In this document: one piece after another, positions 1 through 41,275 of the stretch
How the letters are laid out: each line of letters opens with the position of its first letter
Numbering within the stretch: position 1 is the first letter of the stretch
Virus record (IMG/VR): IMGVR_UViG_3300025293_000008
Location: 1 to 41,275 of that record
Strand: one strand, 5' to 3'
Length of the DNA: 41,275 nucleotides
Source: a virus
The notes under the pieces: generated by a model
Seen by the model: the letters and a program-made list of their open reading frames with translations, nothing else
Told to the model about the DNA's origin: nothing
Database searches by the model: none
Position numbers and translations under genes: made by a program

Positions 1-122
1 GCCTAGCGAGGCATGTGACCAAAAACCCTGATCAACTCTGTTATCTGAATGGTTGGCTGAGTCGAGCCTTGAGTTTTGCCCATGCGACCAAAACACCCCT
101 GTCAGGTCTGTCAGAGCATTAA
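1..122 (+). CDS. Endolysin, 3' end only (left-end copy)
   Basis: The window opens inside this gene. The frame 3-122 encodes LARHVTKNPDQL and on to the stop TAA, and matches the C-terminal end of the complete endolysin at 38723-39265. Only about the last 39 residues are present, so no catalytic residue lies here. It overlaps the start of the phosphoesterase gene, as the right-hand copy does. The truncation comes from the window edge and is not a mutation. Confidence 0.85.
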   Translation, partial: LARHVTKNPDQLCYLNGWLSRALSFAHATKTPLSGLSEH

Positions 123-1227
123 GCGCAATCCCGTCAATATGGTGAGGAATCTGGATGCACGTAGTTGCCTCCAGTGTTACCGTGAACGGATTGGCATTTC
201 GTCGGTGGCCCGACCGCAAAGTACCTGTGTGTGTGGAAAACCGAAAAGCCATACAGCGAAGGTCTGTATGCACTGTTATAAGAAGCGTGGCACCACCCCG
301 GAAATGAAGGAAGCTATTAAGAAGCTGGTGCGCCAGCCCCTCACGTCGTTTGAGGAAGCGTGGGCGTTGTGGCAACAGACCATCGGCATGGCGAAGAACC
401 GCTATCGAGGTCCCGCAAAAGCGGTTCCCAAAAAAGATCGCACTAGGGTGCTTGTCATTCCTGACTTGCATGTCCCCTTCGAGGAGCCAGAGATGGTGGC
501 CGCGATGATTGCCAGAGAAGCGGAACAGACCGATGTGGCGATTCAGATCGGGGATATTTCAGACAGCTATTCGCTCTCGCGCTTCGCCAAGTATGAGCCG
601 GTGTCCTTTGCCCATGAGTGGGCGAAAGTCACACTGATGATGCAAACGCTCTCGGAGTCGTTTCCCGTGGTGAAGATTATTGTCGGCAACCATGACGCGA
701 GACTCAGGAAAGCGTTGGCATCACAACTAACACCAGACATGCTGGATGCAGTCTCAACGATGACGGGAGGGACCCTTTGCCCGGTCACGGCGCTGGCAAA
801 GAAGTTTCCGAATATCGAGATTGCCAGCCATGAGATTCCAAACTCGGATCATCAGGTCGATTGGCTGATGACGTATGGGGACTGTCTGCTGGCACATCCA
901 GAGAAATTTTCTCGAGTACCAGGCACTGCGATTCGCGCCTTTGAGGAATGGGTTGTGGACAATGCCAATGCGATGGGCATTGACGGGATTCGGCTGTTTA
1001 TTATGGGGCATACTCACGCTCTCAGTTTCTTTCCGTTCCGCGCTGGCAGTCTACTGGTGGAGTGTGGCTGTCTCTGCCGGACTCAGGGTTACATGACGAG
1101 CGCACGGATCGGAGGCCGACCACAGCGACGGGGCTATGTCACTTTTGAACAGGTCAAGGGCGTGACCGATCTCAACTCCGTGAAGATTCACTGGCTCGAC
1201 GTGGAGGACGGCCCGTGGAACTCATAA
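82..1227 (+). CDS. Metallophosphoesterase with N-terminal Zn ribbons
   Basis: The calcineurin-like phosphoesterase fold is visible by its metal-binding motifs in order: PDLH (D128, H130), GDISD (D158), GNHD (residues 202-205), a later LLAHP histidine and GHTH. Before this domain sit two CxxC-type pairs (C7/C10 with C29/C32, then CVC with CMHC near 49-65), which probably bind zinc and may contact nucleic acid. The substrate cannot be told: cyclic nucleotides, nucleic-acid ends or phosphoproteins are all possible for this superfamily. ATG at 82 is chosen; an in-frame TTG at 76 is possible and neither has a good Shine-Dalgarno. The gene overlaps the endolysin by 41 bases, so translational coupling is likely. 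It is followed by the C39-like gene. The right-end copy differs by one residue in the part compared (V/I), with the other changes silent. Confidence 0.85.
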   Translation: MRPKHPCQVCQSIKRNPVNMVRNLDARSCLQCYRERIGISSVARPQSTCVCGKPKSHTAKVCMHCYKKRGTTPEMKEAIKKLVRQPLTSFEEAWALWQQTIGMAKNRYRGPAKAVPKKDRTRVLVIPDLHVPFEEPEMVAAMIAREAEQTDVAIQIGDISDSYSLSRFAKYEPVSFAHEWAKVTLMMQTLSESFPVVKIIVGNHDARLRKALASQLTPDMLDAVSTMTGGTLCPVTALAKKFPNIEIASHEIPNSDHQVDWLMTYGDCLLAHPEKFSRVPGTAIRAFEEWVVDNANAMGIDGIRLFIMGHTHALSFFPFRAGSLLVECGCLCRTQGYMTSARIGGRPQRRGYVTFEQVKGVTDLNSVKIHWLDVEDGPWNS

Positions 1228-1679
1228 GACCGCACGTCTTCCTCCCGCAATGGCAAAAGTCTGACGGTGATTGCAGTGTGGCAAGTCTTTCGATGGCCAC
1301 AGGAATTCCCTATCACACCATTGCCGAGACAGCGAGGAAGGTAGGCCTGAAGAAAGTTATTCAGTCCGGCATGTGGCTCACCGAGATGGAGAAGCTGGTC
1401 AATGGCCTGACTTCCCCGATTCAGATGCGCGTCGTGTCACCGGAACGTGCGCTCGACGAAGGCTATGGACTCGTTGTGGTAAAATTCCTTCGCACCAAAG
1501 AGTATCACTCGCTCGCAGTATGGCATGGGCTGGTCTGCGACCCTCTCAATAGCCTGCTGTGGGAACCTGATGTTTATATCAAGAACAACTATCAGCGCAC
1601 ACGCTACCAGAATGGTGTGCTTCTCTACAGGGAGTCCGATGTCCAAAGTCGTGTTTCAAAGCGGAGCGTCACGAAGTGA
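1215..1679 (+). CDS. C39-like papain-fold cysteine peptidase homologue
   Basis: A 154-residue protein with the arrangement of C39-type peptidases: an early SDGDCSVASLSMATG stretch with the candidate nucleophile C20, then EYHSLAVWHG with candidate H98, and CDPLN with D109. This layout is seen in ABC-bacteriocin leader peptidases and in many stand-alone phage proteins of unknown target. There is no transporter domain, so a soluble peptidase or a degenerate binding fold is expected. The start is GTG at 1215, preceded by GGAGGA at 1203-1208, and it overlaps the phosphoesterase by 13 bases. The N-terminal 15 residues differ more between the two end copies than the rest of the protein does. The assignment rests on motif order only. 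Confidence 0.6.
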   Translation: MELIRPHVFLPQWQKSDGDCSVASLSMATGIPYHTIAETARKVGLKKVIQSGMWLTEMEKLVNGLTSPIQMRVVSPERALDEGYGLVVVKFLRTKEYHSLAVWHGLVCDPLNSLLWEPDVYIKNNYQRTRYQNGVLLYRESDVQSRVSKRSVTK

Positions 1680-1977
1680 ATATGCCCCAAGTTACCATCA
1701 AATCCCCTCCTCAGTCCTGCGCCGACTCGCCCAACGCTATCAGTTGGGAGTCGAGAAGCATGGTCGGCATAACTGGCTGAAGGGCGGATCGGACCCTGAT
1801 TACTTAACACAAGTCTACGACCATCTCATTGAACACCTTCTCTGTTATCGGGAGGGGGTTAATCCTGATGACGATCATTTGGGGGCGGTGCTGTGGGGCG
1901 TGGCTGCGCTGATCGAGTTCGAGGAACGCGGGCAACTGACTCCAGACATGCTTGGACTCCCCAAGGGGACACTTTAG
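1639..1977 (+). CDS. dATP/dGTP diphosphohydrolase N-terminal-like protein (dGTP_diPhyd_N)
   Basis: This 112-residue protein carries the all-alpha, MazG-like pattern of the phage dGTP_diPhyd_N/DUF5664 family: LGVEKHGRHNW at 36-46, then DHLIEHLLCYREG at 61-73 and DDDHLGAVLWGVAALIEFEE at 77-96, whose acidic and histidine residues would bind metal. Family members are linked to hydrolysis of purine dNTPs, so a role in shaping the nucleotide pool during infection is plausible. ATG at 1639 is chosen because AGGGAG lies just upstream; a longer reading from 1525 has no such site. It overlaps the C39-like gene by 41 bases. The C-terminus (PKGTL) differs from the right copy (PDVDTK) because the 100-base insertion begins here. 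Confidence 0.65.
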   Translation: MSKVVFQSGASRSEYAPSYHQIPSSVLRRLAQRYQLGVEKHGRHNWLKGGSDPDYLTQVYDHLIEHLLCYREGVNPDDDHLGAVLWGVAALIEFEERGQLTPDMLGLPKGTL

Positions 1978-2020
1978 CGAAACTTAGCGGAACTTTGCGG
2001 ACAAAAGCGGACACTTTTTT
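1969..2020 (+). repeat. Short tandem, iteron-like repeats in the left-copy-only insertion
   Basis: Five adjacent units of 10-11 bases: ACACTTTAGCG, AAACTTAGCGG, AACTTTGCGG, ACAAAAGCGG, ACACTTTTTT. They lie within about 100 bases (1963-2062) that are absent from the right-end copy, where the neighbouring genes overlap directly. They could be protein-binding repeats, a leader element or an insertion scar. Confidence 0.6.
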
Positions 2021-2063
2021 CTGCATTAGCGATTGATTGGGGAATGTTTGTTGTGGTAGGGAC

Positions 2064-2309
2064 ATGTGGATATTAAGTAGGACGTTCCTTCGGGCGTTTG
2101 GGATTGTCTGCTGTACGAGTGCGAACGTGGTCTTCCTGTCACGGGGGGCGATGGGCTATGCGTTTGTCACCGGCTTCCTGATTAGCTATCTCTGGTGGCA
2201 CAACGCAAAAACGGCGGCCCACGCTGATGGTCGGTGGACCGCCGTGATCTTTGGACTTGGGGCAGCGACTGGCACCGTCGTGGGAGCCAGCCTTGCACGA
2301 TTACTTTAG
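2064..2309 (+). CDS. Small two-helix membrane protein
   Basis: An 81-residue protein with an N-terminal hydrophobic stretch (residues 9-24), a GYAFVTGFLISYLWW segment at about 31-45, and a glycine-rich hydrophobic C-terminus (AVIFGLGAATGTVVGASLA). Two to three membrane passes are likely, with no catalytic motif. ATG at 2064 follows GTAGGGA; the upstream ATG at 2037 lacks support, and the right copy starts at the equivalent ATG at 41107. It is the last gene of the rightward late operon and its stop overlaps tail-to-tail with the stop of the leftward SSB-tailed gene. Function unknown; a host-membrane or superinfection role would fit its position but is inference. Confidence 0.65.
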   Translation: MWILSRTFLRAFGIVCCTSANVVFLSRGAMGYAFVTGFLISYLWWHNAKTAAHADGRWTAVIFGLGAATGTVVGASLARLL

Positions 2310-2578
2310 AACGGAATGTCGTCGTCTGGTTCTTCTCGCTTAGAAGTTTCTGGGGTGTTCTGTTTTGGTATGTAGGTATCTCGTATAGGGTTTTCTCCCT
2401 CTTTTAGAAATCCGCTAAGTCTATAGTGAGGGTGTTTTTCTTCTGTTTTTTTCTCGTTCACATAGATATAGGCCGTTTGTGTCCACCCATTAACGGTCAT
2501 TTCAACTTTGCCTTTATGGTTGGCCCCTTTTCGTGGTTTCCAAAGCGCTCCGACGAATTGCGATTTCTCTTCACTCAC
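2306..2578 (-). CDS. SSB-tailed protein, probable ssDNA-binding
   Basis: A 90-residue protein ending in PDDDIPF, the acidic tail that in bacterial SSB recruits repair and replication proteins. The N-terminal half (FVGALWKPRKG, GKVEMTVNGW, KTEEKHPHY) is a short beta-rich domain of a type common in phages, possibly OB-like but too short for a full SSB. A related protein without the tail lies at 12380-12709. The start is GTG at 2578, with GGAG five bases upstream, overlapping the VRR-NUC gene by 8 bases. It is the last gene of the leftward recombination operon, which fits a role in presenting single-stranded DNA or recruiting host proteins. The tail is seen directly; DNA binding is inferred. Confidence 0.6.
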   Translation of the reverse strand: MSEEKSQFVGALWKPRKGANHKGKVEMTVNGWTQTAYIYVNEKKTEEKHPHYRLSGFLKEGENPIRDTYIPKQNTPETSKREEPDDDIPF

Positions 2579-2864
2579 AGTGTCTCCTTAGTTTGGTTAA
2601 CAACGCTACACAGTCCTCTTTGGTTTTGACAAGATAAACCGGAGATCCCCACCGCCGTGCCCATTCCTCTTGCCACGTATTGAGCTTGCCGTGCTCCGAT
2701 TTGACTTCCACAAGATAGCACTGCTTCTGGTAGGAAATCAGCAGGTCGGGGACTCCAGCCTTCATCAGCTTGCCAAGTTGTGCCAGTGATAAGACGGAAC
2801 AGCCCATCGTGCGAAAGCACCTGACCAGTTCGGCGTGATTCTTATCCACGCGACTAGCTCTCAT
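2571..2864 (-). CDS. VRR-NUC family nuclease
   Basis: A 97-residue protein with the PD-(D/E)XK core of VRR-NUC nucleases: GVPDLLISYQ supplies the aspartate and LVEVKSEHGKLNTWQEEW supplies the ExK. Stand-alone phage members are thought to cut branched or structured DNA such as Holliday junctions. ATG at 2864 is chosen because it forms an ATGA overlap with the HNH gene and has GGAG five bases upstream; a start four codons earlier is possible. Its place between the HNH nuclease and the SSB-tailed gene supports a role in resolving recombination intermediates before packaging. Confidence 0.8.
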   Translation of the reverse strand: MRASRVDKNHAELVRCFRTMGCSVLSLAQLGKLMKAGVPDLLISYQKQCYLVEVKSEHGKLNTWQEEWARRWGSPVYLVKTKEDCVALLTKLRRHCE

Positions 2865-3178
2865 TTGAATCTCCATTGTACATCAATCGCGCCGTTCGCT
2901 CCCCGATCCGTGACCGGCTCCAGGTCGATTTTTCTGTCATGGATATCGGCATGGCACCGTGCACACACGCCACAGGTATTATTGGTGCTGTCCTCCCCCC
3001 CTTGACTGCGATACTTAATGTGATGGAGGTGCTCAGGAGGGCATTTCCCACATGCCCTGCACATGGAGTCTCTGGCGAAGACATCTCGCCGTACAGAGGC
3101 TCTGAGAGCCTGTAGTTCACGTTTCTGACGCGCCTTGCGCTTGGCTCTGCGCTCAGGCTTCGGAAAGCGGAGGTTCAT
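2861..3178 (-). CDS. HNH endonuclease
   Basis: A 105-residue protein with a basic N-terminus (PKPERRAKRKARQKR) and a classic HNH core: RDVFARDSMCRACG (first zinc CxxC), HLHHIKYRSQGG (HH metal/catalytic pair), then DSTNNTCGVCARCHADIHD (second CxxC and the final histidine). ATG at 3178 forms an ATGA overlap with the upstream gene, so it is preferred over a start 26 codons earlier that would run through that gene. It sits inside the replication operon, away from the terminase, so nicking in recombination or attack on competing DNA are both possible. Free-standing homing activity cannot be excluded, but no interrupted gene is seen. Confidence 0.8.
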   Translation of the reverse strand: MNLRFPKPERRAKRKARQKRELQALRASVRRDVFARDSMCRACGKCPPEHLHHIKYRSQGGEDSTNNTCGVCARCHADIHDRKIDLEPVTDRGANGAIDVQWRFK

Positions 3179-3648
3179 TGGGTCCTGCCCTGCGCCCTGT
3201 CGAGTGCACGAACACGCTTCGCGGAAAGGACAGGGTTGGTCATCTGGCAGGGACATCGGCTGACGGAGGATATCATGAGGCCAGAGGCTTTATCCAAGTG
3301 GTCTTTGTTATACCGCCAAGACGTATCTTCACACTCCTTGCAGTAGTAGGTCGGTCCGTCCTCTGAGTCTCCAGCACTCAACGCTGGGGCTGTCTTCCGT
3401 AACTCGGCGCTTTGATGCAGTCGATCCGAGACTTCCTTCCATTCCCCAGACGTGGGAAACCATTTCTGCCCTGCCCGACTCTGAATCTGCCTGCCTGCCT
3501 GCTCGATCACCTCAATCGGTAACGGATCGGTATGGTTCAGGGCATCAAAGTAGGCCTTGACCCCCACGCGGTGTTCCTCGCGTGGTGACAAGGTAATTAG
3601 CATGTTAGTAAAGATCCGCGCAAAGCGTTCCCGATCTTGATCAATCAT
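3175..3648 (-). CDS. Putative helicase-loader-like replication protein with Zn knuckle
   Basis: A 157-residue protein with an N-terminal helical part (ERFARIFTNMLITLSPREE, then VKAYFDAL...VIEQAGRQI) and FPTSGEW, a pattern reminiscent of lambda P-type helicase loaders, followed by a cysteine cluster (YYCKECEDTSW, then SRCPCQM) that could bind zinc. It directly follows the DUF1376 replication protein with an ATGA overlap and precedes the HNH gene with another, so it is co-translated with replication genes. No phage helicase is visible, so it would load the host helicase if the assignment is right. Similarity is at pattern level only. Confidence 0.45.
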   Translation of the reverse strand: MIDQDRERFARIFTNMLITLSPREEHRVGVKAYFDALNHTDPLPIEVIEQAGRQIQSRAGQKWFPTSGEWKEVSDRLHQSAELRKTAPALSAGDSEDGPTYYCKECEDTSWRYNKDHLDKASGLMISSVSRCPCQMTNPVLSAKRVRALDRAQGRTQ

Positions 3649-4424
3649 TCGGTTCCTCCTATAAATCGTCGGTTGGCACTGGAAATCTGTGAAATGTTAC
3701 CGTTTGGTTTGACAGCCTGAATCGACCTGCTGGGAACCGGCGTTTGCATCGCTTCTATGTGTTTCATCAGCGTGGTGGGAGAATTGATAATCCAATCCAA
3801 AGTCGCCCTCCAATTCCCATGACTCCCCGTGCCACAGGCTCGACACCAGTCCTGTGTGTTCAAATAGGCGAACAGATGCTTCCACGTCTCCCTGTCAGGG
3901 ACTTCCTCAATGCGTAACCGTAGTTTCGCCCGTCGCTTGTCGGTCAGCATCTTGACGTGTGGAATCGGCGCTGTCATCGTAGCGTTCCAGATCTCTTTGA
4001 TCTGTTCAGGATTAAGACTGAGACTAAGACTGGTAGGTTGATGGGGGCTTAAAGGGGGGGTTGACCCTCCCTTGCGAAGCTGTGTGGACTTTTTCCCACC
4101 CTGCTTGCCATACGCGATAGATTTTTCGCGGTACTCTTCCTGTTTTGCGCGTTCCGCTTCCAGTCTGGGGTTCTTTAGTGCTCCATCTTCAAGCGTAAAT
4201 TTGTCTTGTAACGTCTCCCACACTAACCGTTCTTCTCTCGCCGTACAGCCTAAAATCTTACACCGCGCTTTGGCTTCATTGGGAATTGATCCATTCTCCC
4301 AACTCCACGCCAAAAGTGAAATGTAGGCTCCGCGTTCGCGGAGGGAAAAGGTCAGTGTGCTGGCAAGAAAATTGGAGGCATAAAAACTAAAGGCTGGACT
4401 TTTTCGTCGATTCTTGGTGCTCAC
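3645..4424 (-). CDS. DUF1376 (YdaU-like) replication initiation protein
   Basis: The N-terminal ~85 residues match the DUF1376 winged-helix pattern found in phage and prophage replication proteins: SPAFSFYASNFLAST, LRERGAYISLLAWSWENG, CKILGCTAREE and a terminal LKNPRLEAERAKQEE helix. A low-complexity linker rich in Ser and Pro follows, then a C-terminal domain (IKEIWNAT...RRAKLRLRIEE...GNWRATLDWIINSP) typical of replisome-organiser tails. GTG at 4424 is chosen for its GGGAG at the right spacing; an ATG at 4475 would lengthen the overlap with the small upstream gene. It probably binds the origin and recruits the loader encoded just downstream. Confidence 0.75.
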   Translation of the reverse strand: MSTKNRRKSPAFSFYASNFLASTLTFSLRERGAYISLLAWSWENGSIPNEAKARCKILGCTAREERLVWETLQDKFTLEDGALKNPRLEAERAKQEEYREKSIAYGKQGGKKSTQLRKGGSTPPLSPHQPTSLSLSLNPEQIKEIWNATMTAPIPHVKMLTDKRRAKLRLRIEEVPDRETWKHLFAYLNTQDWCRACGTGSHGNWRATLDWIINSPTTLMKHIEAMQTPVPSRSIQAVKPNGNISQISSANRRFIGGTE

Positions 4425-4572
4425 GCTCACTCCCTTCGAAAGCATATAACGACTCATCATGCGCCCGACGACCATACACCATCATCACGCGGTCATAATC
4501 TCCACTCATCGGATAAAACACGGTGTGCGCTTCGATCCATTTCCAGACACGCCGGAACAGGTCTAGCGTCAC
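4387..4572 (-). CDS. Small hypothetical protein in recombination operon
   Basis: A 61-residue protein starting with GTG at 4572, where a GTGA overlap joins it to the stop of the NinB-like gene; a longer reading from 4629 would lie inside that gene. It begins LDLFRRVWKWIEAHTVFYP, a probable amphipathic helix, and ends in a charged Ser/Glu/Lys-rich tail. It overlaps the start of the DUF1376 gene by 38 bases, an unusually long overlap in this operon. No family recognised. The coupling to both neighbours is the main evidence that it is real. Confidence 0.5.
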   Translation of the reverse strand: MTLDLFRRVWKWIEAHTVFYPMSGDYDRVMMVYGRRAHDESLYAFEGSEREHQESTKKSSL

Positions 4573-4982
4573 CCCTTGTCTATCGGTGCGGTTTTTATTT
4601 GTAGGAAGTCCTGAGCAAACCATAAACACTGCTCAGTATAACTCCAGAAATCTGGCACATCCAACTCTTTTGTGGAGGCTGGCACCTGATGCTCCAACAC
4701 TTTCCCCGTCGGTGACTCTACCACCATCGGCTGGGCCAGGAACTCCTGCTTCATTAACTGGTGCATTTGTTGCTTCGAATACCCACACACCTCACCCATC
4801 TGTGTCATTAACTGCCAGTAAAACCGGTTCTGTTTCAGACTTCTGGACGCTTTTAATGGAAGAATGGTCAGCACATACTCCCCGTCAGCAAGCTGGGCCA
4901 CGCGTTCCTTGAACCGTGTCCGGTCATGGATAATCATGTCGCCCTGTTCGACCTTCATGGTGGCGTGTAATTCTGTGCTCAT
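4569..4982 (-). CDS. NinB-like recombination protein
   Basis: A 137-residue protein with the NinB-type signature SRSLKQNRFYWQLMTQMGEV and CGYSKQQMHQLMKQEFL (asparagine, aromatic YW, and a histidine-bearing helix), then STKELDVPDFWSYTEQ near the C-terminus. NinB (Orf) of lambda binds single-stranded DNA and helps replace RecFOR in recombination. ATG at 4982 is set by an ATGA overlap with the YqaJ exonuclease gene; a start at 5135 would lie within that gene. Together with ERF and YqaJ it completes a lambda-like recombination set. Confidence 0.7.
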   Translation of the reverse strand: MSTELHATMKVEQGDMIIHDRTRFKERVAQLADGEYVLTILPLKASRSLKQNRFYWQLMTQMGEVCGYSKQQMHQLMKQEFLAQPMVVESPTGKVLEHQVPASTKELDVPDFWSYTEQCLWFAQDFLQIKTAPIDKG

Positions 4983-5728
4983 GCGGTATCTCCCATGAAG
5001 TCCTGACGCGTACAGGTGGGCAGGGCACGTAAAAACTCCGTCTCGCGCTCCACTTCTTCCAGAAACACGGCAAGTGCTTGTTCGTAGCCTTCCAGATCCA
5101 GCATCGGATCGTCCCGATGAATCCGTCGTCCCCACAGCGTCACATTCTTTCGAAGCCGATCATCATACGCCAGAAAATCAATGTAGGATCGCTCCGGCAA
5201 ACAAAACAAATTGTGGCGCAGTTGGGGCACAACCGTGGGAGGAATTTTCCCTGCCTGTAGCAATGCCACATGCGTGTGGCTGGCATAGCACTTCAATTCA
5301 ACCAAACCGTCGGTTCCCACCAGCCCATCCGGACTGCACCCCACCCACTCATACGGGCTTCGAATATACCCACATTCGACCACGCCGTCTGAAGACTCCT
5401 CCAAGCCCAGAAGCCGGCGATAGGCCTCTCGCGCCTGCGGTTCCGTGTCAATCCCGTGTTGCATATCGGCGGTGACGTGTCCGTGCTGAAAATCCTCCAC
5501 GTTCCCCTGTTCATACCACGCCGGATCGTCGAGTATCCTCAACCGTTCGACTGCCAGTTGGGTTTTGAGCCTGCGCCGTGTCGCAGACTCAGCACCGGAT
5601 TTCGTTTTGGCTAACATAGCTGTCGCACGACTGCCCGTAACCTCCCCAGCACGAAACCGAAACCACGCGTCGGACCGTTGGTCCACTTCGACGTGGACCG
5701 CATCCTCGCTTCGTCGCGTTAAGGCCAT
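4979..5728 (-). CDS. YqaJ-family viral recombinase exonuclease
   Basis: A 249-residue lambda-exonuclease-fold protein. QRSDAWFRFRAGEVTGSRA at about 17-35 is the N-terminal YqaJ motif, HGIDTEPQAREAY carries the conserved glutamate, and GCSPDGLVGTDGLVELKC provides the PD-(D/E)XK aspartate and ExK. It would resect one strand of double-stranded ends, giving 3' tails for the annealing protein encoded just upstream. The start codon shares one base with the stop of the ERF gene (TAATG), so the pair is translationally coupled. Length fits the family and nothing appears to be missing. Confidence 0.9.
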   Translation of the reverse strand: MALTRRSEDAVHVEVDQRSDAWFRFRAGEVTGSRATAMLAKTKSGAESATRRRLKTQLAVERLRILDDPAWYEQGNVEDFQHGHVTADMQHGIDTEPQAREAYRRLLGLEESSDGVVECGYIRSPYEWVGCSPDGLVGTDGLVELKCYASHTHVALLQAGKIPPTVVPQLRHNLFCLPERSYIDFLAYDDRLRKNVTLWGRRIHRDDPMLDLEGYEQALAVFLEEVERETEFLRALPTCTRQDFMGDTA

Positions 5729-6309
5729 TATGTCCCCTTCTTATCTAACGGAGTCTGCTTGGGCTTCCGAGACTTTCCCGACGCGACGTTGGCATCATCG
5801 TCTCCCACGTCCACACCCTCCTCCAAGTCCGGCATATCTTCCTGTGCGCTGGGCACCAGACCGAAAATGTCCATGAGTTGCCCCCGACGGTAGTAGGTGT
5901 AGCCACTCTGCACCGCTTGCGGATCTTTCTCATCCTTGACCCGAAACATGAACGTGTATTCTCGATGTTCAGGAGCACATCCCACCCAATTTACGGGAGG
6001 GTGCCAACGAATCGTGGTAGTTAAGGTAAACACCTTCGCGTCCCAGGACCCGTTTCCCCGATGCTGGCTCATCGACAAGTCAGACTCATGCAGGAGGGGT
6101 TTCAAATGCAACAGAATCGCCCCAATGGTGGAATAGGCATTGTGAAAATGCGTGTTTTCAGCATCCTGGACCACCCGTGTTGCGTTTTGGGATACCTCCC
6201 AAATCGCCCTATCCAAATTATCCGTTGAAAACGACTCACTCAGTTGTGTAATGGTTTCCAGAAATTGACTTTTCTCGTAACCGTTCGGCGTGTTTTCCAT
6301 ATTAGACAT
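5728..6309 (-). CDS. ERF-family single-strand annealing protein
   Basis: A 193-residue protein with the ERF layout: HNAYSTIGAILLHLKPLLHE at 100-119 region, a beta-rich middle part and SGYTYYRRGQLMDIFGLVP, the conserved segment that in family members ends in an acidic cluster, here seen further on as VDVGDDDAN. A charged lysine-rich tail follows. ERF proteins anneal complementary strands and work with a 5'-3' exonuclease, here the adjacent YqaJ gene. ATG at 6309 has GAGG at good spacing. It is the first gene of the tightly overlapped recombination operon, with about 105 non-coding bases before it. Confidence 0.8.
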   Translation of the reverse strand: MSNMENTPNGYEKSQFLETITQLSESFSTDNLDRAIWEVSQNATRVVQDAENTHFHNAYSTIGAILLHLKPLLHESDLSMSQHRGNGSWDAKVFTLTTTIRWHPPVNWVGCAPEHREYTFMFRVKDEKDPQAVQSGYTYYRRGQLMDIFGLVPSAQEDMPDLEEGVDVGDDDANVASGKSRKPKQTPLDKKGT

Positions 6310-6328
6310 CGTTACCTCGTAAAATAGA

Positions 6329-6358
6329 TTGACGACATGTCAGCGTTCGAATTATAAT
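6329..6358 (+). promoter_or_regulatory. Sigma70-like promoter, antisense to the early operon
   Basis: TTGACG at 6329-6334 and a perfect TATAAT at 6353-6358, with an 18-base spacer, on the plus strand. It would transcribe rightward against the small leftward genes at 6415-7463. The -10 lies in ATTATAAT, which is palindromic, so a leftward promoter could share it, but no good -35 is seen on the minus strand at the usual distance. Confidence 0.4.
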
Positions 6359-6414
6359 GAGAACTGCAACCTTCAAAAGTGCAGGTGTGCTGACGATGTT
6401 TTTGGTTCCTCCCT

Positions 6415-6624
6415 TTACTCGTCAGTGCACCTTTTTTCTTTTGCCTCAACCTCTGCCACTTCCAGCCAATCACTCAACGACATTTCTCGCACACGGTCGT
6501 ATGCTTGGTCCATCGCTGTGCGTTCTGCATCGTCCTTCGTCGCACAATCGGTAATCTCGATGTCCTCAAACTCGACACCGCCCTCCAATTCCACATGTAC
6601 CGTGTAGGTTTTTGTCTCAGCCAT
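6415..6624 (-). CDS. Small acidic hypothetical protein
   Basis: A 69-residue acidic protein (MAETKTYTVHVELEGGVEF, then DDAERTAMDQAYDRV and SLSDWLEVAEVEAKEK), probably a short alpha/beta fold. It resembles small phage proteins that start with a beta strand and end in a helix, but no named family is recognised. Its start lies in the repeated box GGAGGAGAATCATGGCTGA, shared with its neighbours. A broken near-copy of its first residues lies just upstream (6617-6673). It may be a host-takeover or anti-defence factor, judged by place and size only. Confidence 0.65.
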   Translation of the reverse strand: MAETKTYTVHVELEGGVEFEDIEITDCATKDDAERTAMDQAYDRVREMSLSDWLEVAEVEAKEKRCTDE

Positions 6625-6673
6625 GATTCTCCTCCTTCTCCACCGTCACATTATATTGTTTCGTGTCAGCCAT
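6617..6673 (-). pseudogene. Truncated duplicate of the neighbouring gene start
   Basis: An 18-codon frame with a strong GGAGGAGAGTC leader encodes MADTKQYNVTVEKEENHG and stops inside the start box of the next gene. Its first residues parallel MAETKTYTVHVE of the 6415-6624 gene, so it looks like the remnant of a tandem duplication of the gene start. It may still serve as an upstream peptide coupling translation to the next gene. Confidence 0.5.
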
Positions 6674-6903
6674 GACTCTCCTCCTTCCACTCCCCGAACG
6701 CCCTCTCCTTCTTCCACCTTTCTGAGGCCAGCGTCCACGCCAGTGTTCCGAATGTAGTCCCATCCCTGCTCGATAAGCCAGTCAGTCAGCTTGGATTCAA
6801 TAGAGGACAGAAACTCCTCCGCCTCCTCATCCGACACATCAAAGAGGTACTGCACATCTTCTATCCAAAAACCCATCGGATACTCGCCATTATCTTCAGC
6901 CAT
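6646..6903 (-). CDS. Small acidic hypothetical protein
   Basis: An 85-residue protein beginning MAEDNGEYPMGFWIEDVQYLF; the middle (VSDEEAEEFLSSIESKLTDWLIEQGWDYIRN) is helical and acidic, and the tail is rich in Glu and Gly. ATG at 6903 is chosen because it lies in the repeated ribosome-binding box GGAGGAGAGTCATGGCTGA; a start five codons earlier would destroy that box. It overlaps the upstream gene by 8 bases. The last 15 or so codons run into the leader of the broken duplicate at 6673, so the C-terminus may be newly acquired. No family recognised. Confidence 0.6.
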   Translation of the reverse strand: MAEDNGEYPMGFWIEDVQYLFDVSDEEAEEFLSSIESKLTDWLIEQGWDYIRNTGVDAGLRKVEEGEGVRGVEGGESWLTRNNIM

Positions 6904-7147
6904 GACTCTCCTCCTCATCGCGTGGCAACTCGCCAGAGGTCACGATATCTTCCTCAAAGTTCCAGATGGCGCAGTCTATGTCAGCCCAATGTTGATCGTG
7001 AAATTCCCGAAATGTCTCCTCATCAACAATGACCTGACCGGCCTTAGAATCTAGCCATTTCGCCATGACATCGTGAATCGCATCGGCGCACTTCAGTTGC
7101 ATTTCGGTGCGCCCCACGTCCACACCTACCGACTGCTTAACCACCAT
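6896..7147 (-). CDS. Small hypothetical protein
   Basis: An 83-residue protein: MVVKQSVGVDVGRTEMQLKC, a helical ADAIHDVMAKWLDSKAG, then VDEETFREFHDQHWADIDCAIWNFEEDI. It is acidic overall, with no recognisable catalytic motif. The start at 7147 follows GAGGAGAATC, part of the repeated start box, and overlaps the upstream gene by 11 bases. The last residues (EEESHG) are encoded by the box of the next gene, as happens at each junction in this cluster. Function unknown. Confidence 0.6.
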   Translation of the reverse strand: MVVKQSVGVDVGRTEMQLKCADAIHDVMAKWLDSKAGQVIVDEETFREFHDQHWADIDCAIWNFEEDIVTSGELPRDEEESHG

Positions 7148-7463
7148 GATTCTCCTCAGAATGTATCACTAGACTGGTTACACTCGGAGTGCCGACGATC
7201 TCAAACTCGACGCACTGCGTAGCTTCCAGCAATCGCCGTACTTTCCATTCGGGAGTCCATCCGTTAGACTCGCTATATTCGGGCAATTCCTTCAAGAGCG
7301 TGTTAATTAGGTCGTGGCACCCTCCCATGTCGGCCACAACATCGAGAATGTCCCTAAGTACTTCGGTATTGCCGGATGGCCCATCTCCAAAGTTAGGCGA
7401 TGCTAGAATCACTGAGACTCGTTCGAGTTCCAAACAATGATCGTCCATTTTAATCTTAGCCAT
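7137..7463 (-). CDS. Small hypothetical protein downstream of structured RNA
   Basis: A 108-residue protein: MAKIKMDDHCLELERVSVIL, a Gly/Asp-rich part, helices around EVLRDILDVVADMGGCHDLINTLLKEL, and a beta-rich end. ATG at 7463 lies in the box GGAGGAGAATCATGGCTAA; a longer reading to 7565 would translate the folded RNA leader and is rejected. It is the first gene after a 311-base leader that holds two RNA folds, so its expression is the most likely target of any control by them. No family recognised. Confidence 0.6.
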   Translation of the reverse strand: MAKIKMDDHCLELERVSVILASPNFGDGPSGNTEVLRDILDVVADMGGCHDLINTLLKELPEYSESNGWTPEWKVRRLLEATQCVEFEIVGTPSVTSLVIHSEENHGG

Positions 7464-7485
7464 GATTCTCCTCCTTATATGAAAC

Positions 7486-7593
7486 GAGTGACTTGTGCCA
7501 ACCACGAATACCCGTCGCCAGTAAGGAATGTGGGGAAGAAAGGGCAATGAAGACCCATAAGACATTCCCTACCCGGTACGGCACAAGCCACTC
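7486..7593 (-). ncRNA. Structured RNA element A (leader of 7463 gene)
   Basis: Read as minus-sense RNA, a 14-bp closing stem (7580-7593 with 7486-7499) is perfect except for one G-U wobble, which on the plus strand would be a C-A mismatch. Inside, GGAAUGU pairs with ACAUUCC (7525-7531 with 7562-7568), extended by GGG/CCC. The segments CCGTACCGGG, CCCTTTCT and ACGGGT recur in the same order in element B at 8494-8586. It ends about 22 bases before the start codon at 7463. Class unknown; a leader regulatory element, processing site or ribozyme-like fold are options. Confidence 0.65.
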
Positions 7594-7607
7594 CTACTCC
7601 TAATAGT

Positions 7608-7768
7608 GTGACCAGTGAATGCGACAAACTCACGCAAGTTCCACGTAAGGCTCCGCACCGGACTTTACGCACTCGGACGTGGATGTCCTGCACCGATGTG
7701 CTTGCCACGCCTATAGGCTCCGAGTGCTTCCTTAGAGGTGGGACGCAAGACGCGCACCCACTGGTCAC
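7608..7768 (-). ncRNA. Structured RNA element C, nested multi-stem fold
   Basis: A perfect 10-bp outer stem (7608-7617 with 7759-7768) encloses a perfect 9-bp stem (7669-7677 with 7719-7727). Within that are CGTGG/CCACG (7678-7682 with 7705-7709), a GCAC/GTGC hairpin (7690-7693 with 7698-7701) and a small GCC-TATA-GGC hairpin (7709-7718). A further stem pairs 7644-7648 with 7665-7669, with an inner TCCG/CGGA. The space has no convincing gene. It lies directly upstream of element A in the same intergenic leader. No known RNA class was recognised. Confidence 0.6.
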
Positions 7769-7774
7769 TATTTG

Positions 7775-7951
7775 TTAACCTCCAGCTTTGCTTTTCGCGC
7801 GTACCTTCATAATGCGACCCTGGGAGTTCATAAAATAGTCCTCGCCAGCATCACGCGCTCGACGTTCGCGGAGATCATCGAGCCAGTTGGCATTGTCGTA
7901 GCCCTCAGTGTGAGCTTCCTCACGTTTTTGGGCAAAGAGATCAGGTTTCAC
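7775..7951 (-). CDS. Small basic/acidic hypothetical protein
   Basis: A 58-residue hydrophilic protein containing FAQKREEAHTEGYDNANWL, DDLRERRARDAGEDYF and a basic end MKVRAKSKAGG. GTG at 7951 has GGGGAAG six bases upstream and overlaps the end of the zinc-ribbon gene by 11 bases; a start at 8098 would run through that gene out of frame. No family recognised. It is followed by the 311-base leader with RNA elements C and A. Confidence 0.5.
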   Translation of the reverse strand: MKPDLFAQKREEAHTEGYDNANWLDDLRERRARDAGEDYFMNSQGRIMKVRAKSKAGG

Positions 7952-8153
7952 TGTGTTCTTCCCCGAACAACGCTCTATGCATTTCCACTTCGGTATGCCC
8001 ATTCGAGCACTGCACATTAAAACTGGTTGTCTCGTCCAATTCGGTCCACCCTTCCACGACGTGTCGGTCTTCATCCAACGTGACATCGACAATATCAACG
8101 GTCATGGTCCCGACCAGCCCTGCGCCACATTTCTCACATGTCTTCTGATTCAT
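7941..8153 (-). CDS. Zinc-ribbon protein
   Basis: A 70-residue protein starting MNQKTCEKCGAGLVG, with a CxxC pair, then a beta-rich part and VQCSNGHTEVEM, where Cys and His would complete a zinc site. Small phage zinc ribbons of this sort are often nucleic-acid or protein adaptors, but the partner is unknown. ATG at 8153 has AAAGGA five bases upstream. An alternative ATG at 8243, directly after the upstream stop and with its own GGAG, would add 30 residues; both are possible. Confidence 0.6.
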   Translation of the reverse strand: MNQKTCEKCGAGLVGTMTVDIVDVTLDEDRHVVEGWTELDETTSFNVQCSNGHTEVEMHRALFGEEHSET

Positions 8154-8243
8154 GGCTATCCTTTTCTCGGTCGGCGGTTTGCAAAGCAATTCGCCCATCA
8201 TAATTCCTTGCAAGATGTTAGGGTTCTGATAATATCGCCTCAT

Positions 8244-8471
8244 CTAAGACTCCGACCTATTCCGCAACAGATCCTCGCTCAACTCGGTCAGAATAAACGT
8301 CTCAACCTGTTTCATACTCTTGAGGTATTTTTCAGTCGGAAAGTGAACCGTCTCAAACTCAGGAAATTCGTACCCGCAGTCTGGACACACAGGCCTATCC
8401 CCATCTGCAATGTCATATCCCAAACTACCCCACCCACAACCACACAAAATCTCAATTTTTGCGCTACACAT
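8244..8471 (-). CDS. Zinc-ribbon protein
   Basis: A 75-residue protein: MCSAKIEILCGCGWGSLGYD and RPVCPDCGYEF give two cysteine knuckles of a zinc ribbon, followed by a helical C-terminal half (KYLKSMKQVETFILTELSEDLLRN). The strong AGGGAGGGACC leader sets the ATG at 8471. It is the gene directly downstream of structured RNA element B (8494-8586), with 22 bases between the element and the start. The next gene begins immediately after its stop if the 8243 start is used. Function unknown. Confidence 0.65.
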   Translation of the reverse strand: MCSAKIEILCGCGWGSLGYDIADGDRPVCPDCGYEFPEFETVHFPTEKYLKSMKQVETFILTELSEDLLRNRSES

Positions 8472-8493
8472 GGTCCCTCCCTAAAGTGTCGAA

Positions 8494-8586
8494 GTAGAGC
8501 CTACCCTCACTAACAACCCGTGCAGGATGGGGAGAAAGGGAAGACAAAAAACCCATCCGTATCCCGGTACGGAGCACAGACTCTAC
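8494..8586 (-). ncRNA. Structured RNA element B (leader of 8471 gene)
   Basis: A relative of element A. Stems in the minus-sense RNA: GUAGAG/CUCUAC closing stem (8581-8586 with 8494-8499), GUGC/GCAC (8574-8577 with 8520-8523), UCCGUA/UACGGA with a six-base CCGGGA loop (8568-8573 with 8556-8561), and GGAUGGG/CCCAUCC (8552-8558 with 8525-8531), the last two sharing three bases. CCGTACCGGG, the pyrimidine stretch CCCTTTCT and ACGGGT match element A in order. It begins 7 bases after the stop of the upstream gene. Confidence 0.65.
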
Positions 8587-8593
8587 CTCAACG

Positions 8594-9331
8594 TCATTTT
8601 GCATGTTTCATGGCAAAGGCTACCGCTTGGTAACCTCCGCGTTGCATCGTCCCTTCCTCGCATAAATTGCAGTCCCGACACGTCACCGACTTGGTGAGAT
8701 CATGCCGGCAGGCTATCGTCTTCAGGCCCGTTCTGGTATCGGTATAAATTCCTGGCCCGTCATGGTGATCCGTTGTTACGCTAAATCCCTTATACCCATG
8801 CTTCCGCGCTACGCGTAGCTGTCTTCGAATCGCCTTCGTTGACTGCTCCCACGTATCCAATGAGGCCAATACGCTAATTTTCCCCCAGAGGCTCCGCGGA
8901 GTAGTGAGACAGTGGGTGTAGGAATACACCACCTTGCCCGTTTTCGCCATGTACACTTCCGCACTTTTGGCCTCATGCTGAGGATAGGGACTATCCCCTG
9001 AGATATTAAGCCTAATTTTCTCAGCGTCCCGTCGCCGTACGGTGGACGCAAGGCCCAAAATAAGCTCCGCGCTACGCTTACAAATGGTTTCGGGATCGTG
9101 CTCCGCGCAACTGGTCAGACGATAGGTTGTGAATTTACAGGTCCCGTGGAGACTATAGCAAGTCCCATCCTGTAGATGCTGACACCCGACAGGACAACTA
9201 TACAGGGACTTCCAGACCACCGAGATCGGCCCCGTTTTCGAATCGGCAGTCTTCCGGACCAGCGTCACCGGATCTGGCGCAGAACTACCCTTTCGATACA
9301 AGGCAATCGGCAAGGCTACGCTAGGAGCCAC
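8594..9331 (-). CDS. Cysteine-rich phage protein, possible Fe-S or Zn protein
   Basis: A 245-residue protein with 11 cysteines in two clusters: SCPVGCQHLQDGTCYSLHGTC (C46, C50, C58, C65) and C208 with VTCRDCNLCEEG (C218, C221, C224). Between them are RLNISGDSPYPQHEAK and KVVYSYTHCL, and GFSVTTDHHDGPG. The layout recalls a phage/plasmid Cys-rich family (GP88 or DUF7227-like), whose role is not established. A radical-SAM-like or Fe-S-binding fold is possible, but the canonical CxxxCxxC is not seen. The start is GTG at 9331, overlapping the tiny membrane gene upstream by 16 bases. RNA element B follows its stop. Confidence 0.5.
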   Translation of the reverse strand: MAPSVALPIALYRKGSSAPDPVTLVRKTADSKTGPISVVWKSLYSCPVGCQHLQDGTCYSLHGTCKFTTYRLTSCAEHDPETICKRSAELILGLASTVRRRDAEKIRLNISGDSPYPQHEAKSAEVYMAKTGKVVYSYTHCLTTPRSLWGKISVLASLDTWEQSTKAIRRQLRVARKHGYKGFSVTTDHHDGPGIYTDTRTGLKTIACRHDLTKSVTCRDCNLCEEGTMQRGGYQAVAFAMKHAK

Positions 9332-9411
9332 AAGGCCCCCAGCACCAGCGCATACAACCCAGCCAGCAGGATTAAATTAAGAATATCGAATAAATCGAGT
9401 TTGATCTGCAT
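9316..9411 (-). CDS. 31-residue single-pass membrane protein
   Basis: The frame starts at ATG 9411 after a strong AAGGGGGGGGAC leader and encodes a short charged start (MQIKLDLFD) followed by one hydrophobic helix (NLILLAGLYALVLGALWLLA) to the stop. It overlaps the GTG start of the Cys-rich gene by 16 bases, suggesting coupling. Below common length cut-offs, but leader, composition and coupling all support it. Function unknown. Confidence 0.55.
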   Translation of the reverse strand: MQIKLDLFDILNLILLAGLYALVLGALWLLA

Positions 9412-9450
9412 GTCCCCCCCCTTGATTTACTGATCATACCACATCTAGCA

Positions 9451-9490
9451 CCCAAGAGGACCCCCGATCTTTATCGGAGGCCCTCCAAGA
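9451..9490 (-). promoter_or_regulatory. Post-stop hairpin 1 of a repeated family
   Basis: In minus-sense RNA, GAGGGCCUCCGAU pairs with AUCGGGGGUCCUC around an AAAG-type loop, using two G-U wobbles that would be mismatches on the other strand. It begins four bases after the stop codon of the 9493 gene. Related hairpins follow three genes upstream. Confidence 0.6.
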
Positions 9491-9492
9491 TC

Positions 9493-10014
9493 CTAGTGCC
9501 CGACCCCAGTGTAATCCTTCCGGTGGAGTTGGGGAAACTTGAACTGTCCCCGTCTATTGAGCAATCGTGCCTTCCTGAAGTACCGCCGAGTTCCGGTGCC
9601 GTCTACAATGCCCTCGATTGTTTTGAAGTTCACCCACTGGACACGCAGACCCTTTCGATACAAGGTCCCGAAACTGTAGCTGTTCGCCTGCCTTGCTTCT
9701 ATCGTCTTATACCGCACCGACAGCACCACTTGCCGGAGGGCCACCCAGAGCGCAGGGGCCTTCGTCCAGCCCTCATCCTCTAAGACCCGCACCGCCGTCC
9801 TGCGTAGCTGTTTCCGGTCCCACTTCGTCGCGTCCTCGTAGGCCCATCCCCTCCGATTGAAATGCACCTCCCCGTGATCCAGTTCACAGCGATACAAATC
9901 CTTGTATTCTGCAAAACTATTGACATAGGGTTTTCCCTTTTCCCACAGTCCTTCCCACCGTCGAAACCGTATCATCATCCAATACGGTGTTTTCCGTAGC
10001 TCCACTGTATTCAT
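9493..10014 (-). CDS. Hypothetical protein, basic
   Basis: A 173-residue basic protein rich in Arg, Lys, Trp and Tyr: TPYWMMIRFRRWEGLWEKG, then DLYRCELDHGEVHFNRRGW, WDRKQLRRTAVRVLEDEGW, and a tail RKARLLNRRGQFKFPQLHRK. No recognised family; the composition suggests nucleic-acid contact. ATG at 10014 follows GGGGGGAAG; a longer reading to 10068 would translate the intergenic hairpin. It is flanked by two members of the repeated hairpin family. Confidence 0.6.
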   Translation of the reverse strand: MNTVELRKTPYWMMIRFRRWEGLWEKGKPYVNSFAEYKDLYRCELDHGEVHFNRRGWAYEDATKWDRKQLRRTAVRVLEDEGWTKAPALWVALRQVVLSVRYKTIEARQANSYSFGTLYRKGLRVQWVNFKTIEGIVDGTGTRRYFRKARLLNRRGQFKFPQLHRKDYTGVGH

Positions 10015-10037
10015 TTCTTCCCCCCCTTGTTTAAGTA

Positions 10038-10071
10038 ACCAAGAGGACCCCCAGCGGAGGCCCTCCAAGGT
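10038..10071 (-). promoter_or_regulatory. Post-stop hairpin 2 of a repeated family
   Basis: Minus-sense GAGGGCCUCC pairs with GGGGGUCCUC around GCU, with the same two G-U wobbles as hairpin 1, and an outer ACC/GGU. It starts about a dozen bases after the stop of the 10082 gene. No U-run follows, so it is not a typical intrinsic terminator. Confidence 0.6.
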
Positions 10072-10081
10072 ACTGAAACCT

Positions 10082-10291
10082 TTATTTGACCTTTTCGATT
10101 AGATCATCCTTCATGAACACTTGCGCGAAAAACTCCCTTCCCCGCCCCGTGATATGAGGACGATTAGCGACCGTTAACATGCCATTGGATTTATACTCAG
10201 GCCCGAAGACACTAGTCTCTATATAATCCAATTCCTTACCTACTGAGGCCTTCAGTTGTTTTTTCGTGTCATACCCTGCAACTATCATCAT
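10082..10291 (-). CDS. Small hypothetical protein, DNA-binding-like
   Basis: A 69-residue protein: MMIVAGYDTKKQLKASVGKEL, then DYIETSVFGPEYKSNGMLTVAN and RPHITGRGREFFAQVFMKDDLIEKVK. The RGREFFAQV segment resembles a common small phage protein in which an N-terminal strand and helix pair with a basic loop, but no named family is certain. An AGGGAGGGAAGC leader lies before the start at 10291. It stands alone between two repeated hairpins. Function unknown. Confidence 0.6.
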   Translation of the reverse strand: MMIVAGYDTKKQLKASVGKELDYIETSVFGPEYKSNGMLTVANRPHITGRGREFFAQVFMKDDLIEKVK

Positions 10292-10340
10292 GGTGCTTCC
10301 CTCCCTTATGCCGTAATTGGCCCGACCCGTGTGTTCCAGA

Positions 10341-10377
10341 AACCAAGAGGAGGCCCAGCTAGGCCCCCTCCAAGGTT
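10341..10377 (-). promoter_or_regulatory. Post-stop hairpin 3 of a repeated family
   Basis: Minus-sense GAGGGGGCCU pairs with GGGCCUCCUC around AGCU, plus AACC/GGUU outside. Compared with hairpin 1, two C-G pairs have become G-C pairs, a compensatory change, while the wobble position is kept. It starts about 8 bases after the stop of the 10385 gene. Confidence 0.6.
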
Positions 10378-10384
10378 CTAGACT

Positions 10385-10675
10385 CTATTCCACCAACTCT
10401 CCAACATTCTTGAGATCCTCAGGGATCCGGTCCATTACCCTAGCCCAGCTAGCCATTAACCTTAGATTTTCGTCATCAGCCTTGTTAACGGCCTTCGTCA
10501 GGTTATTTCGAAGCAATGCCGATAAGAATCCCCCCGGAGGTATCCCAGCATAGACCCACCGCCGAAGCCTCCCAGCCGACGCACACGCCCCCACATCAGG
10601 ATGATCCTTTAATGCAGATTCTAAAACCGCCGTGGCTCGTGCTATGTGCTCATCCTTCTTATAGGTTACTGTCAT
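10385..10675 (-). CDS. Small helical hypothetical protein
   Basis: A 96-residue, mostly helical protein: KKDEHIARATAVLESALKDH, a Gly/Ala-rich CASAGRLRRW, VYAGIPPGGFLSALLRNNLTKAVNKADDENLRLM and an acidic end. IPPGGFLSALLRNNL is a motif common in small early phage proteins where a promiscuous Pro-Gly-Gly-Phe precedes a helix; members have no assigned role that can be stated here. AAGGGAGG precedes the start at 10675. Second gene of the leftward accessory operon. Confidence 0.6.
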   Translation of the reverse strand: MTVTYKKDEHIARATAVLESALKDHPDVGACASAGRLRRWVYAGIPPGGFLSALLRNNLTKAVNKADDENLRLMASWARVMDRIPEDLKNVGELVE

Positions 10676-10690
10676 TTCTTTTCCTCCCTT

Positions 10691-10714
10691 GGGCAGACCT
10701 CATGAAAGAGGCCC
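10691..10714 (-). promoter_or_regulatory. Post-stop hairpin 4 of a repeated family
   Basis: Minus-sense GGGCCUC pairs with GAGGUCU around a UUUCAU loop, with two G-U wobbles that are A-C mismatches on the plus strand. It follows the stop of the 10730 gene and precedes the AAGGGAGG leader of the next gene. Related in pairing style to hairpins 1-3, but the sequence is shorter. Confidence 0.45.
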
Positions 10715-10729
10715 ACCCCGTGTATGCTT

Positions 10730-10924
10730 CTATTTGACTTCATGAAGTTGCGGATGGGTTTTCTTGCCGATAATATCGACAACCCCTACAACCTTGATCA
10801 GGTTTTTCTGGACTTCGTTTAGGTTGCTGGACGTAGTGTTAAGGTGACCAGCAAACGTCACCAAATGATCGCCTAGTTCCAGCACTTTGGCTTCCAATCG
10901 TTCAATTCGTTCTGTATCGGTCAT
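10730..10924 (-). CDS. Small coiled-coil protein, first gene of leftward operon
   Basis: A 64-residue protein whose MTDTERIERLEAKVLELGDHL stretch is a heptad-patterned coiled coil, followed by HLNTTSSNLNEVQKNLIKVVGVVDII. No membrane segment and no enzymatic motif. ATG at 10924 follows AAAGGGAAA; a start six codons earlier would use up that site. It is the first gene downstream of the extended -10 element at 10957-10965 and may be an early regulator or adaptor, which is inference. Confidence 0.6.
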   Translation of the reverse strand: MTDTERIERLEAKVLELGDHLVTFAGHLNTTSSNLNEVQKNLIKVVGVVDIIGKKTHPQLHEVK

Positions 10925-10956
10925 TGATTTTCCCTTTCTCAATTAGTGATACTACG

Positions 10957-10965
10957 AGTATATCA
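10957..10965 (-). promoter_or_regulatory. Extended -10 promoter for the leftward operon
   Basis: The minus strand reads TGATATACT, an extended -10 (TGn followed by TATACT), about 33 bases before the first leftward start codon. No good -35 is present at 17 bases, which is normal for extended -10 promoters. It is the only candidate seen that could drive the whole leftward operon. Confidence 0.45.
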
Positions 10966-11038
10966 CATGTTGCAACCTAGGCCCTTTAGCCTCAACGACT
11001 TAGGAGAATGTCAGCCAGTTCTAATCTGAAAAAATCCG

Positions 11039-11066
11039 GCTCGCTCGCTATCGCTCGCTCGCTATC
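11039..11066 (+). repeat. Exact tandem repeat of a 14-mer in control region
   Basis: GCTCGCTCGCTATC occurs twice in a row without mismatch, each unit itself built of CGCT steps. It may be a binding site array for a phage regulator or initiator. Confidence 0.7.
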
Positions 11067-11480
11067 CGTTGATTGCAGGATGGATAACTGGATCTGTCCT
11101 GTACCCGTCGCTTGCTGGTCCGTACAGATCGGAGTCCTACCTCGGAGTCCGAGTCGAGAGGCTGAGCCGTAGTGGGACAAGGTGACAGAATATATATTGC
11201 GTACAACCGGTACTGCTTCGATAGTTTGTTACTAAACAACACATAAAAGGTAAAAAGCATTTAGTAAGCTAAAAGCAAAAAGGGATCTTGGACTTGTATT
11301 TGTGTACTTCCCCTGTGAGTGATCACATCGAAAATCTGAAAATTCTGGAAAATTATTTTTTCAAAAAACCGGATGCAGTAAGGGAATCTTAAGCAATCAC
11401 GATCATCGAGGGACCCTCCCTGGACCCCCCCTCAACCTTTCAGACTCAGACTTAGATTCAGACTCAGGAAGGAAGAAACT

Positions 11481-11531
11481 ATGGTAGACTGCGTGGATGG
11501 CAATTCGACCGATGAAAATCGACCAGGCTGA
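11481..11531 (+). CDS. Possible 16-residue leader peptide of the late operon
   Basis: An ATG preceded by GGAAGGAAGAAACT, the best ribosome-binding site in this region, opens a 17-codon frame (MVDCVDGNSTDENRPG) that ends inside the next gene, whose own starts lack a Shine-Dalgarno. It could couple or regulate translation of the first gene. Alternatively TATGGT here is a -10 and the frame is chance. Confidence 0.3.
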   Translation: MVDCVDGNSTDENRPG

Positions 11532-11787
11532 GGTGTGGGTGGCGGATGGGCTGGAGGACGCGCTGTTAGGGTATGGGGAGCAGGGACAGCAGACGGTCGC
11601 GGTCTATGACTATGCCAAGTGTGTCGAAATCCTGATGCGCCGGGACGGGATGGATCAGGACGAAGCCGATGAATTTATGAGCTACAATGTGACGGGAACG
11701 AGTTTGGCGCAGCACACGCCTGTGTTTCTCGAACGGATGACGCCGGAGGAGACTGACGCGATTCGGCGACCGGCAGGGTGGGCATGA
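11497..11787 (+). CDS. Conserved small phage protein of unknown function
   Basis: A 96-residue protein with a pattern met in many unrelated phages: VADGLEDALLGYGEQ, VAVYDYAKCVEILMRRDGMDQDEADEFMSYNVTG and TPVFLERM, that is, a short beta strand, YDY, a helix with an EA pair and a final Asn-Val-x-Gly. The function of this family is not established. Starts at ATG 11497 or ATG 11512 are both possible and neither has a clear ribosome-binding site; translation may depend on the leader peptide frame at 11481. First gene of the rightward operon. Confidence 0.65.
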   Translation: MAIRPMKIDQAEVWVADGLEDALLGYGEQGQQTVAVYDYAKCVEILMRRDGMDQDEADEFMSYNVTGTSLAQHTPVFLERMTPEETDAIRRPAGWA

Positions 11788-11909
11788 TCCAGAAGGTGCA
11801 GCCGGTACTGGAGAACACGTTTGAGTGGCACCCCACATGGGAGGGGTTCCTCATTACGGTGGCGATCTGGCTGGCCTGTTTTTTCGGACTGGAGTGGCTC
11901 CGTGACTAA
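11784..11909 (+). CDS. 41-residue single-pass membrane protein
   Basis: ATGA overlap with the preceding gene. The frame encodes MIQKVQPVLENTFEWHP, then one hydrophobic helix (FLITVAIWLACFFGLEWL) and a charged end. The stop overlaps the GTG start of the next gene by 8 bases. Coupling on both sides supports it. Function unknown. Confidence 0.6.
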   Translation: MIQKVQPVLENTFEWHPTWEGFLITVAIWLACFFGLEWLRD

Positions 11910-12159
11910 GGCGGAACGGCGGGCCGCAGACGAAGCCAACGAAGCCTATACCAGCGCCTTGGCACATTTGCATGGATTAGATCGATCCATTGGGCAGTTG
12001 CAGGACATGCTGGAACAAATGATTGATCTCCGGGAAAACACCATTCGGCAGACCAGCCACGACGTGATTCACCAGTGGCGCACCGAACGGGGACCCGAAA
12101 AGATTACCGGGATTATCCGAACCTCAAAAAAAGTACTGCGGCACTACCAAATGGAGTGA
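11902..12159 (+). CDS. Small coiled-coil hypothetical protein
   Basis: An 85-residue hydrophilic, helical protein (KAERRAADEANEAYTSALAHL, RSIGQLQDMLEQMIDLREN, then VIHQWRTERGPEKITGIIRTSKKVLRHY). GTG at 11902 is chosen because GGAG lies seven bases upstream and it overlaps the previous stop; the earlier in-frame ATG at 11821 would cover that gene. No family recognised. Located in the small-gene run before the terminase. Confidence 0.55.
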   Translation: MTKAERRAADEANEAYTSALAHLHGLDRSIGQLQDMLEQMIDLRENTIRQTSHDVIHQWRTERGPEKITGIIRTSKKVLRHYQME

Positions 12160-12164
12160 ACCTG

Positions 12165-12380
12165 ATGGCGTGGTGGACGAATCCTGACGATCTGCGGTAT
12201 CGGGTGATCGAAATGGGGAGCAAGGCGCTCCCGATTGTCCTGCTCTATGTGATGACCAGCGGCGTCAGCCAATGGCACACCAACAGCGTCTTCGACGGCA
12301 ATGAAATCCAGAATATTCTCCAGGGGATTCCCGTCATTGGCGGGGGCTATGCCCTGATGAAGTGGTGGAAGATCGTCTAA
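12165..12380 (+). CDS. Small membrane protein, holin-like or packaging-associated
   Basis: A 71-residue protein: MAWWTNPDDLRYRVIEMGSK, then a hydrophobic helix (ALPIVLLYVMTSGV), an amphipathic stretch with NEIQNILQG, and a second hydrophobic part IPVIGGGYALMKWW. One or two membrane passes. ATG at 12165 has GGAG eight bases upstream. Its stop shares a base with the next start (TAATG). A holin role is possible but a better lysis cassette exists at 37893-39265. Confidence 0.55.
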   Translation: MAWWTNPDDLRYRVIEMGSKALPIVLLYVMTSGVSQWHTNSVFDGNEIQNILQGIPVIGGGYALMKWWKIV

Positions 12381-12709
12381 TGGCAACCTGGGAGAATTGG
12401 GTCCCGCAACCAGAAAGGACACGTATGGGCAAACCATGGCAACCCGTCAAACAACGCTGGAAAACAGGGTATGGACGCGAGGGAGCGTTAGCGCGACTCA
12501 AGAAAAAATCAAAGAAGATTATGGGGTCCTTCTGGTACCCCAAACCGGACTACGTGGGTCGAGGTCGTGGCACGTTAAGTATTACGATTAAAGGATATAA
12601 ACAGAATTTTATGATGCTGGATAATCCAAAGACAGAGAAGAAATCACCGGATTATGTCTTTGTGGCGCTCGGTAAACCGAAACGAGATACATGGCGAATG
12701 GAGACGTGA
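12380..12709 (+). CDS. Late paralogue of the SSB-tailed protein, tail absent
   Basis: A 109-residue protein whose C-terminal half parallels the protein at 2306-2578: KKIMGSFWYPKP versus SQFVGALWKPRK, GTLSITIKGYKQ versus GKVEMTVNGWTQ, and PKTEKKSPDYVF versus EKKTEEKHPHYR. It has a basic N-terminal half (GKPWQPVKQRWKTGY, LARLKKKSKK) and lacks the acidic DDDIPF tail. A basic nucleic-acid-binding protein is likely. TAATG coupling with the previous gene sets the start; ATG at 12425 is an alternative. It is expressed from the opposite strand to its paralogue. Confidence 0.55.
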   Translation: MATWENWVPQPERTRMGKPWQPVKQRWKTGYGREGALARLKKKSKKIMGSFWYPKPDYVGRGRGTLSITIKGYKQNFMMLDNPKTEKKSPDYVFVALGKPKRDTWRMET

Positions 12710-12849
12710 CCAGCGCGTGGATGAGTTGGCTGGCGCTGGCGGATATTATTGTTTTGATTCTGGTCATGGGCCTCCATGCGTCGATGCGGCGGGATGGGAC
12801 CTACTGGTGGAATCCCCCGACGCCAGACTGGAAGGACTCGGATGGGTAA
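12691..12849 (+). CDS. 52-residue single-pass membrane protein
   Basis: The frame reads MANGDVTSAWMSWLALADII, continues as a hydrophobic helix (VLILVMGLH) and ends in a hydrophilic TYWWNPPTPDWKDSDG tail. It overlaps its neighbours on both sides, by 19 and 8 bases. GTG at 12706, in a GTGA overlap with the previous stop, is an alternative start. Function unknown. Confidence 0.5.
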   Translation: MANGDVTSAWMSWLALADIIVLILVMGLHASMRRDGTYWWNPPTPDWKDSDG

Positions 12850-12985
12850 GCTGGAGATACCGGATGTGGTGGCGGTGGGCTGTGTCTGCCTGCTGGTCGG
12901 GTTTGTGATCGGGCTGGTCATCTTTCACTATGCGTTTCCGTGTCCCGTGGACATGACGCCGGAGTATCTGAAGAATCATGGATGA
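12842..12985 (+). CDS. 47-residue single-pass membrane protein
   Basis: The frame MGKLEIPDVVAVGCVCLLVG continues through one membrane helix (FVIGLVIFHYAF) to a short tail CPVDMTPEYLKNHG. Start ATG at 12842 overlaps the previous gene by 8 bases, and its stop overlaps the terminase small subunit start by 8. Third tiny membrane gene in this run. Function unknown. Confidence 0.55.
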   Translation: MGKLEIPDVVAVGCVCLLVGFVIGLVIFHYAFPCPVDMTPEYLKNHG

Positions 12986-13517
12986 CGCACGACGATGTAC
13001 GGCGAAAAGCCGTCGATCTGGTAAGCAGTGTAAAAACGCGTCAATTATAGGGGGGCATGTCTGTCGCTTTCATGGCGGCGGTGCGCCGCAGGTGAAACGG
13101 AAAGCCAAGGAACGGCTGGAAGATCTGATTGACCCCGACCGCGCCCTACGGGAAGCCGCGAAACTCGCCTATTCCAATATTCAGGATGTGCTGGACGACA
13201 ACGGGAACGTGCGTCCCATCAAGGACTGGCCACGGGAACTGGCCGCGGCGGTCAGTTCGATTGATATTACGAAGAAAAATTTGACGGCAGGCGACGGCAA
13301 GCAGGAAGATGTGGTGCGGGTGCGTCTGTGGGATAAACCGTCCAATCTGACCCTCTTGTTTAAACATTTAAACCTCCTCACCGAACGCCTCCACCTCTCA
13401 GCGGATAAGGAAATTCTAGATCGGCTGATGTCGGCACGCCAGCGGTTGACGGATCAACCTGCGATTGAGGTGGAAATCGTGCCGGAGGACGACAAGGAGC
13501 GTGCCTTATCCTCCTGA
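12978..13517 (+). CDS. terS: Terminase small subunit
   Basis: A 179-residue protein with the N-terminal pattern RCTAKSRRSGKQCKNASIIGG and VCRFHGGGAPQVKRKAKERL, found at the start of many phage small terminases, then helices (ALREAAKLAYSNIQDVLDD) and a C-terminal part. It would recognise the packaging site and load the large subunit. It lies two genes before the large subunit, which supports the call. The N-terminal Cys/His residues may bind zinc. ATG at 12978 overlaps the previous small gene by 8 bases. Confidence 0.75.
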   Translation: MDDARRCTAKSRRSGKQCKNASIIGGHVCRFHGGGAPQVKRKAKERLEDLIDPDRALREAAKLAYSNIQDVLDDNGNVRPIKDWPRELAAAVSSIDITKKNLTAGDGKQEDVVRVRLWDKPSNLTLLFKHLNLLTERLHLSADKEILDRLMSARQRLTDQPAIEVEIVPEDDKERALSS

Positions 13518-13752
13518 TGGACAGGCCTATAAACGACTCGCCCAGGCGGTGTTGCTGGCGGCAGTGCGGGATGCCGATCTCTGGAAGATCGACAATCGGG
13601 TAGGAAAATCCGTGAATACGACACCGGATCGTCAGGTCTTTATGGCGCGACAGTTTCTCGTCACGGAAGAAGAGTGCGGGGGCTGGTGTATGCTGGCCGG
13701 ATTCGATCCGACACTTTTTACGGTGCGGATGAAAGCGAAAATAGCCTCCTAA
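13501..13752 (+). CDS. Hypothetical protein between terminase subunits
   Basis: An 83-residue protein: VPYPPDGQAYKRLAQAVLLAAVRDADLW, then RQFLVTEEECGGWCMLAGFDPTLFTVRMKAKI. It is conserved in style with small proteins next to phage terminases, but its role is unknown. GTG at 13501 is the most likely start, with AAGGAG only one base upstream, an unusually short spacing; it overlaps TerS by 17 bases. Its stop shares a base with the TerL start (TAATG). The protein has two cysteines in EECGGWC that could bind metal. Confidence 0.5.
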   Translation: MPYPPDGQAYKRLAQAVLLAAVRDADLWKIDNRVGKSVNTTPDRQVFMARQFLVTEEECGGWCMLAGFDPTLFTVRMKAKIAS

Positions 13753-15242
13753 TGAAACAGTCTGCCCAGGAAGCGCTGGCTGAAGAAGTCGCCAAGTGCT
13801 ATCACGACCCCCTTCGCTTTGTGCAGATGATGTATCCGTGGGGAGAACCGGGGTTTCTCCAGCCGTATGACGGACCTGATGTCTGGCAGCGTAAGTTTTT
13901 AGTCGATCTTGGAAAGATGGTACGTCAGCGTAAGTTTACAGGCCAGCATCCAGTGCCTCCTATACGCATGGGCGTCAGTTCCGGTCATGGGATTGGGAAA
14001 TCTACTATGGTGGCATGGATTGTCAACTGGATTATGTCCACCCGTCCCCATGCCAAAGGCACGATTACCGCGAATACCTTTACGCAGTTGCGGGATAAAA
14101 GCTGGGCGTCGATTCAGCGTTGGACCAAGATGTCCCTGACCCGTGACTGGTTTACCGTCACCAGCGACCGGATGTATCACACCAATTATAAGGATTCCTG
14201 GTTCTGTTCCGCCCAAAGCTGCAAGGAAGAGAACTCCGAAGCGTTTTCGGGTCAGCACGCGGCTGATTCGACATCGTTCTATATTGTCGATGAAAGCAGT
14301 GCGGTCCCGGATAAGATTTTCGAGGTCGCGGAAGGGGGCTTGACGGACGGGGAGCCGATGATTTTTGTCTTTGGCAATCCCACGCGGTCTACCGGGGCCT
14401 TTCACCGTATTTGCTTTGGGTCGCTGAGAAAACGCTGGCAGAGTGTAATGATTGACAGTCGGGAATGCCGATTTACCAATAAGGCGCAATTGAAGGAATG
14501 GGCTGATGATTATGGGGAAGAATCGGACTTCTATCGGGTGCGTGTCCGGGGACTGCCTCCGGCGGCGTCTGATCTCCAATTTATCAGCAGTGATTTGGTC
14601 TATCACGCCCAACAACGCGAAGCGATGAGTTTGCGTGATGAACCCTTGGTCTGTGGGTTGGATGTCGCACGGGGCGGGGACGACCATTCGGTGTTTCGCT
14701 TTCGGTGTGGACAGGATGCGCGAAGTATTCCTCCGATTCGACTGGCGGGAGGAGAAACCCGCGACACGATGCGCTTGGTGACACTGGCGGCGGATGTGCT
14801 GGATCGGGACTTTGATGGGAGGCGACTTGGCACGATGTTCGTGGATGGCACGGGGATTGGCGGTCCGATTGTGGACAGATTACGGCAGTTAGGACACAAA
14901 AATGTCGTTGAAGTGCAATTCGGTGCAAAAAGTCCTTCGACAAAGTTTGCAAATATGCGAAGTTATATGTGGGGGAAGTGTCGGGACTGGCTGGCACGCG
15001 GTGCAATTGATAAAACTCCCCGCCTGGAATACGATTTAACGGGACCCGGTTATAAGCATAATGGGCGCGATCAGGTGATTCTGGAGTCCAAAGAGCAGAT
15101 GAAAGGGCGTGGCATCGATTCGCCCGATGACGGAGATGCGTTAGCGCTGACCTTTGCGGCATCGACGGTCTTGAGAAATGTACCCTTTTTACATCGCCAG
15201 GTAACGAAAGCGACTGGTTGGCGAAGCTGGATGAGTCAATAA
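13752..15242 (+). CDS. terL: Terminase large subunit
   Basis: A 496-residue packaging motor. The ATPase part has Walker A SSGHGIGKST (77-86), Walker B FYIVDES (176-182, D180/E181) and the coupling motif GNPT (208-211). The C-terminal RNase H-like nuclease has DVARGGDD (D304), FVDGTG (D365) and DDGDA (D459/D460/D462). All catalytic residues are present and the length is normal. It cuts concatemers and pumps DNA into proheads through the portal encoded next. ATG at 13752 shares a base with the previous stop; a longer reading from 13674 is out of place. Confidence 0.95.
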   Translation: MKQSAQEALAEEVAKCYHDPLRFVQMMYPWGEPGFLQPYDGPDVWQRKFLVDLGKMVRQRKFTGQHPVPPIRMGVSSGHGIGKSTMVAWIVNWIMSTRPHAKGTITANTFTQLRDKSWASIQRWTKMSLTRDWFTVTSDRMYHTNYKDSWFCSAQSCKEENSEAFSGQHAADSTSFYIVDESSAVPDKIFEVAEGGLTDGEPMIFVFGNPTRSTGAFHRICFGSLRKRWQSVMIDSRECRFTNKAQLKEWADDYGEESDFYRVRVRGLPPAASDLQFISSDLVYHAQQREAMSLRDEPLVCGLDVARGGDDHSVFRFRCGQDARSIPPIRLAGGETRDTMRLVTLAADVLDRDFDGRRLGTMFVDGTGIGGPIVDRLRQLGHKNVVEVQFGAKSPSTKFANMRSYMWGKCRDWLARGAIDKTPRLEYDLTGPGYKHNGRDQVILESKEQMKGRGIDSPDDGDALALTFAASTVLRNVPFLHRQVTKATGWRSWMSQ

Positions 15243-15244
15243 TT

Positions 15245-17452
15245 ATGGCTGTACAAAACCGTGAAAAATCCCAAAACTTTATGAATGAAGCGTTGGAACG
15301 CTGGCGTATTTGCGACAATGCTGAAACGGAGTTTCGTATTCAGGGAGAAGAAGATCTTAAATTCTTAAATTTAGAACAATGGGATCAAGATGTCTTAAAA
15401 AAACGGAATGATCGTCCGTCGTTGGTGATTGATCAGATCGGGGAACCCTTTCGGCAGTTGATTGGACGCCAAAAAGCAGCGAAACCTAGTCTATTGGCCG
15501 TTCCTGTCGATTCGGGTGCAGATGTGGATACGGCTGAAGTGTTTCAGGGGCTGATTCGACAGATTGAAAATAAGGGCCATGCCAAAACTGCACGGGATGA
15601 AGCGTTCAAAAACGCTGTTGCCGTGGGGTTTGGTTATTATCGCATTGTGACGGAATATGAAAATGAAGATGATGAAGCAGCGCCGTTAAATGTGATGTTT
15701 GACCAGAGCATTAAATATCAGCCGATTGAAAATCCGATGTCGGTCTTTCGTGATCCTGCTTGTCCTCTCCATGAGCCGGAAAAGTGCCGCTTTGTGTTTG
15801 TGATTGAGAATTTGCCAAAATCTGAATTTGAGCGACGATATCCCGATAAAATTGCGACCAGTGAGGCGGCGTTTCAGGCGACGGGTCTTGAGATGCCTGA
15901 TTGGTATGATGCCAAAGAAGACACAGTCCGAGTCGCTGATTATTTTTATATCGAAGAGGTGGAAGGACCGGAAGTGGTCCTTATTCGGACACCAGAAAAT
16001 CAGGAAATTAGTGTGGCGGCTGATATGGTGCCTGAAGGTTTTGAGGTAATTCAGCGCCGACGATTACAGAAACGGGTGGTCCGGCAGGCCAAAATTAGCG
16101 GGGCTGAAATTCTAGAAGGAAATGAGACTTTAACAGCAGGGCGTATTTGGCCTGGTCGATTTATTCCAGTGATTCCGATTTGGGGGGAATCTTTGGTGGT
16201 CGAGGGGCGGCGTCGATTACGGGGCATGGTACGTGCAGCACGCGATCCCCAGCGAATGTATAACTATCAGTGTTCTGAGTTAGTCTATGAATTGGCCTTG
16301 AGTCCGAAATCCAAGGTTTTGGCATCCATTGAGGCGATGGAGGGTGTTGAACCCTTGTGGGAAAAGGCGGCGGCTCAGGCATTTCCCGCCTTGCTGACGA
16401 AAGCATATGATGCGGAAGGCCGAGCGTTACCGCCTCCGACCGTCGCCCAATTTACCGATCCCAACAAGATTCAAGCACTTGTTGTCGCCATTAACCAGCA
16501 TAAGTCCGATCTCCGAACGACGACGGGCTGGTATGACGCGACCGACCCGAATCGACGCGGAGCTGATCAGAGTGGTAAGGCGATTTTGGCACGCAAAGAA
16601 TCTCAGGCTGAAGGCAATACGAATTACCATGAAAACTTTGGCGAAGCGCTCATTTATGAGGGGATGGTCTTACTGGATTTAATTCCCAAGATTTATACCC
16701 GTCCAGGACGGGTGATTCGCTTGGCGGGATTGGAAGATGATACGCAATCCAAGATGAAAACCTTGGGTGATCAGTATCAGGGAAAAAGTGGAGTCAGTCG
16801 TATTTACGAGTGGGGCGCTGGGAAGTATGACGTGGTGGTGACAATTGGGGCGTCCTATGTGACGCGCCGTCAGGAAGCTGCAGCGTGGCAAATGGATCTG
16901 ATGAAGGTCTTACCTCCGCAGATGGCGGCTGCGATGGCTCCTTTGGCGGTCAAGAATTTAGATGGTCCGGGGAATCGGGAGATTTCTGAGCGCTTAAATG
17001 CGACGTTACCGCCGAAGTTACAGGGTGATCAGGAAGAGACGCAGTTGCCTCCAGAAGTGCGACAGCGTTTAGAACAGGCGCAAGAGATGATTCAGCAGTT
17101 GTCCCAGCGCGTTTCCCAGTTAAGTGGCAGCATTGAAATGGATGAGGTGAAGGCGCAGAAAGAATTGGCCCGGACTAGAGAATCGGATCAGACCAAGGAG
17201 CGTGTCGCCAGGATTGCGGCGGAAACAGAAATTGCGCGAACGCGGATGGAACTGATTAAGGAATTGATGAAAATGGATGCGGATGGATCACAGTTGCTGG
17301 CTCAGGAAGAAACAAAGCGGCTCTTAAAGCTGGCTGATCTAGAGGTAGCGTCACAAACGGCTCCCATGCCGCGTACACCCAGTCCATCACCACAACGACC
17401 TCGACCATCAAGACCGGGGATGGCGCGGCCCCCGCGTCCTCCACAACGCTAG
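15245..17452 (+). CDS. Portal protein, P22-like
   Basis: A 735-residue protein of the P22 gp1 family type: an N-terminal MNEALERWRICDNAETE and FLNLEQWDQDV, then RPSLVIDQIGEPFRQLIGRQ, the wing/stem region with NPMSVFRDPACPLHEP, RRLRGMVRAARDPQRMYNYQ, and a long helical barrel-like C-terminus with KAQKELARTRESDQTKE, ending in a Pro/Arg-rich tail. It forms the dodecameric vertex that holds TerL during packaging and the tail afterwards. ATG at 15245 follows the TerL stop by two bases; TTG at 15218 is possible. The coding style is A+T-richer than that of the preceding genes. Confidence 0.9.
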   Translation: MAVQNREKSQNFMNEALERWRICDNAETEFRIQGEEDLKFLNLEQWDQDVLKKRNDRPSLVIDQIGEPFRQLIGRQKAAKPSLLAVPVDSGADVDTAEVFQGLIRQIENKGHAKTARDEAFKNAVAVGFGYYRIVTEYENEDDEAAPLNVMFDQSIKYQPIENPMSVFRDPACPLHEPEKCRFVFVIENLPKSEFERRYPDKIATSEAAFQATGLEMPDWYDAKEDTVRVADYFYIEEVEGPEVVLIRTPENQEISVAADMVPEGFEVIQRRRLQKRVVRQAKISGAEILEGNETLTAGRIWPGRFIPVIPIWGESLVVEGRRRLRGMVRAARDPQRMYNYQCSELVYELALSPKSKVLASIEAMEGVEPLWEKAAAQAFPALLTKAYDAEGRALPPPTVAQFTDPNKIQALVVAINQHKSDLRTTTGWYDATDPNRRGADQSGKAILARKESQAEGNTNYHENFGEALIYEGMVLLDLIPKIYTRPGRVIRLAGLEDDTQSKMKTLGDQYQGKSGVSRIYEWGAGKYDVVVTIGASYVTRRQEAAAWQMDLMKVLPPQMAAAMAPLAVKNLDGPGNREISERLNATLPPKLQGDQEETQLPPEVRQRLEQAQEMIQQLSQRVSQLSGSIEMDEVKAQKELARTRESDQTKERVARIAAETEIARTRMELIKELMKMDADGSQLLAQEETKRLLKLADLEVASQTAPMPRTPSPSPQRPRPSRPGMARPPRPPQR

Positions 17453-17462
17453 GAATCGTATT

Positions 17463-17600
17463 ATGCCCTTACAATCCGGATCTAGCAGTCAGACGATTAG
17501 TGCCAATATTCGAGAGTTGATTCAGGCAGGATACGATCAGAAACAGGCGGTAGCCATTGCCTTGGATAAGGCGAAGTCATCAAAGAAACAGCGACAATAA
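17463..17600 (+). CDS. Small conserved virion-module protein
   Basis: A 45-residue protein: MPLQSGSSSQTISANIRELI, QAGYDQKQAVAIALDKA and a Lys/Gln-rich end. The pattern SGSS..TIS.NI.ELI..G...KQAVAIAL is met in many phage and metagenomic sequences next to portal genes. The role is not established. It is a separate frame directly after the portal stop. Confidence 0.7.
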   Translation: MPLQSGSSSQTISANIRELIQAGYDQKQAVAIALDKAKSSKKQRQ

Positions 17601-17649
17601 AATTACTGTTGAGATGTGTCTCTTTTATTTGTCATAGTGCGGAGGAGTT

Positions 17650-17709
17650 ATGCGGTATAAAAAAACAAAGAAACGTCCAAAACGGCCACCTATAGTTACT
17701 AAATATTGA
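17650..17709 (+). CDS. Possible 19-residue basic peptide
   Basis: An ATG with GGAGGAG directly upstream starts a 20-codon frame rich in Lys, Arg and Pro (RYKKTKKRPKRPP). The strong leader is the main evidence; too short for a family call. Could be a small DNA-binding or head-filling peptide. Confidence 0.4.
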   Translation: MRYKKTKKRPKRPPIVTKY

Positions 17710-17721
17710 GAGGATGTTGTA

Positions 17722-18210
17722 ATGTCATATTCATGGAATAAGAAGGGGAACCAGGCTAAACCACCTAAACCACCTGGTGGTAGACGGGGCGTGAAAATGG
17801 GTAAACCGCCTGCTAGTGGTAGACCCGGCGGGAAAATGGGCAAACCGCCTCGTCCAAGTGATTACGACATGGAAAATACTTTAAGGCAATCTGTTACTGA
17901 TCAAATTGAGGAGTTACGATCAATTGCGGCAGGCCTGGCGTCTGCTATGCAGGGATCAAGTCAAACTGATGCCGATATGGCTCAGCGTCAAGCCTTAGCC
18001 GCTGAAATGGCAGCGCGGCAGGGTGGAGCGCGTCCGAGTGATCGGGATGTACGACAGGGCTTTATGCCACCTGAACCTCCGCCATTACCGCAGGGTCCTG
18101 CGATTAATCCTGGGGCGATTCCTCCTCCGATGCCCACTCCTGAATCTGCAAGAGCCGAGAGAATGCGGAGAATTACGGCGATGGCTCGTAAACGACTTGG
18201 GATGAAGTAA
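17722..18210 (+). CDS. Proline/glycine-rich hypothetical virion protein
   Basis: A 162-residue protein with repeats of KPPKPPGGRRGVKMGKPP and GRPGGKMGKPP in the N-terminal third, a helical middle (VTDQIEELRSIAAGLASAMQ...DADMAQRQALAAEMAARQ), a Pro-rich linker (PPEPPPLPQGP) and a basic C-terminal helix. No named family. It lies between portal and scaffold and is likely a head-associated or chaperone protein. GAGAGGATG precedes the start at 17722. The repeat-bearing part is low complexity, and expansions may vary between strains. Confidence 0.6.
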   Translation: MSYSWNKKGNQAKPPKPPGGRRGVKMGKPPASGRPGGKMGKPPRPSDYDMENTLRQSVTDQIEELRSIAAGLASAMQGSSQTDADMAQRQALAAEMAARQGGARPSDRDVRQGFMPPEPPPLPQGPAINPGAIPPPMPTPESARAERMRRITAMARKRLGMK

Positions 18211-18216
18211 AGTTCT

Positions 18217-19068
18217 ATGCCTGGTCAACAGCTTCTTGATCGTTTAGGGATCTCTCAGCCGGATAATAATCCGCTTGCACAACCACGATTTGACGTGAGT
18301 GTGTTTGATCCTGGTTTAGAAGGCACTGCGAAGCGTGGTCTAAACACGTTAGCTGATTTATTCTTTGGTGCGACACCTCAAGAGCAGGCGATTAGTTATG
18401 CGATGGCGATGCTGCCTTTTGGATTGGTCGCTCGTCCAGCGGCGAAAGTTGCGAAGAAGGCTTACAAAGCTGTTAAGAGTAAGATTCCTAAATTATCAGC
18501 AAAAGCACGTGCTGCCCATCCCACATTGCCTGTCGAAGGGGGATGGGGGAATATTGGGAAGAGAAGCGCCAAAGAAGTCGAAGAAGGAACAAATATCATT
18601 GATACAAGAACGGGCGAGATTATTGGCGAAATCAATCCTTCTACAGGAAAAAAGACTTATCTGGTGAGTCGAACACAAAAGAAGCCGCCTGCACGGATGG
18701 AAGTCCACGGTCGCACTCAGTATGTAACGGAAGGCGATTTGCCTATTGAGGGTTTGGCGGCTTCTCGAAAAGAAGCAGCCTTGCGGAAATTAAATAGACA
18801 GAGAATGACTCGTCAGGAATACGCTATTAAGGCGAATCAGAAACGATTGGACAAGCTGCAAAAAAAAGCGGAAAAAACTCCGGGCACAGCCGCTTATAAC
18901 AGAAAACAGGCAGCGAAAAGAGAAGCAGCAGCCCGTCGGGCGAATGAAAAAGATCGTCTTCGAGAAGACCCAGGTCGTCTGAGGACACTTCCAGACTTGA
19001 AACCTGGCGAAGATTCAGTGGAATATGCTCGTAAACTGATGGATAAATTGAAAGTGTTTAAGGACTAA
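18217..19068 (+). CDS. Hypothetical virion-module protein, basic coiled coil
   Basis: A 283-residue protein. The N-terminal part has a hydrophobic stretch (ISYAMAMLPFGLVARPAAKV), then a basic segment, a small beta part (IDTRTGEIIGEINPSTGKKT), and a long basic alpha-helical end (NRQRMTRQEYAIKANQKRL, KQAAKREAAARRANEKDRL). It resembles minor head or ejection proteins in composition but no family is recognised. It follows the Pro-rich gene by 6 bases. A 110-base gap follows, with no gene seen in it. Confidence 0.55.
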   Translation: MPGQQLLDRLGISQPDNNPLAQPRFDVSVFDPGLEGTAKRGLNTLADLFFGATPQEQAISYAMAMLPFGLVARPAAKVAKKAYKAVKSKIPKLSAKARAAHPTLPVEGGWGNIGKRSAKEVEEGTNIIDTRTGEIIGEINPSTGKKTYLVSRTQKKPPARMEVHGRTQYVTEGDLPIEGLAASRKEAALRKLNRQRMTRQEYAIKANQKRLDKLQKKAEKTPGTAAYNRKQAAKREAAARRANEKDRLREDPGRLRTLPDLKPGEDSVEYARKLMDKLKVFKD

Positions 19069-19178
19069 TAGCTTGGAAGGGCAACAGCAGGCGCGGCACA
19101 TGCAGGCCACTGTGTGAACCCTGAAACTGAAGAGGCAGGTGACACGACCCCTTCTGAGCTTTTTTAAAGGACTTAATC

Positions 19179-19724
19179 ATGCCAAGCAAAATACGCAAAG
19201 CTGGTGGAGCGAAAATACGCAAATATCCGGTTAGACCCTATAAAAAGCCTGATCTCAGCAAGGGTCCGACTCCTCCTATTGCTCCAAAAGAGTTTAGGGA
19301 AGAACCGCTTGATACTGGTCAAAAATATCTATTAGCAAAGGATGTGGGATCACGAAAAGTAGATAAGAGGACATTACCGTCTGGCGGCTTTGCGCAAACC
19401 ATACGACGACGGGACTCGGAGCAAGATAATATCAAGGCGATCCGCGAAGTCGATGTTTGGAGGGCTTCTCCAGGTCGAAAAGATGACGAGTTGAGAAGAC
19501 GCGATAGAGAGAATCGGATGAGTCCAACTCAGAGGGTTGATCGGCGGAAGAAAGAACAAAAAGAAAGAGAACGAGAAGCCGCTGCTAGGGCTAAACAGGC
19601 AGAACGTACTAGAGCGTGGAGGGCAGAACGTCAAGAATCACGTCAGCGTCAACGTGAGGCTGAACAGGAAGTGGAAGAAAGAAACCGAGCGTTTCGTGAA
19701 AAGATGAAAGGTCGGAAACAGTAG
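19179..19724 (+). CDS. Highly charged coiled-coil virion-module protein
   Basis: A 181-residue protein: basic N-terminus MPSKIRKAGGAKIRKYP, Pro-rich linker, then a long charged helix (QRVDRRKKEQKEREREAAAR and following) rich in Arg, Glu and Lys. No family recognised. Placed just before the scaffold, it may be a scaffold-associated or DNA-condensing head protein. The leader is AAAGGAC at moderate distance from the start at 19179. Confidence 0.5.
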   Translation: MPSKIRKAGGAKIRKYPVRPYKKPDLSKGPTPPIAPKEFREEPLDTGQKYLLAKDVGSRKVDKRTLPSGGFAQTIRRRDSEQDNIKAIREVDVWRASPGRKDDELRRRDRENRMSPTQRVDRRKKEQKEREREAAARAKQAERTRAWRAERQESRQRQREAEQEVEERNRAFREKMKGRKQ

Positions 19725-19771
19725 TATGATGGTGTCGCACCGACCACAATGAGGTGCGGGAAAGAGAAACA

Positions 19772-20791
19772 ATGGCTCCTGAAATAGAAGAAACCACGCA
19801 AGACGCAGTTGAAACCACGCCAGAGGCTCCTCCGGTTGCCCCGGAAGAGACGGGGGCAGAACCTTTTGAAGTTCCTGTTAGTGTTTTAGCTGAATTTCGG
19901 GCTGCACGTAAGGCTGAACGGGAAGGAGAATTGGTTGAAGAGGAGGCTCCTTCAGAGTCGGTAGCGCCGCAGGCCGATGGTGATTCGACCGAGGAACCTG
20001 CGGTTGAAGTCGAGAATCAACTCCTTGATCCTGATACTGGAGAGGTGCTGGATCGACGAACGCGATCTGCAAAACGGATTGAAGCATTATTACGAGAACG
20101 TAAAGAATTACGTCAGCAATTAGTTGACCAGAATACTGTGTCTCAGGAATCGGTTTCGGAACCGGTTGCCGAGGAGATTCCACAGGAACCAGAAGCACCT
20201 CCTGAGTTGTCTGAGTTTGCTCAGGAGAAAGATCCTTATGAGGCATTTTCAGCGGCGACAGCCCGGTGGCACGCCCGTGAGGAATTTAGAAAACAAGCAG
20301 AACTTCAAGCTACGGCGGATCGTACCGCGCACGTAGAGGCCAGTGTCCAGCAGGCACAGTCTGATTGGGATGGCAAATTAGACGAGGTACGTAAACGATT
20401 GCCCGATTTCGACCAGGCATATACCGCAATGTATGAAACGCTGCCGTCCGATGGCAAGCAGCGGCCTTTGGTTGAAACTTTGTTAACGTCGCCCATCGGT
20501 CATGAAATGGCTTACTATTTGGGTAAAAATCCTAAAGTAACCCATGACTTATATAATAAGCCTACGCTCAAGGCGCATATCCGAGCGATTGGAAAATTAG
20601 AAGCGCAGGTTGAGATGGCTCTTCATGCAGTCAATAATCAATCTGCATCCTCTACTTCCGTAGGCACGCCAGCACCACCAATAAATCCGGTGGGGGGTGG
20701 GTCTACACCCACAACTTATAACAGTCAAACAGCTTCACTCGCACAATTTCGTAAACGGCATGGCGTGCGTGGAGGTCGTCGGAGTGTTTAA
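19772..20791 (+). CDS. Scaffold protein (putative)
   Basis: A 339-residue, strongly acidic protein with Glu/Pro/Thr/Val-rich low complexity in the first 120 residues, then helices (SAKRIEALLRERKELRQQL, VEASVQQAQSDWDGKLDEV) and a basic end AQFRKRHGVRGGRR. This composition and the place right before the coat protein are typical of P22-like scaffolds, whose basic C-terminal helix-turn-helix binds coat. ATG at 19772 is chosen because it opens MAPEIEE; an ATG at 19754 is an alternative. It should be absent from mature virions. Confidence 0.75.
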   Translation: MAPEIEETTQDAVETTPEAPPVAPEETGAEPFEVPVSVLAEFRAARKAEREGELVEEEAPSESVAPQADGDSTEEPAVEVENQLLDPDTGEVLDRRTRSAKRIEALLRERKELRQQLVDQNTVSQESVSEPVAEEIPQEPEAPPELSEFAQEKDPYEAFSAATARWHAREEFRKQAELQATADRTAHVEASVQQAQSDWDGKLDEVRKRLPDFDQAYTAMYETLPSDGKQRPLVETLLTSPIGHEMAYYLGKNPKVTHDLYNKPTLKAHIRAIGKLEAQVEMALHAVNNQSASSTSVGTPAPPINPVGGGSTPTTYNSQTASLAQFRKRHGVRGGRRSV

Positions 20792-20815
20792 GTGGGATTT
20801 TTATAAAGGTAAGTG

Positions 20816-22033
20816 ATGGCGAATAATCTACCCACAATAGATGACATCACATTAGCCGCACTAGATGTGTTTGAAAATAACCTCTATGCAGCTAAGTGTT
20901 GTAGTCGAAAGCTCGAAGATGATTTCGGGTCGAAGGGTGGTCAGATTGGTGACTCGATCCGGATTCGAAAACCGGCGCAGTTCACCGTTCGGACCGGCCA
21001 GGCGTGGGCGGGGCAGGACATTGAAGAGCAGACCGATACGCTGACATTGGATCGGCAGAAAGGTGTGGACTTTTCGATGTCTTCAAAGGAGCGCAAGCTG
21101 GATTTGAACAGCTTGACACAGCAGGTGCTCAAGCCTGCGATTGTCCGACTGGCCAATGAAGTCGATGCCAACATCTTGGAAGAGGTGAGTAAATCGACAT
21201 TCAATGCCGTGGGCACTCCGGGAACCACTCCCTCCACGATGCAAACCTACATCGACGCAGGCGTCAAGCTGACGAACTTCACCTGTCCACGGGGCAATGG
21301 TGAACGGCACTTGATGGTCAATGCGGAGATGGAAGGTGACATTGCCTATGCGTTGAGAGACTACTTTCATCGCGCAGGTAAAATTAGCGAGGTGTTCGAC
21401 AAGGCAGAGGTCGCGGATTACGTGGCAGGCTACAACTGGTATACCGACCAGAACGTCTACACGCATACCGTTGGCACCTATGCTGGCACCCCGTTGGTCA
21501 ATGGTGCCAGTCAAACGGGATCAAGTCTGATCACGGATGGCTGGTCCAGTGGCGCGTCCAACCTCACGGTGGGCGACCGCTTCACGATTGCTGATGTGTT
21601 TTCAGTCAATCCGGTCACAAAGGCAACGCAGTCTGATTTACAGCAGTTTGTCGTGACCACGGCAGTGAGTGATAGTTCAGGTGCGATGACGATTAACATT
21701 TCGCCATCCATCGTGGGACCGGGTGAACGGTTCCAGAATGTTAGCGCACTCCCGGCCAATGATGCTGCGATTACGGTGTTCGGCACAACCGGGAATGTGT
21801 ATTCTCAGGGCGTGGCGTTCAACGAAGAAGCGGTAGCGTTGGCAATCGTACCGTTAGAGCGCCCCAAGGGTGTGAATCAGGCTTCGATGAAGTATGATGC
21901 ACAGTCGGGTGTCGGTCTACGGTATATCGAATGGTATGACGGCGATTCCGATATCTGGAAGAGTCGTTTTGACGTCCTCTATGGCATCAAGACCCAGCGA
22001 CCAGAGTGGTCGGTGGCGATTGCAGCCGCTTAA
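20816..22033 (+). CDS. Major coat protein, P22 gene 5-like
   Basis: A 405-residue protein with the features of the P22 coat family: N-terminal ANNLPTIDDITLAALDVFENN, IRIRKPAQFTVRTGQAW, TDTLTLDRQKGVDFSMSSKE, then VLKPAIVRLANEVDANIL, an inserted domain (VNGASQTGSSLITDGWSSGA...), and a C-terminal VGLRYIEWYDGDSDIWKSRFDVLYG. It forms the T=7 type shell. ATG at 20816 has AAAGG seven bases upstream; GTG at 20813 is an alternative. The codon style here is more G+C-rich than in the scaffold, as in other highly expressed genes of the window. Confidence 0.92.
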   Translation: MANNLPTIDDITLAALDVFENNLYAAKCCSRKLEDDFGSKGGQIGDSIRIRKPAQFTVRTGQAWAGQDIEEQTDTLTLDRQKGVDFSMSSKERKLDLNSLTQQVLKPAIVRLANEVDANILEEVSKSTFNAVGTPGTTPSTMQTYIDAGVKLTNFTCPRGNGERHLMVNAEMEGDIAYALRDYFHRAGKISEVFDKAEVADYVAGYNWYTDQNVYTHTVGTYAGTPLVNGASQTGSSLITDGWSSGASNLTVGDRFTIADVFSVNPVTKATQSDLQQFVVTTAVSDSSGAMTINISPSIVGPGERFQNVSALPANDAAITVFGTTGNVYSQGVAFNEEAVALAIVPLERPKGVNQASMKYDAQSGVGLRYIEWYDGDSDIWKSRFDVLYGIKTQRPEWSVAIAAA

Positions 22034-22052
22034 CAGAAAAGGAAGGTGTAGG

Positions 22053-22532
22053 ATGCGTAAATTCTTCTTTGTTCTGCTGGTGGCTGGCTTTTTCATGGGC
22101 ATGTCACAGCAGGTTGATGCACAGACATACATGACACGCACAACCCTCAGTGCGGCCATAAATAACTCTCAGGGAACGATTACGGTCGCTTCCGGGACAG
22201 ACTTTACGGCTGGACAGTTTGTGTGGGTGAATGACGAAGCGATGCAGATTTCGTCCGTGTCTGGTACGTCGATCACGGTCATTCGAGGTGTGCTAGGGAC
22301 TCGCGCCCAAGCGCAGGCGAGTGGGGATGCGGCTTTTACGGGTGCTGGCAATCATTTTCAACAGATTGATCCAGAAACCGGCGAGGCGTGTTCAGAAGGC
22401 ACAGGGCAAGCTCTGTATCTTCCGTGGATTAACGTGCAACGCGCTATTCTCTGGCAGTGTTACTCCAGTGCATGGCGTGGGGCGCGTGCGGCAATTATCG
22501 TCGAGAACTCAACCCCGACAACCTTGCCGTAG
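22053..22532 (+). CDS. Exported virion-module protein with signal peptide
   Basis: A 159-residue protein with a clear Sec signal peptide: MRKFFFVLLVAGFFMGMSQQ, then VDA-Q as a signal peptidase I-type site near residue 23. The mature part starts with a beta-rich motif (TLSAAINNSQGTITVASGTD, GQFVWVNDEAMQISSVSGTS, VIRGVLGTRAQAQASGDAAF) seen in phage structural proteins, and ends in a Thr/Pro-rich tail. A signal peptide on such a gene is unusual. It is followed by the TPR and membrane glycosyltransferase-like genes, so it is a candidate substrate of the pair; that is inference. GGAAGGTGTAGG precedes the start. Confidence 0.65.
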   Translation: MRKFFFVLLVAGFFMGMSQQVDAQTYMTRTTLSAAINNSQGTITVASGTDFTAGQFVWVNDEAMQISSVSGTSITVIRGVLGTRAQAQASGDAAFTGAGNHFQQIDPETGEACSEGTGQALYLPWINVQRAILWQCYSSAWRGARAAIIVENSTPTTLP

Positions 22533-22535
22533 CGT

Positions 22536-22958
22536 ATGAAAGCAGGAAAGGTTCTGGTGGTGGCGCTCTGCCTAGTGTGGAGCGTCACCACTGTGAATCA
22601 GGTCTTTCGGTGGGGCCATCCGCTGCATCTGTGGCGGCAGGCCATTGAGGAGTCTCCCGATAAACCACGTCCGTGGAATAATTTGGGGGCGCACTACCTC
22701 CTTGACCGCGCCGAACCTTTTGCCATTCACTGTTTTCAGCGCTCGACCCGCTTGGCGCAACATCCCCATCGCTCACACAATGAACGCGCCAGTGGCATTT
22801 CGGTCGCTCAAACCAATCTGGCATTGCTCGAAGCGCAACACGGAGAATACGACCGGGCCTTGGCACGCATTACCCCGGTGATGAACTTATACAGGTTACA
22901 GGAAACGATTGCGGCGCACGCATGGATTACCAGACAGAAGATTATCGCCTCTCAGTAG
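22536..22958 (+). CDS. TPR protein with membrane anchor, TMTC-like C-terminal part
   Basis: A 140-residue protein: a hydrophobic N-terminal helix (VLVVALCLVWSVTTV, 6-20), then HLWRQAIEESPDKPRPWNNLGAHYLL (31-56), a textbook TPR start, and more TPR-like helices (AQTNLALLEAQHGEYDRALARI, 91-112). In bacterial TMTC-like glycosyltransferases, the last membrane helix is followed by LW.D...SP...R...NNLG.. repeats, and this protein looks like just that part, detached. It overlaps the membrane gene by 37 bases. Likely a periplasm-facing adaptor presenting substrate. Start codon at 22536 lacks a strong leader, so coupling to the preceding stop is probable. Confidence 0.7.
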   Translation: MKAGKVLVVALCLVWSVTTVNQVFRWGHPLHLWRQAIEESPDKPRPWNNLGAHYLLDRAEPFAIHCFQRSTRLAQHPHRSHNERASGISVAQTNLALLEAQHGEYDRALARITPVMNLYRLQETIAAHAWITRQKIIASQ

Positions 22959-23989
22959 CCCTGTTTGTGACCTTGGCCTTCTGCATGTATTTGCCATTGA
23001 AGGCTGCGCCATTTGTCTACGAAGATGTACGCTGGTTGGGGGCGGTGAATCAGGAAATTCTCTGGACGTGGCCGAGTCGCGCTTTCACTAATTTTAGTTT
23101 TCAGCTACAGGCGGAACTTCCGGCATCTTTTGGCTGGCCGGTGAGTCCGACGTGGTTTCATGTGCTGAATGTCGGTGTTCATTTAGTGAACAGTGTGCTG
23201 GTAGCGATTATTGCGCTTCCGATGATTGGGCGCTTAGGGTCCATTTTTGCCTCCGGGATGTTTGCGATTCATCCGCTTCAGACCGAAGCGGTGAGTTATG
23301 TGGCAGCGCGAGGGGATTTACTGCTGACATTCTGTGCTTTAGTGGCCTTATGGGGACTTCGCAACGGACAACGGGGCTTGATGGTGACGGCTGTCGCTGT
23401 GATTCTGGCAGGCTGGACGAAGGAAATCGGGGTGGTGGTCGCGGCCTTGATGCTCTGGACCTGTCTCATTTATCGACAGCATCTCAAGCTCATGGCGTAT
23501 GGGGCCGGTGTGGTCGCTCTGCTCTGCTTGGTGCAATGGCCGACGTTTCTGGCGTGGATGACACTTCCTGAAAATGCTGGAGGGTCATCGCTGTCATGGG
23601 CTGCGTTTGTTGGCACACAGGTAGGTGCGTTTTCTCGGTTATTCGCACTGGCACTCTGGCCGTTTGGATTTACGGTGGACCATGATATGGCGACCTTGAG
23701 TTTATTATGGCGTTTTGTCGGAGGATGGTTGATGTTTCTGGCGATTCTTGTCATGGTGAAGACGTGGCAGCAGGCACCAGTGTGGACGTGGGCGGGTGGC
23801 TGGATATTGCTCTCAGTCTTTCCACGATTGGTGGTGCCGCAATATAATTTTTTCAGTGAACACCAGATGTATTTGCCGATGGTGGCAATCAGTGTGCTAG
23901 GCGGGATGATATTGGCACAGTTGTGGCAGGGAAAGGATTCATCGTGGCTGATGCAGGTCCGTATGTACATCAATCATATCCGAGCGTAA
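22922..23989 (+). CDS. TMTC/PMT-like (GT-C) membrane glycosyltransferase
   Basis: A 355-residue integral membrane protein with about 9-10 membrane helices. Family-like motifs appear in order: PFVYEDVRWL (E34-D35, the place of the acidic catalytic pair in the first extracytoplasmic loop), FAIHPLQTEAVSYVAARGDL (114-132), GWTKEIGV (164-171), and PQYNFFSEHQMYLP (306-319), which parallels the TMTC NL.....ER.LYLPS motif. TMTC/PMT enzymes move sugars from lipid-linked donors to Ser/Thr of exported proteins. Length is short of bacterial homologues because the TPR part is a separate gene upstream. No strong leader at 22922; coupling is likely. Activity is inferred. Confidence 0.75.
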   Translation: MDYQTEDYRLSVALFVTLAFCMYLPLKAAPFVYEDVRWLGAVNQEILWTWPSRAFTNFSFQLQAELPASFGWPVSPTWFHVLNVGVHLVNSVLVAIIALPMIGRLGSIFASGMFAIHPLQTEAVSYVAARGDLLLTFCALVALWGLRNGQRGLMVTAVAVILAGWTKEIGVVVAALMLWTCLIYRQHLKLMAYGAGVVALLCLVQWPTFLAWMTLPENAGGSSLSWAAFVGTQVGAFSRLFALALWPFGFTVDHDMATLSLLWRFVGGWLMFLAILVMVKTWQQAPVWTWAGGWILLSVFPRLVVPQYNFFSEHQMYLPMVAISVLGGMILAQLWQGKDSSWLMQVRMYINHIRA

Positions 23990-24156
23990 GATACCACCGT
24001 GACGGCGCGACACGGATGGTCTATTCTGAGAAAGAAGATCGCGCATTAGGGTCGGAGTGGGCTGAATCGCCTGCGGTCTGGACTGTTGTCTCAAAAGCTC
24101 CAGCAAAACCCAAAACGAACGCTAAACCACGACGCAAAGCGCGTCAGAAGGGCTAG
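23944..24156 (+). CDS. Small conserved phage protein (YP.R/HP.G..W..SP type)
   Basis: A 70-residue protein: YPSVRYHRDGATRMVYSEKE, ALGSEWAESPAVW and a Lys/Pro/Arg-rich tail. This YP..xYhxxG...v..eeEe.alG.eW...P pattern is common in small phage structural-module proteins. GTG at 23944 has AAAGGA six bases upstream; GTG at 23923 is an alternative. It overlaps the end of the membrane glycosyltransferase gene by 46 bases. Function unknown. Confidence 0.65.
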   Translation: MADAGPYVHQSYPSVRYHRDGATRMVYSEKEDRALGSEWAESPAVWTVVSKAPAKPKTNAKPRRKARQKG

Positions 24157-24158
24157 TT

Positions 24159-25238
24159 ATGATAGCTGCTCCTCTTGCTCATCGCATTTTTGATGCGGAT
24201 GGTGAAGATAAAGTGCTGGATGTACGGGGATTGGGGGGTGTGGCCCTCCAATTAAGCGGGACATTTAGCATGACCGTCCAGTTTGAAGCTACGACAGACG
24301 GACAAACGTGGGTGTCTTTGCGGATGCTGCCAAGTAACAGCACGTCAGCGGCGACCAATGCAACATCAGCCGGTGTGTGGTCTGCGAATGTGGCGGGTTT
24401 CAAGCTCATGCGGGCGCGAGTGAGCGCCTACACCTCTGGTAGTGCCGATGTGACGTTATTAGCCGCTTCCGCCTCCGGGCGTGTTGGAGCGAGTGGCGGC
24501 GATGCCGAAACACTCGATGGTGAGGACGGCTCCTACTATCTCGACGTGGACAACATGACCGCTGGCACCCTTGCGGTGGCCCGTGGCGGCACTGGCGCAG
24601 CCACCCATACCTCTGGCAACTATCTGAAGGGTGCTGGAACGGGAGCGATTACGAGTGCGACGGCAGCCGCGACCTTTGCAGATGTTTCCCCACTGACGAC
24701 ACGCGGGGACCTGCTCGTCGGCACCAGTGGAGCGCCGACCGGCGCACGACTCGCCAAAGGCAGTTCCGGGAACGTCCTGACGATGGCCGACGGCAATGAT
24801 ATTGGGTGGGCAGCAGCGTCTGGTGGAGGCAAGATTCTTCAAGTGGTCTATGGAGTAGATACGTCGGCGGCGTCGTCAAGTTCCAGCACGATGGCTGACA
24901 CGGGACTCACCGCGTCGATCACCCCCGCAGACGACGATAACAAAATCTTGGTGCTGGTATCACACAACGGGGTGGGCAAAGTAACAAGCAACACTCGCGT
25001 CCATACGCAGTTGCTCCGCGATTCGACGACGATTGCGGTGGAAAATTCTCAAGCCTACACAGCGGATACTGGCACGATTTACACAGGCAGTTCGAGTTGG
25101 TCGGTGCTTGATGATCCCCAAACAGCCAGCGAAATCGTCTATAAAACCCAATTTATGAGTCAAGCAGACGCAGGTACTGTATATGTAGGTCTAAATTCCA
25201 GCACGTCAACGATGGTCCTTCTAGAAGTGGATGTCTAA
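24159..25238 (+). CDS. Tail fibre-like structural protein with duplicated N-domain
   Basis: A 359-residue protein of three parts. Residues 1-110 are a beta-sandwich-like domain (FDADGEDKVLDVRGLGGVAL, MTVQFEATTDGQTWVSLRML, SANVAGFKLMRARVSAYTSG) that is repeated as a separate gene at 25557-25889. The middle holds fibre-type repeats (VARGGTGAATHTSGNYLKGA, TTRGDLLVGTSGAPTGARLA). The C-terminal 130 residues are Ser/Thr-rich and beta-like, common in phage fibres and receptor-binding ends. AAGGG precedes ATG at 24159. Likely a virion surface protein, attached through the N-domain. Confidence 0.7.
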   Translation: MIAAPLAHRIFDADGEDKVLDVRGLGGVALQLSGTFSMTVQFEATTDGQTWVSLRMLPSNSTSAATNATSAGVWSANVAGFKLMRARVSAYTSGSADVTLLAASASGRVGASGGDAETLDGEDGSYYLDVDNMTAGTLAVARGGTGAATHTSGNYLKGAGTGAITSATAAATFADVSPLTTRGDLLVGTSGAPTGARLAKGSSGNVLTMADGNDIGWAAASGGGKILQVVYGVDTSAASSSSSTMADTGLTASITPADDDNKILVLVSHNGVGKVTSNTRVHTQLLRDSTTIAVENSQAYTADTGTIYTGSSSWSVLDDPQTASEIVYKTQFMSQADAGTVYVGLNSSTSTMVLLEVDV

Positions 25239-25239
25239 T

Positions 25240-25560
25240 ATGAGTCATCATTTATCAGAAATCATACGGTGGAAAGAACCGACAGCGCGGGTGGTGACTC
25301 GCGGCTCTGGCGACGACGAGAAGATTGTCCGATGGGACGGACCTGGACGACAGCCATCGGCCAGTAAATTGGCGCAATGGGCCACGGAGTATCACGCACA
25401 GGGCATCGAGCAGGAACAGGCGGCGCTTGACCGGATCAACAGCAATGTGGCCATTCGGGCGCTCATCGCGGAAATTGCCCATCCACTAGGTCTGACCGAA
25501 GAAGAGTTTGGCGAAGCCGTGAAAGAACGGGTGAAGTCGATCCTGCAAGGTGGATCATGA
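25240..25560 (+). CDS. Small hypothetical structural-module protein
   Basis: A 106-residue hydrophilic protein: IIRWKEPTARVVTRGSGDDE, KIVRWDGPGRQPSASKLAQW, and a helical C-terminal half (EQEQAALDRINSNVAIRALI, EEEFGEAVKERVKSIL). The second half resembles small tail-assembly-type helices in composition. ATG at 25240 directly follows the previous stop; ATG at 25231 is an alternative. An ATGA overlap joins it to the next gene. It sits between the two copies of the N-domain. Function unknown. Confidence 0.6.
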   Translation: MSHHLSEIIRWKEPTARVVTRGSGDDEKIVRWDGPGRQPSASKLAQWATEYHAQGIEQEQAALDRINSNVAIRALIAEIAHPLGLTEEEFGEAVKERVKSILQGGS

Positions 25561-25889
25561 GTCTGGCTGCGCCGATTGCCGATGATATTTTTGATGCCGA
25601 TGGCGACGTCCTGCTCTTTGACGTCCGAGGCTTAGGGGCGGTGGGATTTCAACTGTCTGGTACATTTACACTGACAGTACAATTTGAAGCCACTGTGGAT
25701 GGAGAAACCTTCGTGGGGTTGAACATGCTCCCATCCAATAGTGCGACGGCAGTCTCTTCCACTACTGCGGCGGGTGGGTGGAGAGCCAATGTTGCGGGGT
25801 ATCGCTATGTTCGGGCGAGAGTGAGCGCCTTTACGTCAGGGAGTGCGAACGCGACATTTCTCGCGGCGAGTACCGGAGGCGCACACTAA
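25557..25889 (+). CDS. Stand-alone paralogue of the fibre N-terminal domain
   Basis: A 110-residue protein that parallels residues 1-110 of the 24159-25238 protein almost segment by segment: IFDADGDVLLFDVRGLGAVG, LTVQFEATVDGETFVGLNML, WRANVAGYRYVRARVSAFTS and NATFLAAS. It has no fibre or C-terminal receptor part. It could be a decoration protein or a cap occupying the same attachment site as the fibre. ATGA overlap with the previous gene and TAATG with the next make this a tightly coupled group. Confidence 0.7.
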   Translation: MSLAAPIADDIFDADGDVLLFDVRGLGAVGFQLSGTFTLTVQFEATVDGETFVGLNMLPSNSATAVSSTTAAGGWRANVAGYRYVRARVSAFTSGSANATFLAASTGGAH

Positions 25890-26257
25890 TGCAAGAGACG
25901 ATACTGACTCCATCCGTGGAGAAGGATTTTAAGAAATGGTTCAAAAAGATAGCGAATGAGACTGGCATTAACGATAATCCAGACGATCCGCTTCACCACT
26001 ATGATTATCGGGCTGCATTTTTGGCAGGAGTAAAACCAGACCCCGAACAGGGACACCATTGGCCGTCAGAGTACAAGCGCTATACACACCCGACGCTGAT
26101 TCCTGATGTAACCTTACCAAGTGGTAAGCGCGGTCTGCCATTTTACTCGCCCACTGGCCAGTCACTCGCTGAACTGATGGATATACGTGGAAATATAGGG
26201 TCGCAGGCGGATTTGGAAGGCGCAAATCCTAATTTACCTTATAGGAAGAGACGCTAA
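25889..26257 (+). CDS. Small conserved phage protein with YDYRAAFLAG motif
   Basis: A 122-residue protein: WFKKIANETGINDNPDDPLH, HYDYRAAFLAGVKPDPEQGH, HWPSEYKRYTHPTLIPDV, then a Gly/Pro-rich tail. The YDYRaAf.aG...d...gHwpS.yK...HPt motif occurs in many podovirus and siphovirus structural regions and can also be a domain inside larger proteins. The role is unknown. Start set by TAATG coupling; the stop is likewise shared with the gp4-like gene. Confidence 0.7.
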   Translation: MQETILTPSVEKDFKKWFKKIANETGINDNPDDPLHHYDYRAAFLAGVKPDPEQGHHWPSEYKRYTHPTLIPDVTLPSGKRGLPFYSPTGQSLAELMDIRGNIGSQADLEGANPNLPYRKRR

Positions 26258-26991
26258 TGCCCAGTGCGAACGACTTCGCCACTCGCGCACTCCAGTCTAT
26301 CGGGGTTGCGGATGCGATTGATACCATCTCCAGTGAGGACGCCGCACTTGCCCTCAACGTCCTCAACGAGTGGATCGACCAGCTAGGAATTCAGCGTAAC
26401 ACCATTTATACGGTAAAGCGCCAGACCCATACGTTAGCGAGTGGGACGTCGAGTTATACGATTGGCAGCGGGGGGACCATTAACGTGGCTCGTCCGATCT
26501 GGATCGAGAATGTCGGGTTGATTCTCGATACGGGTGCGAGTACGCCGGTTGAAGTGGAACGCGCACTTTTTACCGATGATGAATATGCACAAATTTCTCA
26601 AAAGACCTTGCAGTCGAGCTTAATACAGGGTGTTTGGTATGATTATGATTGGGCAGCAGGACTTGGCAACTTGCATGTTTGGCCGGTACCAAATGTTGCG
26701 ACGACCCAGCTTGTCCTGTATCTTCCAACACCGCTTACGGAGTTTGCTGATCTCTCAACGGCCTATACGTTTCCGCCGGGATACGAACGGGCCATTCGGA
26801 GCAATCTGGCCGTCGAATTGGCTCCCTTTTATGGGATACCTGTCTCGCCGGATCTCCGCCAGCAAGCATTGAGCGCGATGCTACGCGTGAAGCGTGCTAA
26901 TGTGCGGATGCGCGAGGTGCCGATTGATCCGTCACTGACGCAACGTAGCCGGACGATGACGAATAGCCAGTTTCGAGGAGGGTTGTTCTAA
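26257..26991 (+). CDS. Tail accessory factor, P22 gp4-like
   Basis: A 244-residue protein with the pattern of the P22 gp4 head-completion family: ANDFATRALQSIGVADAIDT, AALALNVLNEWIDQL, a beta-rich middle with YTIGSGGTINVARPIWIE, and WPVPN...LVLYLPTPLTEF, then YTFPPGYERAIRSNLAVEL. It closes the portal after packaging and forms the platform for the tail. It is coupled at both ends (TAATG). The following gp10-like gene and the P22-type portal and coat support the assignment. Confidence 0.8.
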   Translation: MPSANDFATRALQSIGVADAIDTISSEDAALALNVLNEWIDQLGIQRNTIYTVKRQTHTLASGTSSYTIGSGGTINVARPIWIENVGLILDTGASTPVEVERALFTDDEYAQISQKTLQSSLIQGVWYDYDWAAGLGNLHVWPVPNVATTQLVLYLPTPLTEFADLSTAYTFPPGYERAIRSNLAVELAPFYGIPVSPDLRQQALSAMLRVKRANVRMREVPIDPSLTQRSRTMTNSQFRGGLF

Positions 26992-28418
26992 TGCCGTCGT
27001 ATCCCGGCTTCTGTGGTCCATCGTATGAGTCCCAAAGCCCCTTAGCCAGTTCTGAACGATGTATGAATTTGTACCCAGAACGGTTAGAGATGGGTAATCA
27101 GCAGCAGGTGGTTCTTTATTCCACACCAGGCCTGAAGGCGTTTTCGGAATCAACATCTGGTCCGTGTCGTGGACTGTTTGCTCAAAACGGACGTTGTTTT
27201 GTGGTTATGGCTAATACGTTGTATGAACTCAATTCAGCGGGTACTTTTACGAGTTTGGGCACGGTAGCAGGAGACAGTAATCCAGCGACCTTTGCCACGA
27301 ATGGTGACGGAGGCGATGAACTTTTTGTTACGTCTGGGGATCAAGGGTATCTCTATAATCTGAGCACGGGGGCCTTTTCGAATCCTGTGAGTGATGTCAC
27401 GATGGGGGGTATGCTGGATGGCTATTTTGTGGCCCTCGATCAGTCCACTTCGACCTTTAAGATGTCGGATCTCTTGGATGGGACTACCTGGGATAGTACT
27501 CAGATTTTGCAACGGAATGCCGCACCAGATACGTGGCAGGCCATGCTTGTCAAGAATCCGATTATTTTGTTGTTTGGCAGCGAAACGACTGAACCTATTT
27601 ATAATGCGGGAGCTGCGCCATTTCCGTTTGCGCCGGTTCCCAATATGATTATCCCGCATGGGATTGCTGCGCCGTTTTCTGCAAAGGCTATTGGTAATAC
27701 TGTGCTATGGTTAACTGAAACAAAAGATGGCAATCGACAGGTTGTAGCGATGATGGGGTATAACGCGCAACGTGTCAGCACGTATGCGGTAGAATTTGCT
27801 CTTTCACAGTACGATAATGTCGATGATGCGGTCGCGTATACCTATCAGGACCAGGGACATCAGTTTTATACGTTGAATTTTCCGTCGGCCAATGCGACCT
27901 GGGTTTTTGACCTGAGCATGGGGATGTGGCATGAACGTGGTAAGTGGAACGCTGATGCAATGGAATATGAAGTCTGGGGACCGGAATATCATGCGTTTGC
28001 GTTTGACAAGCATCTGGTGGGTGATCCCTGTAATGGGGTGATTTATCATATGAGTACGGACCTCTTTACTGATGTCGATGGGAAGGGGTTGCGACGACAG
28101 CGGATTCCTCCAATTTTACAGAGTGAGCAGCGTCGAGTTTTTCTGGACCGGTTTCAATTGCATTGTGATGTTGGCGTGGGTTTATTAAGTGGACAGGGTG
28201 ATGATCCGCAGGTGATGCTGCAACTGAGTCGGGATGGGGGCATTACATGGGGGTCAGAACGCTGGCGGAGTGCAGGAAAAATGGGCGAGTATTTACACCG
28301 GGCGCAATGGTGGCGTTTGGGCAGTGGTCGGAATTTGTTGCCGTCTGTTACGATGACCGACCCAGTACCCTGGAGAATTCTAGATGCGTATATTAACGTC
28401 AAGGGCGGCGCACATTAG
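26991..28418 (+). CDS. Packaged-DNA stabilisation protein, P22 gp10-like
   Basis: A 475-residue protein of beta-propeller-like composition: CGPSYESQSPLASSERCMNLYPE near the start, then repeats such as YSTPGLKAF, LFAQNGRCFVVMANTLYELN, DLLDGTTWDS and YTYQDQGHQFYTLNFPSANA. These match the P22 gp10 type of hub protein, which binds gp4 below the portal and holds the DNA in. Family length is about 470, so it is complete. Start shares one base with the gp4-like stop. The next gene starts with GTG inside its stop codon. Confidence 0.8.
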   Translation: MPSYPGFCGPSYESQSPLASSERCMNLYPERLEMGNQQQVVLYSTPGLKAFSESTSGPCRGLFAQNGRCFVVMANTLYELNSAGTFTSLGTVAGDSNPATFATNGDGGDELFVTSGDQGYLYNLSTGAFSNPVSDVTMGGMLDGYFVALDQSTSTFKMSDLLDGTTWDSTQILQRNAAPDTWQAMLVKNPIILLFGSETTEPIYNAGAAPFPFAPVPNMIIPHGIAAPFSAKAIGNTVLWLTETKDGNRQVVAMMGYNAQRVSTYAVEFALSQYDNVDDAVAYTYQDQGHQFYTLNFPSANATWVFDLSMGMWHERGKWNADAMEYEVWGPEYHAFAFDKHLVGDPCNGVIYHMSTDLFTDVDGKGLRRQRIPPILQSEQRRVFLDRFQLHCDVGVGLLSGQGDDPQVMLQLSRDGGITWGSERWRSAGKMGEYLHRAQWWRLGSGRNLLPSVTMTDPVPWRILDAYINVKGGAH

Positions 28419-28930
28419 TGGCGAAAACCGCACCGATTCCGTCCGATTCTGTGTTGGTCGAAACGCAACTCGATCCACAGTCAGGCCGAGAAGTGCCCAC
28501 GGGTATCATTTCCACCGCCTGGTACGAGTACTTTCTTCAGGCGCAGGATCGATTGAATGCCGGGGCCGATACGTTGACGACCGTGTTCGATTCGGTCATC
28601 AATCAGTCAGCAGCGATTCCGACGACTTCGATTCCACTGACAACGCTTTCGGTGGGACTCTATCGCGTTTCGACATATGCACGGATTACGCAAGCGGCCT
28701 CTACATCGAGTTCCCTGACCGTCACCCTGGGGTGGACGGATGGGACGGTGGCCTGCACATCGTCAGGAAGCGCGATGACCGGGAATACGACTTCGACAAC
28801 ACAGAGTCTGAGTGCGATGATACGGAGTGATAGCTCGACACCGTTAACGTATAGTGCGGCGTATGCCAGTTCAGGGGGTACTGCTATGACCTTTCGACTG
28901 GATTTAGCCGTGGAACAGATTCCTACATAA
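28418..28930 (+). CDS. Small structural protein, Ser/Thr-rich
   Basis: A 170-residue protein: SDSVLVETQLDPQSGREVPT, GIISTAWYEYFLQAQDRLN, then a Ser/Thr-rich beta region with SLTVTLGWTDGTVACTSSGS. The motif around DP.tG.....W..wf is common in podovirus proteins next to tail hubs, and the second half resembles a decoration or fibre-binding beta domain. GTG at 28418 overlaps the previous stop (TAGTG). Probably a virion tail component, but its exact role is unknown. Confidence 0.6.
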   Translation: MAKTAPIPSDSVLVETQLDPQSGREVPTGIISTAWYEYFLQAQDRLNAGADTLTTVFDSVINQSAAIPTTSIPLTTLSVGLYRVSTYARITQAASTSSSLTVTLGWTDGTVACTSSGSAMTGNTTSTTQSLSAMIRSDSSTPLTYSAAYASSGGTAMTFRLDLAVEQIPT

Positions 28931-28943
28931 TAAGGATATTCTT

Positions 28944-29891
28944 ATGGGTAATGGATATACAGGACAGACCTGGTTAGGTGGTGGTGTTAGAAATCCGAAT
29001 TTTCTATCGACGTCTCCTATCAATAGGGCGGTTCGTGATTTTTCACAGGCTGTTAAGTCTTCACAAGAGGCTGGTAAGCAGAGTCAGCAGACAATTGGAG
29101 GAAAAACTACTGAAGAATTGACAGGTGAGTTGTCAACTATTCAGCAGATTATGGCGGAACTTGGGATACCGAAGGGATACTTCGGTACTGATGATTCTGA
29201 TAAATCTGGTGATGCCACTTCTGATAGATCAGGTAGAGGTGTCTATGAAGCGCAACCTTGGTGGAACACTGCCATTCCCAGTGCCATTTCAGGATTAACA
29301 ACTTTGAAGGGCGCACAAATGTCATCTGATGCGGCAAACCGTGCGACGGAAGCGCAGGAACGGATGGCAATGCGTGGATTGGCAGCGGAAACGGCCTTAA
29401 TGGGGCGATATGGGCTACCGTTACAGGGATATCAGGTGGGGGAAGCTCGAAAGGATGACGTTGCCTATAAAGAAGCGCCGCGATGGTTAGCGCAAGGTGC
29501 GGGAAAAATTGCTCAGGAGCACTTTTTAGGAAATAAACAGCTTTCCGAGGAAGAGATGGAGGCTTTACGGGTTGCGGAATTACCGGAGCATCTGACCAGT
29601 ACAGAGCCGGTGGATGTCGGACAAATGATTATGGACGAAGTGAACAAGCTACGGGCCGCAGAACAGGGATCTGGTGGAGGGAGTCCTCAGTGGGGCAAGG
29701 GAGATGATCCGTATGGTGAGGCGATGGCCCAGCAGGCGGCTCATTATGAAGATCCGCGTTTTCAAGTCGGAAAAAGTCGATCACCTTTTGAGTGGGGTCG
29801 TATTTTGAATACCGCGAAGGATGTAGCAAGTATATATGGTTTGTTCAGCGGGATGGGTCTTGGAGGCGGCGGTGCAACAGCCGCAACATAG
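28944..29891 (+). CDS. Virion protein, possible ejection component
   Basis: A 315-residue protein: N-terminal GYTGQTWLGGGVRNPNF, a long hydrophilic helix (INRAVRDFSQAVKSSQEAGK...), then AIPSAISGLTTLKGAQMSSDAANRATEAQERMAMRGLAAE, a pattern typical of the phage ejection/internal protein genes, and a Gly-rich end. AAGGAT precedes the start. It opens a run of four large proteins (28944-35331) lying between the tail hub and the fibre, where P22-like phages keep gp7, gp20 and gp16 ejection proteins. Individual equivalence cannot be assigned from sequence alone. Confidence 0.55.
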   Translation: MGNGYTGQTWLGGGVRNPNFLSTSPINRAVRDFSQAVKSSQEAGKQSQQTIGGKTTEELTGELSTIQQIMAELGIPKGYFGTDDSDKSGDATSDRSGRGVYEAQPWWNTAIPSAISGLTTLKGAQMSSDAANRATEAQERMAMRGLAAETALMGRYGLPLQGYQVGEARKDDVAYKEAPRWLAQGAGKIAQEHFLGNKQLSEEEMEALRVAELPEHLTSTEPVDVGQMIMDEVNKLRAAEQGSGGGSPQWGKGDDPYGEAMAQQAAHYEDPRFQVGKSRSPFEWGRILNTAKDVASIYGLFSGMGLGGGGATAAT

Positions 29892-29903
29892 CCGGAGGAT
29901 AGC

Positions 29904-30923
29904 ATGGCCTTAGAAGATATTATTCGACGAACACGTCATCCAGTTACTGCGTTTGCTAATGATCCGATTTCAACGGAAATGGGTGATCATTGGGCTGAAA
30001 CCGACCTGGAAGACTACTTTGGACAGAAGGGTTTTGGCGGGGACAGTGTATTAGGCGTTTCGGAACGATCTAATCTGGATTATACACCTCAGTGGACCTC
30101 TTCGTCTCGTAATTTTGCCGAACCGCTTGATATTGACACGGGATATGATCGAATTGAGCCAAAGTATAGCTCAAAGACGCCAATCAACACCAACACCAAC
30201 ACCAACACCAACACCAACACTAACACCAACACCACCAACACCAACAATAATGGTACTGATCCTGAGTGGTTGTCAGATGCCATTAGTCAGTATCCAGGAA
30301 GGTGGAAGCGGCCAGCCGGTGCTGATACTCCGTATCCTGCTGTGCCACGTTATACGGCTCCTGATCGTCCTGATTTACCGGACTTTTCTTACGAAAAATA
30401 TGAGGGTATTGATCCCTTTCAGGCTCCTAGCCTAGAGGATGCACGCCGTGATCCGGGATTTGAATTTCGGATGCAGGAAGGTCAGCGAGCTTTGGAGTCA
30501 AGTGCTGCGGCGAAAGGGATGCTTCGTTCCGGGCAAACCTGGAAAGATTTGCAAAAGTATGGTCAGCAGATGGGCGAGTTAGGCTATCAGAATGTCTATA
30601 ATCGCCAGCTTGGCGAATGGGATCGGGCAGCGCGTCAGAATTTACTGGATTATCAGCAGGGTTATGGGGTAGCACGCGATATTTCTGATCGAGCACGCCA
30701 GAATGTCTTTGATGAATATCGGTTTGAACGGGAAGCGGCGATGGATGAATTTGCTCCGCTAATGACAGCATGGCCCTATCAGTATCAGATGGCAGGACTG
30801 GATCGGGATCAGGAATATGATCGATCCTGGGAGGAATATTTACATGAAAAGCAGCGTTTCGAAGAAGCGCGTGATTTGAAAAGCAGTACGTTGGCCGGGT
30901 TAATGGGCATGGGGGCAGCATAA
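29904..30923 (+). CDS. Virion protein with Asn-Thr repeat, ejection-type
   Basis: A 339-residue protein. After a hydrophilic N-terminus comes a low-complexity run of Asn-Thr pairs (residues 95-115) coded by an AACACC repeat, then DPGFEFRMQEGQRALESSAA, AKGMLRSGQTWKDLQKYGQQ and YQNVYNRQLGEWDRAARQNL. This second block is the well-known DPG..fR...G...l..sAAA.G.l.SG......YGQ motif of phage tail-lumen or ejection proteins. GGAGGA precedes the start at 29904. The Asn-Thr run may be a flexible linker that varies in length. Confidence 0.65.
   Translation: MALEDIIRRTRHPVTAFANDPISTEMGDHWAETDLEDYFGQKGFGGDSVLGVSERSNLDYTPQWTSSSRNFAEPLDIDTGYDRIEPKYSSKTPINTNTNTNTNTNTNTNTTNTNNNGTDPEWLSDAISQYPGRWKRPAGADTPYPAVPRYTAPDRPDLPDFSYEKYEGIDPFQAPSLEDARRDPGFEFRMQEGQRALESSAAAKGMLRSGQTWKDLQKYGQQMGELGYQNVYNRQLGEWDRAARQNLLDYQQGYGVARDISDRARQNVFDEYRFEREAAMDEFAPLMTAWPYQYQMAGLDRDQEYDRSWEEYLHEKQRFEEARDLKSSTLAGLMGMGAA
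30185..30246 (+). repeat. In-frame AACACC microsatellite
   Basis: About ten near-perfect AACACC units, with one ACT and one skipped base group, code for Asn-Thr repeats in the ejection-type protein at 29904-30923. Units of six bases keep the frame, so slippage would change only linker length. Confidence 0.85.
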
Positions 30924-30926
30924 CCA

Positions 30927-32816
30927 ATGGCTCCTCCACGCTTTTCCAATCGTCCACGCGGGACTGGAATGCCGAGTCCACTTTCCGGTGAAAGTCTGTC
31001 TGATGCGTATATGCGTCGGGGGCAAATACAGGCGGCTGGCATTCAGGCGCAACAGCGTCCCTGGGCACAGGCTGTTCAGTCGATTGGTCAGCAGACCGCT
31101 GGAACATTAGCGTCAGCCATGAAAGAACGGCATGAACTCCCGGCACGTAATCTGGAGATGATGTCGAATCTAGCCGATTTGGAGTATCGACGGCAACAGA
31201 CGGCTCAGTTAAACGCTAATAGCAGGATGAAAGGTCTGACCGATACGATAAATATCTTATCAACGATTCAGGGAATGAATGAAACGACGAGAAGGGCAAA
31301 ACGGGAAGCAAAGCACGATGATATTGACATGATGAACAAACGCACCACATTTTGGGAAAAATTTGGTGCTACGATGCACAACACTCCAGATGTATCAAAA
31401 GAAACAATGCATAATGCGCTGCGCCGAGAAGGTATTGATGTAGGCGTGATTAGCGAGGACATGATCGGTGAATATGGTCCAATGCATGATGATAATTTTT
31501 ATGCGAATCTGAACAATATAGGACAGCCGGTAAAAGAAGCGTTTACCTATGAATTCACGAAAGATGATACAGGAAGGTTGAAGGTAACAAGAGTAGCCAA
31601 GCCATTTAAGTTCGGTGACGAGGTTGAGATGGACCAGGAGCCGACGTTATATAGATTGGAATTAAAAGGAGAGTTTGGTGAGCCGGTGCCAGGAACGCAA
31701 ATTGTGTATCCGAATGGCGAGACAGCTATTATGGATGCAGAGGGATATCAGGTTGAAAATCCTGAACTTTGGAAAGCACGTACAGCGGCAGGCGCGGGAA
31801 TGCCGGGTGGGCCTCCGGTTCGAATGATGCTCCAGGAATATTATGATACGAGAACTGGACGGAATAAAATGGCTTGGGCGAATCCGTATACGATGGAGCT
31901 GTTTGAGTTGAATAGTCCAAATCGACGAATAACGGATGCCGATATTGCGTTAACTACCCAGCAGCAGGAACGCCAAGACCAAATGGAGACCGCTACTTTT
32001 GCATTAGCGAATCTGTTTAACGTGGCGATGACCAAGGAACACGCTGAGAGAATGCCGACCCTGACAGATAGCGCAGGTAATCCTATCCTATTTGGTAGTG
32101 ATGATGCGATATTTACTAGTCCGAAGGCATTCCAGCTTGTCCAAAATCTGTTTGGTTATTTAGGAACTTGGATAGGCACGGCCCCGGTTTATAAGCAGTT
32201 TTTTGATTTTCGATTAGGGTTGGGCGGTGAGTTGGCGGTGGCATCGCAGGGATCACGACCGAGTGATGCGGATATTCTAAGAATATGGGGACCGATTATT
32301 CCTGATGGATGGGATACCGGGGAGTCAGCATTTCCCAAGATGGTGTTTATGGCTGGCTGGTTGCAATCCCGTGATATTAGACATAAACGGGCGAACGAGG
32401 AGGGAAGGGACCCCAATGCATTTGGTGTGGTCCAGTATAGTCAAGAGATGGTGGAGGCCAATAACGGTAAGGGTCGGTTTTTTGGCGATATTAGCGTTCC
32501 GAGTATGGAAGATACAGGAGGAAAAAATCCTGACGGATCTCCACTGATGGCCCCTGTCGTTCGGCGTTGGGTGCCTACACAGAAGGATTGTTATGATCCA
32601 GCATCTTGTCCAGGTGGGTGGACGTCGCAGGAAAAATGGGATGCAAATGGGTTTGATGATGAAGAGTGGCTTGGGAGTGAAGCCAATAAGTATCAGGCCC
32701 CAGAGTTTCCAGTTAATGAAAAAAATCAACGCGTAATAAGTGGGATCGAGGAGATCATGGAACCATTGGAGAATCTTAATTTATCAGGAGGAGTTCTTGG
32801 TGGCCCCCCGCAATAG
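30927..32816 (+). CDS. Large virion protein, ejection-type, unknown
   Basis: A 629-residue protein. The N-terminal part is Pro/Arg-rich and helical (PPRFSNRPRGTGMPSPL, MRRGQIQAAGIQAQQRPW, QTAGTLASAMKER), then a charged coiled-coil region, and a large mixed C-terminal part with a QGSRPSDADILRIWGPIIP segment, which resembles the Q.sRPSD.D......g phage virion motif. A cysteine pair lies at KDCYDPASCPGG. No enzyme motif seen. Start at 30927 has no good leader, so coupling to the previous gene is likely; the end overlaps the next gene by 17 bases. Probably ejected or internal. Confidence 0.55.
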   Translation: MAPPRFSNRPRGTGMPSPLSGESLSDAYMRRGQIQAAGIQAQQRPWAQAVQSIGQQTAGTLASAMKERHELPARNLEMMSNLADLEYRRQQTAQLNANSRMKGLTDTINILSTIQGMNETTRRAKREAKHDDIDMMNKRTTFWEKFGATMHNTPDVSKETMHNALRREGIDVGVISEDMIGEYGPMHDDNFYANLNNIGQPVKEAFTYEFTKDDTGRLKVTRVAKPFKFGDEVEMDQEPTLYRLELKGEFGEPVPGTQIVYPNGETAIMDAEGYQVENPELWKARTAAGAGMPGGPPVRMMLQEYYDTRTGRNKMAWANPYTMELFELNSPNRRITDADIALTTQQQERQDQMETATFALANLFNVAMTKEHAERMPTLTDSAGNPILFGSDDAIFTSPKAFQLVQNLFGYLGTWIGTAPVYKQFFDFRLGLGGELAVASQGSRPSDADILRIWGPIIPDGWDTGESAFPKMVFMAGWLQSRDIRHKRANEEGRDPNAFGVVQYSQEMVEANNGKGRFFGDISVPSMEDTGGKNPDGSPLMAPVVRRWVPTQKDCYDPASCPGGWTSQEKWDANGFDDEEWLGSEANKYQAPEFPVNEKNQRVISGIEEIMEPLENLNLSGGVLGGPPQ

Positions 32817-35331
32817 TTTAGCAAATGCCTTTTTAGGGATACAGCCTCAATTTCAGCAGACGGGGGCACAGTCCTTTCTTCAGCGATCACTCGAAGGCGG
32901 AACGCCTCTTACTCTAGAAGAAAAACGAGCGCAAGAGATGCGGAATCTTGCGGCCCAGCGCGACCGTCGGACTGAGTTTGCGGGGCAAACAAATGAAGAA
33001 CGGTTAGCGGCAACAGGAGGGTTGGCGGGGGCGGAGTCGCGTGAGATCGAGCGACAGTATAATCTGGCGCAGGAGAAGACGGCTGATTCCATTGAGGAGT
33101 TTGCGCAGGATTTGAATTTAAAGAGGTACAAGAAGGAGCATGCCTTTGATCGACTGTTTAACGAAGATTATCAAATACAGGCGGCCGGACTAAGTGATGC
33201 CATCCCTTTTAAGGAGCAGGGCCAGATGGTACTGGATTTTGCGCGTGGGGTTCCTGCGTCAGTGCTTGAGCCAGCGGCTCATTTGCAAACAGCCGGTATA
33301 CCTAATATTGGTCTTCGTGCAATGAATACTTTGCGTCAAACTGGTGGGCCAGGATTGGGATATAAAGATATAAATCCGTTCAGGGGATCGTTCATGTCAG
33401 GAGAATTTGAGCCTGCTTATCCTGATCATGACGTGAACGATGAGGCTCAGTTTCAGTTGCTTGATTGGTCCGACGAACCCTGGTTTAAGGCGTTGGGGCC
33501 GGATGAGAAGAGTGCTGCTGGCAATGTGGGTCGAGCTGCCGGTATTATGGCGTCGTTTTTTGTCGGGTCGGGGTTGCTTGGAGCTGCCACGGCTTCAAGA
33601 ATTTCTGGAACCGGTGCCGTGGCCAGGATAGGGAAACACTTAACCCATACTGGTGTGGAAAGCGGTGTGGATATTGCCAAAGCGTTGGCTTTGGGATTGC
33701 CACCGCATGAAGCACAGGGGGTTGGAGCGATACGTGCGTTGATTGGATTGGGGGCACCAGTCGTAACAGCGCCTGTCCAGCTTTTGTCGAAAACGCTACC
33801 AAAGGCGGCGTTTAATTGGTTAATGCGTCCTTTGGTAAGAAATATTCAGTCAGAGGCCGATCAATATATCTTGCATTATGGACCCGATGGGAACAAGTCG
33901 TTAACGAATGCGGATGTGAAGATTATTGAGGAGTTTAGGGATGGTTTAGCCAATCGGCTTTTTGATGATCCGACGTTGTGGAGATTTACGACGGGGGAGT
34001 TACAGAGTTTTTCACAACTGGCAAAAAATATTGTAGAAAAAGAGCTGAATGTCTCGTTAGGGAAGGCGTGGGCGCAATGGCAAGGCGCTGGTAAAGCGTT
34101 TCCATGGTTCGATAAGGCTACTGGAGAGACGGGAGAGGCGGTGGCGCAACGGTTGCTTCGGTGGTTGCCTAAAATTCGACAGGCACAGCGTGGAGGTGCA
34201 GTTGGCGCGGAGATTCCCACGACTCCATTGGGGCAGCGTGCTGATACTCTTGTGAAAAAATTGTTTAGAACAGAGCCATCAGGGGACCCTATCACACAGC
34301 GGATGATTACGAATCCGAATACCAAACAGCTTGAACCTGCTACTCGGATACGACTGAGGACCCCTATAAAGGATGAAAAAGGAAACATAACCGACTATCA
34401 GATTACTGAAACTATCGATGATTTCGATGGCATTCATTTGACTGATTTTGTCGATGATGCAGGCAAACTCAAGCCAAAGTATGAGCACGCCCAAGTCAAA
34501 GTAAGCGACGATCTGGTTAACCAAAATACCGGAGAAATTTCTCTGGAAGTCCAGTGGAGGCCGCTACACACTGCCAATCGTGTTAATGTTCAAAATGGCG
34601 GCGTGCCGATATTTAAGCCAGGGGCCATAGATGAGCTGACGCCAGAGGAAATACGAGAGGTAACAAAGATTTATAATCGCATGATTAGTTATCCAGATCC
34701 TGCCGACTTGGCCCTGCCACCAAATGCGATGGATGATTTGAAACATGCGCGAGCCAGCATGGCGGATGCATTGAAACGCTTAGATCCAGAAACGAATGTA
34801 AGGGCAGTGCCCCTCCATGCGCCTGAAGCGACTCAGTTCGGGTATCGTGCGAAATTAGAGAAATTGCGAGATTTGCAAATGTTGGATGATTTTATTGCCT
34901 CTACTGTTACGCAACCGGCACAAGCAGTTACGAAAACCGCGGGTGTAGTAGCAGCAGGATCAGCGAATACGGCGTTTGGTGCTCGTACCGCAGCGCGTGA
35001 AGCGAGTTGGCCTTTCTTAGCTGCTATTATGAAGGGTATTTCTAAACGAAGTATACAGGGCACGCCCATGGGCCGTCCTGAATGGTGGGTTGGGGACAAG
35101 GCTGCACAATTTTTCCGTGATTCGAAGAACGTGTTATGGGTTAAGCCCGGTCTAGGTAAGCAATGGACACGATACATGGGGGGAACGACTGATGAGTTTG
35201 GTCTTCCCATTGGGGCGGGTCTTCGAGGGTGGGAGACTGCTATAGTTACGGGCAGCGAGGGACGTTCAGATGTATCTTCTGATGCGTCGGGTTCTGAACG
35301 ACGGGGATTTATCCCCCCAGGAGAATTATAA
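32800..35331 (+). CDS. Largest virion protein, putative ejection/internal protein
   Basis: An 843-residue protein. GTG at 32800 with a perfect AGGAGGAG six bases upstream is preferred over ATG at 32740, which would run through the previous gene. Regions: a helical charged N-terminus (LEEKRAQEMRNLAAQRDRR, ESREIERQYNLAQEKTADS), a Gly/Ala-rich hydrophobic stretch (AGNVGRAAGIMASFFVGSGL, LLGAATASRI) that could insert into a membrane, and a long mixed C-terminal part. Hydrophobic stretches and size are typical of P22/T7-type ejection proteins that cross the envelope ahead of DNA. No lytic transglycosylase motif was seen. Confidence 0.55.
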   Translation: MAPRNSLANAFLGIQPQFQQTGAQSFLQRSLEGGTPLTLEEKRAQEMRNLAAQRDRRTEFAGQTNEERLAATGGLAGAESREIERQYNLAQEKTADSIEEFAQDLNLKRYKKEHAFDRLFNEDYQIQAAGLSDAIPFKEQGQMVLDFARGVPASVLEPAAHLQTAGIPNIGLRAMNTLRQTGGPGLGYKDINPFRGSFMSGEFEPAYPDHDVNDEAQFQLLDWSDEPWFKALGPDEKSAAGNVGRAAGIMASFFVGSGLLGAATASRISGTGAVARIGKHLTHTGVESGVDIAKALALGLPPHEAQGVGAIRALIGLGAPVVTAPVQLLSKTLPKAAFNWLMRPLVRNIQSEADQYILHYGPDGNKSLTNADVKIIEEFRDGLANRLFDDPTLWRFTTGELQSFSQLAKNIVEKELNVSLGKAWAQWQGAGKAFPWFDKATGETGEAVAQRLLRWLPKIRQAQRGGAVGAEIPTTPLGQRADTLVKKLFRTEPSGDPITQRMITNPNTKQLEPATRIRLRTPIKDEKGNITDYQITETIDDFDGIHLTDFVDDAGKLKPKYEHAQVKVSDDLVNQNTGEISLEVQWRPLHTANRVNVQNGGVPIFKPGAIDELTPEEIREVTKIYNRMISYPDPADLALPPNAMDDLKHARASMADALKRLDPETNVRAVPLHAPEATQFGYRAKLEKLRDLQMLDDFIASTVTQPAQAVTKTAGVVAAGSANTAFGARTAAREASWPFLAAIMKGISKRSIQGTPMGRPEWWVGDKAAQFFRDSKNVLWVKPGLGKQWTRYMGGTTDEFGLPIGAGLRGWETAIVTGSEGRSDVSSDASGSERRGFIPPGEL

Positions 35332-35334
35332 GTA

Positions 35335-36852
35335 ATGGCCACTGGCACTGTAATGCCCGTCCCCCAGATTCAGTTTCTGGACAACGACGGGAACCCTCTT
35401 TCAGGCGGCAAGCTGTATACATATGTCGCCGGATCGACCACCAATCTTGCTACCTATAGCGATTCGGCGCTGTCATCCGCCAACGCCAATCCAGTCGTGC
35501 TCGATGCTGGAGGACGGGCGACCGTCTATCTCCAGCCGAAATCCTACAAGTTTAGAGTGGATAATTCGTCGGACGTCACGGTCTATACGCAGGACAATAT
35601 TCTGGCCTTGCAGGGCGAGGAAGGCGCGTCGCTGGAAATCACCGGGACCGCTGGGGAAGCGCTCTCGGCTAATAACTTTGTCTATCTCAGTGACGGGTCC
35701 GGGTCACTGACCGCAGGCCGCTGGTATAAGACGGACTCCGATCTTGACTACGCGAACACCGATGCGGTCTTGGGCGTGGTAGCGGCAGCGATTGACAGTG
35801 GCGCGGAAGGACGGATTCGCATTGGCGGCAAGCTGGCCGGGTTCTCTGGCTTGACGACTGGTAAACCGCAATATCTTGGTGCTACGGCTGGCGCACGGAC
35901 AGAAACGGCACCAAATCAAGAGCGTGTGGTGGGTCGAGCCACCAGCAGTGCGGAGATTCTGCTGGACTTCAGTCCATCACGGGTCGGGCTGGTACAGCCA
36001 CAGGTCTGTGGAGGACGCTTGACGTTGGAAGATGGCGCACCAATCGCAACTTCGGACCAGACGGGGGCGACGACGATTTACTTCACACCGTATATGGGAA
36101 ACAAGATTTCCCTGTATAACACCTCGACGGCCCATTGGACGATTCATCAGTTTGCCCAACTGTCCCATAGCCTCAGCGGAGAAACCGCCGATAAGAACTA
36201 TGATGTGTTTGCCAAAAGCACGAACGGCGTGGTCAGTCTGGAGAGTCTCGTCTGGACCAATGATACCAATCGCGCCACCAATCTGGTGATGCAGGATGGG
36301 GTGTATTGCAAGACCGGCGCACTCGACCAGCGATATATCGGGACCTATCGCACCACTTCATCGATAGGCCAATGCGAGGATTCTCAAACCAAGCGGTTTG
36401 TCTGGAACGCCTATAACCAGATTGATCGACAACTATATAAACTGCCATCAGCCAATAGCTGGACGTATACCGTCGATACGATTCGTCAGGCTGGAAATGA
36501 AGCGACGAATAAAGTGGAGGCGGTGTCTGGACTGGAAGGTAGTGCGATTACAGTGGATAATTCTGTCATGTATAGTCATTCGGCTGCGGCAGCAACGACG
36601 TATGTGGCCGTGGGGATTGGAGAGAGCAGTACCACGGCAAATGCCACGGGCTGTCAGATGCTTGCGTCCAATCCACAGGTGAACGATTCGACAGATTTTG
36701 TCTCGGCACACTTAAAGAAACACAAAGCCGCCGGGTATCACTACTATGCTATGCTCGAAGTGGTCACAGCGGTTGGGACAACGACGTTTTATGGGGACAA
36801 CAATGTTCCCGCGAAGCGACAGAGTGGCATCTCAGCTATCTATAGGAGCTAA
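35335..36852 (+). CDS. Tail spike/fibre with podovirus head-binding domain
   Basis: A 505-residue protein. The N-terminal ~95 residues (MPVPQIQFLDNDGNPLSGGK, LYTYVAGSTTNLATYSDSAL, VVLDAGGRATVYLQPKSYKF, VDNSSDVTVYTQDNI) match the widespread domain that anchors podovirus tail fibres or spikes. The remainder has TIYFTPYMGNKISLYNTSTA, NYDVFAKSTNGVVSLESLVW and DQRYIGTYRTTSS, a beta-rich set common in receptor-binding phage proteins with no obvious hydrolase motif. CAGGAG precedes ATG at 35335. Likely the main host-recognition protein. Confidence 0.8.
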   Translation: MATGTVMPVPQIQFLDNDGNPLSGGKLYTYVAGSTTNLATYSDSALSSANANPVVLDAGGRATVYLQPKSYKFRVDNSSDVTVYTQDNILALQGEEGASLEITGTAGEALSANNFVYLSDGSGSLTAGRWYKTDSDLDYANTDAVLGVVAAAIDSGAEGRIRIGGKLAGFSGLTTGKPQYLGATAGARTETAPNQERVVGRATSSAEILLDFSPSRVGLVQPQVCGGRLTLEDGAPIATSDQTGATTIYFTPYMGNKISLYNTSTAHWTIHQFAQLSHSLSGETADKNYDVFAKSTNGVVSLESLVWTNDTNRATNLVMQDGVYCKTGALDQRYIGTYRTTSSIGQCEDSQTKRFVWNAYNQIDRQLYKLPSANSWTYTVDTIRQAGNEATNKVEAVSGLEGSAITVDNSVMYSHSAAAATTYVAVGIGESSTTANATGCQMLASNPQVNDSTDFVSAHLKKHKAAGYHYYAMLEVVTAVGTTTFYGDNNVPAKRQSGISAIYRS

Positions 36853-36854
36853 TT

Positions 36855-37244
36855 ATGTTAGCAGCACAATTAACGGCGGCGCTTGAACGGATTGGTATTC
36901 CGGTCGTGGGGGTAAGCATTGGGAATGTGGACGACCGCAGTACATGGCGTGTCGATTATGATCACCCCACTCGCGCGCAACAGTTAGCGGGTGAGGAGTT
37001 GCTGGCAAGTTTTAATCCCGATAACGACGAAGATTATCTGGAAGAACGGGCTGATAAGGCGTTCACCGCGTATCTGGCCCTTCCAGAGACACAGGCGTTT
37101 CTTAAAGTGCATACAGACCTTAAAGAAGCCGTGTTTCTCGATGAAATCGACAGCGATCCAGATTTTGATCCGCGTGGCGAGGTAGAGGACCACTTGGAAA
37201 TCGCGTATAAGAAGGCGTACAAGGATACGCATTCGCTTCCATGA
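36855..37244 (+). CDS. Hypothetical protein downstream of tail fibre
   Basis: A 129-residue acidic protein: LTAALERIGIPVVGVSIGNV, STWRVDYDHPTRAQQLAGEE, LLASFNPDNDEDYLEERADK and a helical, acidic end. The DyD.at..Q...a.a....fd pattern resembles small podovirus proteins found next to fibres, which might be fibre chaperones or tail parts. TAGGAG precedes ATG at 36855. Function unknown. Confidence 0.6.
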   Translation: MLAAQLTAALERIGIPVVGVSIGNVDDRSTWRVDYDHPTRAQQLAGEELLASFNPDNDEDYLEERADKAFTAYLALPETQAFLKVHTDLKEAVFLDEIDSDPDFDPRGEVEDHLEIAYKKAYKDTHSLP

Positions 37245-37251
37245 GGCAATA

Positions 37252-37896
37252 ATGCCAAACGATAATCAAAAAGAGTTGTTATCGGACCGCGATTACGAAC
37301 CTTTAGGGATGCAGTGGCTGGACTTAATAAAGTCTGGAATTTCGGAACATTTTAGGGGAGGGGGAAAGGCGTATGAACCCCCGACTTACCATCAATATTC
37401 TCCTGAGCCTGTCCCTTCTGAGGAAATAGTGCAGACAGGAATACCATTTGGTCCGGGAGCGTTGCGCAGTTTAATGCAACTTTTTAAGCGTGGCCGCAAA
37501 TCACCAGCTACGCGAAGCCCTAAACGTATAGAAGACGAATGGATTAGCCCGGAGCATGAACTCCGACAGAGTAAGAAGTTTCTTGCTGGTACCCCGCAAG
37601 AAAAGGACAAATTACTAAAGGGTCTTCAAAGAGAGATGGAAGAGATTGGAGATTTCGATAGGTTAATGGAGAAAGAGCGTTATGGTAAGTTTTTTGATCC
37701 TATACGTCGATCTACCCCTTTCAAGTATCAAACAGAACTTCCTTCGGATGTGAGTCGAAAACTCAATCCTCAAACAGCATTTCCTTTGGAAATTGGCACT
37801 GGTGCTTTTGAAGCAATTCCGTTGAAGGGAGACATCAATCTCATAAAGCTGACTCGGCTCTTAGAACTTGCGAAAAAGGGAAATATAGAGTTTTGA
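37252..37896 (+). CDS. Hypothetical protein before the lysis genes
   Basis: A 214-residue protein with no family recognised: PLGMQWLDLIKSGISEHFRG, GGKAYEPPTYHQYSPEP, a basic LMQLFKRGRKSPATRSPK, and a helical KDKLLKGLQREMEEIGDF. It is more A+T-rich in codon style than its neighbours, resembling the genes at 17722-19724. AGG lies six bases before ATG at 37252. The stop overlaps the TTG start of the holin-like gene. Confidence 0.55.
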   Translation: MPNDNQKELLSDRDYEPLGMQWLDLIKSGISEHFRGGGKAYEPPTYHQYSPEPVPSEEIVQTGIPFGPGALRSLMQLFKRGRKSPATRSPKRIEDEWISPEHELRQSKKFLAGTPQEKDKLLKGLQREMEEIGDFDRLMEKERYGKFFDPIRRSTPFKYQTELPSDVSRKLNPQTAFPLEIGTGAFEAIPLKGDINLIKLTRLLELAKKGNIEF

Positions 37897-38219
37897 TTGG
37901 AGGACTCAAACGCAAGGCCGTAACCTGGTTTCTCGGCAAAAAACTCGGAGGGGTACTCGAGAACACGGACATGCCAGCGACCAAGCGCAAGGCACTGGTC
38001 ACGACGATTCAGAAAGCAGTCTCAAATATCATGCAGAATAAACCAACCATCAAGAACGAACCGGTCATGTATGGCGGGGCCATTACGGTGGCGGTCGCAT
38101 TAGCCGGGGCTTTTGGGCTAGACTTAACGGTGGAGCAGTTGTCGATTACCCTGTCTACGGTCATTGCCGTGGTCAGTTTTGTCCAACGTCAGTTTGTCAG
38201 CCCTGCAAAGGAGAAGTAG
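37893..38219 (+). CDS. Holin-like membrane protein
   Basis: A 108-residue protein with a basic N-terminus (KRKAVTWFLGKKLGG), a helical middle and two hydrophobic helices (VMYGGAITVAVALAGAFGL and LSITLSTVIAVVSFVQ) separated by a short turn, plus a charged end. This is the shape of class II-type holins, and two lysis genes follow. TTG at 37893 is used because it forms a TTGA overlap with the previous gene; ATG within the frame at 37971 is an alternative. It would release the endolysin by making holes in the cytoplasmic membrane. Confidence 0.6.
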   Translation: MIGGLKRKAVTWFLGKKLGGVLENTDMPATKRKALVTTIQKAVSNIMQNKPTIKNEPVMYGGAITVAVALAGAFGLDLTVEQLSITLSTVIAVVSFVQRQFVSPAKEK

Positions 38220-38220
38220 C

Positions 38221-38493
38221 ATGACTGGATTTCTTCAGAAAGCGATGTCGCTGGTTCCCTATATTATCGACGCGGTGCAGTGGGTTGAGAAGTGTTTTAC
38301 CAGTGGAAAGGGGAAACAGAAGCAGGATGCGGCAATTCAGCTCATTTTAAGTATGCTTCATATTTCCCAACAGGTCACACAGAAGGAACTCTTAGCCAGT
38401 GCGTCGGTGGAGAGTTGTGCCAGAAAAGTGATTGATGCAGTGGTCGCTCTTGAAAACGCCATTAAGGAGTTTGACAAGAATAAGAGTGGCTAA
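38221..38493 (+). CDS. Small lysis-region hypothetical protein
   Basis: A 90-residue protein: MTGFLQKAMSLVPYIIDAVQ, a partly hydrophobic helix, then KGKQKQDAAIQLILSML and a helical end with a cysteine. The pattern resembles a small phage protein common next to holins, perhaps a lysis-timing factor, but no motif proves it. AAAGGAG gives a good leader for ATG at 38221. Two bases separate its stop from the XhlA-like start. Confidence 0.55.
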   Translation: MTGFLQKAMSLVPYIIDAVQWVEKCFTSGKGKQKQDAAIQLILSMLHISQQVTQKELLASASVESCARKVIDAVVALENAIKEFDKNKSG

Positions 38494-38495
38494 TC

Positions 38496-38726
38496 ATGTC
38501 TACGGAAATCCAACAACTCATGGCACGGATGGACCGCCATGATGCCAAGCTGGATCAGTTGTCTGTCTCTGTCAATCGACTGAGTGCCAAGGTCGCCGTC
38601 CTAGCCGACCGAGATGATCGTGCGATGGAATCCAAAAACACGCTGTTGAAATATGCAGCCATTATTGGGGGATTGGTAAGCGCGGTGGTCAGTGCCTTAG
38701 TCACCAGCTTCCGGGAGGGATCGTGA
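38496..38726 (+). CDS. XhlA-like holin accessory protein
   Basis: A 76-residue protein: a coiled-coil N-terminal part (QQLMARMDRHDAKLDQLSVS, VNRLSAKVAVLADRDDRA) followed by one C-terminal membrane helix (LLKYAAIIGGLVSAVVSALV) and a short charged end. This layout is that of haemolysin XhlA-type proteins and of some phage holins. It is joined to the endolysin by a GTGA overlap. It may act as antiholin or co-holin to the two-helix protein at 37893. Confidence 0.65.
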   Translation: MSTEIQQLMARMDRHDAKLDQLSVSVNRLSAKVAVLADRDDRAMESKNTLLKYAAIIGGLVSAVVSALVTSFREGS

Positions 38727-39265
38727 ATGTTGATACGATACTGGCCGACATCCTGCAACGTGAGGGATGGCCTACTTATACCGAGGACGAACGAGATCGC
38801 GGCGGTCCCACAAAGGGTGGGATTACCATGCGAACACTGGAAGCCTGGCGCGGTCGGCGGTGTACCCGTAAGGAACTCCGAACGCTCAGTGAAGATGAGG
38901 CGCTTCGTATCTTAAAGCGCCGCTATGTCGAAGCCAACGGGATCAATCGTCTGGATCGGCTCCCCATCCAGGGGCAACTGGTGGACAATGCAGTCCTCTC
39001 TGGCCCCTATATTGCGATTCAGGACCTCCAGAAAGCCTTGGGAACAGTCGTCGTGGACGGTATCTGTGGCCCCAAAACCACACGCGCCTGTGTGGACGCA
39101 GCAGATGATTTGCCAGTCCGACTGGCGGTCATTCGAGCGTTGCGTCTCGCGCGGCATGTGACCAAAAACCCTGATCAACTCTGTTATCTGAATGGTTGGC
39201 TGAGTCGAGCCTTGAGTTTTGCCCATGCGACCAAAACACCCCTGTCAGGTCTGTCAGAGCATTAA
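38723..39265 (+). CDS. Endolysin, GH108-type N-acetylmuramidase with PG-binding domain
   Basis: A 180-residue protein. The first 70 residues match the GH108 (TtsA-like) lysozyme family: ILADILQREGWPTY with candidate catalytic E14, RGGPTKGGITMRTLEAWRG, and EDEALRILKRRYVEANG. The rest has the PG_binding_3 pattern (AIQDLQKALGTVVVDGICGPKT). It should cut the glycan strands of peptidoglycan. No signal peptide, so release needs the holin upstream. GTG at 38723 has GGGAGG four bases upstream and overlaps the previous stop. The 3' end of this gene is repeated at the left edge of the window. Confidence 0.85.
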   Translation: MNVDTILADILQREGWPTYTEDERDRGGPTKGGITMRTLEAWRGRRCTRKELRTLSEDEALRILKRRYVEANGINRLDRLPIQGQLVDNAVLSGPYIAIQDLQKALGTVVVDGICGPKTTRACVDAADDLPVRLAVIRALRLARHVTKNPDQLCYLNGWLSRALSFAHATKTPLSGLSEH

Positions 39266-40370
39266 GCGCAATCCCGTCAATATGGTGAGGAATCTGGATG
39301 CACGTAGTTGCCTCCAGTGTTACCGTGAACGGATTGGCATTTCGTCGGTGGCCCGACCGCAAAGTACCTGTGTGTGTGGAAAACCGAAAAGCCATACAGC
39401 GAAGGTCTGTATGCACTGTTATAAGAAGCGTGGCACCACCCCGGAAATGAAGGAAGCTATTAAGAAGCTGGTGCGCCAGCCCCTCACGTCGTTTGAGGAA
39501 GCGTGGGCGTTGTGGCAACAGACCATCGGCATGGCGAAGAACCGCTATCGAGGTCCCGCAAAAGCGGTTCCCAAAAAAGATCGCACTAGGGTGCTTGTCA
39601 TTCCTGACTTGCATGTCCCCTTCGAGGAGCCAGAGATGGTGGCCGCGATGATTGCCAGAGAAGCGGAACAGACCGATGTGGCGATTCAGATCGGGGATAT
39701 TTCAGACAGCTATTCGCTCTCGCGCTTCGCCAAGTATGAGCCGGTGTCCTTTGCCCATGAGTGGGCGAAAGTCACCCTGATGATGCAAACCCTGTCCGAG
39801 TCCTTTCCTATAGTGAAGATTATTGTCGGGAACCATGATGCGAGACTCAGGAAAGCCTTGGCCTCACAACTCACACCAGACATGCTGGATGCGGTCAGCA
39901 CTATGACCGGAGGCACGTTGTGTCCGGTGACGGCGCTGGCGAAGAAGTTTCCGAATATCGAGATTGCCAGCCATGAGATTCCGAACTCGGATCACCAGGT
40001 CGATTGGCTGATGACCTATGGCGACTGTCTATTGGCACATCCAGAGAAGTTCTCTCGCGTTCCCGGTACCGCGATTCGCGCCTTTGAGGAATGGGTCGTG
40101 GACAATGCCAATGCGATGGGCATTGACGGGATTCGGCTCTTTATTATGGGGCATACCCACGCCCTCAGTTTCTTTCCGTTCCGCGCCGGCAGTCTACTGG
40201 TGGAGTGTGGCTGTCTCTGCCGGACTCAGGGTTACATGACGAGCGCACGGATCGGAGGCCGACCACAGCGACGGGGCTATGTGACCTTTGAACAGGTCAA
40301 GGGTGTGACCGATCTCAATTCCGTGAAGATTCACTGGCTTGATGTGGAGGACGGCCCGTGGAACTCATAA
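39225..40370 (+). CDS. Metallophosphoesterase with N-terminal Zn ribbons (right copy)
   Basis: The allele of the gene at 82-1227. All metal-binding motifs (PDLH, GDISD, GNHD, LLAHP, GHTH) and the N-terminal cysteines are present. The only residue change noticed is FPIVK here for FPVVK on the left, despite many silent changes in the second half of the gene, evidence of purifying selection on a working enzyme. ATG at 39225 overlaps the endolysin end by 41 bases; TTG at 39219 is an alternative start. The C39-like gene follows with a GTG overlap. Confidence 0.85.
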   Translation: MRPKHPCQVCQSIKRNPVNMVRNLDARSCLQCYRERIGISSVARPQSTCVCGKPKSHTAKVCMHCYKKRGTTPEMKEAIKKLVRQPLTSFEEAWALWQQTIGMAKNRYRGPAKAVPKKDRTRVLVIPDLHVPFEEPEMVAAMIAREAEQTDVAIQIGDISDSYSLSRFAKYEPVSFAHEWAKVTLMMQTLSESFPIVKIIVGNHDARLRKALASQLTPDMLDAVSTMTGGTLCPVTALAKKFPNIEIASHEIPNSDHQVDWLMTYGDCLLAHPEKFSRVPGTAIRAFEEWVVDNANAMGIDGIRLFIMGHTHALSFFPFRAGSLLVECGCLCRTQGYMTSARIGGRPQRRGYVTFEQVKGVTDLNSVKIHWLDVEDGPWNS

Positions 40371-40822
40371 CCCCAACTGTGTTCCAGCCCCAGGTGCAGA
40401 TGTCCGACGGTGATTGCAGTGTGGCGAGTCTCTCGATGGCGACGGGGATTCCCTATCACACCATTGCGGAGACAGCGAGGAAGGTAGGGCTGAAGAAAGT
40501 TATTCAGTCCGGCATGTGGCTCACCGAAATGGAGAAGCTGGTAAATGGCCTGACTCCCCCGATTCAGATGCGCGTCGTGTCACCGGAACGTACCCTGGAT
40601 GAAGGCTATGGACTCGTCGTGGTAAAATTCCTTCGCACTAAAGAGTATCACTCGCTCGCAGTATGGCATGGGCTGGTCTGCGATCCGCTCAACTCGCTTT
40701 TGTGGGAGAGTGATGTCTACATTAAAAACAACTATCAGCGCACACGTTACCAGAATGGTGTGCTTCTCTACAGGGAGTCCGATGTCAAAAGTCGTGTTTC
40801 AAAGCGGAGCGTCACGAAGTGA
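40358..40822 (+). CDS. C39-like cysteine peptidase homologue (right copy)
   Basis: The allele of 1215-1679. Candidate catalytic C20, H98 and D109 are kept. The residues after MELI differ (TPTVFQPQVQM here, RPHVFLPQWQK on the left), and later there are single changes such as TPP for TSP and WES for WEP. A GGAGGA leader precedes the GTG start at 40358. The variable N-terminus in an otherwise conserved protein may mark the segment facing a variable partner. Confidence 0.6.
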   Translation: MELITPTVFQPQVQMSDGDCSVASLSMATGIPYHTIAETARKVGLKKVIQSGMWLTEMEKLVNGLTPPIQMRVVSPERTLDEGYGLVVVKFLRTKEYHSLAVWHGLVCDPLNSLLWESDVYIKNNYQRTRYQNGVLLYRESDVKSRVSKRSVTK

Positions 40823-41123
40823 ATATGCCCCAAGCTACCATCAAATCCCCTCCTCAGCCCTGCGCCGACTCGCTCAACGCTATCAGTTGGGAGTCGAGAA
40901 GCATGGTCGGCATAACTGGCTGAAGGGTGGATCAGACCCTGATTACTTAACACAAGTCTACGACCATCTCATTGAGCATCTTCTCTGTTATCGAGAGGGA
41001 GTTAATCCTGATGACGATCATTTGGGGGCGGTGCTGTGGGGTGTCTCTGCGCTGATCGAGTTCGAGGAACGTGGGCAACTGACTCCAGACATGCTTGGAC
41101 TGCCTGATGTGGATACTAAGTAG
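40782..41123 (+). CDS. dGTP_diPhyd_N-like protein (right copy)
   Basis: The allele of 1639-1977, with the same EKHGRHNW, DHLIEHLLCYREG and DDDHLGAVLWG motifs. It ends in LPDVDTK and its stop overlaps the membrane protein start by 17 bases, because the 100-base insertion of the left copy is missing. This compact arrangement is probably the ancestral one, since it matches the coupled gene style of the rest of the operon. ATG at 40782 has AGGGAG upstream. Confidence 0.65.
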   Translation: MSKVVFQSGASRSEYAPSYHQIPSSALRRLAQRYQLGVEKHGRHNWLKGGSDPDYLTQVYDHLIEHLLCYREGVNPDDDHLGAVLWGVSALIEFEERGQLTPDMLGLPDVDTK

Positions 41124-41275
41124 GACGTTCCTTCGGGCGTTTGGCATTGTCTGCTGCACGAGTGCGAACGTGGTCTTCCTGTCACGGGGGGCGATGGGCT
41201 ATGCGTTTGTCACCGGCTTCCTGATTAGCTATCTCTGGTGGCACAACGCAAAAACGGCTGCCCACGCTGATGGAC
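41107..41275 (+). CDS. Small two-helix membrane protein, 5' part (right copy)
   Basis: The allele of 2064-2309, starting MWILSRTFLRAFGIVCCTSA and continuing through GYAFVTGFLISYLWW to the window edge, so the last part is missing. Here it starts inside the previous gene, overlapping by 17 bases. The cut is due to the end of the window. Confidence 0.6.
   Translation, partial: MWILSRTFLRAFGIVCCTSANVVFLSRGAMGYAFVTGFLISYLWWHNAKTAAHADG

Follow-up and report, generated by a model that had tools for sequence, protein, structure and literature searches.

The window, that is the whole stretch of DNA analysed here, is a 41,275-nt IMG/VR virus record of a P22-type phage. Portal, terminase and head closure genes are present, and the phage also carries the recombination genes Erf and YqaJ. 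Between the P22-type coat gene and the tail accessory genes lies a cassette of three open reading frames, found exactly where the original prediction had placed them, with a P22 coat gene (PF11651) upstream and virion-type genes downstream. The cassette and its surroundings are:

20813..22033, + strand: P22-type coat protein, directly upstream of the cassette (PF11651, E 1.8e-42; phrog_283)
22053..22532, + strand: exported protein of 159 aa, candidate acceptor (tail PHROGs 1101 and 9851; conserved signal peptide and Cys pair; dN/dS)
22053..22121, + strand: signal peptide MRKFFFVLLVAGFFMGMSQQVDA|Q of the exported protein, residues 1-23 (by eye and hydropathy)
22536..22958, + strand: predicted TM11 and TPR subunit of 140 aa (bacterial TMTC profile; hhalign; AF2)
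22539..22613, + strand: codons of the TM helix of the TPR protein, residues ~2-26, corresponding to TM11
22922..23989, + strand: putative GT-C catalytic core (GT) of 355 aa with 10 TM helices (bacterial TMTC profile; AF2; Foldseek)
23923..24156, + strand: small gene overlapping the end of the GT gene (by weak similarity the counterpart of the small gene that precedes the tail adaptor in P22-like phages lacking the cassette)

The genes of the cassette nearly abut or overlap, and the GT gene starts 37 nt inside the TPR gene. Both GC and GC3 of the cassette are within the range of the neighbouring genes. On the 3' side there are small or virion-type genes, a head-tail adaptor-like protein and head closure Hc3. 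Two window genes, 24159-25238 and 25557-25889, have a duplicated N-terminal domain in common (~65% identity); both are virion-type and without a family match.

The ends of the contig (3-2230 and 39146-41273) repeat each other over ~2.1 kb at 94-98% identity, in two aligned blocks that are offset from one another by a net 100 nt. The genome is probably circular, ~39 kb long and assembled to closure from two strain variants, the alternative being a diverged duplication.

One bacterial chain corresponds to two phage genes

Single-sequence searches with the GT protein (in Pfam, NCBIfam, PHROGs, PADLOC and the PDB, and among phage records and plasmids) returned no informative match, and PF08409, which covers the loop between TM7 and TM8, matches none of the nine phage GT proteins. 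For the TPR protein alone there are weak TPR matches in Pfam. The motifs quoted in the original prediction are all present in the GT protein: VYED at residues 32-35, IHPLQTEAVSYVAARGDL, GWTKEIG and SEHQMYLP.

Bacterial relatives were collected with a degenerate DNA pattern that encodes HPxxTEAVx5R[GA][DE]L and has a chance expectation of zero in the window. Among 2.9 million viral contigs this pattern is found only in the phage group of the window, and across bacterial genomes it is found in more than 117 stretches. The bacterial profile, an HMM built from 90 one-chain ORFs obtained in this way, matches the GT protein over profile positions 17-387 with 131 bits (E 2e-42, hmmsearch). When the 20-residue seed motif is masked the score is still 63 bits (E 9e-22), and the reversed GT sequence, which served as control, gives no match. 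The TPR protein matches the same profile from position 390 onward (E 4e-17), its TM helix and linker alone giving E 9e-10. Fused in bacterial order the two proteins score 191 bits, compared with 171 bits in the natural phage order. A profile-profile comparison of phage-only with bacteria-only sequences (hhalign) places the GT at 15-388 (probability 100, E 3e-40; 4e-31 with the motif masked) and the TPR protein at 391-509 (probability 98.6, E 5e-16).

The GT and TPR proteins thus match complementary parts of the bacterial chain and, by these alignments, are one chain that in the phage is cut between TM10 and TM11, with the gene order reversed. This agrees with the earlier description of the TPR as a separate gene that is placed first and starts with the last membrane helix. 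It agrees also with the bacterial homologues being one-chain: 98 of the bacterial ORFs with the motif have this form, a further 17 are truncated where their locus ends, and 3 are of other kinds. The proposed TMTC/PMT-type GT-C identity stands and makes the GT a relative of the human TMTC proteins, with the qualification that the match is not direct and runs via the bacterial one-chain homologues. In a joint alignment of 63 members PF08409 (TMTC_DUF1736) is found in 25 and PMT_2 in nine.

Fold, topology and active site

The AlphaFold model of the GT protein has a pLDDT of 83.4 and a pTM of 0.87. In a fold search with Foldseek the first 35 PDB matches are GT-C-like with a probability of at least 0.93, after which the probability drops below 0.2; the E-values of these matches are modest (best 2.7e-3). 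They include AglB, STT3, ArnT, PMT, ALG and arabinosyltransferases. A better match to a non-enzymatic family had been named as an outcome that would speak against the prediction; only GT-C-type enzymes were found at high probability. The AF2 model of the TPR protein (pLDDT 95) resembles TPR proteins, including OGT.

Ten TM helices with both termini inside (N-in/C-in) fit the AlphaFold helices and the charge distribution of the GT, as anticipated: in the inside loops there are 10 K+R per 63 residues and in the outside loops 4 per 125, following the positive-inside rule. Since the C-terminus of the GT is inside after ten helices and TM11 heads the TPR protein, the break falls in a cytoplasmic loop, and the halves on either side of such a break can each insert independently. 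By the helix order of the model the motif residues fall on one face.

As defined by Eisenhaber et al. (2021, PMC7801869), a TMTC carries the motifs M1-M7, crosses the membrane with 11 helices and has its TPR in the lumen. In the phage, ten of the helices are in one gene and TM11 with the TPR in another. The corresponding residues of the GT are:

23021..23026, + strand: putative catalytic pair E34-D35, motif M1 (invariant in nine phage homologues; D-D in bacteria)
23270..23317, + strand: HPLQTEAVSYVAARGD, residues 117-132, holding R130xD132, motif M3 (TMTC motif definition, PMC7801869)
23420..23425, + strand: K167-E168, motif M4 (invariant in phage homologues)
23678..23686, + strand: D253-H-D255, where TMTC has motif M5 (both Asp residues invariant among phages)
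23858..23872, + strand: E313-H-Q-M-Y317, motif M7 (ERxxY in TMTC; by comparison with the TMTC motif)

The M3 RxD, M4 KE and M5 Asp of TMTC are all kept (R130xD132, K167-E168 and D253), position 132 being D or E among phages. The acidic pair is located in the first periplasmic loop as predicted, with the correction that all phages have E-D where TMTC and bacteria have D-D, a conservative change. Its loss in related phages, also named beforehand as contrary evidence, was not seen: E34-D35 is invariant in all nine aligned homologues. In M2 (SHKSYRP) the YRP is SRA in the phage, and R53 is the sole YRP residue kept. In M7, E313 and Y317 are kept and Arg is replaced by His, as it is in 14 of the 90 bacterial sequences. 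Further, the phage has Gln in place of a conserved Arg close to where the fourth loop begins. The residues invariant across the phage GTs are E34, D35, P51, R53, N83, H117, P118, E122, R130, L133, K167, E168, D253 and D255.

The dN/dS ratio is 0.07-0.13 for the GT, 0.12-0.30 for the TPR protein, 0.09-0.18 for the exported protein and 0.05-0.16 for the coat. The GT gene is under strong purifying selection. In our view the GT/TPR pair is very probably a GT-C-type enzyme.

The cassette recurs in divergent phages

Besides the window genus, six other divergent lineages of uncultured phages carry the cassette. The first scan gave 13 close relatives of the window, and in these the order coat - exported protein - TPR - GT is kept wherever the contig covers it. 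L168 was found by a looser DNA pattern, and a TPR-linker pattern built on the window and L168 yielded L176/L179, L177, L178, L181 and L182, each with a GT-C gene directly 3' of the TPR gene. As these five lineages were found by the TPR pattern alone, the search imposed the linker residues but not the presence of a GT next to them. The order coat - exported protein - TPR - GT is seen in the window genus, L168, L177, L178, L181 and L182, and in L176/L179 the exported protein, TPR and GT follow a different coat.

The lineages from the TPR-linker pattern have a GC of 61-64%, compared with 52% in the window, and in the divergent lineages the GT is 23-37% identical to that of the window. The nine phage GTs form one clade with a FastTree local support of 0.999 (99 sequences), in a tree whose bacterial members were sampled by their motif and in which long branches may favour such a clade. 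The GT and TPR proteins of the window and the divergent lineages have no match among 50,697 phage records. Integrase genes are present on two related contigs, and part of the carriers may therefore be temperate; in the window itself no integrase gene was detected.

In one close relative (L010:317-1324) the GT lacks, in frame, 19 residues corresponding to window residues 256-274, most of TM8; this is either a real variant or an assembly error. A one-chain TMTC homologue of ~470-486 aa, with core and TPR, is found in a 24.7 kb region of IMGVR_UViG_3300033145_002302 (L187), a contig with the phage genes RecT, Phg_2220_C and LPD38. It is an independent phage acquisition, and at the catalytic positions it has GIS for GRA and KG for KE, a homologue that is possibly inactive. 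In BFVD, two uncharacterised proteins of Nitrosopumilus spindle-shaped viruses (A0A514K300 and A0A514K2W1) match the GT-C model with a TM-score of ~0.6 and a probability of 1.0; judged from these models, GT-C-like proteins occur in archaeal viruses.

The homologues obtained from a search of ~1,400 genomes were all cellular and had long open frames, and neither a close donor nor an evident prophage copy was found there. One-chain TMTC homologues of roughly 550-900 aa are numerous and often tandem in many bacterial genomes, among them G810, G012, G013 and G1364; in G810 three are in tandem on the same strand, ~2 kb apart. The phage order could have arisen if, of two tandem copies, only the TM11-TPR end of the first and the core of the second, with what lies between, were retained.

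The exported protein

The secreted neighbour that had been predicted does have a signal peptide; what has to be added is that these proteins also contain a tail- or head-type virion domain. In the window it is a TTL domain of tail-protein type with the Cys pair C113/C136. The exported proteins of the window genus, L168 (with an internal GTG start assumed), L177, L178, L181 and L182 are one family, with a signal peptide ending in A-Q, a TTL domain and a Cys pair in common. Seven of the eight exported proteins match tail PHROGs. In L176 the gene before TPR-GT instead combines an apparent signal peptide with an unrelated phrog_673 (head) domain, which is also found in the post-coat protein of the cassette-free phage DSL-LC05. 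This difference between the exported domains weakens the case for a shared acceptor site.

The comparison covered seven phages that have a related coat but no cassette, and the post-coat gene was translated in six, together with that of PAE2. No relation was found between the exported protein of the window and the post-coat proteins of cassette-free phages; only that of L176 is related. The post-coat proteins of six cassette-free P22-like phages have no recognisable signal peptide, signal peptides being judged throughout by eye and hydropathy. Export is therefore, as far as can be read from sequence, tied to the cassette in this small sample.

Comparison with known systems

One-chain TMTC homologues are known from prokaryotes (Eisenhaber et al. 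2021, PMC7801869). With these and with TMTC1-4 (PF08409, GT-C/PMT clan) the phage pair is joined by whole-length profile homology, and it has the same layout of a membrane core with residues of M1-M7 type, TM11 and then an extracytoplasmic TPR. It differs in having two genes in reversed order, E-D for D-D, shorter first and fourth loops, a short TPR protein (140 aa) and a place in a structural operon. PMT, ArnT and STT3-AglB have the fold and an acidic pair in the first external loop in common with the phage GT, the pair being D-E in ArnT and PMT (PMC7801869). In contrast to these, the phage GT has neither a MIR nor a large periplasmic domain and no significant sequence match, and its TPR is a separate subunit.

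Gtr serotype-conversion cassettes likewise encode a phage membrane glycosyltransferase. In the GtrA-GtrB-Gtr type this enzyme is expected to use a lipid-linked sugar at the periplasmic face. The window-type phages differ from them: no GT2 gene was found in eight of their records, some of them fragments, the family is another one, the genes are in the structural module and an exported protein is the partner. The enzymes of mycobacteriophage-type capsid glycosylation are, as far as is known, soluble and cytoplasmic. The active site in the window phage would be periplasmic, so that only an exported protein could be reached before lysis. Capsid glycosylation has been suggested for mycobacteriophages such as Maravista (PMC11256854), and the likeness is that phage sugar transferases are linked to virion proteins.

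Proposed function and alternatives

On balance the data lean slightly towards a phage-encoded, two-subunit TMTC-like GT-C glycosyltransferase with an exported acceptor. TM11-TPR would pack back onto the core in the inner membrane, and at the periplasmic face the GT would draw its sugar from a polyprenyl-phosphate-sugar of the host. A GT2 donor synthase (PF00535) is absent from the eight phage records, some of which are fragments, while the control was positive in 14 of 14 genomes; the host must then supply the polyprenyl-phosphate-sugar. The TPR would present the acceptor, most likely the signal-peptide protein with virion-type domains that is encoded upstream. With a periplasmic active site, capsids assembled in the cytoplasm could not be acceptors before lysis, but an exported protein or the envelope could. 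Once modified, the exported protein could coat virions or debris after lysis, or could block or change the cell surface during infection. We tentatively suggest a more specific version: the phage may export its own virion-type (decoration-like) protein, which is O-glycosylated in the periplasm by the split TMTC with a host lipid-linked sugar and meets virions or neighbouring cells only at lysis. The SRA in M2, the His in M7, the change from Arg to Gln and the lack of a donor synthase count against an enzyme with an exported acceptor.

The main rival has the same split enzyme act on a host envelope acceptor (a surface protein, a pilin or a lipid-linked glycan), thereby altering receptors or blocking superinfection, with the exported neighbour independent or a helper. 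A periplasmic active site would suit it, transfer to O-antigen by Gtr is a known phage strategy, and the integrases on two related contigs make lysogenic conversion conceivable. However, the cassette is in a structural and not a conversion module, a GtrA/GtrB-type partner and a GT2 gene are absent from the records searched, and the linkage to an exported phage protein is conserved in all lineages. We regard a host acceptor as rather unlikely and favour transfer to the exported neighbour. It is also conceivable that the membrane protein is no longer an enzyme, and that core and TPR are a TMTC-derived envelope complex, either an assembly factor or an exclusion protein. The departures in M2 and M7, the lost Arg and the altered catalytic positions of the one-chain homologue in L187 would fit this, but the M1, M3, M4 and M5 residues are invariant in nine diverged homologues and the dN/dS of the GT is low (0.07-0.13), which makes it improbable. 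That the GT is an unrelated membrane protein, such as a holin, a transporter or Wzy, and resembles TMTC through a chance motif is scarcely credible: a direct sequence match in Pfam, NCBIfam or the PDB is indeed lacking, but the profile match withstands masking of the motif (4e-31, against 3e-40 unmasked) and vanishes on reversal, the fold search yields GT-C enzymes, and the adjacent TPR gene matches the rest of the same bacterial chain. Chance motif, holin and Wzy were rejected for the GT on the profile and fold evidence.

TMTC enzymes and phage glycosyltransferases are already known. We found no report of a phage TMTC-like enzyme in the literature searched, where coverage of subscription journals was mostly lacking. 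Neither this literature nor the collections searched gave a description of a TMTC that is split with its parts swapped, or of such an arrangement linked to an exported protein of virion type. The present results add phages to the distribution of TMTC-type glycosyltransferases. They also provide a natural dissection of a TMTC enzyme into a core and a TM11-TPR subunit, each small enough for expression; with these separate subunits and a built-in candidate acceptor, acceptor selection by the TPR in TMTCs becomes directly testable. A further thought that follows from the cassette is that a phage protein may receive its sugar outside the cytoplasm; if the specific version of the proposal is true, the product would be a glycosylated accessory virion or decoy protein.
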